Below, piece after piece: positions 1 through 64,000 of a DNA stretch of 64,000 nucleotides. A model generated the notes under the pieces. The model did no database searches, had not been told where the DNA came from, and was given only the letters and a program-made list of their open reading frames with translations. Source of the stretch: an uncultured bacterium. GTDB taxonomy: Bacteria; UBP6; UBA1177. The stretch spans positions 124,976 through 188,975 of the forward strand of contig CAJOFY010000001.1 of assembly GCA_905233945.1 (NCBI GenBank), given 5' to 3'. The translations under genes and the position numbers were made by a program. Position 1 is the stretch's first letter. Each line of letters starts with the position of its first letter.

Positions 1-114
1 ATCGTCGTAGAACTTGAGGAAGTCACAATCAACGGCGCCAATACATCAACCCCTGTTCAAGGCGGAAAATGCCTTAAAATCACGGATACGCCTGTTCACT
101 ACCAGTGGTATTAA
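1..114 (+). CDS. 3' end of a truncated CDS, probable lipoprotein C-terminus (IVVELEEVTINGANTSTPVQGGKCLKITDTPVHYQWY*)
   Basis: Open frame 1 from window edge to TAA at 112-114; C-terminal motif GGKCLxI resembles the end of the 46363-47559 lipoprotein (GGKCLEIKNETLNYTAPVY). Confidence 0.6.
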   Translation: MVVELEEVTINGANTSTPVQGGKCLKITDTPVHYQWY

Positions 115-291
115 AATTCCGTTAAAACTGCTCTCTAATCAAAAAAACTTCTTTCACAAAACACCGCATCACTTCTGAAAAATTCACGCTATAAAAAATG
201 TGTGTAACAGAATAAAATTCAAGCCTTAATCTAAAACTTGAATTGGAAAAAATGAAAGGAAATCAAAAAGGAAACCTCTCGAAAACTCTGG

Positions 292-363
292 CGACCCCTA
301 GCGGATTCGAACCGCTGTTAGCGGCGTGAGAGGCCGCCGTCCTAACCGCTAGACGAAGGGGTC
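292..363 (-). tRNA. tRNA-Glu (anticodon CTC)
   Basis: Minus strand GACCCCT...AGGGGTC acceptor, anticodon stem GCGGC-CUCUCAC-GCCGC, T-arm GGTTCGAATCC. Confidence 0.95.
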
Positions 364-381
364 ATTGCATGAATAAAATGG

Positions 382-452
382 ATCCCGAACAAGGATTCGA
401 ACCTTGATTGACGGAGCCAGAATCCGTAGTCCTGCCATTGGACGATCCGGGA
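382..452 (-). tRNA. tRNA-Gln (anticodon CTG)
   Basis: Minus strand TCCCGGA...TTCGGGA acceptor, anticodon stem ACGGA-UUCUGGC-UCCGU, T-arm CAAGGTTCGAATCCTTG. Confidence 0.95.
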
Positions 453-462
453 ACCTCATGCT

Positions 463-819
463 TTATTTGAAGATTCTTGCGATGACCTTGTCATCCCAGG
501 CGATGACGTAGATTTTGTGCCACGGAGCCGATGTTTTCAAGTTGTAGAAAACATGAACCCGATAATTTTCCTCGTTGGTGAGCAGCTCGTCTTTAACCGA
601 ACTGTCGCCTACGAAAAGCGCTTTGACCTGTTTGACTGAAGTATCAAAGTCTTTCATGAGCTGATACTTGTTGTCGCCTATCTTAGAAGCCTGAGCCGGA
701 AGATAGGCTAAATTGAGGTCTTTTGCAAAAATCCCAAAACTCAAAAGTGAAAGGACAATCAAAACGGCGGCTTTATAGACAAAATTTTTTTTAAAGTCAA
801 GAAAAAAATTTATTTTCAC
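463..819 (-). CDS. Small secreted protein of unknown function
   Basis: ORF with N-terminal hydrophobic signal segment. Confidence 0.6.
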   Translation of the reverse strand: MKINFFLDFKKNFVYKAAVLIVLSLLSFGIFAKDLNLAYLPAQASKIGDNKYQLMKDFDTSVKQVKALFVGDSSVKDELLTNEENYRVHVFYNLKTSAPWHKIYVIAWDDKVIARIFK

Positions 820-852
820 GAAAAAATCTCCGTTTTCTTACCTTTTTGAACT

Positions 853-1851
853 TTAATTGCCCTGATTCTGGAGTTCTTTGATCTTGTCTTTAAGAGCTTT
901 TTCTCTTTCCCAGATCTCTTTGAGCTGTTTTCTTGCTTCTTCGTCAGCCTTTTTGGTGTCTTCTATGAGCTTTTTAAGTTTGTCTCTCTCCTTGTTTTCA
1001 GCAACGAGCTCTTCAGGAGTGATGTGAACACCGTCGATGATGTAGAAGTTGAATGAAAGCGGCTGATCAGGATCCCACTCTTCCGGAATGTCCTTTACGA
1101 CCGATTTGAAAACCTTGACCGAGTTCGGAAGAAGGGATGTTCTGAGACCTTCGTATCTCATGTCTGTGACAGGAAGGAAATTTACGGCATAGATTACGTC
1201 GCCGTTTTTGTCTTTGAAACGGACTCTGATGCCGACTTTGATCATGTCAAGGTCACTGCTGCCGTTGAGGATCGTTCCTGTGAGTTCCGCAAAACCCGGA
1301 CGGTCAGGGAATTTCTTGCCTGTTATTTCATCGATTTTAATGAGTCCTTTGTAATTTTTAAGCAGATTTGCAAGTCTTGTCTGCTCGGCATTGCGCTCTG
1401 AGATTTCAGCCATAAGTGTCTGAAGCTCGACTTTGAAAGCCTCACCTTCCTTTACGACTCTGACTGTGAAGATAAGCGATGCGTCAGCATTCATTACACC
1501 GGCCATACGTCCCATGTTCGCCGTTTGTCCGGTAGCTTCGATGAAGTCCTTTGTTTCTGCGTCAATAACGATATTTGCTCTCGAAGTTCTGATTTCGTTT
1601 CCGATTTTGCCTTTGTAGGTTATTGTGGCGAAATCTTTGAAATCTTCGAATGTTACGACTTTTTTCATCTCACTCGAAAGCCAGTTTTCGTAAATGTCTT
1701 CCAACGTTCCCTGTTTGCCGTCGGAAGCATCACGGACAGCGTACAGATAGCTCTGGATGAACGAGTCAACCTGATCCTGAAGAGATTTCGTCTTGTCGCC
1801 GCAGCTTGCAAACATCAGAACTGCCAGCAGGAAAAGCGCTAATTTTTTCAT
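853..1851 (-). CDS. Putative lipoprotein of unknown function with coiled-coil C-terminus
   Basis: Lipobox-like MKKLALFLLAVLMFASC; Lys/Glu-rich C-terminal helix. Confidence 0.75.
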   Translation of the reverse strand: MKKLALFLLAVLMFASCGDKTKSLQDQVDSFIQSYLYAVRDASDGKQGTLEDIYENWLSSEMKKVVTFEDFKDFATITYKGKIGNEIRTSRANIVIDAETKDFIEATGQTANMGRMAGVMNADASLIFTVRVVKEGEAFKVELQTLMAEISERNAEQTRLANLLKNYKGLIKIDEITGKKFPDRPGFAELTGTILNGSSDLDMIKVGIRVRFKDKNGDVIYAVNFLPVTDMRYEGLRTSLLPNSVKVFKSVVKDIPEEWDPDQPLSFNFYIIDGVHITPEELVAENKERDKLKKLIEDTKKADEEARKQLKEIWEREKALKDKIKELQNQGN

Positions 1852-1897
1852 AATTCCTCCTTAAAAAGTAAAAAAACAATGTTGCGCGAACATATTA

Positions 1898-3829
1898 TCA
1901 CTTCAAATATAAGTCAAGAATATAGGAGCCTTTAAGATTTATTGCCTCGATATTGGAACTTTCGCTCATAAACGGTGTGATTTTTATTGTGTAAGTCTCT
2001 CCGGCCTCAACTTTGTGAGCGATATAGCTGTATTTGTTGAAGTTCAGCGTCGGGATCGTGTCGTCTGAATAACCGATTTCAGCGTTTTCATGCATCAGTG
2101 TGACGACTGTGTCAATGTCAAATGCGGTTGTTTCGCGGTCCGGAGAAGTGAAAATATGGATCGTCCCGTCTTTTTCAGCGGTGAATTCGAAAAAGTTTTC
2201 ATAAAAACCGCTGTCTGTGTCGAAAAATCCCTGATAAGCGCCGTTCGCCTTGATTTGAAGCGGGGTTTTGTCGGTTCCGTGAGTCCATTTCTCGGGTTCT
2301 GAATTCGTTTCGGAGACGGAAAGCGTGAGTCTTTCGCCAGAATTCTGTTCACATTCGCCGATATAAAGCCCGAAAATCAGATTTTCCGTCATTTCGTATT
2401 TCCGCACAAAAAAGCGCGCTTTTTCCTCTGCTTCCGGCATTGCAAACGGCATGTAATCACTGCCGAAAAGATAAAGTCCGGCGAGATTTCCGGGAACTGA
2501 AAGGGTGATTTCGGCAAGGTCCGCACTCTCGTCGAAATCCCACTTGTAGAATTTCCAGCCGCAGTCGGGAAGTTCGGTTTCAAGGCTGCCTTCTTTTGAA
2601 TCGAAGGTTTCGATATCTCTGCTCCGTGTTATTTCAAACGAGTAGGGGACATCGTTTCCCAAAAGGTCAAGATACATCTGGCCGTTGAAAGGGGAAATCA
2701 TGTTGATGTTGTGCGTTTCAATGCCGCTGAGCATACTTGCCCGCAGCGCTATAAGGCCGTTTCCCGTGATGTTGTATGACGAAGCCCAGATTTCTGCGAT
2801 AAAAGGATTCGGGTTTTCAGGAGTGATTTTAAAACTCAGAATATCGCCTTTCTCTACTTCGAACCTGAACCAGTCATCGTCGTCACTTTCTTCGCCTAGA
2901 ATATTTTTCTTTTCTTTGTCCAAGTATCCTGAAATATTGTGGGAATCAATGATGTTTGCATAGTTGAAGGTGTCGTTCGGCTCCAGTTCCTCCGATTCCG
3001 GCTGTTTTTTCATAAAAATTGTGAAATTTTCGGTTTCGGTTTCGTCGAGCTCGAGGAGGATCCTTCCTGTGACAAGGAGATAACGCAGGTTTTTCTCAAG
3101 CCGCGTGTAAATAAGCGGGTCGATTTTGTTGCTGTAGTAGTCCTCGTCATCGTTTCCGGCGGCGATTTCGCGGCTGCCGCAGTTCATAATGAAAGAAAAC
3201 TTGTCGCTCAGCATATTTTCTGTATCGACATCAAACTGATAGATCCCGTTCTCCGGAAGTCTGATTTCAAGAATGTCAATAATGTCGCTGTTTTGTGAGA
3301 ATTTGCGTTTGAGCGGTGAACCCGATTCGATTTTTGTGTAATTTCCGGCAGAGCATATGTGTGTTGAGACGACTCTGAACCAGTATTTGAAACCTCCGGT
3401 TTTTTTCCCGTTTCCGGTGTTGCGTTTGTCTCCGATTTCAAAGTACTGCCAGCCCGTTGCGGTTGTCACGAATGCCGGATGCTGTTTGCCGGACGGAGAG
3501 AAAACGGCGAAAGTGTTGTTGCCGAGGTTGTCGGTGTGAGCGATGTAAGGCTCAAAATTCCTCTCTCGGCTTTCAAATTCAAAAGTTATCAACGTGCCGG
3601 ACGGAAGCCATATTTTGTATAGATCGGTGTCGGCAGTGTCGTTTTCAGGTTTTGCGATTTTGCCGGAGTAAGCTGTCCCTTCCTGTATTTCCAAGGCCTG
3701 AAAAGTCTCGTTATTAGGCTCGTTTTCCCTGACATATTCCATCGTATCGATGTATTTTGTATGCTCGCAGGCAGAAAAAAGGATTAAAATCAGATAAAAA
3801 CAAAAATATTTCGGAAAACTGCGCGTCAA
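1898..3829 (-). CDS. Putative lipoprotein with PPC-like (pre-peptidase C-terminal-like) repeats
   Basis: Lipobox LFSAC; repeated motifs NEPNNETFQALEI...G.I...DTDLYKI and EPNDTFNYANII...DDDDWFRFEV typical of PPC-like beta domains. Confidence 0.7.
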   Translation of the reverse strand: MTRSFPKYFCFYLILILFSACEHTKYIDTMEYVRENEPNNETFQALEIQEGTAYSGKIAKPENDTADTDLYKIWLPSGTLITFEFESRERNFEPYIAHTDNLGNNTFAVFSPSGKQHPAFVTTATGWQYFEIGDKRNTGNGKKTGGFKYWFRVVSTHICSAGNYTKIESGSPLKRKFSQNSDIIDILEIRLPENGIYQFDVDTENMLSDKFSFIMNCGSREIAAGNDDEDYYSNKIDPLIYTRLEKNLRYLLVTGRILLELDETETENFTIFMKKQPESEELEPNDTFNYANIIDSHNISGYLDKEKKNILGEESDDDDWFRFEVEKGDILSFKITPENPNPFIAEIWASSYNITGNGLIALRASMLSGIETHNINMISPFNGQMYLDLLGNDVPYSFEITRSRDIETFDSKEGSLETELPDCGWKFYKWDFDESADLAEITLSVPGNLAGLYLFGSDYMPFAMPEAEEKARFFVRKYEMTENLIFGLYIGECEQNSGERLTLSVSETNSEPEKWTHGTDKTPLQIKANGAYQGFFDTDSGFYENFFEFTAEKDGTIHIFTSPDRETTAFDIDTVVTLMHENAEIGYSDDTIPTLNFNKYSYIAHKVEAGETYTIKITPFMSESSNIEAINLKGSYILDLYLK

Positions 3830-3978
3830 AACAGTAAACCCCGCAAAAAAACGCTTAATTATTCAGATAAATGTAAGAAAGTAAATATAAAACTTTGTAC
3901 CGCACAAAATCCGATTTCTTTGTAAAATTTAAAAAAAAATATAAAGTGCTCCGTTTTTTAGTGAATTTGGAGGGAAAA

Positions 3979-6360
3979 ATGAAGTCGTCAATCAAAGAGT
4001 TGAAACCGAAAGAACTCAGATATTACCCTGAACTTGCCAAATATAAAGGCAAAACAACCAGAGAAATCAAGCCTGTTTCCCTGTTTTCGTTCCAGAAAAG
4101 GGGCTTTGAGGCTCTCGATTTCGGAATGGATGTGAAGAAAAAAGGGTTTAACATCTATGTCGCAGGCGATCCGGGAAGCGGAAAAACTTCCAATGTTATC
4201 AAATATATAGAAGATCTGGCAAAACATCTTCCTGTTCCGAACGACGTTCTTTATGTCTTCAACTTCGAGGATTACGATTCGCCGAAAATGCTTTTCATGA
4301 AGGCGGGAAGCGGCGAAAAATTCATCAAGGATATGGACGAGCTGCTTGAAGGGTTCATCGAGCAGATTCCGCGTCAGATGGAGAGCGAGAATTTCGAGGG
4401 ACTGCGTGCCGAAGTCGCCCAGACTTACCGCGACGCGATGCAGAAAAGCTACAATGAACTCGAAGCGGAGGCTGCGAAACTCGATTTTGCGCTGAGTTCG
4501 ACCGAAAACGGCCTTGTTCTGAATCCTATTGTAAAAGGAAAGCCGATAGACCGCGAGAAATACGAGTCCCTGAGTGAAAAGGAGAAAGACAAAATCAGAA
4601 AAAACGAGGCGCTGCTTCAGGAAAAACTTATCGCTTACTTCCATCAGGACAGAAAGACCGAGAAGGAATACAAGGAGCAGATGAGCGAGCTTCAGCGGAC
4701 GACGGTGAAGAAGATAATTTCGGAGCCGCTGGGTGATCTCGCCAAAAAATACGGTAAAAACGAGGGTGTAAGCGAATATCTTGAAGCAATAGCCGAGTTT
4801 ACGGTAAACAACTTCACCGATTTCTTCACTTACCGCGATTTTCTTGAAGGGAAAGCCGATCCGATGAAGACTCTGATTCCCGATTTCAAGGAATACAAGG
4901 TCAATCTTCTCATCAACAACAAGGATTTGAAGGGGGCGCCAGTTGTTTACGAGACGAACCCGACATTCCAGAACATAATCGGCTACTTTGAGTACGAGGA
5001 AAACCACAATTCGCTTTTCACCGATTTTACGAGGCTCAAACCGGGTGCACTGCACCGGGCGAACGGCGGTTTCCTGATTATCCAGGCAGACGACATTCTG
5101 AAAAACTACTACGCATGGACCGCTTTGAAACGCGCTGTCCGCAACAGGTTCATAAAAATCGAAGATATGGACGCAGATTTCAAATACCGCGTAATCTCGG
5201 CGCCGAATCCCGAGCCTGTTCCGCTGGAAATCAAGGTCGTCCTCATCGGTGACGAGGAGATCTACCACCTGCTTTACGAGCGCGATCCCGAGTTCAGGCG
5301 CATTTTCAAGGTAAAAGCCGATTTCGAATCGGTTGTCGATGTGAGCGCATCCACGACCGACACGTTGATCGGTTTCATTTCAAGAATCGTCAACGAGGAC
5401 TGCGAGCTTCCGTTTGATCTGTCGGCGATAAGACGGCTGCTTTTTTACAGTTCGAGACGCGCCGAAGACCAGTCGAAATACCGCGTTCATGCAAGCGACA
5501 TCGTCGAAATCATTGTCGAAGCTGTTTACTGGGCACAGCACAAAAACAAAAAAGTTGTTTCCGAGGATATGGTCATCACCGCGATAGAAAGCCGCGAAAA
5601 GAGATATGACAGGTTCCGCGAGCACTATTTCGAGTCGATAAAGAAAGGGACGATCCTGATTGACGTGAAAGGGGCGAAAGTGGGCCAAATCAACGGTCTT
5701 GCGGTTTACCAGATCGGCGATTTCAGTTTCGGAATTCCTTCCAGAATCACGGCTAAGGCTTTTGCAGGTCAGCGTGAAATCGTAAATATCGAGCGCGAGG
5801 CGATGCTTTCCGGCGCGATACACGACAAAGGTTCAATGATTCTGGCAGGTTATTTAGGCGGACTCTTTGCCGTCAAAAAGCCGCTTTCGTTCTCGGCTTC
5901 GATTGCATTTGAACAGAGTTACGGCGGAGTCGACGGCGACAGCGCAAGTTCAACGGAGCTTTACGCGCTTATGTCGGCACTCGGCGATGTTCCGATAAAA
6001 CAGTCGATTGCAGTCACCGGTTCTATCAACCAGATGGGCGAAATCCAGCCTATAGGCGGCGTAAACGAGAAAATCGAAGGTTTCTTTGAAATCTGTAACC
6101 TGCGCGGACTTACAGGCGATCAGGGCGTAATGATCCCGATTCAGAACGTCGGCAACCTCAACCTCAGCGACGATGTCGTCAAGGCGGTCGAAAACGGGAA
6201 ATTCCACATTTACGCGATAAAGAACGTTCTCGAGGGAATCGAGATCCTGACAGGGGTTCCCGCCGGAACGAGAGGGGCGAACGGCAAGTTTGCGAAAGGA
6301 ACGGTTTTTGAAAGGATAGAAAACAAACTTGAAGCACTCAGAGGCGACGGAGATAAATAA
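3979..6360 (+). CDS. Lon-like ATP-dependent protease (AAA_32/LonB-like family, S16 protease domain)
   Basis: Walker A GDPGSGKTS; Lon catalytic region GDSASSTELYALMSAL and GGVNEKIEGFF; RBS GGAGGG before ATG 3979 (track start 3895 is upstream). Confidence 0.9.
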   Translation: MKSSIKELKPKELRYYPELAKYKGKTTREIKPVSLFSFQKRGFEALDFGMDVKKKGFNIYVAGDPGSGKTSNVIKYIEDLAKHLPVPNDVLYVFNFEDYDSPKMLFMKAGSGEKFIKDMDELLEGFIEQIPRQMESENFEGLRAEVAQTYRDAMQKSYNELEAEAAKLDFALSSTENGLVLNPIVKGKPIDREKYESLSEKEKDKIRKNEALLQEKLIAYFHQDRKTEKEYKEQMSELQRTTVKKIISEPLGDLAKKYGKNEGVSEYLEAIAEFTVNNFTDFFTYRDFLEGKADPMKTLIPDFKEYKVNLLINNKDLKGAPVVYETNPTFQNIIGYFEYEENHNSLFTDFTRLKPGALHRANGGFLIIQADDILKNYYAWTALKRAVRNRFIKIEDMDADFKYRVISAPNPEPVPLEIKVVLIGDEEIYHLLYERDPEFRRIFKVKADFESVVDVSASTTDTLIGFISRIVNEDCELPFDLSAIRRLLFYSSRRAEDQSKYRVHASDIVEIIVEAVYWAQHKNKKVVSEDMVITAIESREKRYDRFREHYFESIKKGTILIDVKGAKVGQINGLAVYQIGDFSFGIPSRITAKAFAGQREIVNIEREAMLSGAIHDKGSMILAGYLGGLFAVKKPLSFSASIAFEQSYGGVDGDSASSTELYALMSALGDVPIKQSIAVTGSINQMGEIQPIGGVNEKIEGFFEICNLRGLTGDQGVMIPIQNVGNLNLSDDVVKAVENGKFHIYAIKNVLEGIEILTGVPAGTRGANGKFAKGTVFERIENKLEALRGDGDK

Positions 6361-6647
6361 TGACGACAATAAACATAAGCTACAAACCTGAAAAAAACGA
6401 AGATTACGTCTGGAAATGGATCGACGGGAACCTTGAAAAAATGGTCGCTAAAAAAGTTCCGACAGAAGATATAAAGCTGCTTATTGACAGAGCGCGGGAA
6501 GTCGTTGAATTTAAGGGAAAAACGATAAAGGGGCTGATGACTTTCAAAAACGGGATTATAAACATAGACATTGACATTCCGCTTCTTTACAGGATGTTCG
6601 GCTCGACGATAAGGGCTTCTATTCTCGATATTTTAAAATCAATCTGA
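6360..6647 (+). CDS. Small conserved-looking protein of unknown function
   Basis: ATG overlaps stop of the Lon-like gene (TAATG); same operon. Confidence 0.6.
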   Translation: MTTINISYKPEKNEDYVWKWIDGNLEKMVAKKVPTEDIKLLIDRAREVVEFKGKTIKGLMTFKNGIINIDIDIPLLYRMFGSTIRASILDILKSI

Positions 6648-6683
6648 AAAGTTCTGAAAAAATCCTATACAGGGAGATTCCGG

Positions 6684-8444
6684 CTATTTGGTTTCGCTTT
6701 CCGGAACGATGATCTGGACTTCTTTTTTCGACAGATACGCACCTTCGCCCAAAACCATGGCCTCAGCTTTGTAGAGAACCGGAGCGCCAGAGGTGTTTGT
6801 GCAGAAATCGTTATGGAACTGGACATCGAAAGTTACGATTGTGCCGGGATTGACTTTTTTGAATTTCATGTTTGCAGCGTCAATTTCGGCTCCTTCGGGC
6901 GGCTCGGCCTTGACAGGAATTCCGCCGAGAATGAATTTCGAGATGTTCTCGTCGTTGCAGAATTCGTTCGAGTTTCCTGCGACCCATACATCCATCTGAA
7001 CGAAAGTGGTGAGAGATTCGATAGCTTCGCCTATCTTTTCGCTCATAGCCTTGCCGTCAGCTGCAACCGCATCGTTTCCTACCGTGAAATTGAAAGATTT
7101 TCCGTTTGCGTCAAGGGTTCCTGTTACATTTGAAACAGTTTCAAAAAAGTTGGAAATATTCTTGTTTCCGCTGGTGCCGGAAGAATCAATTCCTATGAAT
7201 TTTGCATTCTCGGCCACCATTGTCTGAAGAGCCAGGTCTGAAGCTTTTTCGTTGGCAGGAGGCATATATGTGTCTGTCGGCGGTTCATCCGTGATTATGA
7301 TGAGAATGGGCATAGCCTTTTCACGGAAGCAGAGACCTGCACGGTCACCTATCCGATCTGTGCAGTCTGGAAGCGGAAAGTCGCAGGTGGCTTTTTCCGA
7401 TGACATTCCTGGCATCCATGCGACTTCCGGTTCAGTTGAACAAGGTCCGTAAATATCCTCGCTTATTGTCGCGGCATAAAGGACAAGCCAGTCGCATTCC
7501 GTACCTCCACTGGCTAGCGGAGCACTGTCGACAGCCGCTTTGAGTTCGTCTATATCTTTGGTTATGAGAGTGTCAACCTTATAAATACTCTCCATGTTGT
7601 CGCTGAAATCCCTGAAGTGGACGAAAGCGTAGGCTGCATCAAGTGTTCCTTCGTTCAAAGTAGCGATTTTTTCCACGACATCGCTTTTGATTTTTTCCTG
7701 CAGATTTGCCTGTTCAGCATCCATTGAACCCGAAAGATCAAGCAGGAATGCAACGTCTATTTTTGAAATGTCGGTGTCAAATTCCCATGTTCTGCTTGCA
7801 TTCCAGTTTGCGTTGAAAGGAAGGACAACATAGATTTTGCCGGCAGGAACATGGCTGTTGTCATCGAGCGGATCGGTGTTGAAAGCGATTTCCGCCATAT
7901 CGTCGTCGCCGTCGCCGTCGGTGTCGGTGTTGCACGGGTCTGTGCCGTGCTCTTTTTCTTTTTTATCTGTAAGTCCGTCGTTGTCGCTGTCTTTGTCAAG
8001 AAAATCGGGGATTTCGTCGCCGTCGGTGTCTTTGCAAGGGACGCTCGGGCATTCCTCGTTGTCTGAAATGCCGTCGCCGTCGCTGTCTTTGTCCAGACAG
8101 TTCGGCAGAGAATCGCTGTCAAAGTCCTCGCATCCTTCTATGCCGTTCGGAATGCCGTCGCCGTCTGCGTCTTCATCATCCTTGCCGCAGATGCAGCTGC
8201 TCTCTTCTTCGTTTTCGGAACTGCTGCCGGAATCAGACGGATCGCCGTTGCTGCTGCCGGAATCGCCGTTGTCGTTTCCGTTTCCGTTTTCGGAAGATTC
8301 AGTGTCGCCCGAATGCGAAGAATCGGACTGGTCAGTGTCAGTACCGGTGCCTGTTCCGTTTCCTTCATCTTCATCGTCCGCGCCGCATGAAATGACAAAA
8401 AACGAAAACAATAAACAAAGCATAAAAATCAATGACTTTTTCAT
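6684..8444 (-). CDS. Lipoprotein with thrombospondin type 3 Ca-binding repeats and a vWA domain
   Basis: Lipobox FFVISC; DxDxDGxxD repeats ([31 protein letters not shown]); MIDAS DLSGSM. Confidence 0.85.
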
Positions 8445-8516
8445 GACTGCTCCTGTAAAAAACTAAAATCAAACAAAGAATTATATAAATAAAGCATTTA
8501 AAAGCAATAGAGAAAT

Positions 8517-9056
8517 TCAGAATATGCTTTGCTGTGATATTTCGTTGCGTATTTCGATATTTTTTATGCTTTTGAGGGCAGAGAGCCACTTTTCGGAAAA
8601 GTTTCCGGACATTATGGTTCTTTTCGGACACTTTTTTACAATAAAATTCTTTATTTCAGGAAGGTCGCTGTCTGAAAAATAATCCGGACCGGCGGGAATA
8701 AGCAGAGTCATGTTTTCTGCAAAAGGGAGATGGATTTCAGGCAGAAAAGTCATGAAATAAATTTGTTCGTTGATGAAAAAATTGAATTTGCTTCTGTCTT
8801 CGGCCATTTCCGCCATTTTTATATCGAAACTTCCCACTTTGACTGATGTTTTTTCCGAAAATTTGAGAAATTTTCTTATTCCCATCGATTTTGCGATCTC
8901 ATCGGATGTTATCCTTGTTTTTTCTTTGAGGCTGAAGGGGATTTCCATACTTTTTGTAAGGACAAGTATAGCTGATTCGTTCGGTATTTCTGACGGAAGG
9001 TTTATTTCAAGATTCCTTCCCAGATATGTAAGGTGATGTGCGGAATGAATCAGCAT
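8517..9056 (-). CDS. Hypothetical protein
   Basis: 179-aa ORF immediately downstream of dacB-like gene in the same direction. Confidence 0.5.
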   Translation of the reverse strand: MLIHSAHHLTYLGRNLEINLPSEIPNESAILVLTKSMEIPFSLKEKTRITSDEIAKSMGIRKFLKFSEKTSVKVGSFDIKMAEMAEDRSKFNFFINEQIYFMTFLPEIHLPFAENMTLLIPAGPDYFSDSDLPEIKNFIVKKCPKRTIMSGNFSEKWLSALKSIKNIEIRNEISQQSIF

Positions 9057-9059
9057 ACT

Positions 9060-10427
9060 TTAATATTTTTCCCAGATTTCGTTCATTATCCTGTCGCGCA
9101 GAGCCCACATCGGCTTGAAACTTTTTGACGGAAATCTGTTTATTGCGAAAGTGAAAAGGTAAAGTTTGCCGCTTTTGGCCTTCATTATGCCTGAAAGTGC
9201 CGCAACGCCTGTGAGTGATCCCGTTTTTCCGCGGACAAGACCTGAGTTTTCGGTGCTTGTGTTGGCGCGCTTCAGTGTTCCGTCCTCGCCCATGACCGGA
9301 AGCGACGAGAAAAAGTCGATGCTGTTGTAATAATCGGCGAAGACATACTTCAGCAGCTTGATGTAGAAAGTGCCGGTAAGGTAATTTTTGTCGTTTCCGA
9401 GACCGCTGCCGTTTACGATGTCAATTGTCTCGCCGAGTTCGTTTTTTGCAAAATCTTTAAGAATTTCGACGCCTTTTTTGACATCTCCGCGCATTGTGGC
9501 CCCAAGGTAGAACTGCAGACTGTCGGCAATGAAATTTGAAGAGTAAAGGTTCATTGTCCGTATTATGTCACGCAGCGGATTGCTTTTGTATGTGAAATTG
9601 ATCCTTTCCTCGGCTGAGAAAAAATCATCCTGCAGCTGCTCGCGTGTTACCGGCGTGTTTTCGTTTTCGCCCATCAGATTAAGAAGTGTTACGACAAAAT
9701 ACCGTGTCGGATTTGCGACTCTTTTGAAGACAGCCTCGTGTTTTGTCCGCTTGATTCCGATGGTTCCCTTGATTACGATTTCGGTTTTGTTTCCTGCGCC
9801 CTGTGCCCCGACAACAAGCTGGTTGTCGGCGTTGTCACTGCCGGTTGCAGTGTTTTTTACCGAAAAGTAACTGCCGGGAGAGGAGAGTTCGACTTCCACC
9901 GGTTCGCCTTTTTCATGTCCTTTGATAAAAATGGCGACCGCGTTGTAGTTCAGGCTGAGAGGGGAGATGAACGCAAGATAGCCGTTGTCGCCTTTGTCGC
10001 CGCTTTCTGCCGTGTAAATTCCTTTTTTCCCGTAAAGAAAATCATCGACCACAACTTTTTTTATCTCTTTGACGCCGAGCCTTTTGAGATCTGAAGCTAG
10101 AACCCACAGCTTTTCAACTACCATTTCGGGATCGCCGCCTGCCTTGATGTAAAGCGTTCCCGTCGTGGAATCGAACGAGAATTTTGTAAGAAATTTGAAA
10201 CCTCCGCCGAGGTGCTTCAAAGCTGCCGCGGAAGTGAGAAGTTTGAGGTTCGACGCATAGGAAAAAGGCTTGTCGGCGTTTATGCTCAGGACATTTTTAT
10301 GTGTTTCGGTGTCGTAAAGCACGAGCGAGATATTTTCTTCCGTGACCGGAGAAAAATCAAAAACAGGAGCTTCTGCATAGGTAACCGAGTAAAAAAAAGC
10401 TAAAAAAACAAAAAGCAGTTTTTTCAT
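9060..10427 (-). CDS. dacB: D-alanyl-D-alanine carboxypeptidase/endopeptidase (PBP4, S13 family)
   Basis: Signal peptide; SNLKLLTSAAALKHLGG (SxxK), YSSNFIAD (SxN), RGKTGSLTGVAALSG (KTG). Confidence 0.9.
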   Translation of the reverse strand: MKKLLFVFLAFFYSVTYAEAPVFDFSPVTEENISLVLYDTETHKNVLSINADKPFSYASNLKLLTSAAALKHLGGGFKFLTKFSFDSTTGTLYIKAGGDPEMVVEKLWVLASDLKRLGVKEIKKVVVDDFLYGKKGIYTAESGDKGDNGYLAFISPLSLNYNAVAIFIKGHEKGEPVEVELSSPGSYFSVKNTATGSDNADNQLVVGAQGAGNKTEIVIKGTIGIKRTKHEAVFKRVANPTRYFVVTLLNLMGENENTPVTREQLQDDFFSAEERINFTYKSNPLRDIIRTMNLYSSNFIADSLQFYLGATMRGDVKKGVEILKDFAKNELGETIDIVNGSGLGNDKNYLTGTFYIKLLKYVFADYYNSIDFFSSLPVMGEDGTLKRANTSTENSGLVRGKTGSLTGVAALSGIMKAKSGKLYLFTFAINRFPSKSFKPMWALRDRIMNEIWEKY

Positions 10428-10428
10428 T

Positions 10429-11268
10429 TTATTCTTTTGTCTCTTTTGGTTTTCTGGGTGTTCTGCCTTTTCTTGCCGGTTTTGCAGGAGCCGTTTCAGG
10501 CGCCGTTTCTACGGGTTTCGGTTCGGATTTCGGTGCTGGTGTTTCCGCAGGTTTTTTAGGTGTTCTGCCTCTTTTTGCCGGTTTTTTTGCAGGTTCGGGT
10601 TGTAGAGACGTTTCATGAAACGTCTCTACGGGTTTCGGTTCCGGTTTTTGAGATGTATCAACCGTCTGTACGGGTTCGGGTTTCGGCATCGGTTTCTGTT
10701 CCTGTTTCGGAGCGGGTTTTACCTGAGCCGTTTCGGGAAACGTCTGCACAGGTTCCGGTTTTACAGGAGCCGTTTCGGGTGTGGTTTCTGCGGGACGCTG
10801 GTTGTTGTTTCTGTTGCGTCCGTGCCTGCGGTTTCTTCTGCGTCTTCCTCCCTGCTGCTCACTGCCGTTCTGCTGTTGCCCGTTCTGATTGTTCTGCGGT
10901 TTTTCGGCAGGTTCGTGTTTCGGCTGGTCTGAGGTTTTTTTGACATCGGGAATATCGTCGAGATTCGCGAAGTCGTTTTCCATAACCATTCCGGAAATTA
11001 TCGGCTCAAGCATATCATGGATTTTGGTCTTTGCAGCATCATAGATCAGTTTGAAAGTTGCGGGAATTTTGTCCGACTGGTCGATCATTCTGTCGATTGA
11101 CTTGAATGTATCAATGACAAGCTCTTTCTTTGCTTTTACTTTCTCGTTTTTGTCAATGATGCCGTTGACTACGGAAACACCTTTGGAAATTTCTTCGACA
11201 AGGGCTGTAATTTGTTCACGTGTGAGAAATTTGCCTAAAACTTTCTCGAAAAGTGAAGTGTCTTTCAT
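10429..11268 (-). CDS. Protein with helical N-terminus and Pro/Glu/Lys-rich repetitive C-terminus
   Basis: Low-complexity repeats PEPVQTFPETAQVKP / PKPVETFHETSLQPEP / PKPVETAPETAPAKP. Confidence 0.7.
   Translation of the reverse strand: MKDTSLFEKVLGKFLTREQITALVEEISKGVSVVNGIIDKNEKVKAKKELVIDTFKSIDRMIDQSDKIPATFKLIYDAAKTKIHDMLEPIISGMVMENDFANLDDIPDVKKTSDQPKHEPAEKPQNNQNGQQQNGSEQQGGRRRRNRRHGRNRNNNQRPAETTPETAPVKPEPVQTFPETAQVKPAPKQEQKPMPKPEPVQTVDTSQKPEPKPVETFHETSLQPEPAKKPAKRGRTPKKPAETPAPKSEPKPVETAPETAPAKPARKGRTPRKPKETKE
10602..10629. repeat. Perfect 28-bp palindrome GTAGAGACGTTTCATGAAACGTCTCTAC inside a CDS
   Basis: Sequence equals its own reverse complement; encodes VETFHETSL in frame on the minus strand. 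Confidence 0.95.
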
Positions 11269-11310
11269 GAGTTTTCCTCTATTTGATTGAATAAAATCAG
11301 TGACTTGTGG

Positions 11311-13065
11311 TTAAATAAGTTTTGCGAGTATTTTGTAGAACGGAGCAGTGAGAGCCTGCGGAGCGTCAATTGTTCTCAGATATTCGATTTTCATTTCGAG
11401 CGAATCACGGAGCAGATCCTTGTATACCGGGTCAGCCGAGAATTTCGCGGTGTCGTAAACTGTATCGAAATCCTTCTTGACGTTCTTGAATGTTCCTTTG
11501 TCGGGAAGATTGAAGCCAGGAAGAGCTTTCCACTCTTTCCAAGCTATTTCGTTTCTTGCAATTTTCGTGTAGACCGAAAGAATGAGGTCGTCAGCGAGCG
11601 AATCCCGCGTTGAATCACTGTAGGGCTCTGTGTTTACAACGATAAGTCTGAATTTGCCTCTTTTTGCGATTTTGGTGAAAACCTCGATTTCACTGTCAAC
11701 AGCCCATGTCGCATCCGAATTTCCGCCGGGAATGACCTTCGAGTCTGAGCAGCAGTCACATTCCGTGGTGTAGGAGAACCACATTGAAGTGATGAGGTCA
11801 GGATCCTTGATCATTGAAACAGGCGGAAGGGCGCCGTCGTTGACCATGAGGACTAAGTATTCAGGCATCGGGAAATCTTTGTCTTCCTGGGTGAGCAGCG
11901 TGTGGATTTTTGCGTTCGGGGAAAGCATCGGGTTCAGGATGAACTCTTTTTTGTCAGAAGCGGTCTTTACAAGAGCCAGATTTTCTGCCGAAACAATCTG
12001 CGGTTCCGTTTTTGATGATGCGATGACACTGTCGATCGAGCCGAAACCGTTTCTTCCGAAGTTGATGACGAATTTCTTTTTGTTCTGGGTCGATGCTATC
12101 ATAAGAAGACCCGAGTCGCCGCTTGTCGTTACCGAGATTTCTTCGTTTTTTGCGGGAGTTTCCGAAGCGTGTACATTGAGACCGAAGAAACTTCTCTCAT
12201 CTTCGCAGCAGGAAACTGTCATAAAAGTTGTAGCCGAAGTTTCGCTCTTTTTGTTGACAGTCTTTTTGATTGAAATTGTTTTAACTGTTCCGTTTACAGG
12301 AAGGAATTCGCCGTTTGTCGCCTCAACAGCGGTGTTCCATGCCAAAACCTTGACAGCTTTCCTGATTTCGGAGAAGTTCTGCGCACCGAGAAGAAATGCT
12401 GTGTTTGTTTCTGTGTCATAGATCATCATAAGTCTCGGAGGCTCTTCCTCGGTTTCGTTGTGGGCTTTCGATTTCCAGTAGAGCCACTCTTCGTTTTCCC
12501 ATTCGGGGTAACATACGATTCTTATCGAAGGCATGTCGATTTTGCGGCTTTTTGCATAATTTTTGGAAGTTTTTTCGTCTATCGGATAGTAGTGGATTGC
12601 TGTGTCGAGAAGGAGTTTCGGGAACTGTGTCGGTACAGTAATGTCAATTTTGCAGTTGAAATCGGTGTTGTCGGTAAGATAAACGGAGTGAACCAGCATT
12701 TCGCGCTGGATGAGATCGAACGAAGCTCTTCTGACTATGTCGAGAAGTTCCTCTCTCTCGTCTGCCGAATCAGGGTTCTCGAGAGCTTCCTCTCTTGTCG
12801 GGACGATGCGGACAAACCAGTCTGTGTCGCAGGAATCCTCTCCTGTAAAGTCGGAGATGACATTCGCGTCTTCCGGAAAACTCTCATCGATTTTCGGCAT
12901 TGTCTGGCTTGAAAAAACCGCACTTGTCTGCTGCATTGCCGCCGCGTAAAGATCTTTTACGGAAATTTCGGAAGATGCCGGCGCGTTCATGATTGTGACT
13001 GCCAGAGCCTGAAATTCCGAGACATTTTTTCTTGTTCCGACTTCGATAAAATCTAATGTACTCAT
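11311..13065 (-). CDS. Divergent PEPCK(ATP)-like protein of unknown activity
   Basis: Collinear similarity by eye to PEPCK C-terminal half: AFLLGAQNFSEIRKAV (cf. IGGTxYxGEMKK), GALPPVSMI (cf. GVLPPVSRL), IVVNT...LPGFNLP (cf. LVNTGW...LPMFNLAIP). Confidence 0.5.
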   Translation of the reverse strand: MSTLDFIEVGTRKNVSEFQALAVTIMNAPASSEISVKDLYAAAMQQTSAVFSSQTMPKIDESFPEDANVISDFTGEDSCDTDWFVRIVPTREEALENPDSADEREELLDIVRRASFDLIQREMLVHSVYLTDNTDFNCKIDITVPTQFPKLLLDTAIHYYPIDEKTSKNYAKSRKIDMPSIRIVCYPEWENEEWLYWKSKAHNETEEEPPRLMMIYDTETNTAFLLGAQNFSEIRKAVKVLAWNTAVEATNGEFLPVNGTVKTISIKKTVNKKSETSATTFMTVSCCEDERSFFGLNVHASETPAKNEEISVTTSGDSGLLMIASTQNKKKFVINFGRNGFGSIDSVIASSKTEPQIVSAENLALVKTASDKKEFILNPMLSPNAKIHTLLTQEDKDFPMPEYLVLMVNDGALPPVSMIKDPDLITSMWFSYTTECDCCSDSKVIPGGNSDATWAVDSEIEVFTKIAKRGKFRLIVVNTEPYSDSTRDSLADDLILSVYTKIARNEIAWKEWKALPGFNLPDKGTFKNVKKDFDTVYDTAKFSADPVYKDLLRDSLEMKIEYLRTIDAPQALTAPFYKILAKLI

Positions 13066-13146
13066 CTTTAATCTCCTAAATTATCACACAAATTCAAAAA
13101 AACGGGCGATTATATTAAAAATTATGAAAATATCAAATAAATAGGG

Positions 13147-14124
13147 TTATTTTTTATTGTTTTTCAATTTTATACCGTTTCCGCGGTCTTCTTTTTTGTT
13201 TGATTTTTCAGGGGTCCGCTTTTTGTCAGAGGTCTGAAAATGCTCAAGAGATCTGGAAAGTTTTTCTCTGATGAAAAAGAAATCCCTGCCGCTCACATCG
13301 TCGTTTTTAAGATCCAGTGTCGTAGTCATCAGGGCCAGATAAAGAAAAACGCAGAGCGCTGCGACGACAAAAGTCCTGAAAGTATAGACTGCGATTGAGT
13401 TGAGAAGCCTGTCTTTGAGGAAAAAGCGGGGAAAAGACCACTTTTTTTCAATAAAATCGCTTACAGCTGCGGCAAAGAATTTCAGATAGTCCGATTCCGC
13501 CGCAATGGCGTTGTGTATAAACGTCTGTTTCGGTTTGAGGTATGCCGCCGCACCGCTGCATTTGTCTATTTCGGAGTAGAGAGAATCAGCCACGGTTTTT
13601 ACCGCATGACGGTTTTCTATTATTAAAGTGTCAATGGATTTCAGCTGCGAAATCACGATAGGTTTGACTCCGTGCACCTGGTCGATCTTGCTTTTTATCT
13701 CGAAACTGTAATTACCTTCTGTTTCGAGCATGGCGTTCACGACGTTTATACGCATAGCCGTGCTTATCACTTTCGAGTAGAGCAGCATCGATACAAAACC
13801 TTCGTCAATAAGCATTTCGAGGATGGTTTTCATCTCCTTGCTTTTCTGTTTTTCGCATTTCACCAGTTTTTCACGGGAGATAAAACCGGAATATTTGATG
13901 ATGTCGAGGACAGTCTTGTCCATCGTTGTTTTCATGTTTGACGAGTAGATGATCGAGCCTTTCACAAAGAAGAAATAGTATTCGTTCCGCGGTACTTTGA
14001 GTTTCAGTATTCCGGTAAGTCCTGAAAGCGACGCTTCAGTCAGTGCGTCAAGAAGTTTCATGTCGCGGATATCCCCGGCAAAAGCGATTTTTGCAGTTGA
14101 TTTTTGCAGTATTGAAACCGGCAT
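13147..14124 (-). CDS. DUF4388/PATAN-like domain protein with C-terminal TM segment
   Basis: LLDALTEASLSGLTGILKLKVPRNEYYFFFVKGSIIYSS pattern; hydrophobic segment near C-terminus. Confidence 0.55.
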   Translation of the reverse strand: MPVSILQKSTAKIAFAGDIRDMKLLDALTEASLSGLTGILKLKVPRNEYYFFFVKGSIIYSSNMKTTMDKTVLDIIKYSGFISREKLVKCEKQKSKEMKTILEMLIDEGFVSMLLYSKVISTAMRINVVNAMLETEGNYSFEIKSKIDQVHGVKPIVISQLKSIDTLIIENRHAVKTVADSLYSEIDKCSGAAAYLKPKQTFIHNAIAAESDYLKFFAAAVSDFIEKKWSFPRFFLKDRLLNSIAVYTFRTFVVAALCVFLYLALMTTTLDLKNDDVSGRDFFFIREKLSRSLEHFQTSDKKRTPEKSNKKEDRGNGIKLKNNKK

Positions 14125-15881
14125 TATCCTCTCCTTACGGCGAACAGAGCCCTTATTACGGAAATGGAGTAAATTAACAGATTTATGGAAATTATTGCGA
14201 TTTTTATTATTGTTCCGTCAGGTTTGTCAACGACCAGCCCCATTGTGTTCATGAAGTAGACAAGCGTTACAGTGAGGGGAACGGCGAGGTAGATCGAACC
14301 TTCAAAAGTTCTGTCGATGAAAAGCAGACCGCCGCCGGGAATCGTAAAAGTAAGAATGTTCATTATTATCGAGCGGCGCCGGAAAAAGTTTTCGCGTCTG
14401 TTTTCGTATATTTCTCGCTCTCCGCGTTTGAAAAGCGTGTAGTCGGCTTTCATAAGTTTGCAGACGGCGCAGACATCGTTTCCGCCGGCGTTGCATTTCG
14501 AACACATAACAATTCCGCATTCCGGACATCTTGAAATTTTGAGCGAACCTAAATAAGAATATTTAACAAGGACTATAAACAGATAAAACAGAAGCATCGA
14601 AACGGTGTAAATAAGGAATCTTATTGCTTTTTTATTGATCTCGGCATTGTTTCCGTAACAAAGGTATTTCCATGTTTCCGAAGCGTCCGAATGATAAATG
14701 TAAGGGTATGAAAAAGAATCTGAGGAAGCGGAATATATGAGATTTTTTTCAAGTCTGGCGCTTTCTTCCTTGAAACCGTCCTCGTATAGAACTTTTGCCA
14801 GATTATAACCTATTTTCGGATTGCTGGTATTCTCGTAAGCCTCTCTGAGATAAGGAACAGCCTCCTTTTGGTTTCCGTTGGAAGCGAGGGCTACGCCGAG
14901 TGCGTTCGAAAGCATGTTTTTTATTTCCGGATTCTCAGCTGAAGCGAGCTCTTTTTTAAGGTTGAATGCGGCCCTTCCGAAGTTGCCGTTGTAGAGAAAG
15001 AGAAAGCCTTTTGCCATGTGTGCTCCCGGCTGGGAAAGGTCGATGTTTTCTTCCGGCAGAAGATCGGGGGAGATCAGAGCGAGCAGATGGTTGTATGCGG
15101 CATCCTGGTCATATTCGCTTGCTCTGCTCTTTTCTGCTGTCATTGATATAGCCGAAGTTATTATGAACATGAAGACGGCGATGTGGAGCGTTATTTTTTC
15201 TGCCCGTGTTCCGATACCGCCGAAGAATGATAAAAAAGGAATCAGAATGAAAATAACGTTGCGGAAATTACCGGATACAGTCCATACCGATACGACGAAA
15301 GTTATGAAAAAACCTATCGCATAAAATTTCGAGAAGCCTACAAGATGTTTGTATTTGTGGATGATGGGACCGGTGTGCTTGAGAAACATTATACCAATGA
15401 AGATTGAGAAGAATATCAGGCATATAGCTGACAATTTCCCGACAAAAAGATAAATGACCGAGTCGGCGAATGCAAATCTCAGCGACCTGTCGGCAGCCTT
15501 GAAAAAACAGGTGACTATTTTGTCCGGTCTTGTCGGCGCGAAATGGAAAAGGCGGACAAGATAGTGGTGGTGCACTTCAGGCAGGGAGTCGGAAAATTTA
15601 ACCGCAAGATCGGCTGCAGCAAGCTGTATCGCAGGATCGGCTTTTTCCGTGGATTTTATGAGATAGAGAGAACATCCGAAACAGTTGGGAATATTCATTT
15701 CGTGCATTTTGGAAAGGTACGGTGTCGCTGCTTTCACCAGAACTTCCGGAGACTCGCTCACAAGCGCGCTGTTTATGTCGGAAACGAATTTACGGCTGTT
15801 GAACGTGTCAAGATGAAGAGTTTCTGATAGCAGCGGGAAAAAGAAAAGGAGTAACAGGAAAATAAGCGGTATTTTTTTCAT
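14124..15881 (-). CDS. Membrane protein with TPR-like repeats and zinc-ribbon cysteines
   Basis: Several TM segments; CPECGIVMCSKCNAGGNDVCAVC; overlaps next gene by 1 nt. Confidence 0.7.
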   Translation of the reverse strand: MKKIPLIFLLLLFFFPLLSETLHLDTFNSRKFVSDINSALVSESPEVLVKAATPYLSKMHEMNIPNCFGCSLYLIKSTEKADPAIQLAAADLAVKFSDSLPEVHHHYLVRLFHFAPTRPDKIVTCFFKAADRSLRFAFADSVIYLFVGKLSAICLIFFSIFIGIMFLKHTGPIIHKYKHLVGFSKFYAIGFFITFVVSVWTVSGNFRNVIFILIPFLSFFGGIGTRAEKITLHIAVFMFIITSAISMTAEKSRASEYDQDAAYNHLLALISPDLLPEENIDLSQPGAHMAKGFLFLYNGNFGRAAFNLKKELASAENPEIKNMLSNALGVALASNGNQKEAVPYLREAYENTSNPKIGYNLAKVLYEDGFKEESARLEKNLIYSASSDSFSYPYIYHSDASETWKYLCYGNNAEINKKAIRFLIYTVSMLLFYLFIVLVKYSYLGSLKISRCPECGIVMCSKCNAGGNDVCAVCKLMKADYTLFKRGEREIYENRRENFFRRRSIIMNILTFTIPGGGLLFIDRTFEGSIYLAVPLTVTLVYFMNTMGLVVDKPDGTIIKIAIISINLLIYSISVIRALFAVRRG

Positions 15882-16011
15882 AAACCCTCCCAAAAACCGG
15901 CGAAATATAACACAATATCAAAATCATATCAATTTTATATGTTGCTTTTTTATTTCGCATTCCTATAATTCGCCGTTTTTTGTTCAACTTTAACTTTTTT
16001 TGGAGGAAAAA

Positions 16012-17010
16012 ATGGCTGTTAATCTTAAAGGAAGAAATTTTCTGACACTCAAAGACTTCACACCGGAAGAGATCCGTTATCTTCTCGATCTTGCACACAA
16101 CCTTAAAGCAAAGAAAAGAGCAGGCATCAAAGGCGATCTGCTTGAAGGAAAAAACATCGTTCTTCTTTTCGAAAAAACTTCGACGAGAACCCGCTGCGCT
16201 TTTGAAGTAGGCGCAATGGACGAAGGCGCAGGCGTAACATTCCTCGGCTCGAACGACAGCCAGATGGGCAAAAAAGAGTCGATCGAAGACACAGCGAAAG
16301 TTCTCGGCAGAATGTTCGACGGAATCGAGTTCCGCGGATTCAAACAGGAAACTGTTGAAACACTTGCAAAATATGCAGGCGTTCCGGTTTGGAACGGTCT
16401 TACCGATCTTTACCACCCGACTCAGATCCTCGCTGATTTCCTCACCATCGAAGAGCACGTTGCGAAACCCCTCAACAAAGTAAAATTCGTTTACTGCGGC
16501 GACGCAAGAAACAACATGGGCAACAGCCTTATGATCGGTGCTGCGAAAATGGGAATGCACTTCGTATCCTGCGCTCCGAAAGCACTCTGGCCTGACAGCA
16601 AACTCGTAAAAGAGATGAAAGAAGTCGCTAAAGAGACCGGCGCAGTAATAGAATTCTCCGAAGATCCGATCAAAGCTGTAAAAGACGCTGACGTCATCTA
16701 CACCGACGTTTGGGTATCGATGGGCGAAGAAGCTCTTTTCGAGCAGAGGATCAAACAGCTCAAGACTTATCAGGTAAACATGAAGATGATAAAGGCTACC
16801 GGCAATCCGGACGTTATCTTCCTTCACTGCCTTCCGAGCTTCCACGATCTCAACACCAAAGTCGGCAAAGAGATTTTCGACAAGTTCGGCATCAAAGAGA
16901 TGGAAGTCACCGACGAAGTCTTCAGAAGCAGATACTCCAAAGTTTTCGACGAAGCAGAAAACAGAATGCACACAATCAAAGCGGTTATGTGCGCAACGAT
17001 AGGAAAATAA
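16012..17010 (+). CDS. argF: Ornithine carbamoyltransferase
   Basis: [45 protein letters not shown] motifs; TGGAGG RBS. Confidence 0.95.
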
Positions 17011-17022
17011 TTTTCAATTCAG

Positions 17023-17057
17023 GGCGCGCTGATCTCCGGCGCGCCTGCTTTTTTTTA
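17023..17057 (+). terminator. Rho-independent terminator of argF
   Basis: GGCGCGC...GCGCGCC stem followed by a T-tract. Confidence 0.9.
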
Positions 17058-17068
17058 TCTCCTTATCT

Positions 17069-17100
17069 CGATATATCGATATTACGATGTCACGATATCG
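17069..17100. repeat. 8-bp CG-phased tandem repeat (CGATATAT CGATATTA CGATGTCA CGATATCG)
   Basis: CGATRT starts at 17069, 17077, 17085 and 17093. Confidence 0.75.
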
Positions 17101-17108
17101 GAAAAGGC

Positions 17109-18437
17109 TTAAGCTTTTTCCATGGTTATCTTTGCTGTTGCGTGGTAAATGAAGAACGCTGTGATGCTCGTTGTTGAGATAGCGGCAAAAATTCCTGTTA
17201 CATCCGCGATTTTTCCTCCCAGCCAGACTGCCGGAATGAGCATGATTATCGTACGCATGAAGTTGAGCATTGTCGAGCGGATCGGTTTGTGAAGGCCGTT
17301 TATGACGTTTACGCACATGATCGAAGCTCCGATCGCCGGGAAGGAAAGTCCGATTATGAGCATGTATTCCATTATATATTTGAGGACTATGGGGTCTTCA
17401 GTGAACATCGAGGCGATATTCCGGCGGAAAATGATGAAGACGAGCATCATGAATGCTCCCCAGCAGAGCGAGAACATTTCCGATATTTTGAGCGCTTTTT
17501 TCACACGGTCGATTCTTGCCGCACCGTAATTCTGACCGGTGAAGGGAAGTAGTACGCTCGAAAGCGAGAATACGCCTACGAGAAGGAGCGAATCTATCTT
17601 GATCCCGGCACCTAAAGAGGCAACTGCTTCATCGCCGTAACCAGCTGTAATTCTTGTAACTATCGCGTTTGAGATGGGCATGAGCATGAGTGAAAGCGAG
17701 GTGGGGATTCCTAGCCAGAGGACTTTTCTCCACGAGCCTAAAGTTACAGAAAGTTTAAATGTGGAAAAGTCGAACATTTTCATTCTGAAGTGCATGAAAC
17801 TTACGACTAAAGCGGCGCTCGCTATTTTTGCGATCATTGTTGCTAAAGCGGCTCCTTCGATCCCCATTCTCGGGAAAAAACCGATGCCGAATATGAAAAG
17901 CGGATCGAGAATGACGTTTATCACTACGACTGTCACCATGATGAGTCCCGGCGTTTTCGTGTCTCCGGTCGCTCTGATCTCGTTGTCAATGACTGCGGGA
18001 ACGGCGCCTACCGGCATTCCGTAGCAGCATATCCGCATATAGCGCAGGACAAGTTCAAGCGTTTCACCTTTTGCGCCGAGAGCGCTAAAGACAGGTCTTA
18101 TCGTAAGCAGACCTGCGATGCCGAAAAAAGTTCCGAGGCAGATTATGAGAAAAAGGCTGTCGGTCGAAATGCGCTTGACCTCAGGAAAGTTTTTCTGCCC
18201 GATGGCACGTGAAATGACGGCGCTCGTTCCGAGTCCGATACCGAAAAGAAAGTGGTTTACGAGCATGACGACAGGGAAGGTGTAGCTCATCGCGGCGAGC
18301 TCGAGCGTTCCGAGTTTGGAAACAAAGTATGTGTCTGTCAGGTTGAAGGCCGTCATCGCGATGTGGCCGATGAGCATGCCCAGAGCCATGTCCAGCAGGA
18401 TCTTCGGGATCGAACCTTCTGTGATATTTTTCTTCAT
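17109..18437 (-). CDS. MATE family efflux transporter
   Basis: ~12 TM segments; DTYFVSKLGTLELAAMSYTFPV and GQNYGAARIDRVKKAL. Confidence 0.9.
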   Translation of the reverse strand: MKKNITEGSIPKILLDMALGMLIGHIAMTAFNLTDTYFVSKLGTLELAAMSYTFPVVMLVNHFLFGIGLGTSAVISRAIGQKNFPEVKRISTDSLFLIICLGTFFGIAGLLTIRPVFSALGAKGETLELVLRYMRICCYGMPVGAVPAVIDNEIRATGDTKTPGLIMVTVVVINVILDPLFIFGIGFFPRMGIEGAALATMIAKIASAALVVSFMHFRMKMFDFSTFKLSVTLGSWRKVLWLGIPTSLSLMLMPISNAIVTRITAGYGDEAVASLGAGIKIDSLLLVGVFSLSSVLLPFTGQNYGAARIDRVKKALKISEMFSLCWGAFMMLVFIIFRRNIASMFTEDPIVLKYIMEYMLIIGLSFPAIGASIMCVNVINGLHKPIRSTMLNFMRTIIMLIPAVWLGGKIADVTGIFAAISTTSITAFFIYHATAKITMEKA

Positions 18438-18527
18438 AAAACCACCAAAAACAAAAAGCCGCGGAAGTTAGCACGGAAAAAGTCAATGAGCAAATTTTAT
18501 ATGTTGGAAAAATTTTTTGGTTTTTAT

Positions 18528-18556
18528 TTGACTAAGTAATTTTTATTACTTATAAG
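18528..18556 (+). promoter_or_regulatory. gdhA promoter with an 18-nt inverted repeat in the -35/-10 spacer
   Basis: TTGACT (18528-18533), AAGTAAT-TTTT-ATTACTT (18534-18551), -10 TATAAG (18551-18556). Confidence 0.65.
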
Positions 18557-18613
18557 GCAGCGATTAGTGTTCCTTGGGTTGTTTTTTTAATCCTTTTTTT
18601 TATGGAGGTTTAT

Positions 18614-19963
18614 ATGAACAAGTATGTAGAAAGCGTTATCGAAAACGTAAAAGCGAAACACGCTAACGAACCCGAATTCGTTCAGACTGTAGAAGAAGTT
18701 CTTTCTTCTCTTTCTCCTGTTGTTGACGCTCATCCTGAGTATGAGAAGGCAGACCTTCTTAACCGCATGACTGAGCCGGAAAGAATGTTCACATTCAGAG
18801 TTGTCTGGACCGACGATCAGGGCAACACCCACACCAACCGTGGTTGGAGATGCCAGTTCAACGGCGCGATCGGACCGTACAAAGGCGGACTCCGTTTCCA
18901 GAAGAACGTTTACGAAGGAATCATTAAGTTCCTCGGCTTCGAGCAGACCTTCAAAAACTCGCTTACCGGTCTTCCTATCGGCGGCGCAAAAGGCGGCTCG
19001 GACTTCGATCCTGCTGGCAAATCTGATGCAGAAGTTATGCGTTTCTGCCAGAGCTTCATGACAGCTCTTTACCGTTACATCAGCCCGGACATCGACGTTC
19101 CGGCTGGCGACATGGGTGTAGGCGGAAGAGAAATCGGCTACCTCTATGGTCAGTACAGAAGACTTAAAGGCGTTTGGGAAAACGGCGTTCTTACCGGCAA
19201 AGGTCTTACCTACGGCGGATCGCTCATTCGTCCTGAAGCTACCGGTTACGGCGCAGTTTACTACCTTGAGAACGTCCTCAAACATGAAGGCGACAAAATC
19301 GAAGGAAAGAAAATTGCAGCAGCTGGTTTCGGCAACGTTACATGGGGTATCTGCAAGAAAGCTATGCAGCTTGGCGCAAAAGTCATCACCCTTTCGGGTC
19401 CTGACGGATACATCCTTGACGAAGACGGCGTAGCAACTCCGGAAAAGGTTGATTACCTTCTTGAAATGAGAGCTAAAGACCCGATGCACGTTAAACCGTA
19501 CGCTGACAAGTTCGGCTGCAAATTCATCCCCGGCGAGAAACCTTGGGGCGTAAAATGCGATGTCGTTATGCCGTCAGCTATGCAGAATGACGTCAAAATG
19601 CCGCAGGCTGAAAAGATCGCTGCATGTGGCGCAAAATACTACATCGAAGTCGCAAATATGCCGACCACGAACGATGCACTCAATTTCCTTCGCGCTCAGA
19701 AACACATCATCGTTGCTCCGTCGAAAGCAGTTAACGCAGGCGGTGTAGGCGTTTCCGCACTCGAAATGTCTCAGAACAGCGAAAGACTTGTTTGGACCGC
19801 TGAAGAAGTTGATGAAAAACTTAAACAGATGATGAAGAACATCCACGACAACTCTGCAGCAGCAGCTGAAAAATACGGCCTTGGCTATGACCTCGTTGCA
19901 GGTGCAAACATTGCCGGATTCGAGAAAGTTGCAACCGCTATGATGGAACAGGGACTCTTCTAA
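18614..19963 (+). CDS. gdhA: Glutamate dehydrogenase (hexameric type)
   Basis: GPYKGGLRFQKNVYEGIIKFLGFEQTFKNSLTGLPIGGAKGGSDFDPAGKSD; GFGNVTWG. Confidence 0.97.
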   Translation: MNKYVESVIENVKAKHANEPEFVQTVEEVLSSLSPVVDAHPEYEKADLLNRMTEPERMFTFRVVWTDDQGNTHTNRGWRCQFNGAIGPYKGGLRFQKNVYEGIIKFLGFEQTFKNSLTGLPIGGAKGGSDFDPAGKSDAEVMRFCQSFMTALYRYISPDIDVPAGDMGVGGREIGYLYGQYRRLKGVWENGVLTGKGLTYGGSLIRPEATGYGAVYYLENVLKHEGDKIEGKKIAAAGFGNVTWGICKKAMQLGAKVITLSGPDGYILDEDGVATPEKVDYLLEMRAKDPMHVKPYADKFGCKFIPGEKPWGVKCDVVMPSAMQNDVKMPQAEKIAACGAKYYIEVANMPTTNDALNFLRAQKHIIVAPSKAVNAGGVGVSALEMSQNSERLVWTAEEVDEKLKQMMKNIHDNSAAAAEKYGLGYDLVAGANIAGFEKVATAMMEQGLF

Positions 19964-19987
19964 TCGAACCTGTTTTACGGTTTTTTG

Positions 19988-20015
19988 CGGGGAGCTTCGG
20001 CTCCCCGTTTTTTTT
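19988..20015 (+). terminator. Rho-independent terminator of gdhA
   Basis: CGGGGAGC-TTCG-GCTCCCCG stem with UUCG loop, then T8. Confidence 0.95.
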
Positions 20016-20066
20016 GCCTTTGATTATTCCGTGAATATGAGATTATGATAAAGAATAGTACTTTTT

Positions 20067-21638
20067 TTATTTGTCGGATTCGGATTCAACCGACAGTTTT
20101 CTCATGAAGAATTTGCCGAAACAGAAGAGTGTTACCGGCGTGAGAAGCGCCATTGCGCCTATCCAGAACCAGATCATCGCGTGGTCCGGAGAAGCGGGAA
20201 GGGGATGTCCGTTCTCGAACGGGGTGTAGATTTTTATAAGAAGTCCCGACATTGGTCCGACGAAGAATTTTGCCGCGAACCACGGCAGGATCGAAAGGGC
20301 GATGTAGGTGCCTTCCTTTCCTTTCGGTGCGATCTCAGCGGTGAACTGCATGAGTCTGGGCGACCATATCGATTCACCGATCGTGAAAATGAATATGAAG
20401 AAAATAAGCGGCCAGTATTCTGCAACTGCCGTGATCCCCGACATTTTTTCAGGAGAATCTACAAGTCCCAGCCATTTTATGAAGACGAGTTCGCCGAGCG
20501 GAGTATTCGTCAGACCTTCGAAAAATGAAGGGGGAATGACTGCGATGAAGCATGCGAGCGAGGAAACGATAGAGCCGATGATCATCATTTTGTAGGAGGA
20601 AGTCTTTTTCGTGATGTAGGAAACTATCGGAACCGCGAAAATGATGAGGACTGAGTTCAAAAATCCGTAGATATTGCCTATCGGAGCGCCTTCGCCGAGA
20701 ACGCTTATGCCGTATTTCGGGAAAGTGTAGGAGAAGTGGAAGAAGACGCAGCGGACGAAAAGGGTGAGGGCTAAAATTCCGATGTAGATCCAGAAAGTTT
20801 TTTCGACAACGACGTTTCTGAGCATCGTCGCGACATCTATTGCCGAGTTTTTGACCGATTCAAGGCCGCTTCCGAGCTCTTTTTTCGGCGTTTTGACGAC
20901 TTCGCCTTCATCGTTGATTTCGATATTGCCGCGGATGAAGCATGCGACGATCAGACTTACGATGGTAAAGCCGAAACCGATGACGAAAACCATCTGGTAA
21001 GTCGTGAAATGCATTCCCAAAAACATTGTTCCGGCGTTCTCGTTGACAGCTCCTGTCGCAGCGTCGGTGACAGAGAAAAAGCCTCTGATTTTGTCAAAAA
21101 GCATCGAACCTATCGCGTAACCTAAGTTCATGAGAACGTAGAAAAGGCCGAATCCCATCGCCGCGGTGTCTTTCGTCGTGTATTTTTTGATGGCAATAGA
21201 AACAAGCGGTCCGACAACGGCGAAACCCATCGCCATCGGAATGAAACCGAGGACGAAAATAAGTGCCGGATTTGTGACGAACGACATGAAAAAACGCGAA
21301 AATAAAAGGAAAAATATGCTTATGAGAAGCGTTTTCCTGATCCCTATCGTGTCAACGACAGCACCAGTCAGCATACCGATGATCGAAAGGAGGATCGACC
21401 ACACCATGATGTATGAACCCGCACCTAAATCGCTGATCCCGCAGTCTGCCGTGAGCCAGAGAGTGAGAGTGAGGTTCATCGCCATGTAGGCGGTGTATTC
21501 GATTATGTTGTAGATGAAAAGGAGCCACATGTCGCGCGGACTTTTCCTGAGTCCTTTCGCATAGCTCCAGATGATCCCGCCGAATGCGAGAACCGCACCG
21601 ACAATAAGTGAATAAGTAATAATTTCAGTTGCTTGCAA
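20067..21638 (-). CDS. MFS transporter
   Basis: ~12 TM; DTIGIRKTLLISIFFLLFSRF; TTG start. Confidence 0.8.
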   Translation of the reverse strand: MQATEIITYSLIVGAVLAFGGIIWSYAKGLRKSPRDMWLLFIYNIIEYTAYMAMNLTLTLWLTADCGISDLGAGSYIMVWSILLSIIGMLTGAVVDTIGIRKTLLISIFFLLFSRFFMSFVTNPALIFVLGFIPMAMGFAVVGPLVSIAIKKYTTKDTAAMGFGLFYVLMNLGYAIGSMLFDKIRGFFSVTDAATGAVNENAGTMFLGMHFTTYQMVFVIGFGFTIVSLIVACFIRGNIEINDEGEVVKTPKKELGSGLESVKNSAIDVATMLRNVVVEKTFWIYIGILALTLFVRCVFFHFSYTFPKYGISVLGEGAPIGNIYGFLNSVLIIFAVPIVSYITKKTSSYKMMIIGSIVSSLACFIAVIPPSFFEGLTNTPLGELVFIKWLGLVDSPEKMSGITAVAEYWPLIFFIFIFTIGESIWSPRLMQFTAEIAPKGKEGTYIALSILPWFAAKFFVGPMSGLLIKIYTPFENGHPLPASPDHAMIWFWIGAMALLTPVTLFCFGKFFMRKLSVESESDK

Positions 21639-21657
21639 ATTTTCCCTCCTTTAAAAT

Positions 21658-22365
21658 TTATCTTGTAATCGAAGAAAACATATATCCGATGTCGATCCAT
21701 GCACGACTGAACCATTTGACATTAGCCTGCAGGATATTGACCGGAGCATCCGATCCGCCGCCGAGTGAGTACAAAATTATTGCCAGATTGAAAAAAATGA
21801 ATGTCCAGATGTAGAGATATGAGCGTAAAATGCCGCTTGTCTGTATGTCAGTCTGGTGCAGACCGATATCCCTTTTCCAGCATAATATGTGGTGCATCAG
21901 AGAAAATCCTATAATGAAATCAAAGACAAAAAGGTATTCATTTTTAATCATCTGGCGTATGAGTAAAAACAGAAAAGTCACATAAGGCAGCATATATGGG
22001 GCCAGCGACAAAACAATGTTCGGAGTGCCCACCGACCAGACTTCTCCGAGGTTTTCACCTTCTTTCAGGCGTTCGATCGATTTAGCGTTGAATTCCACGA
22101 CTTTTCTGCGGAGCAGAAGAGTTGCTACGAGCAGATGTGCCCTTTCATGAGTCAGTGTCTGTACAAATTCGAGGTTTTTCTTGAAGAAAGTTTTCGACGC
22201 TAAGACAAAGGCGGCCATTCCGATAATAAGGAAAATATAGCTTTGACAACTGCCGCTTATTACCGAATACCAGACATACTGTCCGCATCTGAAAAATTCA
22301 AATGCTGCAAGGATAAATGCCGGAATCATAAACAACAATGTTATAAACTGCCATAATTTCCGCAT
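21658..22365 (-). CDS. Integral membrane protein with HExxH motif, possible M50-like metalloprotease
   Basis: FVQTLTHERAHLLVATLLLRR plus several TM segments. Confidence 0.4.
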   Translation of the reverse strand: MRKLWQFITLLFMIPAFILAAFEFFRCGQYVWYSVISGSCQSYIFLIIGMAAFVLASKTFFKKNLEFVQTLTHERAHLLVATLLLRRKVVEFNAKSIERLKEGENLGEVWSVGTPNIVLSLAPYMLPYVTFLFLLIRQMIKNEYLFVFDFIIGFSLMHHILCWKRDIGLHQTDIQTSGILRSYLYIWTFIFFNLAIILYSLGGGSDAPVNILQANVKWFSRAWIDIGYMFSSITR

Positions 22366-22599
22366 GATACTTTATCGCTTAAAAAAAGTTGATTTTCTGA
22401 CTTTGCGGTCTTTTTACCGCTGACTTTCACGTTCAAAGCGACACCTCAAAAAGTGTTGGCGCAGTATTATATTTGTGTTTCTGTTTAAAGTAAACAACAT
22501 TCGGTTCAGTTGGTATAAACAGCGTGTTTATGCGGTTCTATATATCATGCTTAGGGACAAATTTGTTCAGGTTGACGGAAATTCCTTTTGCGTGTTTTT

Positions 22600-22627
22600 T
22601 TGACTTGCACGCTCTATACCTTATAAT
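22600..22627 (+). promoter_or_regulatory. Promoter TTGACT-N16-TATAAT for the glycosyltransferase gene
   Basis: TTGACT 22600-22605; TATAAT 22622-22627. Confidence 0.75.
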
Positions 22628-22660
22628 TCGCGGCTTTAACGGTTTGTTTGGGAGTTTTTT

Positions 22661-24898
22661 ATGGATAAAATATCGTCAAAATCATCGATTCATTCGCTTG
22701 TTCTGGATCATCCGCGTATTTTCTTAGCTCTGCTTTCGGCACTTTTCTTTCTGCCTCTTCTCGGAAGCTACCCGGTTCTTGGGCAGTGGGAGCCGCATTA
22801 CGGCAGAGTCGCGATGGAAATGATGGCAAACGGCTCGTGGGACTGGTTCCTTGATCCCGTTTATCTTGGAAAGCACAACTTCTGGTCGAAGCCGATTTTC
22901 TGTTTCTGGATGGTTTTCCCGTTTATGAAGGTTCTTGGTCCGACAGAGCTCGCTTTAAGGCTTCCTTTCGCGATAAACGGCATATTTTTTGTTCTTCTGG
23001 TTCATTTTATCGCCGAAAAAATCCTTAAAGACCCGCTCAAGGCGTTTGTCGCAGGTTTTGTAACGATTTTTACCCCTTATACCTACATGATAACGCGTCA
23101 GTTCATGTGGGATATAACTTTTGTGACGTTTTTAACCGCGTCAATCGGTTTTCTCTACATCGGGCAGCGCGACAAAGACAGAAAACTGATCCGTCTTTCC
23201 TATCTTTCCATGGGGCTCGGAATGCTCACGAAAGGTCTGCTTGCCGTCTGCTTTCCGGTTGCGGCAATGATTCTCTGGATGCTTGCAACTCTTGATTATT
23301 CCAAAGGATTCAAGGCTGTCGTAAAAGACGCGCTTGAGTTTGTCTTCTCTCTCAGACCTTTTGAGGGAGCTGCGATCTTTCTCATCGTTTCGCTTCCGTG
23401 GTATATCTACATGGGTGTAAAGCACGGAATGCCTTTCTATAACGAGTTTTTCATGGAACACCACTTCGGACGTCTCGGAGGAACGATCGACAAGCCCGAC
23501 GGTCCGTTTGAATTTTATATCTGGCAGCTTTCTCTCGGCGCTTTCCCATGGGTCGCATTCCTGATTCCGGCACTGTTTTCGGCTGCCGGAAAAGTCAGAA
23601 AAAACAAAGATCTGGCTTTTGTTCTGCTTACATTTTTCTTCCTTTTTCTCTTTTTCACGCTCTCTGCCACAAAGTTTCCGCACTATGTTTTCCCGGTTGT
23701 TCCTTTCATGGTCATGATTTTGGCTGAAGGCTTTGTCGACTTGTTGAAAAGCGGGCGCACGGCTAAGGTTTACCCGGTTATCGGCGTTGTTTCGGCGATT
23801 TTTCTCGTACTGATAGGAAAGGATATCGCGACAGGTTTCAACTATGCCGATATGATTTATCTGATAACCACTCATCATGTCCAGACATGGTTCGGGCGCG
23901 TTTTTGATCCTGTTCCTGTCCTTGCGGTCTTTCTTCCGCTTATGGCTGTTTTTACAGCTCTTCCGGCAGTCAAACCCGACAAAAAGATCCTTTTTGAGAT
24001 TTCCGCAGCCGCTTTTACACTTACGGCGGTCGCATGGTCGGGATATATAAATTTTATCTGGGTTCCGAATATGCTTGAGGTCTTCACGCCGAAACACCTT
24101 GTCGAGAAATATTTTGAAATGAAGAAACCGGGCGACAAAATCGTCGATTTCGACAACTGGAAAAACAGGTCTATGTACTTTTATCTCGGGCTTGACGAAA
24201 CTCTTCACCGCTACACAAAAGTCGATCAGATTCAGTCTCTTATCGAAAAAAATCCGAATAACACGGTTTTTATAACGACAAAAAAGAACAAAGTTTCCGA
24301 ACTGCGCGCGGCTCTTCTCGACAAACCCGGTATTCCGATAACCAAAGTGGCCGACGATGCAGTTGACACCTATATGGAAATCGAGATGTTCACCGCTTCT
24401 ATGCAGGATAAAAACGCCGATCTTTCCGACAAATGGAAGAAAAATCTCCTCGAAGAGTCGCAGATTCCGTCAAATATCAAGAGGGTAAACGGAACTCTGG
24501 GCGACAAAACCATTGAGATCATCGGCTACGAAATCAACAAGCAGCGTTTCGATCCGGGCGAAGAGATCGAGCTCACGCTTTACTACAAAGTTCTGAAAGA
24601 GACGGATAAAAACTGGAAAGTTTTCTTCCACTTCGATGTTTACAGCGGCGCACTTCCGCACTCGTTCAAACTGGACGACTATCCGCAGCAGGGTTATCTG
24701 CCGACGACAAAGTGGACTCCGGGAATGATTCTCAAAGACACTTTCAAAGTTGATGTGCCGAGAGCACATCCTGGTGGCGGAGTCAAGATATATACCGGAT
24801 TTTACGAAGGAAACACGAGAATGGATGTCGATAAGGAATCATTCAACGACGGCCAGAAACGCTTCATTCTTGGAACTTTCAACGTCAATATAAAGTAA
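22661..24898 (+). CDS. ArnT/PMT-like membrane glycosyltransferase (GT39/GT83-type)
   Basis: Multiple TM; GSWDWFLDPVYLGKHNFWSKPIFCFWM and LALRLPFA motif typical of ArnT-like enzymes. Confidence 0.8.
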   Translation: MDKISSKSSIHSLVLDHPRIFLALLSALFFLPLLGSYPVLGQWEPHYGRVAMEMMANGSWDWFLDPVYLGKHNFWSKPIFCFWMVFPFMKVLGPTELALRLPFAINGIFFVLLVHFIAEKILKDPLKAFVAGFVTIFTPYTYMITRQFMWDITFVTFLTASIGFLYIGQRDKDRKLIRLSYLSMGLGMLTKGLLAVCFPVAAMILWMLATLDYSKGFKAVVKDALEFVFSLRPFEGAAIFLIVSLPWYIYMGVKHGMPFYNEFFMEHHFGRLGGTIDKPDGPFEFYIWQLSLGAFPWVAFLIPALFSAAGKVRKNKDLAFVLLTFFFLFLFFTLSATKFPHYVFPVVPFMVMILAEGFVDLLKSGRTAKVYPVIGVVSAIFLVLIGKDIATGFNYADMIYLITTHHVQTWFGRVFDPVPVLAVFLPLMAVFTALPAVKPDKKILFEISAAAFTLTAVAWSGYINFIWVPNMLEVFTPKHLVEKYFEMKKPGDKIVDFDNWKNRSMYFYLGLDETLHRYTKVDQIQSLIEKNPNNTVFITTKKNKVSELRAALLDKPGIPITKVADDAVDTYMEIEMFTASMQDKNADLSDKWKKNLLEESQIPSNIKRVNGTLGDKTIEIIGYEINKQRFDPGEEIELTLYYKVLKETDKNWKVFFHFDVYSGALPHSFKLDDYPQQGYLPTTKWTPGMILKDTFKVDVPRAHPGGGVKIYTGFYEGNTRMDVDKESFNDGQKRFILGTFNVNIK

Positions 24899-25380
24899 TG
24901 GAAGAAAAAAAGAGCCGCAAAATCGTTCATGTCGCGATATTTTCGCTTGTTATAATAGTTCTGCTGTTCAACATCTTTTCATATTTCGGCGCGTCGATAT
25001 TCCTTCCGGGGCGTGAAATCAGTGAAATTTCAGGTGTTAATCCGCAGAATAACCACAGAATGTCACTGGATGTTTCGCATGGGACAGTCATTCTCAGCAT
25101 CTGGGCGACGTGGTGCGGAGCCTGCATTGCCGAAATGCCCGAACTCAACAAAATTGCGGAAAAACATAAAGTTTACGGCGCGATAAAACCTGTTTTCAAA
25201 TACGAAGTCTACCGCGAAGTTTCCCCGAAATTCAAAAGTGTCATAGCATCTGACGAATTTTTCAGCGATCTTTACATCTCCGTTCTTCCTACAACACTGC
25301 TGATTAAGGACGGAGTCATAAAAAAAGTCCACACCGGAACTCTGACTGCCGATTTTGTCGAAGAGTGGGTGAAAGACTGA
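24898..25380 (+). CDS. TlpA-like thioredoxin-fold protein
   Basis: N-terminal TM, IWATWCGACIAEMPELNKI. Confidence 0.85.
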   Translation: MEEKKSRKIVHVAIFSLVIIVLLFNIFSYFGASIFLPGREISEISGVNPQNNHRMSLDVSHGTVILSIWATWCGACIAEMPELNKIAEKHKVYGAIKPVFKYEVYREVSPKFKSVIASDEFFSDLYISVLPTTLLIKDGVIKKVHTGTLTADFVEEWVKD

Positions 25381-25475
25381 AAAATCACAAAAAATAGAAA
25401 AATTTTTCCACTTGGGCATTATACGCCCAACCTCTCGGGTATAATTTGCCCGTTTTTGTTGTTTTAGGAGGAAAA

Positions 25476-26444
25476 ATGTCAAATCTTGAAAGAGTCGTTT
25501 ACATCAACCACGCGATCAAAACCAAAGGTTTCGTCACAAGAAAAGAGGTCTCCGACCGTTTTGAGGTGCACATCGACACGGTGAAACGCGATATCGAGTA
25601 TATGCGCGATTTTCTTTCGGCACCGCTGAAATACAGGCAGAGTGTCGGCGGATATGTCTATGAAACACCCTTCGACATGCTTTTTGATTCGCTTGAGGAT
25701 GCAGTTCTTTACTACATTTTCGTAAAGCGTCTCTCTGAGTCCTTCAAACTCAACGGGCTTTCGTATATCCCTGTTATCTCACAGGATATTTTAGCGAACA
25801 TCGCGACTTACATCCCGGCGAATTTCGACGAGATCATGGACAACATCACCTACGATTCATCGGATGTCGACTGCATGGATCTCAAGGATTTCAGGAACAT
25901 TCTCGAATCGTTTATGATGAAACGCTGTGTCGAGATCTCATACATCAATGCCGACGGAGAGGAGAGCACACGCGTTGTTGAGCCGCTCAAACTGATGAAT
26001 TACCTCGGAAAGTGGTATCTCATCGCATTCTGCCGCACAAAAAAGGCTCTGCGCGTCTTTCTTATTTCGCGTTTTACATCGAGCAGGCTCACCGAAAGCG
26101 CTTTTGAATATCCCGTAACCCAAAAGGAACTTGATGAATATATTGACGGATCTTTCGGAATGTTCAAGTCCGAAACAAGCAGTGAAGCGGTGATCCGTGT
26201 TTTCGAACCGGCTTATTACTATGTCAGAAACCAGATCTGGCACAAAAACCAGAAGGTGAACGATTGTGTCATCGACGGGAAAAAGTGTCTCGAGATAACG
26301 CTTCCGGTCGGCGACCGTGACAAGGAGATCCTGGCAAGAGTCCTCTCTTATTCGCCCGACAGCGAGATAGTTTCTCCGCCGGCTCTGCGTGAAAAGTGGC
26401 TCGAAAGGATCAGAACGCTATATGAAAAGTTCTGCAAGAAATAA
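25476..26444 (+). CDS. HTH/WYL-domain transcriptional regulator
   Basis: N-terminal HTH (VTRKEVSDRFEVHIDTVKRDIEYMRD), WYL region VVEPLKLMNYLGKWYLIAFCRTKKALRVFLISRF. Confidence 0.88.
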   Translation: MSNLERVVYINHAIKTKGFVTRKEVSDRFEVHIDTVKRDIEYMRDFLSAPLKYRQSVGGYVYETPFDMLFDSLEDAVLYYIFVKRLSESFKLNGLSYIPVISQDILANIATYIPANFDEIMDNITYDSSDVDCMDLKDFRNILESFMMKRCVEISYINADGEESTRVVEPLKLMNYLGKWYLIAFCRTKKALRVFLISRFTSSRLTESAFEYPVTQKELDEYIDGSFGMFKSETSSEAVIRVFEPAYYYVRNQIWHKNQKVNDCVIDGKKCLEITLPVGDRDKEILARVLSYSPDSEIVSPPALREKWLERIRTLYEKFCKK

Positions 26445-26454
26445 GGAGTTTTCA

Positions 26455-27027
26455 ATGGCTGCAGGCAAAATCCCGACAAATGAAGAGATCATCGCGATGA
26501 TCCCGTCAAAGGCGGTGCGCGGATATTTAGTGAAAATAAACTGGCAGTTTGATGAGCACGAGCGTGATATCCTGCGCCGCTACATCAAGCCGAAGAATAA
26601 AGATGAGGCTGACAGCGTCTATGCCGAACAAAATTATGTCACGCTGCCGCATCCTTTCAGAAAAGGCGACATCGTCACCGTCTGCGACAAAAGATTCAAA
26701 AACAGAAAACCTGAAATCGGAATAATGTGGTCTCCCAAAGATGACGATGATTTCTGGAATTTCGACAGGCGGGCAAAAACCGACCTCAAAGGTTTCGTCG
26801 ATTTCACCGATGTTGCGACAACTGTCGATTTTCTCTCGCCGGAAGACGGCTTTTTCAGGCACGGACATCCGAACCCTCTCTGGATCGAATACGCAGAACT
26901 TGATGAAGATTCTGCCGAAGCACGCTTTCTCAGAAGCGCGGTAAAACTCCAGAACGGAAACGGCTCTCTCGAAGAAACCGACGAGCTCCGCAGCGAATAT
27001 GTGGCGAGCCGGAAGATTGAAGACTGA
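26455..27027 (+). CDS. Hypothetical protein, co-transcribed with WYL regulator
   Basis: ATG 26455 just after WYL gene; aspartate/aromatic-rich. Confidence 0.6.
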   Translation: MAAGKIPTNEEIIAMIPSKAVRGYLVKINWQFDEHERDILRRYIKPKNKDEADSVYAEQNYVTLPHPFRKGDIVTVCDKRFKNRKPEIGIMWSPKDDDDFWNFDRRAKTDLKGFVDFTDVATTVDFLSPEDGFFRHGHPNPLWIEYAELDEDSAEARFLRSAVKLQNGNGSLEETDELRSEYVASRKIED

Positions 27028-27115
27028 AGTTCCTTCTTTTTTGTGCGGCGAAGCAGATTTCATTCCGTAAATTTTCAAAATCAGTATAATCCCACGGTTT
27101 GTTTCGAGGTGATTT

Positions 27116-29062
27116 TTGAGATTCCCGCCGCTTTTCTTAGGTTTTTCAACGATTTTCTGGGGTTTTTGCACAGGGTGGGAACTTTTTTCGATAGCCGCTG
27201 CACTTGTTTTTGAAGCTTCCAATATCATAAAAACGCGCTTTGATCTCCAGAAAAAGGATTTTATCCGGATTTCTGATTTAAGCTCGCTCGTGATGCTGAT
27301 CCTCCTTTTCTACGCCTATGTCGAGAACGAGCCGAGGATGATTTTTCTCAGTTTTATCACGACCTTGCCTATAATTTTCATGCCGCTTCTTTTTGCGCAG
27401 CTTTTCAGCACTTCCGACAAAGTAATAATCGGCACGAAATGGGGAAAAAGAACTCATTCGCATTCCCCGGTCGATGTTAGGATGCTCTATATTCTTTCGA
27501 TTGTGTTCTCAACGGCGGCTGCAAATATAAAAAGTGTCTGGTTCGTTATTCCGTTTTTGGCAATGATTCTGGTCGCTCTTTCGGGATACGCCAGGGACGC
27601 AAAGACTTTGAAAAGGTATCTAGGATTTTCGTTAGTTGCTGTTTTTATTACGGTTCTTATCGGTGCTACGGTCGTTGCAGGTCACTTTTTAATCGGCAGG
27701 AAAATGATGGAGTGGTATAACGACTGGTATGCGTCGCTGAGTGCCGATCCCTTCAGAACTTCGACCGCGATGGGAGAGCTCGGAAAAATGAAACTTTCGG
27801 GGGAAATCGTGTTCAGAGTCTATCCCGAAGAACCGTCGATTCCGCTTTACATGAAACAGTCAGACTACAATGTGATAGTCAATAACACGTGGTATTCAAG
27901 ACCTAAAAAAACGGAATCGGTTTTTCCCGTGAACGATATGGAGTGGCAGTTTTTCGGGAAAGGCGGCGGCAGAAAGATGATGCGGATTTCGACTTGGATG
28001 GGTAAAGAGAAAGGCGAAGGCGTTCTGCCGCTTCCGGAAGGAGCGAAAAGAGCTCTTGAGCTTGATGTCGCCGGAATAGAAAAGAGTGTTCTGGGTGCGG
28101 TTTATGTTGAGGAAGGCCCGGAACTTCTTGAATTTACGATAACTTACGATCCGGAAGAGAGTTTCGAGCCGCGTCCCGGAAGGGGAGATCTGTTTATTCC
28201 GAAAGAAGAACAGACGGTGATCGGGGAAGTTATGCGCAGGAACGGACTTATAGGCGCGACTTCGGAAGAGACTCTTGCCAATATCGAGCGTTTTTTCGCC
28301 GGATTTACCTACACTCTTGACCAGAAAAACAGGGCGGGGGAGTCTTATCTCGCCGATTTTCTGATCAATACGCGCTCTGGACACTGCGAATACTTCGCGA
28401 CGGCGACGGTTCTCATGCTCAGAAACGCCGGAATCGCCGCAAGATACCGCACAGGATTCATGCTTGACGAATACGACAGTTTTGAAAACGCCCTTATTGC
28501 GAGAAAACGCGATGCCCACGCCTGGGTTGCGGCATACATAGGCGACAGATGGGTCAATGTCGATACCACGCCGCCTCAGTGGAAAGAGGCCGATTCTATG
28601 GAAAAATCGTTTTTCGAGCCTGTAAGCGATTTTATGTCGTGGGTAAAGATGAAGTATGAGAATTACAGAAGAAAAAAAAGTTCGGAGTTTAATAAGATTC
28701 TGATTTCACTGGCTGTTTTTCTAACAGCTTTTCTGATGATAAGGGTTTATATGCGTAAAAAACGGGTGAAAAAAGAGACTCTTCAGGAGAACACCTTTTT
28801 TGAAGTTTCGGGAAGCGATTCTCCGCTTTACGAAATTCTGAATTTTTATGAAAAGGCAGGTTTGAAAAGGGAGGATAACGAAACTTTGCGCCGGTGGATT
28901 GAGAAAAACAGGGGAAAATTAGACGAAAATATTGATTTTTCCGCATTCGCCGGACTGCATGAAAAACTTCGTTTCGATACCGGTGCCGACAAGGCGGTTG
29001 TCATGGCCGAACTTTTGAAACAATATGAAGTATGGAAAAATATTCCTGTGAAGCTGAAATAG
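27116..29062 (+). CDS. TgpA-like transglutaminase-domain membrane protein
   Basis: N-terminal TM block; SGHCEYFATATVLMLRNAGIAARYRTGF...AHAWVAAYIGDRWVNVDTTPP; TTG start. Confidence 0.9.
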   Translation: MRFPPLFLGFSTIFWGFCTGWELFSIAAALVFEASNIIKTRFDLQKKDFIRISDLSSLVMLILLFYAYVENEPRMIFLSFITTLPIIFMPLLFAQLFSTSDKVIIGTKWGKRTHSHSPVDVRMLYILSIVFSTAAANIKSVWFVIPFLAMILVALSGYARDAKTLKRYLGFSLVAVFITVLIGATVVAGHFLIGRKMMEWYNDWYASLSADPFRTSTAMGELGKMKLSGEIVFRVYPEEPSIPLYMKQSDYNVIVNNTWYSRPKKTESVFPVNDMEWQFFGKGGGRKMMRISTWMGKEKGEGVLPLPEGAKRALELDVAGIEKSVLGAVYVEEGPELLEFTITYDPEESFEPRPGRGDLFIPKEEQTVIGEVMRRNGLIGATSEETLANIERFFAGFTYTLDQKNRAGESYLADFLINTRSGHCEYFATATVLMLRNAGIAARYRTGFMLDEYDSFENALIARKRDAHAWVAAYIGDRWVNVDTTPPQWKEADSMEKSFFEPVSDFMSWVKMKYENYRRKKSSEFNKILISLAVFLTAFLMIRVYMRKKRVKKETLQENTFFEVSGSDSPLYEILNFYEKAGLKREDNETLRRWIEKNRGKLDENIDFSAFAGLHEKLRFDTGADKAVVMAELLKQYEVWKNIPVKLK

Positions 29063-29160
29063 CCTCTTTTCCTTTACCTCTAATATATTAAAGAAAACTT
29101 GATTCCGGATATTTTGTCGCTATAATACTCCGCTTTTGAGTTTTTTTGGAGGTTTTAACT

Positions 29161-29631
29161 ATGTCTATTCCCATTACAAAAGGCGGTTACGAAAAAATAG
29201 TTGAAGAGGCGAGGTATCTCAAGAAGGTCGAAAGACCAGCGATTATCGCAAAGATAGCTGAAGCCAGAAGTCACGGTGATTTGAGTGAAAACGCAGAGTA
29301 TCACGCAGCACGCGAAAAACAGAGTTTTATTGAAGGAAAAATAGAGTATCTTGACGGAGTTATTGCGAATGCCGAAGTTATTGACGTCTCCAAATTCAGC
29401 GGAGATAAAGTCCTTTTCGGTGCTACGGTAAAACTGCTTGACATTGATACCGATGAAGAGGTCGTCTACACTCTCGTAGGCGAAGTTGAAAGCGATCCGG
29501 AACACGGAAGAATTTCGATTACAAGTCCGATAGGACACGCCTTAATCGGCAAGGAACTGGACGATGATGTTACAGTTCAGACTCCGGGCGGTTCGAGAGA
29601 ATACTCGATTCTCGAAGTTAAGTATGCTTAA
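29161..29631 (+). CDS. greA: Transcription elongation factor GreA
   Basis: ARSHGDLSENAEYHAAREKQSFIEGKI...SPIGHALIGK. Confidence 0.95.
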   Translation: MSIPITKGGYEKIVEEARYLKKVERPAIIAKIAEARSHGDLSENAEYHAAREKQSFIEGKIEYLDGVIANAEVIDVSKFSGDKVLFGATVKLLDIDTDEEVVYTLVGEVESDPEHGRISITSPIGHALIGKELDDDVTVQTPGGSREYSILEVKYA

Positions 29632-31747
29632 TGCTTCAGCAAATTCCGATATTTCAAAATTATTTTCATTTTTGAGTCAGCCGATTGAGTCGGCGGCAAG
29701 TCTTTCAAAACAGCAGCTTAAAAAAATTTCTGCCGCTCTGGGGGGCAAGGTTTTCGATTTTCTGGTCGGGAATCTGCCTGAAGGTTACGAAACACGCTTT
29801 CTCGTTACAAAATATTCCGATTTCGAAAAAGGTCAGATGGCGACTTTTAAAGCCAGGATCGTCTCTTTGCAACGCGGTTTCGGCAAGATCCCGTCGCATT
29901 TGAAAGTCGATCTTAACGGCTCCCTTGTCACGCTCACTTTTTTCGGAAAGCTCGGCATGATTTACTGCAATCTCTACCATGAAGGCGACGAACTTCTCGT
30001 TTCTGGCGAAGTCAGCCCGAAATCATATGCCGTAAACCTTGTGAATCCCGAGATTTTCCGCTTCGACGAGGAGTGGAAAACACTGCTCAGCGGTTACATT
30101 CCCGTTTACAAAAATGTCGCCGGAGTTTCGCATCTTTTTATGCTGAGAACTGCGAAAAGTCTGGTTGATATCCTTGCCGGACACCGCGGAGAGTGGTTTC
30201 CTGAAAGCATTAAAAAGGAATTCGGTTTTCCCGATTTCGTCGAATCACTGATGAACCTCCACTTTCCGCATCTGAGTTCAAATATTGATGAGCTTAACGA
30301 ATTCAAGACGAAGTGGCATAAAAGAATCGCGTTCGACCAGCTTTTCTTTTTCCAGTTCGGTTCTCAGTTTTCGGCAATCGGAATGCGTGCCGACAAAAAG
30401 CGCAGGATAAAAACTGCATCTGATTTGAGTGTAAGTGTCGAGAAAAACATGGCTTTTGAGCTGACCAAAGCGCAGAAGCGCGTCCTTGGCGAAATACGCG
30501 GCGATTTATCTTCAGTTTATCCGATGAACAGGCTTCTGCAGGGCGATGTCGGAAGCGGAAAAACGGCTGTCATGGTGCTTGCGAGCCTCGATGTTATTTC
30601 TAGCGGCTACAAAAGCGTGATCATGGCTCCTACCGAGATTCTTGCGGCGCAACACTACAAGACAATTTCGCAGATGGTGCCTGAAAATATAAAAATCGAG
30701 CTCTTTTTAGGCGGAGTCACCGGCAAAAAGAAGAAGGCCGAGCGGCTTGAAAACGCGAAAAAGGCCGATTTTCTCATCGGGACGCACGCACTTTTCGAGA
30801 ATCTGGATTTCATGGAGGAAATAGGCCTCATAATTATCGACGAGCAGCACCGTTTCGGCGTTTCGCAGCGGATGAAACTCCAGTCGAAATCGGTTCATCC
30901 CGATGTTCTTGTCGTGAGTGCGACACCGATTCCGAGAACGCTTGCCCTTACGGTTTACGGCTCGACCGAAATCAGCGTCATCGACGAGATGCCGCCAGGA
31001 AGAATTCCGGTCACAACGCGGCTGGTTTCGGCGGAAAACAGATTCAAAGTGTTTGATTTTGTTACTGAAATCATAAAAAACCAGAATAAGAAAGGCTACT
31101 GGGTATGCCCGCTTGTCGAAGAGAGCGACAGCGAAGAAATGAAGTCGGAACTGAAGCATGTCGAAGGTGTTTTTGAAGAGTTTTCGCAGGTTCTTGGCGA
31201 CAGGTCGGCGCTTCTGCACGGCAGAATGAAAGGCGACGAAAAAAGAATAGTTATCGACAGGCTCAAAAACGGCGAAATCAATCTTCTGGTTTCGACAATC
31301 GTCGTCGAAGTGGGAGTCGATGTCCCCGATGCGGTTTTCATGGTTATCGAAAACGCCGAAAGATTCGGTCTTGCACAGCTTCATCAGCTCCGCGGCAGGG
31401 TGGGGCGCGGAAAGGAAAAATCGTTCTGCGCACTTGTTGCGGGAAGCGACATCAGCGAAAAGGCCTGGAACCGTCTCAATTTTCTTTCTAAAACGGAAGA
31501 CGGCTTCAAAATCGCCGAATACGACCTCAAAACACGCGGTCCCGGCGCTTTGACCGGTTTGGAACAGAGCGGCTTCAAGAACGATTCATTCTTTCTGCTT
31601 GCCGTCAGATACGGCGAACTTGTCGAAAGGGCGAGGATTTTCACGCGGACGATTCTTGCATCCGGCGACGAAGAGTATATAAACTTCTGCAACTCGGTTT
31701 TTGAACGTTTTTTTGCGGAAAAATTCAACAGATTCCGCGCAAGTTAG
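29624..31747 (+). CDS. recG: ATP-dependent DNA helicase RecG
   Basis: LLQGDVGSGKTAV, DEQHRFGVSQR, VSATPIPRTLALTVYGSTEISVIDEMPPGR, QLRGRVGRG; overlaps greA stop. Confidence 0.95.
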   Translation: MLNASANSDISKLFSFLSQPIESAASLSKQQLKKISAALGGKVFDFLVGNLPEGYETRFLVTKYSDFEKGQMATFKARIVSLQRGFGKIPSHLKVDLNGSLVTLTFFGKLGMIYCNLYHEGDELLVSGEVSPKSYAVNLVNPEIFRFDEEWKTLLSGYIPVYKNVAGVSHLFMLRTAKSLVDILAGHRGEWFPESIKKEFGFPDFVESLMNLHFPHLSSNIDELNEFKTKWHKRIAFDQLFFFQFGSQFSAIGMRADKKRRIKTASDLSVSVEKNMAFELTKAQKRVLGEIRGDLSSVYPMNRLLQGDVGSGKTAVMVLASLDVISSGYKSVIMAPTEILAAQHYKTISQMVPENIKIELFLGGVTGKKKKAERLENAKKADFLIGTHALFENLDFMEEIGLIIIDEQHRFGVSQRMKLQSKSVHPDVLVVSATPIPRTLALTVYGSTEISVIDEMPPGRIPVTTRLVSAENRFKVFDFVTEIIKNQNKKGYWVCPLVEESDSEEMKSELKHVEGVFEEFSQVLGDRSALLHGRMKGDEKRIVIDRLKNGEINLLVSTIVVEVGVDVPDAVFMVIENAERFGLAQLHQLRGRVGRGKEKSFCALVAGSDISEKAWNRLNFLSKTEDGFKIAEYDLKTRGPGALTGLEQSGFKNDSFFLLAVRYGELVERARIFTRTILASGDEEYINFCNSVFERFFAEKFNRFRAS

Positions 31748-31755
31748 ATTTCACG

Positions 31756-34157
31756 TTAGAATTTCACCCACATCGCAGGACGGATTCCTGAAGGAAGATA
31801 GACCTCGGAATTCGAGCTTGAACCGTCATATTCAATTCTTTGAGCGGAATTATCTTCATAGCCGGGCGAACGCAGCCACCAGTAGGTTGCTCCCGAAGAG
31901 TGCCCTTCACAAAGCGAGTATGTGCTTTTATAGGCACCTTGTTTAACCGCGTAAGGTGTCGGATAGGCTATCCGCTGACATGCGTCACGGAAATAGAGGT
32001 ATGCATCACCTCCGCTCAAAAAGAAAATTTTATCTTTTGTTACTTTCGGCAGCTCATTGCTGGAAACAGAGGCGTTTGTAGTGATCTCGACTTCGGCGAT
32101 CTTCTCTTTTTCTTCGCTGCTGAAGGCCGTCTCGTAAAAATCTCCGGCTTCCGTGCCGTTGAGCCATGCTCTGCTGTCGCTTGTCTCCCAATCATTGGTG
32201 CTGTCCGACTTGTTCCAGTAATGGAGATCCAAAACATACTCGCTGAACAAAAGAGCCGAACCGTCTTTTACTTCCAGAACCTTCCACGAAATCGGCTCTT
32301 TGCCGTTCAACAGGTCACCGTCCTGCTCGTAACTGCCGAAGGTTACAGTGTTTCCTATGACATAGCCGGTTTCGGAGCATTTTCCGGTTCCGGTTTCGCA
32401 GCCTTTGCCGCACTCTGTCCCTTTGTCCCAATAGCCGTCGACGCACTTCCGGCTTTTACCGCCGTCACAGAGATAGATTCCGGACGTGCACTCCGTGCAT
32501 TCGTTCGTTCCGGCAGTGCACTCGCCGCAAAGCCTCTCCTGATTCCAAAAGCCGTTTCTGCATATTTCGCGGATCGAACCGCTGCACCTGTAGGCCTCCT
32601 CCTCGCATTCTGGGCTGTACGGATGACGTAGTCGGAGTTACTGTTGCTGGCGGGCCGGACCTGCCCGAAAATCCCCTCGTAATCTACAATCGCCTGGTAT
32701 GCTTCGTAGTACGTGGCGTCGGCTCCCTGCGAACGCAGCCACCAGTAGGCCGTTCCGGCATTCGCCCTGTCGCACTCGCTGTCAACTAAAAAGAATATTT
32801 TGCCATTTTTATTTTCGACATACTGCGAAGGGAAGAGTACACGGTCGCACTTCCCGACAAGATAGCGTTCGACCTCAGCCTCGCTCAGAAGAAAGACCTT
32901 GTCCTCCGTCAGATTATCCCTCGACTCCGCAGCATTTGCCGTTAAATTCAGCGTAGTCGATACTCTTTTTTTCTCCTCATCGTCAAAAGCGTTGTCGAAG
33001 AATGTTTCATTGAGCCAGGTACGGATTCCGCTGTCACGCCAGATATTCGTATTACTGTCGAAATTACCTATATCCAGCCCTTTTTCGCTCAACAAAAGTG
33101 CCTTTTTGCCCTTTGCGGCGATCACCCTCCAGACAATCGGCTCCTTGCCGTTGTCAGGAACGGCGTCCTGCTCGTATTTTCCGAGCGTAACCAGATTCCC
33201 GTATGAAAATTTCTCCGCGCATTTTCCTGTTTTCGGAACACATCCGTAAACGCCGCACCCGGTTCCGGCATCCCAATTGCCCTTGACACACCTTTGGCTT
33301 ACGCTTCCGTCACACCGGAAAGTGCCGTCCGCACAGTATTCGATCCACATCGCCGGACGCACCGAAATATCGGATCTGCGTGGGTTTTCCAGCTTAATCT
33401 CTCCGTTGCTGTCAACATATTCCGAATAAGAATTATTTCTTTCCGGATAGATCCACCAGGCGCCTGCCGCTCCTGCTTCGCCGCAGCTCTCGCTCACTGT
33501 CATCAAAGCACCGTTCGCGTTTGCGTAGGGAGTCGGATAGACGAGGCGGTCGCACTTTTCACCGAAATATTGCTCGATCTCTGACCGCTTCAAAAGGAAG
33601 ATCTTGTCTGCGACATAGCTGTAATAATTATGCGCCGAGTTTACACTCAAGCTGGTTTTTGTCTCCAGAATTTTCGCCCTCTCGCCGTCACTGAAGGCCT
33701 CCGTGTAGAAGTATTCGTTAAGCCAGCTCTCTATATCGCTCCCCAGCCAGCTTGTGTAATTTTCATCGAATCTGTAGGCGTCCAGACCGTATTCGCTCAG
33801 CAGGAAAGCCCTGAATCTCTCCACTTTGAGGAAGCGCCACTCAATCGGTTCTTTGCCGTTCAAAATGTCTTTGTCCTGCTCATAAGTGCCGAAATAGACC
33901 GGATTCCCGGGCAGAGGCAGCTCGATATCGGTATCGACCGAGTCGTAAAAATCAGGATCCTCAGGATCTCCGCTGTCTGCCGGTCGACTGGAATCATCCG
34001 GATCTCCGCTGTCGGCAGACTCACCGGAATCCGCCGGATCCGGACTCTTGTCATCGTCTGCCGTAACAGTTGAATGAGAATCGAAATTCACCTTGTTCCC
34101 GCACCCTGCTAAAAGCAGAAAAACCAGAAACGCAGCAAAAACAAGCACTTTTTTCAT
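31756..34157 (-). pseudogene. Lipoprotein with three DUF6273-like domains, split by an apparent single-base frameshift (ORFs 32355-34241 and 31756-32310)
   Basis: Third domain (FGSYEQDGDLLNGKEPISWKVLEV) continues in another frame; Cys-rich linker CRNGFWNQERLCGECTAGTNECTECTSGIYLCDGGKSRKCVDGYWDKGTECGKGC readable through the break at ~32610-32650. Confidence 0.7.
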
Positions 34158-34159
34158 AA

Positions 34160-35953
34160 TCACCTCACACATCTGACGAGCATGCTGCCGGGCTTGCTGT
34201 AGTCGATAAAGATTCCGCCTGTGTAGTAATCGACACTCCATCCATAGTACTCTTTACCGACATTGGAGGTGGATGACCAGAAATTGTTTTTCGGCATACC
34301 GGGGAAGTAGGAGTAGGGAGCGGAGGGCGTGTCATAATCCAAAAGCGATGCCAGCTCATCCCTGTTCGGGAGCCTCCAGTCGGAATAGCCGGCGTAATTC
34401 GACGCTTCACAGTATTCAAGCGCCGCCTTCCAGTTTCCATAAGTACGATAGCTCTTCTGCCACATCAAACCGGTCGTCGAGTCGGTAACGACCGCGTCTC
34501 CGAAGATCGTCCGAGTCGTATACGAGGGCTTCGGAAGCTTGTCTCCACGGACGCACATAACATTTAAACCCGATGTTTTAGGTTTGGAATAAAAAACATT
34601 GCCCCAATAAACCATGAAGACGAAAGCGTTGTCTGCGTAACTTGTGACGTATTCTTGGTTAAGCCAGAAATAGGTATCTTCATCCACCGCAGACGTGTCC
34701 GGGAAATAGGCCGGATCAAGAGCCGGGTTGTATCTGCCGGCATCTGAGATTGTGAGAATCTCCTTTGGAGAAGGGAGCCGCCAGTCGGAATAACCGGCGT
34801 AGCTGAGATTGCCGCAGTAGCTAACCGCACCTCCCCAGGAATACGATCCGCTCGGAATATCCTGCTGCCACATAAGCCCGAGGTTGTTGTCTATGACCAC
34901 CTTCTGACCAGAGAGAGTCTTGACCGTAAAGCTTCTGGGCACACAAAAGCCCAGATCCGCATAATAGGCGTCCTGACCGAAATAAACGGCGTCCTGAGAG
35001 GTCGGGCAAGTTATGTCGCAGGAATCGTTGTAGCATTTTTTCTGGTTTGTGCATACGCGGCCGAAGCTATCCTCAATAATGCACCTTCCGGTCAAGCTGC
35101 TGCAGCCGTCACTGCACTCGATTTCCTTGATCGTGCCGCTGCCGTCCTCACACTCCAGACTTTTGCCGCCGCTGCATGTCGCAGCCCCCGGCGTGCAGCT
35201 GTTGCATTCCATCGTCTCCTTGTTGCAGCCGTGTTCGCAATAAGAACCTTCATCCCAATGCCCATCCCTGCAGGTGTAGATTCTGCCGTCGCAATATTTT
35301 TCTCCCTCCGCGCATTCATCCGTCTCAGGCGGTTTGTTGCACGCCGGACACGACTGACCGAAGACGGCAAGCTCGAAACAACGCATATCCTCCTCCAAAT
35401 CGTATGAGGTCCAGCCGTCCAGACATTCACATTTTCCCGTTTTGATGTTGCATTTGCCGTGAGCTTCTATGGAAAAGGCGTCATAGCCCTGAGGACTCGG
35501 GATAAAGAGTCTCGTTCCATCGTAGCAGTAAGTGTCATCGCAGTATTTTACGCAGTCAAGCTCATCAGTTTCAGAAATGTTCGTAAACCCGGGTTTGCAG
35601 TAGCAGCCCGGAGCATTTGTCAATATATCGTAACTGCACTGTTCCCCTTCGGCACAGCGATAATCGGCATGCTCGCAGTCAGGCTTACAGGTACCGTCCG
35701 CCACAAGCGCGTAACCTGCCGGACAGACACCGAGCTCAGCCGGAATTTCGTTGTCTGCATCCAGGGTGTAATCCGGGGCTTCCGGCTCCGGAGAGTCAGG
35801 GAAATCAGAGTCCGGGTAATCCGAATCTAAGTCAGGGTAATCCGAAACATCGGTTTCTTCCGAGGCCGGATTTCCGAGATGCCGGGCACCGCCGCTGCAC
35901 CCGGCAAAAAACAGAAAAACTAAAAACGCAGCAAAAACAAGCACTTTTTTCAT
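34160..35953 (-). CDS. Lipoprotein with Cys-rich EGF-like region and two DUF1566 domains
   Basis: Lipobox LFFAGC; two copies of TGLMWQ(K/D)...YAGYSDWRLP. Confidence 0.85.
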   Translation of the reverse strand: MKKVLVFAAFLVFLFFAGCSGGARHLGNPASEETDVSDYPDLDSDYPDSDFPDSPEPEAPDYTLDADNEIPAELGVCPAGYALVADGTCKPDCEHADYRCAEGEQCSYDILTNAPGCYCKPGFTNISETDELDCVKYCDDTYCYDGTRLFIPSPQGYDAFSIEAHGKCNIKTGKCECLDGWTSYDLEEDMRCFELAVFGQSCPACNKPPETDECAEGEKYCDGRIYTCRDGHWDEGSYCEHGCNKETMECNSCTPGAATCSGGKSLECEDGSGTIKEIECSDGCSSLTGRCIIEDSFGRVCTNQKKCYNDSCDITCPTSQDAVYFGQDAYYADLGFCVPRSFTVKTLSGQKVVIDNNLGLMWQQDIPSGSYSWGGAVSYCGNLSYAGYSDWRLPSPKEILTISDAGRYNPALDPAYFPDTSAVDEDTYFWLNQEYVTSYADNAFVFMVYWGNVFYSKPKTSGLNVMCVRGDKLPKPSYTTRTIFGDAVVTDSTTGLMWQKSYRTYGNWKAALEYCEASNYAGYSDWRLPNRDELASLLDYDTPSAPYSYFPGMPKNNFWSSTSNVGKEYYGWSVDYYTGGIFIDYSKPGSMLVRCVR

Positions 35954-36135
35954 GGATTTCCCCCAAAAAATTTAATCGGAGAATATTCTAGCAGAAAATG
36001 TGATTAAAACAAGAAAATGAAATTTGACTCCTTTGGGTAAACATAATAAATTTTGTTAAGATTGTTTGAAAGTTGAGATCGCCAATGGTCACTATAAATG
36101 GAAAAAGAAATTGTAAAATAAATCAGGAGGTAACA

Positions 36136-36525
36136 ATGCGTGTTTGTCCTGTCTGCGGCTGCGATATGGCCGTTCTTGAGCTTCACGGAACCGAGATCGA
36201 CTACTGTTTTTCGTGCGGCGGAATATGGCTCGATTCGGGAGAACTGGAGGTGCTTATCGGCGATGAAAGGAAGTCTGATGAAATTGTTAAGTTGTTTAAG
36301 GATGTTACATCGACAAGCAAAGAGAAGAAACGCCCGTGTCCGGTTTGCGGAAAGGCGATGAAGAAAGTCGAAGTTAAGCTGGAGAATCCGGTAATCATCG
36401 ACAAGTGCCCGAAAGAACACGGAATCTGGTTTGACAAGGACGAACTTTATAGAATCGTAAACAGAGCCGATGTTTCCGGAAATGATAAAGTTGTAGAATT
36501 TCTGAAGGATATGTTTCAGAAATAG
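36136..36525 (+). CDS. zf-TFIIB-like zinc-ribbon protein
   Basis: CPVCGCDMAVLELHGTEIDYCFSCGGIWLDSGEL and CPVCGKAMKKVEV...DKCPKEHGIWFDKDEL. Confidence 0.85.
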   Translation: MRVCPVCGCDMAVLELHGTEIDYCFSCGGIWLDSGELEVLIGDERKSDEIVKLFKDVTSTSKEKKRPCPVCGKAMKKVEVKLENPVIIDKCPKEHGIWFDKDELYRIVNRADVSGNDKVVEFLKDMFQK

Positions 36526-36602
36526 AGTGACTTATCGTAGTTTTTCTTGAAAAAAATCCATATTTTTTAATAATAATCAGACAAGTTTTTTAGGAGGCTC
36601 CA

Positions 36603-39600
36603 ATGAAACGTATTTTCTGCTTGATTTTGGTTTTTGTTGCGGTTTTCGCTGTTTCGTGCAGCGGCAAGAAGAAAGCGCACGAAGAAAACGGCTATGTAGA
36701 GAAAGTGTCGAAAGAGATTTCAGCCGATGAAGGCGGAACAGTAGAGAGTTCCGACGGAAAGACTTCGGTTGAGATTCCTGCGGGCGCACTGGATGGCGAC
36801 ACAACTATCACTATGACTGTTTACGATGCCGAAGGTTATGCAGGAACTGAAGAACTTGACGTTATCAGCAGAATTGTTGAGTTTGAGCCGAGCGGCATAA
36901 TTTTTAAGAAACCGGTAATAATTTCGATGCCAAGCCTCAAAGATACCGGAAACAGGATAATCTCGGCGGCGGTTTTCCATGAAACAGAGGGAAAATGGAG
37001 TTACAGCGAAACCGGCGCGGCTGTAAAAATAGCAGGACGCACCGAATCGGGCGACCCGATAATGACAAGTGCTTCAGGCGATCCTATCATGCTGAATGCC
37101 TCCGGTGATCCGATAATGACAAGTGCTTCAGGTGATCCTATCATGCTGAGCGCTTCAGGCGATCCTATCATGGTTACGGCTTCAGGCGATCCGATCATGA
37201 ATTCGGCCTCCGGCGATCCGATAATGATGACGACTGGTCACTTCACATCTTATACATTCGTCGTTGTCAAGCAGGAAAAAACAGATGATTCCGATGATTC
37301 CGACACGGCAGATGAAGAAATCGCCGATAATGACGATCCGACACAGCTGAAACCGATGATGATGAACCGATTGACGATACCGACACTTGTGATGAGGATA
37401 TAACGGATGACGATACAACGGTCATCGATGATAATGATGAAATAGAAGATATTGACGAGCTTGACGACACTGAACCGGCTGACAACGATGTTGTTCCGGA
37501 GCCAGAACCCGTTTATTCCAATGTTCCGTGCACGAATATGACGATATGCACAGACGGCAACAAAAGTCAGTTGTATTGCCCGGAAGAAGACGAGCCTTTC
37601 TACGGCCAGGATGCGCAGTATGCGGCGCGAAAAGGGTGTGTTGCGCATCACAGCTACATTGAAATTCCGAATACCGATGAGGAGGAATCTCCTTTTGTCA
37701 AGGACAATGTTACAGGTTTGACCTGGTGGTTTACCGGTTCGGCTGGAAATTTTAACGAAATGAAGAATGGCTGCAGTATCTCTTACGGCGGAATCGACGA
37801 CTGGCGGCTGCCGACCCAGAAAGAACTTCTTACTCTTGCCGATCTCGGAAGGATTCGCGGTGCAATGATAGATCCGCTTTATTTCAGCATAATCTATAAA
37901 GAGTATGAAGTGAACGGAGAATACGCTTATACGCTGAGTGACGGAGGGAATTATATTTATCTCGCGTCACTGGGCGTAATGGTAAACAAAGATGTGTTCG
38001 GCGGCGAAGCCCCGGCAGGATTCCTTATCTGCGTAAGCGGTGACAAATACGGCGAAATAAATCCGGAAAACTACACCGACAACGGCGACGGAACGGTTTT
38101 CGATTCAGTCACAAATCTGTTATGGAAGAAAGATTCTGTTGTCAAGGATACCTGGAAAGAGGCTCTTTCGTATTGCGCAAACCTTGAATTTGCGGGACAT
38201 TCCGACTGGCGGCTTCCAAACAGAAACGAACTTGCAAGCCTTGTTGACTATTCAAAAGCCGAAACGGGAGCGGAAGTGATTTCATCCTTCCCCGGCATGA
38301 CTCCTGATATGTTCTGGACTTCGACTCCGGGAAATGTAGAAAGTGATAACTGGATCGTCGATATGAAGAGCGGAAATGTTTCTCAGATGAACATGGATGA
38401 GCTGGAGGAGAGTCAAACTTTCTCGGTACGCTGCGTAAGGAGCGATCTTGTTGCAAAACCTGAAATTCCCGATTGCGACGAAACAGGCGTCGCGCCCTGC
38501 AGGGATGCGAACGGAACGATCTGGTCTCAGGTGATATATCCCGAAATTTTTGAGGGTTTTGACCAGTCGATATTGTACAAAGGATGTGAGGATACGGAGG
38601 ATGAAGATTGTGAAGTGAAAATAACGATGATCAAATGGTCGGCTCTCGCTGAAATGTGCCGCTATCTGAGCGAAAACGGCTCGAACAAGTGGAGACTTCC
38701 GACAATAGATGAAATCCGCGGAATCATGACGAGCGAAAAGCTTAAAAAAGGCGGCGCATGCGGTTTGACGGACGAATGTTATGAAGTTTCATGCGTAAGC
38801 GGAGAGGCTGAAGAAGCGAATTGTACCACTGAAGGCGCATCGCAGACGGCTTTGTACGATTACGGATTGATTGTCTCCGATGTCTGGCAGTTGGAGCCTG
38901 GCTACATGGGACTGTGGGGGTTCGACTTGAATGCGGGGAGCCTGAAATATCCGGATGAAGGATTCAGTGTTTCCAAACTTGTCCAGCGTTGCGTTCTTGA
39001 TGAAACTCTGAATTATGAGACAACTCCATGGCTTGATTCTGCAACCGGGCTTTTCTGGTCTGATATTTCACCTTATTATATGAAAATAGATGATGCTTCT
39101 GCATATTGCAGCGGCCTTGCCGCAGAAGATACTGATCACAGCTGGAAACTTCCGACAGTAGCGGCACTAAAGACTCTTATCAGAGAGTGCGAAGAAGAAT
39201 ATACATGTAAAGCAGATGCTACCGGAAAATATTCCGTTCTCGGAGATGTCGCATATTTGTGGTCATCGGATTTTGATTTAGAATCTGCTACGCTTATGGA
39301 CTTTAAAGAGGCGTCTTCTTTGATTCTCTATTTTGATGCTGATTACGAAGATTTTTATGCCAAAGTCCGCTGTGTTTCCACTGAACTGGAATGCGGCCCG
39401 GCAGACGAAACTCCATGCACAGACTCGTCAAGTGCTTTAATGTGGTCCGCTATGGCACCTGACCAACTGGATATCGATGCAGCAGTTGCGCATTGTGAAA
39501 ACCTGACCGAAGGAGGTTATGACGACTGGAGACTGCCTGACATCGATGAGCTGAGAACACTTATCGAAGGATGTGACGGGACGGTTACCTACGGTTCTTG

Positions 39601-39832
39601 CAGGATATCTGATCCGGATTATTTGAGCAGTGATTATTGGGATGAGGATGATTGTGCATGCGAAGCAGGTGACAGCGGCTATAGCAAATTCGGAACTGCT
39701 GGAGATGTTATACTCTGGTCGTCTTCAGTCAGGAGTGATCATCCTGATTTCAACTGGTATGTCGATTTCAACTTCGGAGCTGTTGACAGTTCGCTTAACT
39801 CGGGCGGTCTTGATGTCCGCTGCGTGAGATAG
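36603..39832 (+). pseudogene. ZU5-like + SGDPIM-repeat + DUF1566-repeat lipoprotein, split by an apparent single-base frameshift (ORFs 36603-37403 and 37538-39832)
   Basis: Acidic linker continues in another frame: AETDDDEPIDDTDTCDEDITDDDTTVIDDNDEIEDIDELDDTEPADNDVVPEPEPVYSNVPCTN then MTICTDG...; multiple DDWRLPT/SDWRLPN DUF1566 motifs. Confidence 0.75.
37047..37235 (+). repeat. 27-bp tandem repeat, 7 units, encoding SGDPIMxxA
   Basis: Units such as TCAGGCGATCCTATCATGCTGAATGCC; peptide SGDPIMTSA SGDPIMLNA SGDPIMTSA SGDPIMLSA SGDPIMVTA SGDPIMNSA SGDPIMMTT. Confidence 0.95.
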
Positions 39833-39846
39833 CAACGCCGCCTGAA

Positions 39847-39967
39847 ATCGTTCTTGTCGATTAAGTTCGACGCGCCGAGAATAGGATCGTTATTCCGTTA
39901 TAACGTTATAACGACGGCGCGAATCGATAATAACGGTAATAACGATAATGACGATTATAACGATGAA
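39847..39967. repeat. Intergenic dispersed repeat copy A, with CG-phased 8/9-bp tandem units
   Basis: CGTTATAA CGTTATAA CGACGGCGCGAAT CGATAATAA CGGTAATAA CGATAATGA CGATTATAA CGATGAAT; shares blocks with 47675-47775. Confidence 0.8.
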
Positions 39968-41623
39968 TTAGAGAACAACAGATTCTTTGTGAACACCGAA
40001 AACTTCTTCAAGAGTTCCCGCGATTTCGCCGAGTGTCGCATACTGTTTTACAGCGTCAAGGATCTTCGGCATAAGGTTATCGCTGGTCTGAGCCGTAGCT
40101 TTGATGATTGCGAGGTGTCTCTTGACGGCATCGTTGTCGCGGTTTTCTTTGACAGCCTTGATCTTAGCGATCTGGGCGACCTGGATCGACGGGTCAACTT
40201 TGAGAAGGTTTGCCGGAGCGGGTTCTTTGATCTGGAACTTGTTGACGCCGACTACGACCTGTTCGCCGCTTTCGACTTCAAGCTGATAGTGGTACGCGCT
40301 GTCCTGGATCTCCTGCTGGACAAAGCCTTTTTCGATCGCTTCGACCATTCCGCCGAGTTCGTCGATTCTTGCAATGTATCCTTTAGCCTTTTCGTAAATG
40401 CTGTCGGTGAGAGCTTCGATGTAGTAGCTTCCTGCGAGCGGATCTATTGTGTCTGCAACGCCGCTTTCATAAGCTACGATCTGCTGAGTTCTGAGTGCGA
40501 TTCTTACGCTGTCTTCTGTCGGAAGAGCCAAAGCTTCGTCACGGCTGTTGGTGTGGAGCGACTGGGTTCCGCCGAGAACCGCCGCCAAAGTCTGGATAGC
40601 GACTCTGACGATGTTGTTGTCGGGCTGCTGCGCGGTGAGCGTGCATCCTGCCGTCTGAGTGTGGAAACGGAGCATCTGCGATTTAGCGCTTTTCGAATTG
40701 AAGCGGTGCTTCATGATCTCAGCCCAGAGTCTTCTTGCAGCGCGGAATTTTGCAACTTCTTCAAGAAGGTTGTTGTTCGCGTTGAAGAAGAAGGAAAGAC
40801 GCGGCGCGAAAACGTCAACGTCAAGCCCTGCCTTGATCGCAGCTTCAACATAAGCGATACCGTCAGCAAGTGTGAAAGCGACTTCCTGGACCGCGTTCGA
40901 ACCTGCTTCGCGGATGTGGTAACCAGAAATCGAAATCGTGTTCCACTTAGGAACGTTCTGCGCACAGAAAGCAAAAATATCGGTGATAAGTCTCATCGAA
41001 GGTTTCGGCGGGAAGCGGTAAGTGCCTCTCGCGATGTATTCCTTGAGAATATCGTTCTGAATCGTTCCGGTGAGTTTGTCAGCCGAGAAACCCTGTTTTT
41101 CAGCGACTGCGATATACATCGAAAGAAGGACCGAAGCGGTTCCGTTGATGGTCATTGATGTCGAAACATCGCCCAGCGGAATACCGTCAAAAAGAATTTC
41201 CATATCTTTGAGAGAATCGATCGCAACGCCGACTTTTCCGACTTCGCCGTCACTCATCGGATGATCCGAGTCGTAGCCGATCTGCGTCGGAAGGTCGAAA
41301 GCGACCGAAAGACCGGTCTGGCCGTTGCCGAGAAGGTATTTGTAACGTTTGTTCGATTCTTCTGCCGTTCCGAAACCTGCGTACTGACGCATCGTCCAGA
41401 ATCTGCCGCGGTACATCGTGGGCTGAACGCCTCTGGTGAACGGATATTCACCCGGCACGCCGCGTGTCTCAAGGTATTTTTCATCCTCGTTTTCAGGAAT
41501 GTAGAGAGGTTCTACAGTTTCGCCGTAGGATGTTTTGAAGCGCTGTTTTCTTTCTGGGAACTTCGCAACTGCTTTGCCGTAACTTCCGGCTTTCCAATTT
41601 TCAAATGTCTCTTTTACTGTCAT
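39968..41623 (-). CDS. Methylmalonyl-CoA mutase large (catalytic) subunit, no B12-binding domain
   Basis: [56 protein letters not shown]-type motifs; ends before a cobalamin domain. Confidence 0.9.
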
Positions 41624-41767
41624 TTTTAACTCCTAAATTAAGTGAAAAAACTCGAAATCGGGCGATTTTATTTAGCGCGCGGGAAAATGCAAAGAAAACC
41701 GTTATTTTTGCGATTTAATTGTTATTGAAGGGCTTTTGTGTAGAATAACAGCGTTGTTTTTTGATGT

Positions 41768-43300
41768 TTGGAAGCTGTTATGCGTAAAATTTCATATCTG
41801 TTTTTTGGGTTTGTGCTGATTTTTTCAGTTTCGTGCGGAAATAAAGTCCACATTGGCGAAATTGATGTTCCTGACGGTGATGAAATCGTGTCTGATGCCG
41901 ATGACAACGATGATTCTGATGTTCATGACAGACCTGTTTTTAATCTCAAAGTCGAGAAAAATGAAAAAAACGTCCTTTCGTGCAGACTTACTTTTTCAAC
42001 GACGGATGAGCGGAAAACTTTTGTGAAATACTATTCCCCGGTTCATTCCGGCTATAAAATCGGTGAGGATGAAGCAAAAAAAGAGCACTATTTCTTTCTT
42101 TGGGGAATGCGTGAAAACAGGAACTACAAGATCGAAATTTATGATGAAGCAAACGGAGAACTTCTTGCCACTGATGAATTTCATTCAGGAAAAGCGCCGG
42201 AATACATTTTCCCGCCGTATCTTGTTACAAACGAGAAAGAAAGCGTGCAGCCGGGATTTGTTATTCTGGCACAGCAGTCATATCCTGATGATGAAAGAAT
42301 GGAGCCGGTGGTTTTCATGCTTGACCAGGACGGTTTTATAGTGTGGTATTTTGAACACCGTATTTCAGGTTTTTCGCTTTTGGGCGACCCTTCTTACCAA
42401 AAGAAAACAAACACCATATTTTTAGGCGTTCAGAAAGGACTTATGGACGATGTCTTGGCTGTAGACGGAATAGAAATTGATTTCGAGGGAAATATTGTCT
42501 GGCAGTCTCCGGAACTTCCCGGTTCCATATACAGTGAGACCAGCTGGCATCACATGTACCGCGTTCTCGAAGACGATACTGTTCTCTTTATACAGGCTCA
42601 GTATGACGGCAGGGTGGTCAGCGACAGAATCCTGAATGTCGACAGGGACTATAACGAGCTCTGGAACTGGGGATATTTTGATTCTCCCGATTATTTTGAC
42701 ACGATTGAATGTCAGGATCCGGATGATTACTGGTGCGACTGGACTCACACAAATTCAGCGAAGATGTTTAAAGAAGACAATGTCGTATATTTCAACTCAC
42801 TTTGGCTCGGTTTCTATAAAATGAATATGGAAACCAAGGAAATTATCTGGAAATTCGGCAAAGACGGTGATTTTACCATGCTTTCTGATCATCCTTACCC
42901 GTGGCCAGCTGCTTCTCACGACCCTAAATTTTTTGATGCTTCAAGAAAGCGGCTGCTTTTTTTGGACAACGGAATGACCGAGCGTTTTTATTCGAGAATT
43001 ATCGAATATGAAATTGATGAGGAAGCAATGACCGCCGAAATAACCTTTGAATATGACGGTCGTGACTCCGGTCACAACTGGTTCGCCGTAAATGGCTGGG
43101 GAGATGTCGATTATCTTGAAAACGGAAACTTCCTTGTTACCAAAGGCAGTGTCGATGAAACGCAGAATTCTTCGCTCTTTGAGGTTACTCGTGACGGAAG
43201 AGTCGTCTGGGAGGTTTATACCGTTCAGGAAGAGGGTTTTATGATAGAACTTTACAACGCGGAGAAATTTGTTCCTCCGCTGGAGTTTTTAAATGAATAG
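41768..43300 (+). CDS. Arylsulfotransferase (ASST)-like beta-propeller lipoprotein, paralog 1; start may be ATG at 41780
   Basis: Lipobox IFSVSC; acidic linker; DGFIVWYFE, GNIVWQSPE, CDWTHTNSAKMF, EIIWKFGKDGDF, RLLFLDNG. Confidence 0.75.
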   Translation: MEAVMRKISYLFFGFVLIFSVSCGNKVHIGEIDVPDGDEIVSDADDNDDSDVHDRPVFNLKVEKNEKNVLSCRLTFSTTDERKTFVKYYSPVHSGYKIGEDEAKKEHYFFLWGMRENRNYKIEIYDEANGELLATDEFHSGKAPEYIFPPYLVTNEKESVQPGFVILAQQSYPDDERMEPVVFMLDQDGFIVWYFEHRISGFSLLGDPSYQKKTNTIFLGVQKGLMDDVLAVDGIEIDFEGNIVWQSPELPGSIYSETSWHHMYRVLEDDTVLFIQAQYDGRVVSDRILNVDRDYNELWNWGYFDSPDYFDTIECQDPDDYWCDWTHTNSAKMFKEDNVVYFNSLWLGFYKMNMETKEIIWKFGKDGDFTMLSDHPYPWPAASHDPKFFDASRKRLLFLDNGMTERFYSRIIEYEIDEEAMTAEITFEYDGRDSGHNWFAVNGWGDVDYLENGNFLVTKGSVDETQNSSLFEVTRDGRVVWEVYTVQEEGFMIELYNAEKFVPPLEFLNE

Positions 43301-44816
43301 ATGTTTTTTTATTCTTTTGTTTTTATTGGTATTTTTGAATGTTTCTTGTGAAAACAAGGCTTATCGTCCATCACATGAAACAACTGATAATGATGAAATT
43401 TCCGATGAAGATGAAGTTCCTGGCGACGATGCCGATAACGGAAACGGACTGATTTCGGATCTGAAAATTGAAAAAAATAAAGAAAATTCCCTTTCTTGCA
43501 GACTTACTTTTTCGACAACTGATGAGAAAAAAACTTTCGTGAAATACTATTCCGATACCCACAAAGGCTATAAAACCGGCGAGGATTCCGCGAAAAAAGA
43601 GCACTATTTCTTCCTTTGGGGAATGCGCGGAAACAGAGATTACAAAATCGAAATCTATTCCGACGAAGAAGAACCAGAACTTCTTGCAACTGCTGAATTC
43701 CATTCCGGAAATGCGCCTGATTATCTGCCGCTTATGTATTTGGGCGAGCATAAACCGGAGAAAACGGCTCCTGGATTCACGCTGTTTCAGTATGCGGCAA
43801 CGGCTGACGAACACATTTTTCCGGTAGCTGTAATGGTTGATACGGAAGGCGAGGTAGTCTGGTATTACGAATATTATACCTGGTATGCGAGTGCATTCGG
43901 CGATGTCGCATGGAATCCCGACAAGCAGACGATTCTTATCGGACTTATTAAAGATACATCGGCATACGATTCTTTGGCTGAAGAAGCGATAGAAATAGAC
44001 ATAGAAGGCAATATTGTCTGGGAATCTCCCGGAATAATGAGCTACTACTACGGCCCCGGAAGCTGGAACCATGCATACTACATGATGAAGGACGGTTCTG
44101 TAACTTTTCCGCAGGTTATTTATGACGAGTGTGTCGTCACAGACCGTGTTGTCAATCTTGACAGCGGAAATTACAACGAAAACTGGGCTTGGGATTACAG
44201 GGATTTCTTTGAAAAACCTGACTGCTCAGCCAATACCAGCGGAGATTTTTATATTGACTGGACGCACACGAACAGTGTCTCAATGTTCAAGGAAGATGGG
44301 ATTGTTTATGTCAATTCGCGCAACTTCTCGACTTTCTTCAAAATTGACATGAGCTCGGGAGCTATAATCTGGCGGCTCGGTAAAGACGGAGATTTCACAT
44401 TCATCGGAGACAATGAAAATCCGTGGTTTGAGCTTGCCCACGAGCCTGAAATCAACGGCGTGAACGGAAACAAAGTCATTCTCTTTGACAACGGCACTGC
44501 TGAAAGAGGCTTTTCCAGAATCGTCGAATATGCAATTGACGAAACAAACATGACTGCCGAAATGATTTTTGAATTTGACGGAAAAGACCTTGGAAAAGGG
44601 TGGTGGAGCGAATATTGGGGCGATGCAGACCGCCTTGAAAACGACAACATCTTCGTGACCGCCGGTTTTTACGATATGCAGCAGACTTCAAGATTTTTCG
44701 AGGTTACTCACGAAGGCGAAGTTGTCTGGGAACTCTTTTTGGAGAAAGCGGACGATTGGCAGGTTTCGCTCTACAAAGCGGACAAATTTGTTCCGCCTTT
44801 GGAATTCCTTAAATAA
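43293..44816 (+). CDS. Arylsulfotransferase (ASST)-like beta-propeller lipoprotein, paralog 2
   Basis: Close tandem paralog of 41768-43300; IDWTHTNSVSMFKEDGIVYVNSR, AIIWRLGKDGDFTF. Confidence 0.75.
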   Translation: MNRCFFILLFLLVFLNVSCENKAYRPSHETTDNDEISDEDEVPGDDADNGNGLISDLKIEKNKENSLSCRLTFSTTDEKKTFVKYYSDTHKGYKTGEDSAKKEHYFFLWGMRGNRDYKIEIYSDEEEPELLATAEFHSGNAPDYLPLMYLGEHKPEKTAPGFTLFQYAATADEHIFPVAVMVDTEGEVVWYYEYYTWYASAFGDVAWNPDKQTILIGLIKDTSAYDSLAEEAIEIDIEGNIVWESPGIMSYYYGPGSWNHAYYMMKDGSVTFPQVIYDECVVTDRVVNLDSGNYNENWAWDYRDFFEKPDCSANTSGDFYIDWTHTNSVSMFKEDGIVYVNSRNFSTFFKIDMSSGAIIWRLGKDGDFTFIGDNENPWFELAHEPEINGVNGNKVILFDNGTAERGFSRIVEYAIDETNMTAEMIFEFDGKDLGKGWWSEYWGDADRLENDNIFVTAGFYDMQQTSRFFEVTHEGEVVWELFLEKADDWQVSLYKADKFVPPLEFLK

Positions 44817-44822
44817 TTTCTA

Positions 44823-45581
44823 TTATTTTTTCTGACAGCGGTTTTTTAGTGTAAGATTCGGATTTTTCTGGATTTTTTCTATCTCAGCCGCTCTTTTACA
44901 CTCCCAAGTGTCAACCGGATCTGATTTGTCCCACGCTTCAAGCATTTTGCGGTTTTTCTCGTTCACGATTCCGTAGCCGGGATAAGCCGAATCCATGTAG
45001 AAATAAGTGCGGGCAATGTCTCCGCGGATCGATTCCATAGGCTCTGCCATATTGTTTTTTATTTCGAAATCGCAGTTGCCATACTTTCTCTCCTCGCCTG
45101 AAATTATGCCGTAATCGAAATTAGATCTGTCTGCATTGACTTTGCCGATCGCGGGAACAAGATTGTACATGTCAGCCTGCATGAACTGGAAATCCTTGTT
45201 CATTTTTGACGCGCAGTTGCGCCCTTTGAAACGCTTTCCTTTGCTGTCGACACACTGCGGATCACCATCTTTCCACTCTTTCAGTCTGCTACCGAAAGCC
45301 GCCGCAGGAACGATGTGTTCCCACTCGACACGCTTGCTGCGCGAATGGTTTTTCGCGTCAAAATAGCTGCAGCCTTCTGCGATAATTTTCTGTTTTTTGT
45401 CGTAGGAACAGCCGCAGTAAAAGGTTTTACGCACTTTTTCGTCGCCGTAAATCACCTTGTCGAGCAGTTTTTTCGATTTCGAAAACGAATTTATCTCGGT
45501 GTTTCCCTTCTGCTGCTCCGACGCAAAGACAAAAACCGCAGCAACCGCGGAAAAAACGATAAAAATCAGGAGCTTTTTCAT
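44823..45581 (-). CDS. Endonuclease I (EndA/NucM family)
   Basis: RSKRVEWEHIVPAAAFG, DMYNLVPAIGKVNADRSNFDYG, RGDIARTYFYM. Confidence 0.92.
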   Translation of the reverse strand: MKKLLIFIVFSAVAAVFVFASEQQKGNTEINSFSKSKKLLDKVIYGDEKVRKTFYCGCSYDKKQKIIAEGCSYFDAKNHSRSKRVEWEHIVPAAAFGSRLKEWKDGDPQCVDSKGKRFKGRNCASKMNKDFQFMQADMYNLVPAIGKVNADRSNFDYGIISGEERKYGNCDFEIKNNMAEPMESIRGDIARTYFYMDSAYPGYGIVNEKNRKMLEAWDKSDPVDTWECKRAAEIEKIQKNPNLTLKNRCQKK

Positions 45582-45588
45582 AAGCTGA

Positions 45589-46272
45589 TTAGAGCAGGCT
45601 GTTGATTTTGTCGGCGATTTCAGCTGGTTCGACTGTCGATTCGAAGCGCTCTATTACTTCGCCTTCGCGGTTTACAAGGAATTTTGTGAAATTCCATTTG
45701 ATTTTGGAATTGTTTTTGTAGTCAGGATCCATTTTCGTGATGAAACCGTCCATAAATTCCGCTTTTTCGCCCGTAAAGCCGGCAAAACTCTTCTTGCTTT
45801 TTAGGAAAGTGTAGAGCGGAATTTCGTTTTCGCCGTTGACTTCGATTTTTTTGAAGTTGTCGAAACTTGTTGCGAATTTCGCCTGGCAGAACTGATGGAT
45901 CTCATCGTCGGTTCCGGGTGCCTGATGTCCGAACTGGTCGCATGGAAAATCAAGTATTTCCAGACCTTTGTGATTATATTCCTTCCAAAGTTTCTCAAGT
46001 CCTTCATACTGCGGAGTGAAGCCGCATCCCGTCGCTGTGTTGACGATAAGAAGCACTTTGCCTTTGAAATTCGACATCGGAACATCGTTTCCCTTTCTGT
46101 CTTTTACCGTGAAATCGTAAATACTCATCTCTTTTTCCTCCTTTACTTGTTCAGTTGCCTCTTTTGCTTCGGCCTTCGCCGGTGTTTCATCGTTTTTTAC
46201 AGCCGGTTTTTCCCTGCTGCACGACAAAACCGCGAAAAGAACCAAAACAAGCGTTAAAATGACTTTTTTCAT
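45589..46272 (-). CDS. Glutathione peroxidase-like lipoprotein
   Basis: Lipobox VLSC; GKVLLIVNTATGCGFTPQYEGLEKLW, FPCDQFGHQAPGTDDEI, KWNFTKFLV. Confidence 0.92.
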   Translation of the reverse strand: MKKVILTLVLVLFAVLSCSREKPAVKNDETPAKAEAKEATEQVKEEKEMSIYDFTVKDRKGNDVPMSNFKGKVLLIVNTATGCGFTPQYEGLEKLWKEYNHKGLEILDFPCDQFGHQAPGTDDEIHQFCQAKFATSFDNFKKIEVNGENEIPLYTFLKSKKSFAGFTGEKAEFMDGFITKMDPDYKNNSKIKWNFTKFLVNREGEVIERFESTVEPAEIADKINSLL

Positions 46273-46362
46273 TGTTTTACTCCAAAAACTTTTTTACGGC
46301 ACGTTTATAACAAAAAAAGACTGTAAATTCAAACAAAACATTAGAAGTTTACGGTTTGTGTT

Positions 46363-47559
46363 TTAATTCGAAGAATAGACAGGAGCAGTATAATTCAAAG
46401 TTTCATTTTTGATTTCAAGGCATTTTCCGCCTGGAATTTCGTATATTTTTTCATTTTCGAGAACAAAACCGGTTTCAACGAGTCTGACATTTGTGAGTGC
46501 TGCCGAAATGTTTCCGTTGCTTGTGTCGAGAGTACTGATATCAACTGTTCCGCTCTGCTGGAAGTAGAGTTTCGTTGAATTCTGTATGTAGAAGCAGACA
46601 CTGCCTGACCGGAATATACATTTGTAGTCTTGAAAGTTGGCGAGATCAACAACAGCTGGAAGGGATTCGTTGTAATTGATCTGGAATTTAAAGTCTTTTT
46701 CGGTCGAAGTTACATTGTTTGAATCGGTATATGTAGCCTGATATATATATTTGTCTCTATGCTCGCCCATCGGCAGAGTGTCTCTTTCTCTGAGTTTGTT
46801 GACAGTTATCTGTTCGCAGTGGTAAGGAACACACAGTGTCTGGGTTTTGTTGCAGGCCGCATCTGTTCCGCAGTCTGTCTTGCAGATACCGCCGCATCCG
46901 TCTGGACCGCATTCTTTGCCGTTGCAATCCGGAGTGCATCCGGGAATAACGGGATCATCGTCGGTTGTCGGATTGTCGTTGTCATTTTCCAGATCATCGT
47001 CGGTTGTCGGATTGTCGTTGTCATTTTCCAGATCGTTGTCGGTTGTCGGATTGTCGTTGTCATTTTCCTGATCGTTGTCGGTTGTCGGATTGTCGTCGCC
47101 GCTTTCCTGATCGTCATCGGTTGTCGGATTGTCGTTGTCATTTTCCTGATCGTCATCGGTTGTCGGATTGTCGTTGTCATTTTCCTGATCGTCGTCTGTT
47201 GCGGAATTGTCGTCGTTGGTTGATTGATCATCAATTACGGGGTTGTCATCATCGGTAACTGGATCTTCTTCATCAGTTAAGGGATTTTCCTCATCGGTAA
47301 CATTAATCTCATCGGTTTTCTCATCCGGTGCATCTTTATCTGTCGTTTCGGTTGTTTCAGAATCGGTGGTATCAGCCGTATCCGAATCTGCCGGATCTGC
47401 CGTGTCGTTGTCGTTAACGGATTCCTGAGATTCGTTGTCAGTTTGTGTCACAGCGTCATCAGGATAGTCGCCGTAAAATTCTTCTTCTTTCAATTTCGAG
47501 CATGAAAAGAGTGTGGTGACTGCAATAACTGCAAGCAGAATTGTTAAGTTCTTCGTCAT
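46363..47559 (-). CDS. Acidic-repeat lipoprotein with C-terminal domain
   Basis: Lipobox LFSC; 13-aa repeat TTDDDQENDNDNP; Cys-rich CTPDCNGKECGPDGCGGICKTDCG. Confidence 0.85.
   Translation of the reverse strand: MTKNLTILLAVIAVTTLFSCSKLKEEEFYGDYPDDAVTQTDNESQESVNDNDTADPADSDTADTTDSETTETTDKDAPDEKTDEINVTDEENPLTDEEDPVTDDDNPVIDDQSTNDDNSATDDDQENDNDNPTTDDDQENDNDNPTTDDDQESGDDNPTTDNDQENDNDNPTTDNDLENDNDNPTTDDDLENDNDNPTTDDDPVIPGCTPDCNGKECGPDGCGGICKTDCGTDAACNKTQTLCVPYHCEQITVNKLRERDTLPMGEHRDKYIYQATYTDSNNVTSTEKDFKFQINYNESLPAVVDLANFQDYKCIFRSGSVCFYIQNSTKLYFQQSGTVDISTLDTSNGNISAALTNVRLVETGFVLENEKIYEIPGGKCLEIKNETLNYTAPVYSSN
46960..47205. repeat. 39-bp tandem repeat, about 6 units (13-aa TTDDDQENDNDNP)
   Basis: Unit gtcggttgtcggattgtcgttgtcattttccagatcatc, repeated with few substitutions. 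Confidence 0.95.
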
Positions 47560-47674
47560 CTTTTTCTCCTAATTTCTGTAAGTAAAAGGATAGTTTTTTT
47601 TCATAACAAAACCGTAAAAATCAAAAAAACGCAGTTATTATACACATAAATTAAAAAATGGAAAGAATGATTTT

Positions 47675-47775
47675 TGCCGAGAATCAGGATCGTTCTTCTC
47701 GACGCCGCCAGATTTTGTCGTTATAACGTTATTCCGACGGCGCGAATCGTTCTTCTCGATGATAACGATAATTTC
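47675..47775. repeat. Intergenic dispersed repeat copy B
   Basis: Shares gccgagaat(c)aggatcgtt and cgttataacgttat(..)cgacggcgcgaatcg with 39847-39967; ATCGTTCTTCTCGA present twice. Confidence 0.8.
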
Positions 47776-47832
47776 GGTTTTTTTCCATTTTGTGCTATAA
47801 AGCGCTGTTTTTTTGTTGTTTTGGGGGAATTT

Positions 47833-49149
47833 ATGAAAAAGAAATTGTTCTGCTGTTCGCTAGGATGCCCGAAAAACCGGGTCGATTCCGAAATTGTCAT
47901 AGCCCAGTTCATTGATAAAGGGTGGGAGGTCGCCGAAACTTCCGGCAAGGCCGATCTTGTGATTCTCAACACATGCAGTTTTATCAACGATGCACGCGAA
48001 GAGTCGGTGAACTCGTTTTTTGATCTTCATGCTAATCTGAAAAAAGGGGCGAAAATCGCCGTTATGGGATGCCTGCCGCAGCTTTATCCGAATCTGGGCG
48101 AGATGCTGCCAGAAGCCGACTTTATTTTCGGCGTGAACGACCTTCCGGATGTTGCAAAGATCGTTGCCGAACACTGGAACGACGGTTTCAGGGGAAAAGG
48201 GGGAACATCGGAATTTCTTTACACTTCATCGATGGGGCGCGTCCTCACTTATTCGCCGTGGACGGCTTATCTAAAAATTGCTGACGGCTGTAACAACTTC
48301 TGTTCATACTGCTCGATTCCGCATATACGCGGAAGATACCGCGAACGCCCGCTGAAAGATATTCTTGCCGAGGCTGAAAACCTGATAAAAACAGGTGTTA
48401 AAGAGATTGTCGTCATCGCGCAGGATACTACGCAGTACGGCTCCAAGACAAATTCGTCGCTTAAAGCTCTTATCCGCTCGCTGAATGCGCTGAAAGGCGA
48501 TTTCAGGTTCCGCGTTATGTATCTCTATCCGTCAGGAATCGACCGCGGACTCCTTGAAACGATCCGCGACTGCAAAAAAATGTACAACTATCTCGAGGTA
48601 CCGATCCAGCATGTTTCCGACACGGTTTTAAAGGCTATGAACCGCCGTTATACAGGGCAGTATCTCTATAATCTGATCGATATGGTCAAGGATGTTTTCG
48701 GCGAAAACTATCTGTTGAGAACGACTGTTATTTCATCGTTTCCGGCTGAGAAAAAAGAGGATCACGAACTTCTCAAAAAATTCATCGAAGAAGGGCTTTT
48801 CGATTACATCGGAGCTTTCAAATATTCAAAAGAAGAGTCGTCCGCATCCTATAAAATGCGTGCCGTTCCTGCAAAAACAGCCGATGCGCGGTTTGCCGAA
48901 ATCGAAAAGGCGGCTCACGAGTGCATGGAAAAGCGGCTTGACAGATTCGTCGGAATGGAGACTGAAGTGCTTTATGAAGGAATCGATCCCGAGCTCAGGG
49001 TTCCTGTCGGCAGATGCTGGAATCAGGCTCCCGAAATCGACGGAATCACGATAATCACCAATCTGGAAGACGAAAAAGAGGGAAGCCGCCTCAAATGCAG
49101 GATCGTTTCGAGGGAAGGAACTGATTTCGTCGCCGACATAATACGATAA
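47833..49149 (+). CDS. rimO: Ribosomal protein S12 methylthiotransferase RimO
   Basis: FCCSLGCPKNRVDSE, ADGCNNFCSYCSIPHIRGRYRERP, YLEVPIQHVSDTVLKAMNRR; true start MKKKLFCC at 47833, not 47674. Confidence 0.95.
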   Translation: MKKKLFCCSLGCPKNRVDSEIVIAQFIDKGWEVAETSGKADLVILNTCSFINDAREESVNSFFDLHANLKKGAKIAVMGCLPQLYPNLGEMLPEADFIFGVNDLPDVAKIVAEHWNDGFRGKGGTSEFLYTSSMGRVLTYSPWTAYLKIADGCNNFCSYCSIPHIRGRYRERPLKDILAEAENLIKTGVKEIVVIAQDTTQYGSKTNSSLKALIRSLNALKGDFRFRVMYLYPSGIDRGLLETIRDCKKMYNYLEVPIQHVSDTVLKAMNRRYTGQYLYNLIDMVKDVFGENYLLRTTVISSFPAEKKEDHELLKKFIEEGLFDYIGAFKYSKEESSASYKMRAVPAKTADARFAEIEKAAHECMEKRLDRFVGMETEVLYEGIDPELRVPVGRCWNQAPEIDGITIITNLEDEKEGSRLKCRIVSREGTDFVADIIR

Positions 49150-49175
49150 AATTCAGTTATAAATAACGATTTATA

Positions 49176-49203
49176 TTGACTTTCGGAACTTTAAGTGTAA
49201 AAT
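49176..49203 (+). promoter_or_regulatory. rpsB promoter TTGACT-N16-TAAAAT
   Basis: TTGACT 49176-49181, TAAAAT 49198-49203. Confidence 0.75.
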
Positions 49204-49222
49204 CGCGCGTTTTTTTGAAGCA

Positions 49223-49279
49223 CCTCCGTGCGTTTGTCCCGTGCCTGTCTCTTGTTTGAGAGTGAGCGGGATGCGGAGG
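49223..49279 (+). promoter_or_regulatory. Long hairpin in rpsB leader, candidate S2 leader
   Basis: CCTCCG/CGGAGG, TCCCG/CGGGA and CTCT/AGAG nested pairings between promoter and ATG. Confidence 0.5.
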
Positions 49280-49313
49280 GAAGATTATTAACAGGTAATT
49301 CTTGGAGGAAAAA

Positions 49314-50147
49314 ATGCCTGAATTAAGAGAAATGCTTAAAGCCGGTGCTCACTTCGGACACCAGAAGCAGAAATGGAATCCCAAAATGGCTCCTTACATT
49401 TTCACGGAGCGCAACAACATCCACATCATCAACCTTCAGAAGACGATGGAACTCATCGAAGACGCCAAAAATTTCGTAAAACAGCTCGGAATGAACGGCG
49501 AGATGATTTTCCTTGTCGGAACGAAAAGACAGGCTCAGGAAGTCATCAAGGAAGAAGCTGAAAGAGCTGAAGTTCCTTATGTAAACTACCGCTGGCTCGG
49601 CGGAATGCTCACAAACTTCGTAACAATCAACCAGTCGGTCAAGAAGTTCCAGAAGTTTGAAGAGATCCTCACCACCGAAAAGAGAAGAATGTACAAGAAA
49701 AAAGAGCTTGCAGACATCGAGAAGAGAAAAGACAAACTCGAGAAGAACCTTGCAGGCGTTATGAAAATGGACAAAATGCCGGGCGCTATGTTCGTTGTTG
49801 ACCCGATGAAAGAGCATCTTGCAGTCCACGAAGCTCAAAAACTCGGTATTCCGATAATCGCAATCATCGATACAAACGGAAATCCTGACGGAATCGACTA
49901 CCTCATTCCCGCAAACGACGACGGAATGCGCTGCATTTCGCTTGTAACTTCCGACATCGTTGATGCATATCTCGAAGGTCTTGACATTTACAAGCAGAAA
50001 CTTGCAACCGAGCAGAAAGAGAGAAAGGAAAAACCGGCAAGAGGCGAAACAAGAAGCGTTGCCGGCAGAAAGGTCAGAGTTAAAAGAATCCAGACTGCTG
50101 AAGCTGAAGAACCGGAAGCAGCTGAAGAAGCAGCAGAAAAAGAATAG
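49314..50147 (+). CDS. rpsB: 30S ribosomal protein S2
   Basis: AGAHFGHQKQKWNPKMAPYIFTERNNIHIINLQKT; RWLGGMLTNF. Confidence 0.97.
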   Translation: MPELREMLKAGAHFGHQKQKWNPKMAPYIFTERNNIHIINLQKTMELIEDAKNFVKQLGMNGEMIFLVGTKRQAQEVIKEEAERAEVPYVNYRWLGGMLTNFVTINQSVKKFQKFEEILTTEKRRMYKKKELADIEKRKDKLEKNLAGVMKMDKMPGAMFVVDPMKEHLAVHEAQKLGIPIIAIIDTNGNPDGIDYLIPANDDGMRCISLVTSDIVDAYLEGLDIYKQKLATEQKERKEKPARGETRSVAGRKVRVKRIQTAEAEEPEAAEEAAEKE

Positions 50148-50156
50148 GAGGAACTT

Positions 50157-51077
50157 ATGGAAATTACTGCAGGATTGGTTAAAGAACTCAGAGAGAAAAG
50201 CGGCGTAGGAATGATGGACTGCAAAAAAGCCCTCATGGAAGCTAACGGCGACCTTGACGCTGCTATGCAGATCCTTAAAGATAAAGGCATCGCGAAAGCG
50301 GCTAAAAAGGCTGACAGAGTAGCTTCGGAAGGAGCTGTCCTCATTTCCATCGAAGGAAACAAAGGCCTTATGCTCGAGCTCAACTGCGAAACAGACTTCG
50401 CTGCAAAAAGCGACGGTTTCAAAGAACTTTCGAAGACCATGCTCGATTACTTCGCAAAGAACGCGAAAGAGGAAAATCAGGTCGTTTCCATGGAAGAGAA
50501 CTTCTACAATGCAGAAGTAGAGACCATGACGAAAGAAGCTGTTGCAGTTATCGGCGAGAACATCAAACCGAGAAGATTCGTAAAATACGAAGCAGGCGAG
50601 AATTCTTTCATCCACTCTTACGTTCACATGGGCGGAAAAATCGGCGTTATGCTTGAAATCAAAGCCTGCTGCGCTGAATGCACGACAAAACCTGAAGTTA
50701 TCGAAATGGCTGACGGAATCGCTATGCAGATCGCTTCGATGCGTCCTGACTGCATCGATGTAGAATCTTTCCCGCAGGATAAACTTGCTTCAGAAAAGCA
50801 CGCTTTCCTTGCACAGGTTCTCGAGATGGGAAAACCGCAGGCAGTTGCTGAAAAGATCGTTGAAGGAAAAATCCAGAAGTTCGTATCGGAAAACACTCTT
50901 CTCGAGCAGGTTTTCGTTATGAACAGCGACCTCAAGATCAAAGATTATATTAAAGAAACAGGCAAGAAAGTCGGCTGCGACCTTAAAGTTGTCCGCTTCA
51001 ACCGTTTTGAACTCGGTGAAGGCATTGAAAAGAAAGTAGAAAATTTCGCGGAAGAAGTTGCAGCTCAGATGAAATAA
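50157..51077 (+). CDS. tsf: Elongation factor Ts
   Basis: VKELREKSGVGMMDCKKALMEANGDLDAAMQILKDKG. Confidence 0.97.
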   Translation: MEITAGLVKELREKSGVGMMDCKKALMEANGDLDAAMQILKDKGIAKAAKKADRVASEGAVLISIEGNKGLMLELNCETDFAAKSDGFKELSKTMLDYFAKNAKEENQVVSMEENFYNAEVETMTKEAVAVIGENIKPRRFVKYEAGENSFIHSYVHMGGKIGVMLEIKACCAECTTKPEVIEMADGIAMQIASMRPDCIDVESFPQDKLASEKHAFLAQVLEMGKPQAVAEKIVEGKIQKFVSENTLLEQVFVMNSDLKIKDYIKETGKKVGCDLKVVRFNRFELGEGIEKKVENFAEEVAAQMK

Positions 51078-51083
51078 TTTTTC

Positions 51084-52607
51084 ATGAGCGGTTTTTGTGA
51101 TTCTACATTTTCGGGAGCGTCTTTTAAAAGGGCGCTCCTTTCTTTTTTTATAATATTCTTGTTCTTTTTTCTTTCGGCGGAACCGGCTGAAGAAGAAAAT
51201 ACTACTGGGGCCGAGCCGGAAAAACCTGCTGAAAACGTTGTTGAAAACAAAGAAAAACCAGTTGAAAATATTGAAAAATCTGCCAATAATGCCAATCTGA
51301 CGGTTTATACGAAAGATGAATTTATCGAAAAATTTATGGCAAAAACCGGTCTCGGAGAGGCGTCAAAATATAAAGTACAGATGGCTGAAGCCGATTACGA
51401 TTATGTTATCGCGCAGATGTTTCCCAGAATAAAAATCAAGACAGGTCTGGGGCCGCATCCGAGGTATGTTTACGAACATTCCGAAATACTTCCCGATGCT
51501 GACGGTGACGGTCTGCCTGAGTTCAAGGAAAGAAAGTGGAGCAAATACTACAGCGATATTGAAAAATGGGGTATCGCTATCAGGACCAAGATCGAATTTG
51601 TTCTTCCGATCTACACTTTCGGCAAAATTTACGCTGCAAAACACGCCGCCGAGGCTCAGGTCGAGCTCAGAAAGGCTGAAGCTGAGATCGCTGATCTCAA
51701 AGTGAAAAAAGAGGCGGCGACAATCTACTGGTCATGGGTCATGGCTCAAAGTTATCTTGAAATGATGGAACCGGCAATGAAAGAGCTGGACAAAGCCGAG
51801 GAGAAGCTGCGCGACATGCTTTACGAGGAAAAAGAGGGCGTGACTCAGAAAGATCTCAACAAACTGCTGGTAGAAAAGGAAAAAATCCAGTATTTGTACG
51901 ACAGGCTTGTTTTTCAGACCGATACCCTGAAATCGCTCATTGACGAGGTTTTGGGCGAAAACTGGGCTTTTGCCGACAAAGAGATGACGCAGCAGAGTTT
52001 TCCGAAAGAAGAGTCTGAACTTGTCGATTTTATGAAGCAGGAAAGCCCTTATTCCAACTATGTTCAGAAAGGGCTTTATATTTATGAAAAACTTTACAGG
52101 CTTGAAGTGAGACGCACCCTGCCGAATTTCGGAATGGTCGGTTACTATTCATTCAGATATACGAGCTCGGTTGACGAGAGGACATATCCTGAACCGAACA
52201 GTCCTTACAACGGTTATGACGGCGAAATAGGGATCGGGCTTAGTTTCGATCTGAACATTATGGAGCAGGTCAGGAAAATACAAAAGGCAAAGGCGGAATG
52301 GAACTACATGAAATCAAAAGCGTTCCTTGCCGAGCAGACTGTTTCGCTGCAAATTAAGAAAAAATACAACGACTTGAAGGCGCTGGATTCACGCATTTCG
52401 CATCTTAAAAAGATCCGCAAAACGACAAAAGGAATGATGACAACCGAATATGCCAACTATGAATCGGGAATGGCGGACGGCACGAAAGATCTGATTGATG
52501 CGGTAAAGGCGTTTTTCGAGAACGAACAGGAATATATCAAGGCGATTTACGACTACAATATGCAGATCGAGGATATAATTGAATTTACGGGGGCGGTTGA
52601 AAAATGA
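51084..52607 (+). CDS. TolC-like outer membrane efflux protein
   Basis: Signal-like N-terminus; long helical coiled-coil repeats; downstream MlaC-like gene; start uncertain. Confidence 0.75.
   Translation: MSGFCDSTFSGASFKRALLSFFIIFLFFFLSAEPAEEENTTGAEPEKPAENVVENKEKPVENIEKSANNANLTVYTKDEFIEKFMAKTGLGEASKYKVQMAEADYDYVIAQMFPRIKIKTGLGPHPRYVYEHSEILPDADGDGLPEFKERKWSKYYSDIEKWGIAIRTKIEFVLPIYTFGKIYAAKHAAEAQVELRKAEAEIADLKVKKEAATIYWSWVMAQSYLEMMEPAMKELDKAEEKLRDMLYEEKEGVTQKDLNKLLVEKEKIQYLYDRLVFQTDTLKSLIDEVLGENWAFADKEMTQQSFPKEESELVDFMKQESPYSNYVQKGLYIYEKLYRLEVRRTLPNFGMVGYYSFRYTSSVDERTYPEPNSPYNGYDGEIGIGLSFDLNIMEQVRKIQKAKAEWNYMKSKAFLAEQTVSLQIKKKYNDLKALDSRISHLKKIRKTTKGMMTTEYANYESGMADGTKDLIDAVKAFFENEQEYIKAIYDYNMQIEDIIEFTGAVEK
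51113..51147 (+). terminator. Probable rho-independent terminator of tsf, overlapping the annotated 5' end of the TolC-like ORF
   Basis: GGAGCG...CTTTTAAAAG...CGCTCC stem followed by TTTCTTTTTTT. Confidence 0.65.
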
Positions 52608-53317
52608 AAAAAGTTTTAATTTCAACGATTCTTTTGTTCTGTTTCGGACTTTTTGCACAGTCGGCTTCCGTCCCGGCTGATCAGAAGGCTGCTGGCAGCG
52701 AAAATCTTGATGTTTCTGCGGCGATGAAACTGCTTGAAACCAAGGAACAGGCTTTTGAAAAGCTTGCCAACAGCAATCCGAAAAAAGGAACGCCGAAATA
52801 TGCTGCAAAAGATAAGGAAATAAATGATATTGTTGAAGAAATCATTGATTACCGCTTTATTTCGGAATATATAATCGGCAAAAAGTGGGCAGAGACATCA
52901 GAATCTAAAAAAGAAGAACTCTTCAATAAAATCAAAGAGTTGTTTACAGATGTCTATCTTGACAAACTCTTTTACAATAAAAGTTACGAAAAAAAATATC
53001 TGGACAAGGGAACAGAGAAAAAATACCTGAAAGGTGTGCCTGAAAGTATTTTCATAACATCTGAAATCCAGGGAATTTTCAAAGGAAAAACAGTTGGTTA
53101 CGAACTCGTTTACCACATCCGCAAAGTTGACGGAAAGTACAAGGTTTTTGATGTCGAACTTGATACCGTGAGTCTTGCGAGAAACTACCGCGAACAGTTC
53201 GAGAAAAATCTGAAAGAGAAAACAATCGACGAACTTATTGCAAATATCGATAAAAAAATAAAGTCTTCAAAATCTGAAAAACAGGAAAAGAAAGAAACTA
53301 AACCTGCTGCCAAGTAG
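52604..53317 (+). CDS. MlaC/Ttg2D-like ABC toluene tolerance family protein
   Basis: Signal peptide; IDYRFISEYIIGKKWAETSESKKEELFNKIKELFTDVYLDKL pattern. Confidence 0.75.
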   Translation: MKKVLISTILLFCFGLFAQSASVPADQKAAGSENLDVSAAMKLLETKEQAFEKLANSNPKKGTPKYAAKDKEINDIVEEIIDYRFISEYIIGKKWAETSESKKEELFNKIKELFTDVYLDKLFYNKSYEKKYLDKGTEKKYLKGVPESIFITSEIQGIFKGKTVGYELVYHIRKVDGKYKVFDVELDTVSLARNYREQFEKNLKEKTIDELIANIDKKIKSSKSEKQEKKETKPAAK

Positions 53318-53322
53318 TTGAA

Positions 53323-53865
53323 ATGAGTGAAAAAATTCTGCTTCATGCCTGCTGTGCGCCATGCACGACGGCGACTCTTGAAAAAATTCTTGCCGATAAT
53401 CCAGAGGCAGATGTTTCGGTTTTTTATTACAATCCCAACATTTCTCCGGCTGAAGAAGAGGAAAAACGCTGGTCGGAACTTGAGCGTTACATTGATGCCC
53501 GTTACGGAAACGCGGTGAAAGTTCTGCGCGGAAAATACGACTACGATTTCTGGAACTCACTGATAGAACCTGTATCGCTCAGCGGCGAAGGCGGTTTCCG
53601 GTGCCGGATCTGCTACTATCTGCGTCTTTTGGAAAGTTTCAAAAAGGCGGCTGAACTCGGCTGCGACGCAGTAAGCACGACTTTAGCCATAAGTCCTTAC
53701 AAAAATTTCGAGTGGCTTGACGAAATCGGAAAACTGCTTTCTGCAAAATTCGGCATAAAATGGTTTCTTGAAAAATGGGATTACAGGCGTTCCATCGAGC
53801 TTTCAAAGCAGTACGGCCTGTACCGTCAGAATTACTGCGGGTGTGATTACAGCAAGAAAAAGTGA
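53323..53865 (+). CDS. queH: Epoxyqueuosine reductase QueH
   Basis: LLHACCAPCTTATLEKI, FYYNPNISPAEE, CRICYYLRL, YRQNYCGCDYS. Confidence 0.92.
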   Translation: MSEKILLHACCAPCTTATLEKILADNPEADVSVFYYNPNISPAEEEEKRWSELERYIDARYGNAVKVLRGKYDYDFWNSLIEPVSLSGEGGFRCRICYYLRLLESFKKAAELGCDAVSTTLAISPYKNFEWLDEIGKLLSAKFGIKWFLEKWDYRRSIELSKQYGLYRQNYCGCDYSKKK

Positions 53866-53873
53866 GGTGAAAA

Positions 53874-54374
53874 ATGGAAGAAGAAAAAATTCTCTTTTAT
53901 GAAAAACAGCGTCTCACTCAGTGGTGGCTGTGGCTGATTCTCATTGTGGCGCAGTTAATTCCGATGGGTATCAATTTCAGAAAACTTTATCTCGCCGGAC
54001 TTACCGACAAACCGGAAATCCTTTTCAGTACTGTCGGAACATGGCTTATTGTTTTTGTCGTCTCGCTTCTTTTGATTTATTCAATAAAATTAGAGACTAA
54101 GATTACCGCTCAGGGTGTTTATGCAAGGCTTTTTCCCTTGGGTTTTTCGTTCAAGTTTTATCCGTTCAGCAACATGACCGCATGCTATATCAGAAAATAT
54201 CATCCGGTCCGCGAATACGGCGGCTGGGGCTACAAAGGAACGCATAACAACAGATCTTTGAGCATCCGAGGCGACAGAGGTCTGCAGATGGAGTTTCCGA
54301 ACGGAAACAAACTTCTCATCGGAACCAGAAAGGATCGGGAATTGTTAGAGGTTTTAAAATCACTTCAGAAATAA
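53874..54374 (+). CDS. Small membrane protein with PH-like C-terminal region
   Basis: Two TM segments; RGDRGLQMEFPNGNKLLIGTRKDREL. Confidence 0.6.
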   Translation: MEEEKILFYEKQRLTQWWLWLILIVAQLIPMGINFRKLYLAGLTDKPEILFSTVGTWLIVFVVSLLLIYSIKLETKITAQGVYARLFPLGFSFKFYPFSNMTACYIRKYHPVREYGGWGYKGTHNNRSLSIRGDRGLQMEFPNGNKLLIGTRKDRELLEVLKSLQK

Positions 54375-54377
54375 GCC

Positions 54378-56573
54378 ATGAAAAAATTTACTTTATTTTC
54401 TTTAATTTTACTGGTTTTCTTTTCTCTTTTTGCTGAGAAGGAAACTGTCACCATCTGGCATTCGTACCGGGGCGACGAACAGAAGGCTCTGGAAGAATTA
54501 CGTAATAAATTCAATGAGATGCAGTCTGACTACAAAGTTGATCTGCTTAATGTTCCGTATGATGCTTTTGCCAACAAGCTGACGAGCGCGATTCCGCGAG
54601 GAAACGGCCCTGACGCATTCATTTTTGCTCATGAAAGAGTGGGGGACTGGGCTGAAAGCAGAATAATTTCGGATCTTTCCGATGTTTTGAACGGAAACTT
54701 GTCAGACTCTCTGATTCCTTCGACTCTTGATGCACTGAAATACGACGGGAAATACTGGGGATTTCCTCTTTCGTTCAAAAGCGCTGTTCTTTTCTACCGC
54801 ACCGATAAAGTTGAAAAAGTGCCTGAAACTACTGACGAACTTCTTAAAGCGGCACAGAGTTTCACAGATGCGAAAAACGGAAAATACGGTCTTGCTTTTG
54901 AAGCGACTTCGGCATATTTCGCGGCTTCTTTCATCTACGGTTTCGGCGGAAAATTCTGCTTTGAAAACGGTGCCGAAAGGGAAGACGGCATGGCCTGTCT
55001 TGACGATAAAGGAAATGTGAAAGCACTTGAATTTATTGATGATTTAGTAAATAAATCGAAAGTTACGCCGCAGGAAGCGACTTCTGCGCTCGTTACGCAG
55101 CTTTTCAACGAAGGAAACTCTGCTTTTGTAATCAACGGGCCGTGGTTTCTTGGTGAAATAGACAAAAATGTCCCTTATTCGGTCGCGGTTCTTCCGAAAG
55201 TGAGCGAAAGCGGCGAAGTTATGAAACCGTTCCTCACGGTCGAGGCTTACCTCGTTTCGAACCACGAAACGACAAACAAAAAAGGTGCTGAGGAATTCGG
55301 AAAATTCCTAGTTTCGCACGATGCAGCCAAAGTCCGCGCCGTAACCGGCAGACAGTCTGTAGCGACTGCTTCGGTTTATGAAGATGAGGAAGTCGCAACT
55401 GACGAGATCCTCAATGTTTTCAAAAAACAGGCCGAAGTTTCCGTTCCCATGAGCAACAACCCGAAAATGAGAATGGTGTGGGAGCCGCTTGCAGGTGCTT
55501 TGAGAAAGGTTCTGCGCGGAGCCGACACTCCTGAAAACGCACTTGAAAGCGCGCAGCAGCAGTTCAAAATCTTCTCAAAACCGCTTCCGAAGGCGCAAAG
55601 CCCGGTCGTTTTTGTCATAATTCTTGTCATCGCGGCTGTTATCGGGCTTGTTTTCACTGTCAGACAGATAAAAAAGTATAAATTTTTCGAAAAACTCATG
55701 TCGTCGCCGACACCTTATATCTACCTTTTTCCTGCGATGTTTTCCATGCTTGTCCTCGTTTTTGTTCCGTTCGCGGTTGGAACGGCGGTCGCGTTTTTTG
55801 CCCACAAAAGCGGCGAATACCAGTTCGTAGGGTTCACAAACTTCATTTCGATCCTCCTTTCGAAAGATTTTCCGATAACTGATTCGCTTTCGTTCTATTT
55901 CACGCTTCTTGTCACGATTCTGTGGACGGCAGTGAACGTTTTCCTGCATGTTTCGATAGGTCTTGCGCTTGCTCTCATGCTGCGCGAACCGTGGCTCAAA
56001 CTCAAAGGCGTTTACAGAATGCTTCTCATAATCCCATGGGCAGTTCCGAATTACATCACGGCACTTATCTGGAAAGGAATGTTCAACAGACAGTTCGGCG
56101 CGATAAACGGAATTCTTCAAGCGATAGGACTCGAACCCGTCAGCTGGTTCAGCGGCTTCTGGACTTCGTTCGCGGCGAATGTCACGACAAACACCTGGCT
56201 CGGATTCCCGTTCATGATGGTCACCGCTCTCGGCGCGTTGCAGGCGATCCCGCACGATCTTGAAGATGCTGCAAGTGTTGACGGAGCAAACGGATTTCAG
56301 CGTTTCAGACACGTGATCCTGCCGCTTCTTAAACCCGCGCTTCTTCCGGCCGTTATTCTCGGCAGTGTCTGGACATTCAATATGTTCAACATCATCTACC
56401 TCGTTTCGGGCGGCGAACCCGACGGCGCGACCGAAATCCTCATAAGCGAAGCCTACAAATGGGCTTTCCAGCGTCAGGAACGCTACGGCTACGCGGCGGC
56501 TTATTCAACCTTGATTTTCATAGTTCTTCTGCTTTATTCCAAAGCGACCGAAAAAGTCGGGAAGGAAAATTAG
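54378..56573 (+). CDS. Natural fusion: MalE-like sugar-binding protein plus MalF-like ABC permease
   Basis: N-term SBP (TIWHSYRGDEQKALEEL...AFVINGPWFLGEI); C-term permease with EAA-like loop QAIPHDLEDAASVDGANGFQRFRHVILPLLKPALLPAVI. Confidence 0.88.
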   Translation: MKKFTLFSLILLVFFSLFAEKETVTIWHSYRGDEQKALEELRNKFNEMQSDYKVDLLNVPYDAFANKLTSAIPRGNGPDAFIFAHERVGDWAESRIISDLSDVLNGNLSDSLIPSTLDALKYDGKYWGFPLSFKSAVLFYRTDKVEKVPETTDELLKAAQSFTDAKNGKYGLAFEATSAYFAASFIYGFGGKFCFENGAEREDGMACLDDKGNVKALEFIDDLVNKSKVTPQEATSALVTQLFNEGNSAFVINGPWFLGEIDKNVPYSVAVLPKVSESGEVMKPFLTVEAYLVSNHETTNKKGAEEFGKFLVSHDAAKVRAVTGRQSVATASVYEDEEVATDEILNVFKKQAEVSVPMSNNPKMRMVWEPLAGALRKVLRGADTPENALESAQQQFKIFSKPLPKAQSPVVFVIILVIAAVIGLVFTVRQIKKYKFFEKLMSSPTPYIYLFPAMFSMLVLVFVPFAVGTAVAFFAHKSGEYQFVGFTNFISILLSKDFPITDSLSFYFTLLVTILWTAVNVFLHVSIGLALALMLREPWLKLKGVYRMLLIIPWAVPNYITALIWKGMFNRQFGAINGILQAIGLEPVSWFSGFWTSFAANVTTNTWLGFPFMMVTALGALQAIPHDLEDAASVDGANGFQRFRHVILPLLKPALLPAVILGSVWTFNMFNIIYLVSGGEPDGATEILISEAYKWAFQRQERYGYAAAYSTLIFIVLLLYSKATEKVGKEN

Positions 56574-56592
56574 ATTTAAAACGGAGAAACAG

Positions 56593-57369
56593 ATGAAGAG
56601 GATTGTAGAAATTATTATGTCAGCATTTTTGGCTTTTATTCTCGCTGCCTGCACGGGAACGGCATCAAACCAGGCCGAGAAAAACGAACAGAAAGCGGAA
56701 CAGAATTCTGCGCCGGCGGCTGAAACGGATGAAACAAAGCCGGCAGAAGGCGCGAAGGCGAAACTTCTTTACATGGGACACGCAAGTCTCCGCATCACAA
56801 CGGCAGAAGGGAAGGTGATCTACATCGATCCTTTTGCCGGAGAGGGCTACGAGCCGGCGGCGGACCTGATCCTTGTCACTCACGCCCACTTTGACCACAA
56901 CGCTCTCGACAAGATCAAAAACCGCAAGGAGGACTGCCGGACGATCACGTGGAAAGAGGCTCTCGCTGACGGAAAGCACCAGAGTTTCGATCTCGGTTAT
57001 GTCAAGATCGAGGCGGTCGAAGCTGGATACAACAAAAATCACGACGTGAAAGAGTGTGTCGGCTACATTCTGACGCTTTCAGACGGCGTGACCGTCTATG
57101 TTTCTGGCGATACGAGTAAAACTCAGCAGATGCCATCTCTTGCTGAAAAGAAACTCGACTACGCTTTCTACTGCTGCGACGGCGTTTACAACATGGATCT
57201 TCCCGAAGCGGCTGAGTGCGCGAAACTTGTCGGTGCAAAGCGCGATATCCCGTATCATGTGATCGCGGCTAAGGACGGCAAGTATTTCGACCGCGAGAGA
57301 GCGGAGCAGTTTGATTCTCCAAACCGCCTTGTGATCGGAGAAGGCGAGGAAATTGAACTGGCCAAGTAA
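56593..57369 (+). CDS. MBL-fold metallo-hydrolase lipoprotein
   Basis: Lipobox LAAC; YMGHASLRI, LVTHAHFDHNALDKI, VSGDTSKT. Confidence 0.9.
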   Translation: MKRIVEIIMSAFLAFILAACTGTASNQAEKNEQKAEQNSAPAAETDETKPAEGAKAKLLYMGHASLRITTAEGKVIYIDPFAGEGYEPAADLILVTHAHFDHNALDKIKNRKEDCRTITWKEALADGKHQSFDLGYVKIEAVEAGYNKNHDVKECVGYILTLSDGVTVYVSGDTSKTQQMPSLAEKKLDYAFYCCDGVYNMDLPEAAECAKLVGAKRDIPYHVIAAKDGKYFDRERAEQFDSPNRLVIGEGEEIELAK

Positions 57370-57555
57370 CTTCTTGATTTCTTTAAGGAAACAGTCGTAA
57401 AAGATAACCAAGATTTTTTCCTGATAATTTTTTTTCGTAAATTTAAGGATTGCCTTGATTTTAAATTGTTAAAAATTATAGTTCGCCGCCAATAGCGTCG
57501 CTGTTGTTTATCTTAGTTAAAAGTTTGTTTACAATTATTTTTTTAGGAGAAAAGA

Positions 57556-58131
57556 ATGAAATACGGCGACAGAATTAGAATTTTACGCGAAACACTCAGG
57601 CTCACTCAAAAAGAAATGGCAAAAAAGCTCGAAATATCACAAACTTATCTCTGTGATATCGAAAAAGGAAAAATAGAGGCAAATGCCAGAGTACTTTTTG
57701 GAATTACCAGAATTTTCGGAGTTAGAATGTTATGGCTTTTGGAAGGAATAGGGGAGATGTTTTTTCCTTATTTCAATATTTTAAGAAATGTTGTGAGCGA
57801 AAAAGGAAATATTTATATATTTTCTTATATAAACGAAATATCTTTATTGATGGAAAAAGGGGAGCTGGTTCTTTTCAAATTGAGTGCCGATAATATGGAA
57901 CCTTTTTTTCTTGCCGGCGATGAAGTTCTGGTTGATGTGACTGAAAACAAAATGGAAAATCTCGGAGTCTATCTTTTCGAAGTGGAATCAAAAAGGGTGC
58001 TTAAACGCTTTGTCGGCGGTTCTTTGATGAAGCTTACGAACGACAAACCTGTGCAAAAGAACAACGACATTATTTTCAACAGTTCGATAAAATGTATCGG
58101 ACGGGCTGCCTGGATTATAAGAAAACTGTAA
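57556..58131 (+). CDS. XRE-family HTH regulator with LexA/S24-like C-terminal domain
   Basis: LRLTQKEMAKKLEISQTYLCDIEKGK; LFKLSADNMEPFFLAGDEVLVD. Confidence 0.85.
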   Translation: MKYGDRIRILRETLRLTQKEMAKKLEISQTYLCDIEKGKIEANARVLFGITRIFGVRMLWLLEGIGEMFFPYFNILRNVVSEKGNIYIFSYINEISLLMEKGELVLFKLSADNMEPFFLAGDEVLVDVTENKMENLGVYLFEVESKRVLKRFVGGSLMKLTNDKPVQKNNDIIFNSSIKCIGRAAWIIRKL

Positions 58132-58263
58132 TTAAAACAGTGCTGCAATCTTGTTTACGATTTCAAGATTGAATTTATGAATATACGGGAGAATGCCGCT
58201 TATCCAAAGAATTATCGAGATAAAAACGGCAACCATAAAAACTATGAGGAACTTTTTTTTCAT
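58132..58263 (-). CDS. 43-aa single-TM small protein (MKKKFLIVFMVAVFISIILWISGILPYIHKFNLEIVNKIAALF), coupled to purQ
   Basis: Not in supplied ORF track; ATGA overlap with purQ stop; hydrophobic segment. Confidence 0.6.
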   Translation of the reverse strand: MKKKFLIVFMVAVFISIILWISGILPYIHKFNLEIVNKIAALF

Positions 58264-59054
58264 AATTTCTCGCGGACGTATTTAACTGCGTTGGAGAAGA
58301 GTTTGAGGCCGAGAGCTTCAGGCATTTTGTCCATTCTCGTCCATTCAGGATGCTGGGTTCCGTTGATGAAAACTTCGGGGTGGGGCATCATGCCGAGAAC
58401 GTTGCCTTTTTTGTTGGTGATGCCGGCAATCGCAAGTTCCGAACCGTTCGGGTTTTCCGGGTAGTGCTGCGTGATTTCGCCGTTTTCGTCTACATACTGG
58501 AACGCGATCATGTTGCTGTCTTTTATCATTCTGAGGTCGTGCTGCTGCGCGATGAATTTGCCTTCACCGTGGCGTATCGCTACATCAAAAATATCGATTC
58601 CTTCAAGGAAAGGCGACGGATTGTTCGGGTTTGCCTTGATGCGGACCCATCTGTCCTCGTATTTTGCAGAGTCGTTGTGGGTGAGTGTCGCGACCTGTTT
58701 TTTGAAGACTTCCTTTTCGTCGCCTGGAAGAACTCCCATTTTGACGAGTGTCTGGAATCCGTTGCAGATTCCGATGACGAGTTTTCCGTCAAGGATGAAT
58801 TTTTTGAGTTTTTCACCCATCTCTTTTTTGATTTTGAGGCCTAGAACTCTGCCGGAAGCGATGTGGTCGCCGAAAGAGAAGCCGCCGGGGAAAACCATGA
58901 TCTGGAAATCATCGGGGTTGACTTCGCCGTTGACAACGCGGTTTACGTGAACGCGCTCGATTCTGTCGGCACCTGCCGCCTCGAATGCCCAACCAGTCTC
59001 GACATCACAGTTGATTCCGTAACCTGTAAGTATTAGTACGCTGACTTTTTCCAT
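58260..59054 (-). CDS. purQ: Phosphoribosylformylglycinamidine synthase subunit PurQ-like glutamine amidotransferase
   Basis: FPGGFSFGDHIASGRVLGLKIK, GICNGFQTLVKMGVLPG, GMMPHPE; ATG at 59054 after GGAGG. Confidence 0.93.
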   Translation of the reverse strand: MEKVSVLILTGYGINCDVETGWAFEAAGADRIERVHVNRVVNGEVNPDDFQIMVFPGGFSFGDHIASGRVLGLKIKKEMGEKLKKFILDGKLVIGICNGFQTLVKMGVLPGDEKEVFKKQVATLTHNDSAKYEDRWVRIKANPNNPSPFLEGIDIFDVAIRHGEGKFIAQQHDLRMIKDSNMIAFQYVDENGEITQHYPENPNGSELAIAGITNKKGNVLGMMPHPEVFINGTQHPEWTRMDKMPEALGLKLFSNAVKYVREKL

Positions 59055-59159
59055 GAAATCCTCCAATAAAAAAACCGCGCGAATATAGCACGTTTCGCGT
59101 TTATTGCAAAACTTCTTGACTGTTTTTAAGGCAAAAAAGCCGGGGCGTTTTTCTGTTTT

Positions 59160-60350
59160 TTAGGAATTGTGAAGATGATCATGCCCGATTTCGACTTTCC
59201 CGTCGCCGAATCTTATTTCAAAAGGCGATTTAGGTTCAAGTTCAACGCTCTTTTTGACGGTTTTTCCGTTCTGCGAAACGATGGCGAAGCCTCTTTGCAG
59301 CGGGGAGAGCGGGTTCACCATTTCAAGTTGCTTTTCGAGTTCGGAAAGTTCGGCGTTTTTTCTATTCAAAAGTTCTTTTAGTGTCGTTTCGGCGCGGAAC
59401 ATCAGCTTTTCGGTGCGGTGAAGGATGTCGTTTATGATCTCTTTCGGGTTCTTGAGCGACAGTGTTAGGTTGTCGAGGCGCATGAACTTCGAGAAAAGGA
59501 TGTTTTCGGCCTGTTTTTTCATGAGATGGAGTGAATGGTCGATGTTCTGCGTTATTTCCGAGCTGTCGGGGAATATTAGTTCTGCCGCTGCGCTGGGTGT
59601 TGCTACTGAGAAACTTGCCGCAAGATCAAGTATTGTGGAATCTGTTTCGTGTCCTACCGCGCTGACGACCGGTTTTTCGCACTTTATGACGGCACGGGCC
59701 AGTTCTTCGGAGTTGAATGGCTCAAGATCCTCTTTCGAGCCGCCGCCGCGGCCTACGATTATGACTTCGACTTCTTCAAGTTTTGAAAGTCTTTCAAATG
59801 CCGCTATTATGCTTGCAGGTGCCTCTTTGCCCTGGACCAATGCTGGGGAGAGAACGATCTCGGCTGCTGGAAAACGCTTTCTTGAAACTCTGATTATGTC
59901 GTGTATCGCGGCTCCGCTTTCGGCCGTGACTACTCCGATCGTTGCCGGATATTCGGGAAGCGGTTTTTTGTGAACTGCGTCGAAAACTCCCTCTTTCTGG
60001 AGCTTTTCCTTGAGCATTTTGAGCTGCATCGCCGCCAAACCTTCGCCGAAAGGAACGATGAGAGAGGCGACAAGGGTTATCTCCGTGCGCGGCTCGTAGA
60101 CTGAAATCCTGCCGTAAACAACGTATTCGGCGTCGTTTTTGATCTCGACGCGGTTCATTTTCTGCTGGTTTTTGAAAAGGGCGCACTTGATCTGGGCGTC
60201 GTTATCCTTCAAGGTGAAGTAGATGTGGCCGGAATATGCGCGTGTCAGGTTGCTTATCTCGCCGCGCAGCGCGACAAATCCGAAAGCTCCTTCGACCGCA
60301 TTTTTAAGGTCGCGTACAAAAGCCGATACCGGAACGACGATTTCCTGCAT
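59160..60350 (-). CDS. xseA: Exodeoxyribonuclease VII large subunit
   Basis: GEISNLTRAYSGHIYFTLKDNDAQIKCALF, GRGGGSKEDLEPFNSEELARAV, SAVGHETDSTI. Confidence 0.95.
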   Translation of the reverse strand: MQEIVVPVSAFVRDLKNAVEGAFGFVALRGEISNLTRAYSGHIYFTLKDNDAQIKCALFKNQQKMNRVEIKNDAEYVVYGRISVYEPRTEITLVASLIVPFGEGLAAMQLKMLKEKLQKEGVFDAVHKKPLPEYPATIGVVTAESGAAIHDIIRVSRKRFPAAEIVLSPALVQGKEAPASIIAAFERLSKLEEVEVIIVGRGGGSKEDLEPFNSEELARAVIKCEKPVVSAVGHETDSTILDLAASFSVATPSAAAELIFPDSSEITQNIDHSLHLMKKQAENILFSKFMRLDNLTLSLKNPKEIINDILHRTEKLMFRAETTLKELLNRKNAELSELEKQLEMVNPLSPLQRGFAIVSQNGKTVKKSVELEPKSPFEIRFGDGKVEIGHDHLHNS

Positions 60351-60358
60351 GATCACCT

Positions 60359-60832
60359 CTATTGAAAGAATAAAAGTCCGGTTTTATCCAGAGTTATCTT
60401 GACGACCGCATAGAGGACCGAATCTTCGGTATAAGGCTTCAACTCTGTGAAAATATTGTGTTTTACGAGCGAATCGAAGATGTAGATCATCACGAAAATA
60501 ATGGATAAACCTTTGAGAAATCCGAAAACTATTCCCAGAGTCTTGTTTGTTTTGCCGAGAGCTCCTTCTTTTTCTTTGATGAGGTCGCGGAGAACGAAAA
60601 ATAGGATCTTGTAGATGAGGAAATAGGAGACAATGAAAGTGAAAATGTAGAAAGTCGTGTAGAATTTAGGCCCTGCGAGTTCCTGCATCGCGCTTTCAAG
60701 CGACGGGATCTTTAAAGCTGCAAAGATCACGGCAAATATTATGAGTTTGAAAATTTCCTTGAAACCGCCGCCGAGGTATCCGGCAACCATCGCAAGAAGA
60801 ATAAAAACCGCTAAAATTATATCCAAAGTCAT
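60359..60832 (-). CDS. CvpA family membrane protein
   Basis: LDIILAVFILLAMVAGYLGGGFKEIFKLI with 4 TM; ATG 60832. Confidence 0.75.
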   Translation of the reverse strand: MTLDIILAVFILLAMVAGYLGGGFKEIFKLIIFAVIFAALKIPSLESAMQELAGPKFYTTFYIFTFIVSYFLIYKILFFVLRDLIKEKEGALGKTNKTLGIVFGFLKGLSIIFVMIYIFDSLVKHNIFTELKPYTEDSVLYAVVKITLDKTGLLFFQ

Positions 60833-60944
60833 TGTTTCCTCCGTCAAAAAACGGCTGATAATAGCAGAAAAATTCGTAAAATTAATTTTTTGGAAAATTT
60901 TTCTTGACATCAAAACCGATTTGGATACTATGCCGCCCGTTGGT

Positions 60945-61020
60945 GCCCAGGTAGCTCAGTCGGTAGAGCAGGGGACTGAAAATCCCCGTGTGGGCAGTTC
61001 GATTCTGTCCCTGGGCACCA
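60945..61020 (+). tRNA. tRNA-Phe (anticodon GAA) with encoded CCA
   Basis: GCCCAGG...CCTGGGC acceptor, anticodon stem GGGGA-CUGAAAA-UCCCC, 3' ACCA. Confidence 0.97.
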
Positions 61021-61106
61021 CCTTTCCCGATGATTTCCCCGACAGTATTTTTAAGATAATTACTGAAACTGATAAGTTTTGGTCTCTTTTCACCGCTTAA
61101 TCTTCC

Positions 61107-61150
61107 TTGACATTTGTAAACTTAAATGTAAAATACTTTACAAACAAGTT
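61107..61150 (+). promoter_or_regulatory. Promoter (TTGACA-N16-TAAAAT) overlapped by a 34-nt operator-like repeat
   Basis: TTGACA 61107-61112, TAAAAT 61129-61134; inverted TTGTAAA...TTTACAA; repeat copy 61117-61150. Confidence 0.7.
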
Positions 61151-61168
61151 TTTTGGGTGGTCGAAAAA

Positions 61169-62029
61169 ATGGATAGTTTCAGAACGGCAGAAGACATTGC
61201 GGCGGTAAAAGAACTGCTTGGGATTTCATCGGATGAATTTGCAAAAAAAATTGGAGTTTCCCGCGTTACTTTGAGTAAATGGCTCACAGGAAAAAGCGAA
61301 ATCAGCGAAATTAATACAACGGCTTTTTACGATTTTGCTTTCAATGCAGGAATACGGCTGAACAAAATAAAAGAACAGCTCTACAAGGAAGAACTTTCAG
61401 AAAAAGGTCATGTCGCTCTTTTCCACGGCTCGAAAAACGGGATAGAGGGAAAGATCGAACTTACAAAATCAAAGAAAAGCAATGATTTCGGAGCTGGTTT
61501 TTACTGCGGAGAAAACCTTGAACAGTCGGCGATGTTCGTTGCCGGATTTCCCGATTCCTCTCTTTACATTTTTGATTTTGACACAAAAGGTTTGAAGAGG
61601 CGCGTTTTCGGGGTATCGAACGAATGGATGCTTGCCATTGCTTACTTCAGAAACCGGCTCGGCGGGTTCGCTTCTTCAAAAATCATAAGATCCCTGCTTG
61701 ATTCGATCAATGATGCCGACTATATAGTGGCACCGATCGCAGACAACCGGATGTTTGAAATAATAGACAGTTTCATAGACGGAGAAATAACGGATCAGCA
61801 GTGTATGCACTCGCTTTCTGCCACCAATTTGGGAAATCAGTATGTTCTTGTTTCGGAAAAAGCACTGGAACAGCTCACTATGCTGGAGAAATGTTTCCTT
61901 GCACAGCCTGAAAAGGAGTTCTATCTCGATTCAAGAAAAGAATCTGTCGGGATAAATCTCGATAAAGTCAGGATGGCGCGCAGACAGTACAGAGGAAAAG
62001 GAAAATATATAGAGGAGCTTTTAAAATGA
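61169..62029 (+). CDS. HTH domain fused to DUF3990-like ADP-ribosyltransferase-type protein (putative toxin)
   Basis: HTH: LGISSDEFAKKIGVSRVTLSKWLTGKSEI; ART-like FHGSK...SNDFGAGFYCGENLEQSAMFV...NEWMLAIAYFRNR; ATG 61169 after GGGTGG. Confidence 0.75.
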   Translation: MDSFRTAEDIAAVKELLGISSDEFAKKIGVSRVTLSKWLTGKSEISEINTTAFYDFAFNAGIRLNKIKEQLYKEELSEKGHVALFHGSKNGIEGKIELTKSKKSNDFGAGFYCGENLEQSAMFVAGFPDSSLYIFDFDTKGLKRRVFGVSNEWMLAIAYFRNRLGGFASSKIIRSLLDSINDADYIVAPIADNRMFEIIDSFIDGEITDQQCMHSLSATNLGNQYVLVSEKALEQLTMLEKCFLAQPEKEFYLDSRKESVGINLDKVRMARRQYRGKGKYIEELLK

Positions 62030-62577
62030 GGGATTTTGACGAATACGGGTTGAGTATGTGCCGCTATCAGGGCGAGCTTTTTGCAGAGTCATTGAAGTAT
62101 GTGGCGTGCAGCACGCCGGTGTTTCTGCGCAGATTCATGTATTCGCAAACCGCGGCAAGAATGGACGGAAATGGATTTATGTTCGAATCACTGTCCGTTG
62201 AGGATGCTATCGGTGAGATTGAAAGGGAATTCGGTAAAAGCGGATACGGAAAAATCAAATACGGCAGAGAAGAACTTTACTGGATCGGCTATATTTACCG
62301 CTACTGGGCATATACCGAAGGAACAAGCAGCAAAAACATTTACAAACTGGTAAAACCTGACGAATTGCGACAACTTTATGTCCCTTATCACTCTCTTGAT
62401 CCCGCTGCTGCTGTCGAGAGAATCAAAGAAGCTAAAGGTTTTGAAGAGAGCAGTTTAATCAAGAGAGGAGTCGAAATACTGAAACGGATAAGGTATGATA
62501 AACTTAAATGTAAAGAAGTTTGCAAACAAGTTGCGGAAGCTGAAAGCCGATATGTTCCTCTAATTCCCGAAAAATGA
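62026..62577 (+). CDS. Putative cognate antitoxin of the DUF3990-like protein
   Basis: ATGA overlap with upstream gene; YWIGYIYRYWAYTEGTSSKNIYKLVKPDELRQLYVPYHSLDPAAAVERI. Confidence 0.65.
   Translation: MRDFDEYGLSMCRYQGELFAESLKYVACSTPVFLRRFMYSQTAARMDGNGFMFESLSVEDAIGEIEREFGKSGYGKIKYGREELYWIGYIYRYWAYTEGTSSKNIYKLVKPDELRQLYVPYHSLDPAAAVERIKEAKGFEESSLIKRGVEILKRIRYDKLKCKEVCKQVAEAESRYVPLIPEK
62499..62532. repeat. Second copy of the 34-nt operator-like repeat, inside the antitoxin 3' end
   Basis: 30/34 identity to 61117-61150. Confidence 0.9.
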
Positions 62578-63888
62578 CTCGATTTTTCTGTTGCCGGAAG
62601 CGTTTCTTGCGCGGTTTCTCGACCAGATCCTGAGTTCTTTGATGTTTTCTTCGTAGGTTTTTGAAAGGGGAACTGTTCTGCGCAGGATTTCTTCGAGGAT
62701 TTTCTGCGTCAGTTCGCAGTTTCTTGAATATGCCGTGATGAGTGAGTCGATTACGACCTGCTCGATCTCGGCTCCGCTGAAGCCTTCTGAGTTGTAAGCC
62801 AATTTGTCTGTGTCGAAATCTTCGGGATTGCGGCCTCTTTTTTTGAGGTGGATCTTGTAGATCTCCTCGCGCTCGGGTTTTGATGGAAGGTCAACAAAGA
62901 ATATCTCGTCGAAACGCCCTTTTCTCAGAAGTTCCGGCGGCAGGAGCGAAACTCTGTTTGCCGTTGCGACAAGGAAAACGGGCTCCTTTTTCTCCTGCAT
63001 CCAGGTCATAAGCCAGCCTAAAACTCTGCGTATTTCGGCACCTTCGCCTTCCTGCGAAAGAGCTTTTTCGATTTCGTCTATCCAGAGAACTACAGGGGCG
63101 AAACCTTCGATCGTAGCGATTGCCGATTTCAGAAGTTCTTCAACGCTCTGTCCTTTTCTGAAAAGGTTGATGAAGTCGAGCCTGACGAGCGGGAAGTTCC
63201 AGATATTCGAAATGACTTTGCTTGTGAGCGATTTTCCGCAGCCCTGCACACCGAGCATGAGCATTCCTTTCGGGAGCGGGATCCCGAATTTGCGGGCTTC
63301 GTCGGAAAAGTTGCCGCGTCTTTCGATTATCCACTGCTTCAGCTCTTCGTAGCCGCCGATGCCTGAAATTCCGTCATCGACATTGATGACTTCGAGAATT
63401 TCGTTCTGCATGAGGAGACTGCGTTTCGATTCAAGAACGTATTCGACAGCCTTGGTTTCTTCAAGTTTCGAAGCATCGTGCAGAAGTTCGTCGATCCTTG
63501 AGAAGGGAAAGCCTTTCAGGTTTTCGCGGATCGTGTTTTTCGTGCTTTCCGAAAAGGGAAGTCTGCTGATTTTTTCAGAAAATATCGAAAGGTCGGGTTT
63601 TAATGTCTCTATCGCGGCGTAGCGCATGATCGCAGGGGAAAGGGCAGCTTCGCGGCAGAAAAGCGTTATCTCGGAAGTGCTTCCTTCAAGCGTTTCAAGC
63701 AGAGTGACGGCACGAGAATCGTTGTCGAAAAGGTATTCGCCGTAAGCGATGCTGAAATTTTTGTTCTGCCTTATGAAACCGAGGATCTGTGCGAAAAACT
63801 CCTCTTTTGAAGCGGCATTCCACGAAAGTTTGTCCTTTCTCTCCTTGATGTAGAAAAGCGGATCGTCGCAAATAATGACTTTTAACAT
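62560..63888 (-). CDS. AAA+ ATPase (Ycf46-like)
   Basis: LMLGVQGCGKSLTSKVISNIW, VLWIDEIEKALS, ATANRVSLLPPELLRKGRFDEIFFVDLPSKPER. Confidence 0.88.
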   Translation of the reverse strand: MLKVIICDDPLFYIKERKDKLSWNAASKEEFFAQILGFIRQNKNFSIAYGEYLFDNDSRAVTLLETLEGSTSEITLFCREAALSPAIMRYAAIETLKPDLSIFSEKISRLPFSESTKNTIRENLKGFPFSRIDELLHDASKLEETKAVEYVLESKRSLLMQNEILEVINVDDGISGIGGYEELKQWIIERRGNFSDEARKFGIPLPKGMLMLGVQGCGKSLTSKVISNIWNFPLVRLDFINLFRKGQSVEELLKSAIATIEGFAPVVLWIDEIEKALSQEGEGAEIRRVLGWLMTWMQEKKEPVFLVATANRVSLLPPELLRKGRFDEIFFVDLPSKPEREEIYKIHLKKRGRNPEDFDTDKLAYNSEGFSGAEIEQVVIDSLITAYSRNCELTQKILEEILRRTVPLSKTYEENIKELRIWSRNRARNASGNRKIESFFGN

Positions 63889-63959
63889 CGAAACCTCCGA
63901 AATAACTGAAAAACGCAATATTTTAAAGGAAAATAAGGAAAAGGCAAAAAAATGAAATC

Positions 63960-64000
63960 TTGAATTTAGAAAAAAAATCGTTAAAATACTGCGTTTTTTT
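63960..64000 (+). promoter_or_regulatory. Promoter of a gene beyond the window (TTGAAT-N16-TAAAAT-ACTGCG-T7)
   Basis: TTGAAT 63960-63965; TAAAAT 63982-63987; T-tract to window end. Confidence 0.6.

Follow-up and report, generated by a model that had tools for sequence, protein, structure and literature searches.

The closest described relatives of the repeat reported here are the REPs that accompany TnpA_REP (RAYT) transposases of subclass 2.4, which occur in Cyanobacteria, Bacteroidetes and other scattered phyla, carry the motifs NH[IFV]H, WQ and YIxNNP, and are associated with double-foot REPs as well as with in-frame REPs in the transposase gene itself, between the HUH and Tyr motifs (Quentin et al., 2018, PMC6006769). 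In-frame REPs in genes, together with repeat-specific REPtrons, are also described for the GTAG REP families in the accessible part of Di Nocera et al. (2013, PMC3733652). This kind of REP is already known; what is new is the host group and the gene-by-gene record presented below.

The window, i.e., the whole stretch of 64,000 nucleotides that was analysed, derives from an uncultured bacterium of UBP6 and contains the sequence GTAGAGACGTTTCATGAAACGTCTCTAC, which is self-complementary over all 28 bp and lies in frame within an open reading frame of 279 aa (Table 1). No other perfect palindrome of the window is as long, the runner-up measuring 18 bp, and the composition of the window predicts 0.00026 palindromes of at least 28 bp; with up to three mismatches the sequence has one site in the window versus none in shuffled sequences. 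Being a palindrome, it reads identically on both strands, and two of its frames contain stops (TAG and TGA). Because only one frame is open, a surviving in-gene copy of this CATG-centred subtype must read VETFHETSL, and the fixed peptide needs no selection at the peptide level. The palindrome is a GTAG-tagged REP in the double-foot form, with GTAG at both ends; the sequence and the reading frame agree with the original prediction, which had described a perfect in-frame palindrome encoding this peptide. A search of viral contigs gave no match, and a literature search with the bare sequence returned unrelated matches only.

Table 1. Positions of the host gene, the REP copies in the window and the RAYT loci in the genome
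Feature	Position	Strand	Remarks
Host gene (279 aa) with conserved N-terminal domain and Lys/Pro/Glu-rich tail holding REPs	10429–11268	-	
Double-foot REP (GTAG...CTAC), perfect 28-bp palindrome, CATG-centred subtype	10602–10629	.	VETFHETSL from either strand
Diverged REP CAGACGTTTCCCGAAACGGCTC	10725–10746	-	VQTFPETAQ; 2 mismatches to REP arms
Diverged REP GAAACGGCGCCTGAAACGGCTC	10488–10509	-	VETAPETAP; 2 mismatches to REP arms
Possible strongly decayed REP	10765–10791	-	AETTPETAP; 3/5 informative codons fit the REP; weak alone
Possible strongly decayed REP	10648–10671	-	VQTVDTSQ; inferred from reading the sequence, not separable from low-complexity sequence
RAYT locus	C1:104193–104866		REPs on both sides
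RAYT locus, cognate of the window palindrome	C50:1666–2439		REPs on both sides
Broken RAYT copy (fragment)	C28		NF047646 match

The 2.65-Mb genome holds five exact copies of GTAGAGACGTTTCATGAAACGTCTCTAC and 19 sites with at most three mismatches, against none for the reversed-sequence control. The core GAGACGTTTCNNGAAACGTCTC occurs with at most three mismatches in 62 places (reversed control, 0) and the pattern GAGACG-N6-30-CGTCTC in 72 (reversed pattern, 3); in total, related sites number about 60–70 versus 0–3 for the reversed-pattern controls. The core was present in all 15 searched genomes of the genus and in none of the 26 genomes outside the genus that were sampled alongside, while a scan of named genomes found it, among the matches listed, in rumen Bacteroidales, cyanobacteria and at least two UBP6 genomes. 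The palindrome is thus neither unique in the genome nor missing from relatives, and the objection along these lines that the original prediction had raised against itself does not hold.

The copies were examined in the genome stretches surrounding the search matches. Aligned copies show that most subtypes carry GTAG at one end only (e.g., GTAGAGACGTGACCTGACACGTCTC and GTAGAGACGTTTCCTGAAACGTCTC), whereas the CATG-centred subtype often carries it at both ends (GTAG...CTAC), exactly so in five copies. Most copies in the genome are single REPs, unlike REPINs, which were reportedly described by Bertels and Rainey in 2011; like REPINs, some copies are inverted REP pairs with their GTAG feet outward (e.g., C20:85889–85963). 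The family as a whole combines a palindrome within the 20–40 bp range of GTAG REPs, many dispersed copies, a GTAG end and an association with RAYT genes. Its GTAG foot, palindrome length, dimers and clusters, intragenic in-frame copies and repeat-specific REPtrons are shared with the GTAG REP families as the accessible part of that account presents them (PMC3733652); there, the palindrome differs from the perfect, loop-free and two-footed one found here, and UBP6 is not among the hosts described. In a set of composite intergenic repeats (L166 = G000:C20; L147/L162/L167/L171/L172), the flanks are near-identical and the REP bodies differ, which suggests that the REP core was replaced or converted.

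RAYT genes, for which the original prediction had advised a search elsewhere in the genome, were indeed found. The profile NF047646 matched two ORF halves at C1:104228–104758 and at C50:1705–2331, in addition to the fragment on C28. Scores in the genome were 28–30 bits against a curated cut-off of 80, and one ORF scored 22.7 against 23 for Pfam Y1_Tnp (PF01797); splitting of the domain by in-frame REPs accounts for part of this shortfall. A RAYT profile matched the TnpA_REP structure 4er8 (E = 3.4e-4), and IS200-type transposases were also matched. Pfam Y1_Tnp detected no RAYT in the genome and gave matches in only one genome of the genus; this miss had suggested orphan REPs with no transposase, an idea that was dropped once NF047646 showed the split ORFs. 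The readable Y1_Tnp matches in other phyla were mostly ordinary IS200-type transposases. No RAYT match to NF047646 was obtained in five of the 15 genus genomes with REPs, three of which are incomplete assemblies.

Each of the three RAYT loci (C1, C50 and the C28 fragment) lies amid its own REP subtype, and the C50 gene is bracketed by the CATG subtype of the window palindrome and holds two further in-frame copies between its HUH and Tyr motifs. Nine full-length RAYTs of the genus could be aligned; they share a conserved HUH motif (PNHxH) and a tyrosine in EYIxNN, and all nine contain at least one in-frame REP between the two. In a comparison of RAYT clades built from our own sequences only, three REP subtypes map one-to-one onto three RAYT clades across the genus, and the distribution of subtypes on the RAYT tree requires the fewest possible changes, a value that none of 200 shuffles reached. 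RAYT homologs in Bacteroidales and other groups likewise have a REP of their own in the corresponding linker. By its motifs and REP arrangement, rather than by a tree with the published set, the transposase appears most like TnpA_REP subclass 2.4: it has the NHIH HUH motif (as PNHIH), WQ and a tyrosine in YIxNN, its REPs flank the gene and stand in frame between HUH and Tyr, and GTAG is found at one or both ends. On the other hand, the host genus belongs to UBP6, YIENNV stands where subclass 2.4 has YIxNNP, and a single genome harbors three REP subtypes together with three RAYT loci, one of them a fragment.

With simple and approximate gene calls, about 29 genome matches (some overlapping) fall in convincing genes, and nearly all of them are in the VETFHETSL frame; two reverse-orientation copies, one within the C1 RAYT and the other in an ORF of 1335 aa, use another frame. 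The insertion sites are linkers or lie between Pfam domains: between MmeI_TRD and MmeI_C, between LysM and M23, in front of the FtsY SRP54 domains, and preceding a TonB plug and MORN repeats. In several species, one linker of an HlyD-like gene contains no insert or hardly any; the same linker contains a CATG REP in G000 and G012 and other REPs in G001, G002, G003, G006 and G007, in frame every time and with conserved flanks. In FtsY (L174:3690–4967, G000:C37), which we take to be essential, the in-frame REP lies in the acidic N-terminal linker. MmeI-type restriction-modification genes at contig ends (L155:2–475, L170:3814–4293 and L175:1–1584) have in-frame REP pairs at domain boundaries; they are probably paralogous, or else a single split family of genes.

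The host gene of the window palindrome shows the same variability. Its conserved N-terminal domain matched no Pfam family above the cut-off, and its orthologs, among which genes with and without the insertion both exist, contain from 0 to about 6 in-frame REPs of differing subtype: those of G004, G010 and G007 lack them, and that of G002 has as many as six. In the ortholog on G009:C58 (L190), the tail shifts frame and its REPs read YRRFLRRLKNL, which is due to a genuine frameshift or else to faulty assembly. As for the degraded relatives of the palindrome reported earlier, the two diverged copies in Table 1 stand, with no more than two mismatches to the REP arms, and the AETTPETAP copy is weaker. 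The tail is repetitive and rich in Lys, Pro and Glu, and a VET.PETS.(K)P-like context is common to several orthologs; the palindrome and its relatives could accordingly be side effects of a VET.PETS repeat duplicating in tandem at the protein level. The codons speak otherwise. Among 25 VET..ETS-like motifs in the orthologs, REP codons occur at 133 of 148 positions versus 50 expected from codon usage (z 16.5), and the window's three imperfect copies that were scored have them at 13 of 17 positions versus 6.1 expected (z 3.9), both z values being upper bounds because the copies are not independent, owing to descent and duplication. Moreover, the exact 28-mer occurs in unrelated genes and between genes, and GTAG-footed copies flank transposase genes; the identical intergenic GTAG-footed copies refute a duplication acting on the protein, which we regard as extremely improbable. 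The earlier proposal of a repeated palindromic element inserted in frame as coding sequence, with decayed relatives, holds.

Two further explanations concern the nature of the element itself. The original prediction had likened it to the palindromic elements of Rickettsia (RPEs), and what remains of this comparison is the in-frame insertion of palindromic repeats into unrelated genes, a trait of RPEs as cited by Di Nocera et al. (PMC3733652). CGTC repeats, some equated with RPEs, are reported there from Bacteroidetes and Spirochaetes, without association with a transposase gene. Here, by contrast, RAYT genes lie between copies of the repeat, GTAG rather than CGTC is conserved, at one end or at both, and the sequence differs from that of RPEs, which belong to the CGTC end class and have no dedicated transposase reported. 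The clustering of REPs with cognate RAYTs also argues against an RPE/CGTC-type element that spread without a dedicated transposase, and there is hardly any chance that this is the correct assignment.

The element might also be under selection as a binding site or as a hairpin with a regulatory role (a terminator or a HIP1-like site, for instance) and owe its copy number to mutation and selection, not to transposition. HIP1 of cyanobacteria, to which the palindrome had been compared, is an iterated 8-bp palindromic site; iteration of a palindrome is the shared trait, but the comparison fails otherwise, and we know of no GTAG foot or transposase association for HIP1. Many copies of the present repeat are intergenic, as selection of a site would allow, and the two CATG-clade RAYTs share an internal REP that is identical at 25 of 25 nt, although their fourfold sites, near saturation, agree at only 13 of 30. 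However, the palindrome region matched no Rfam family, and the subtype-specific clustering at RAYT genes, the GTAG foot, the REPIN-like pairs and the different subtypes found at the same orthologous linker fit transposition but not a binding site. A selected site thus seems very unlikely.

Very probably, then, a cognate HUH/tyrosine RAYT dispersed a double-foot REP over the genome, and copies of this REP became in-frame protein sequence. The mobilisation of the REP by the RAYT is what we infer from the sequences, and the following model is proposed. By analogy with biochemically studied RAYTs, the cognate enzyme (TnpA_REP, most like subclass 2.4) would recognise the GTAG-tagged hairpin in single-stranded DNA, cut beside it and rejoin the REP elsewhere, thereby spreading the double-foot REP through the genome. 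Insertions would presumably be tolerated between genes and, within genes, in flexible linkers; surviving in-gene copies of the CATG subtype must read VETFHETSL, the other frames having stops, and older copies decay to VET.PET-like peptides. Part of the low-complexity tail in the window protein and in other proteins very probably stems from the REP in this way. The system offers a clear example, backed by orthologs, of how a very small mobile element turns into protein sequence. In it, insertion, exchange of subtype and decay can be traced, next to empty sites, in one linker across the genus, and the cognate transposase and its REP subtype are identified. The host genus in UBP6, the subtypes matched to RAYTs in a single genome and across the genus, and the turnover at orthologous linkers seem to be additions to what was known.

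The exact conservation of the RAYT-internal REP across near-saturated synonymous sites seems to be a further addition. At one and the same position of the protein, each RAYT clade has a REP of its own; the frames differ and the encoded peptides are unrelated. The exact conservation could reflect function, re-insertion or gene conversion. It is tempting to speculate, although we consider it rather unlikely, that this REP is maintained as DNA or RNA, for example as a self-binding site that limits expression of the transposase; the system offers a test of whether RAYT-internal REPs regulate the transposase. Apart from the RAYTs described above, G009:C62 (L212:3562–4197) carries a second, different RAYT-type gene, which scores 91 bits against NF047646 and has no bracketing REPs. 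Finally, the sequences CACYHH010000002.1 and CACYHH010000007.1 (L128 and L144), entitled 'uncultured Spirochaetales RUG11946', are the same RAYT contigs as those of the genus member G006, and their title appears to be taxonomically wrong.
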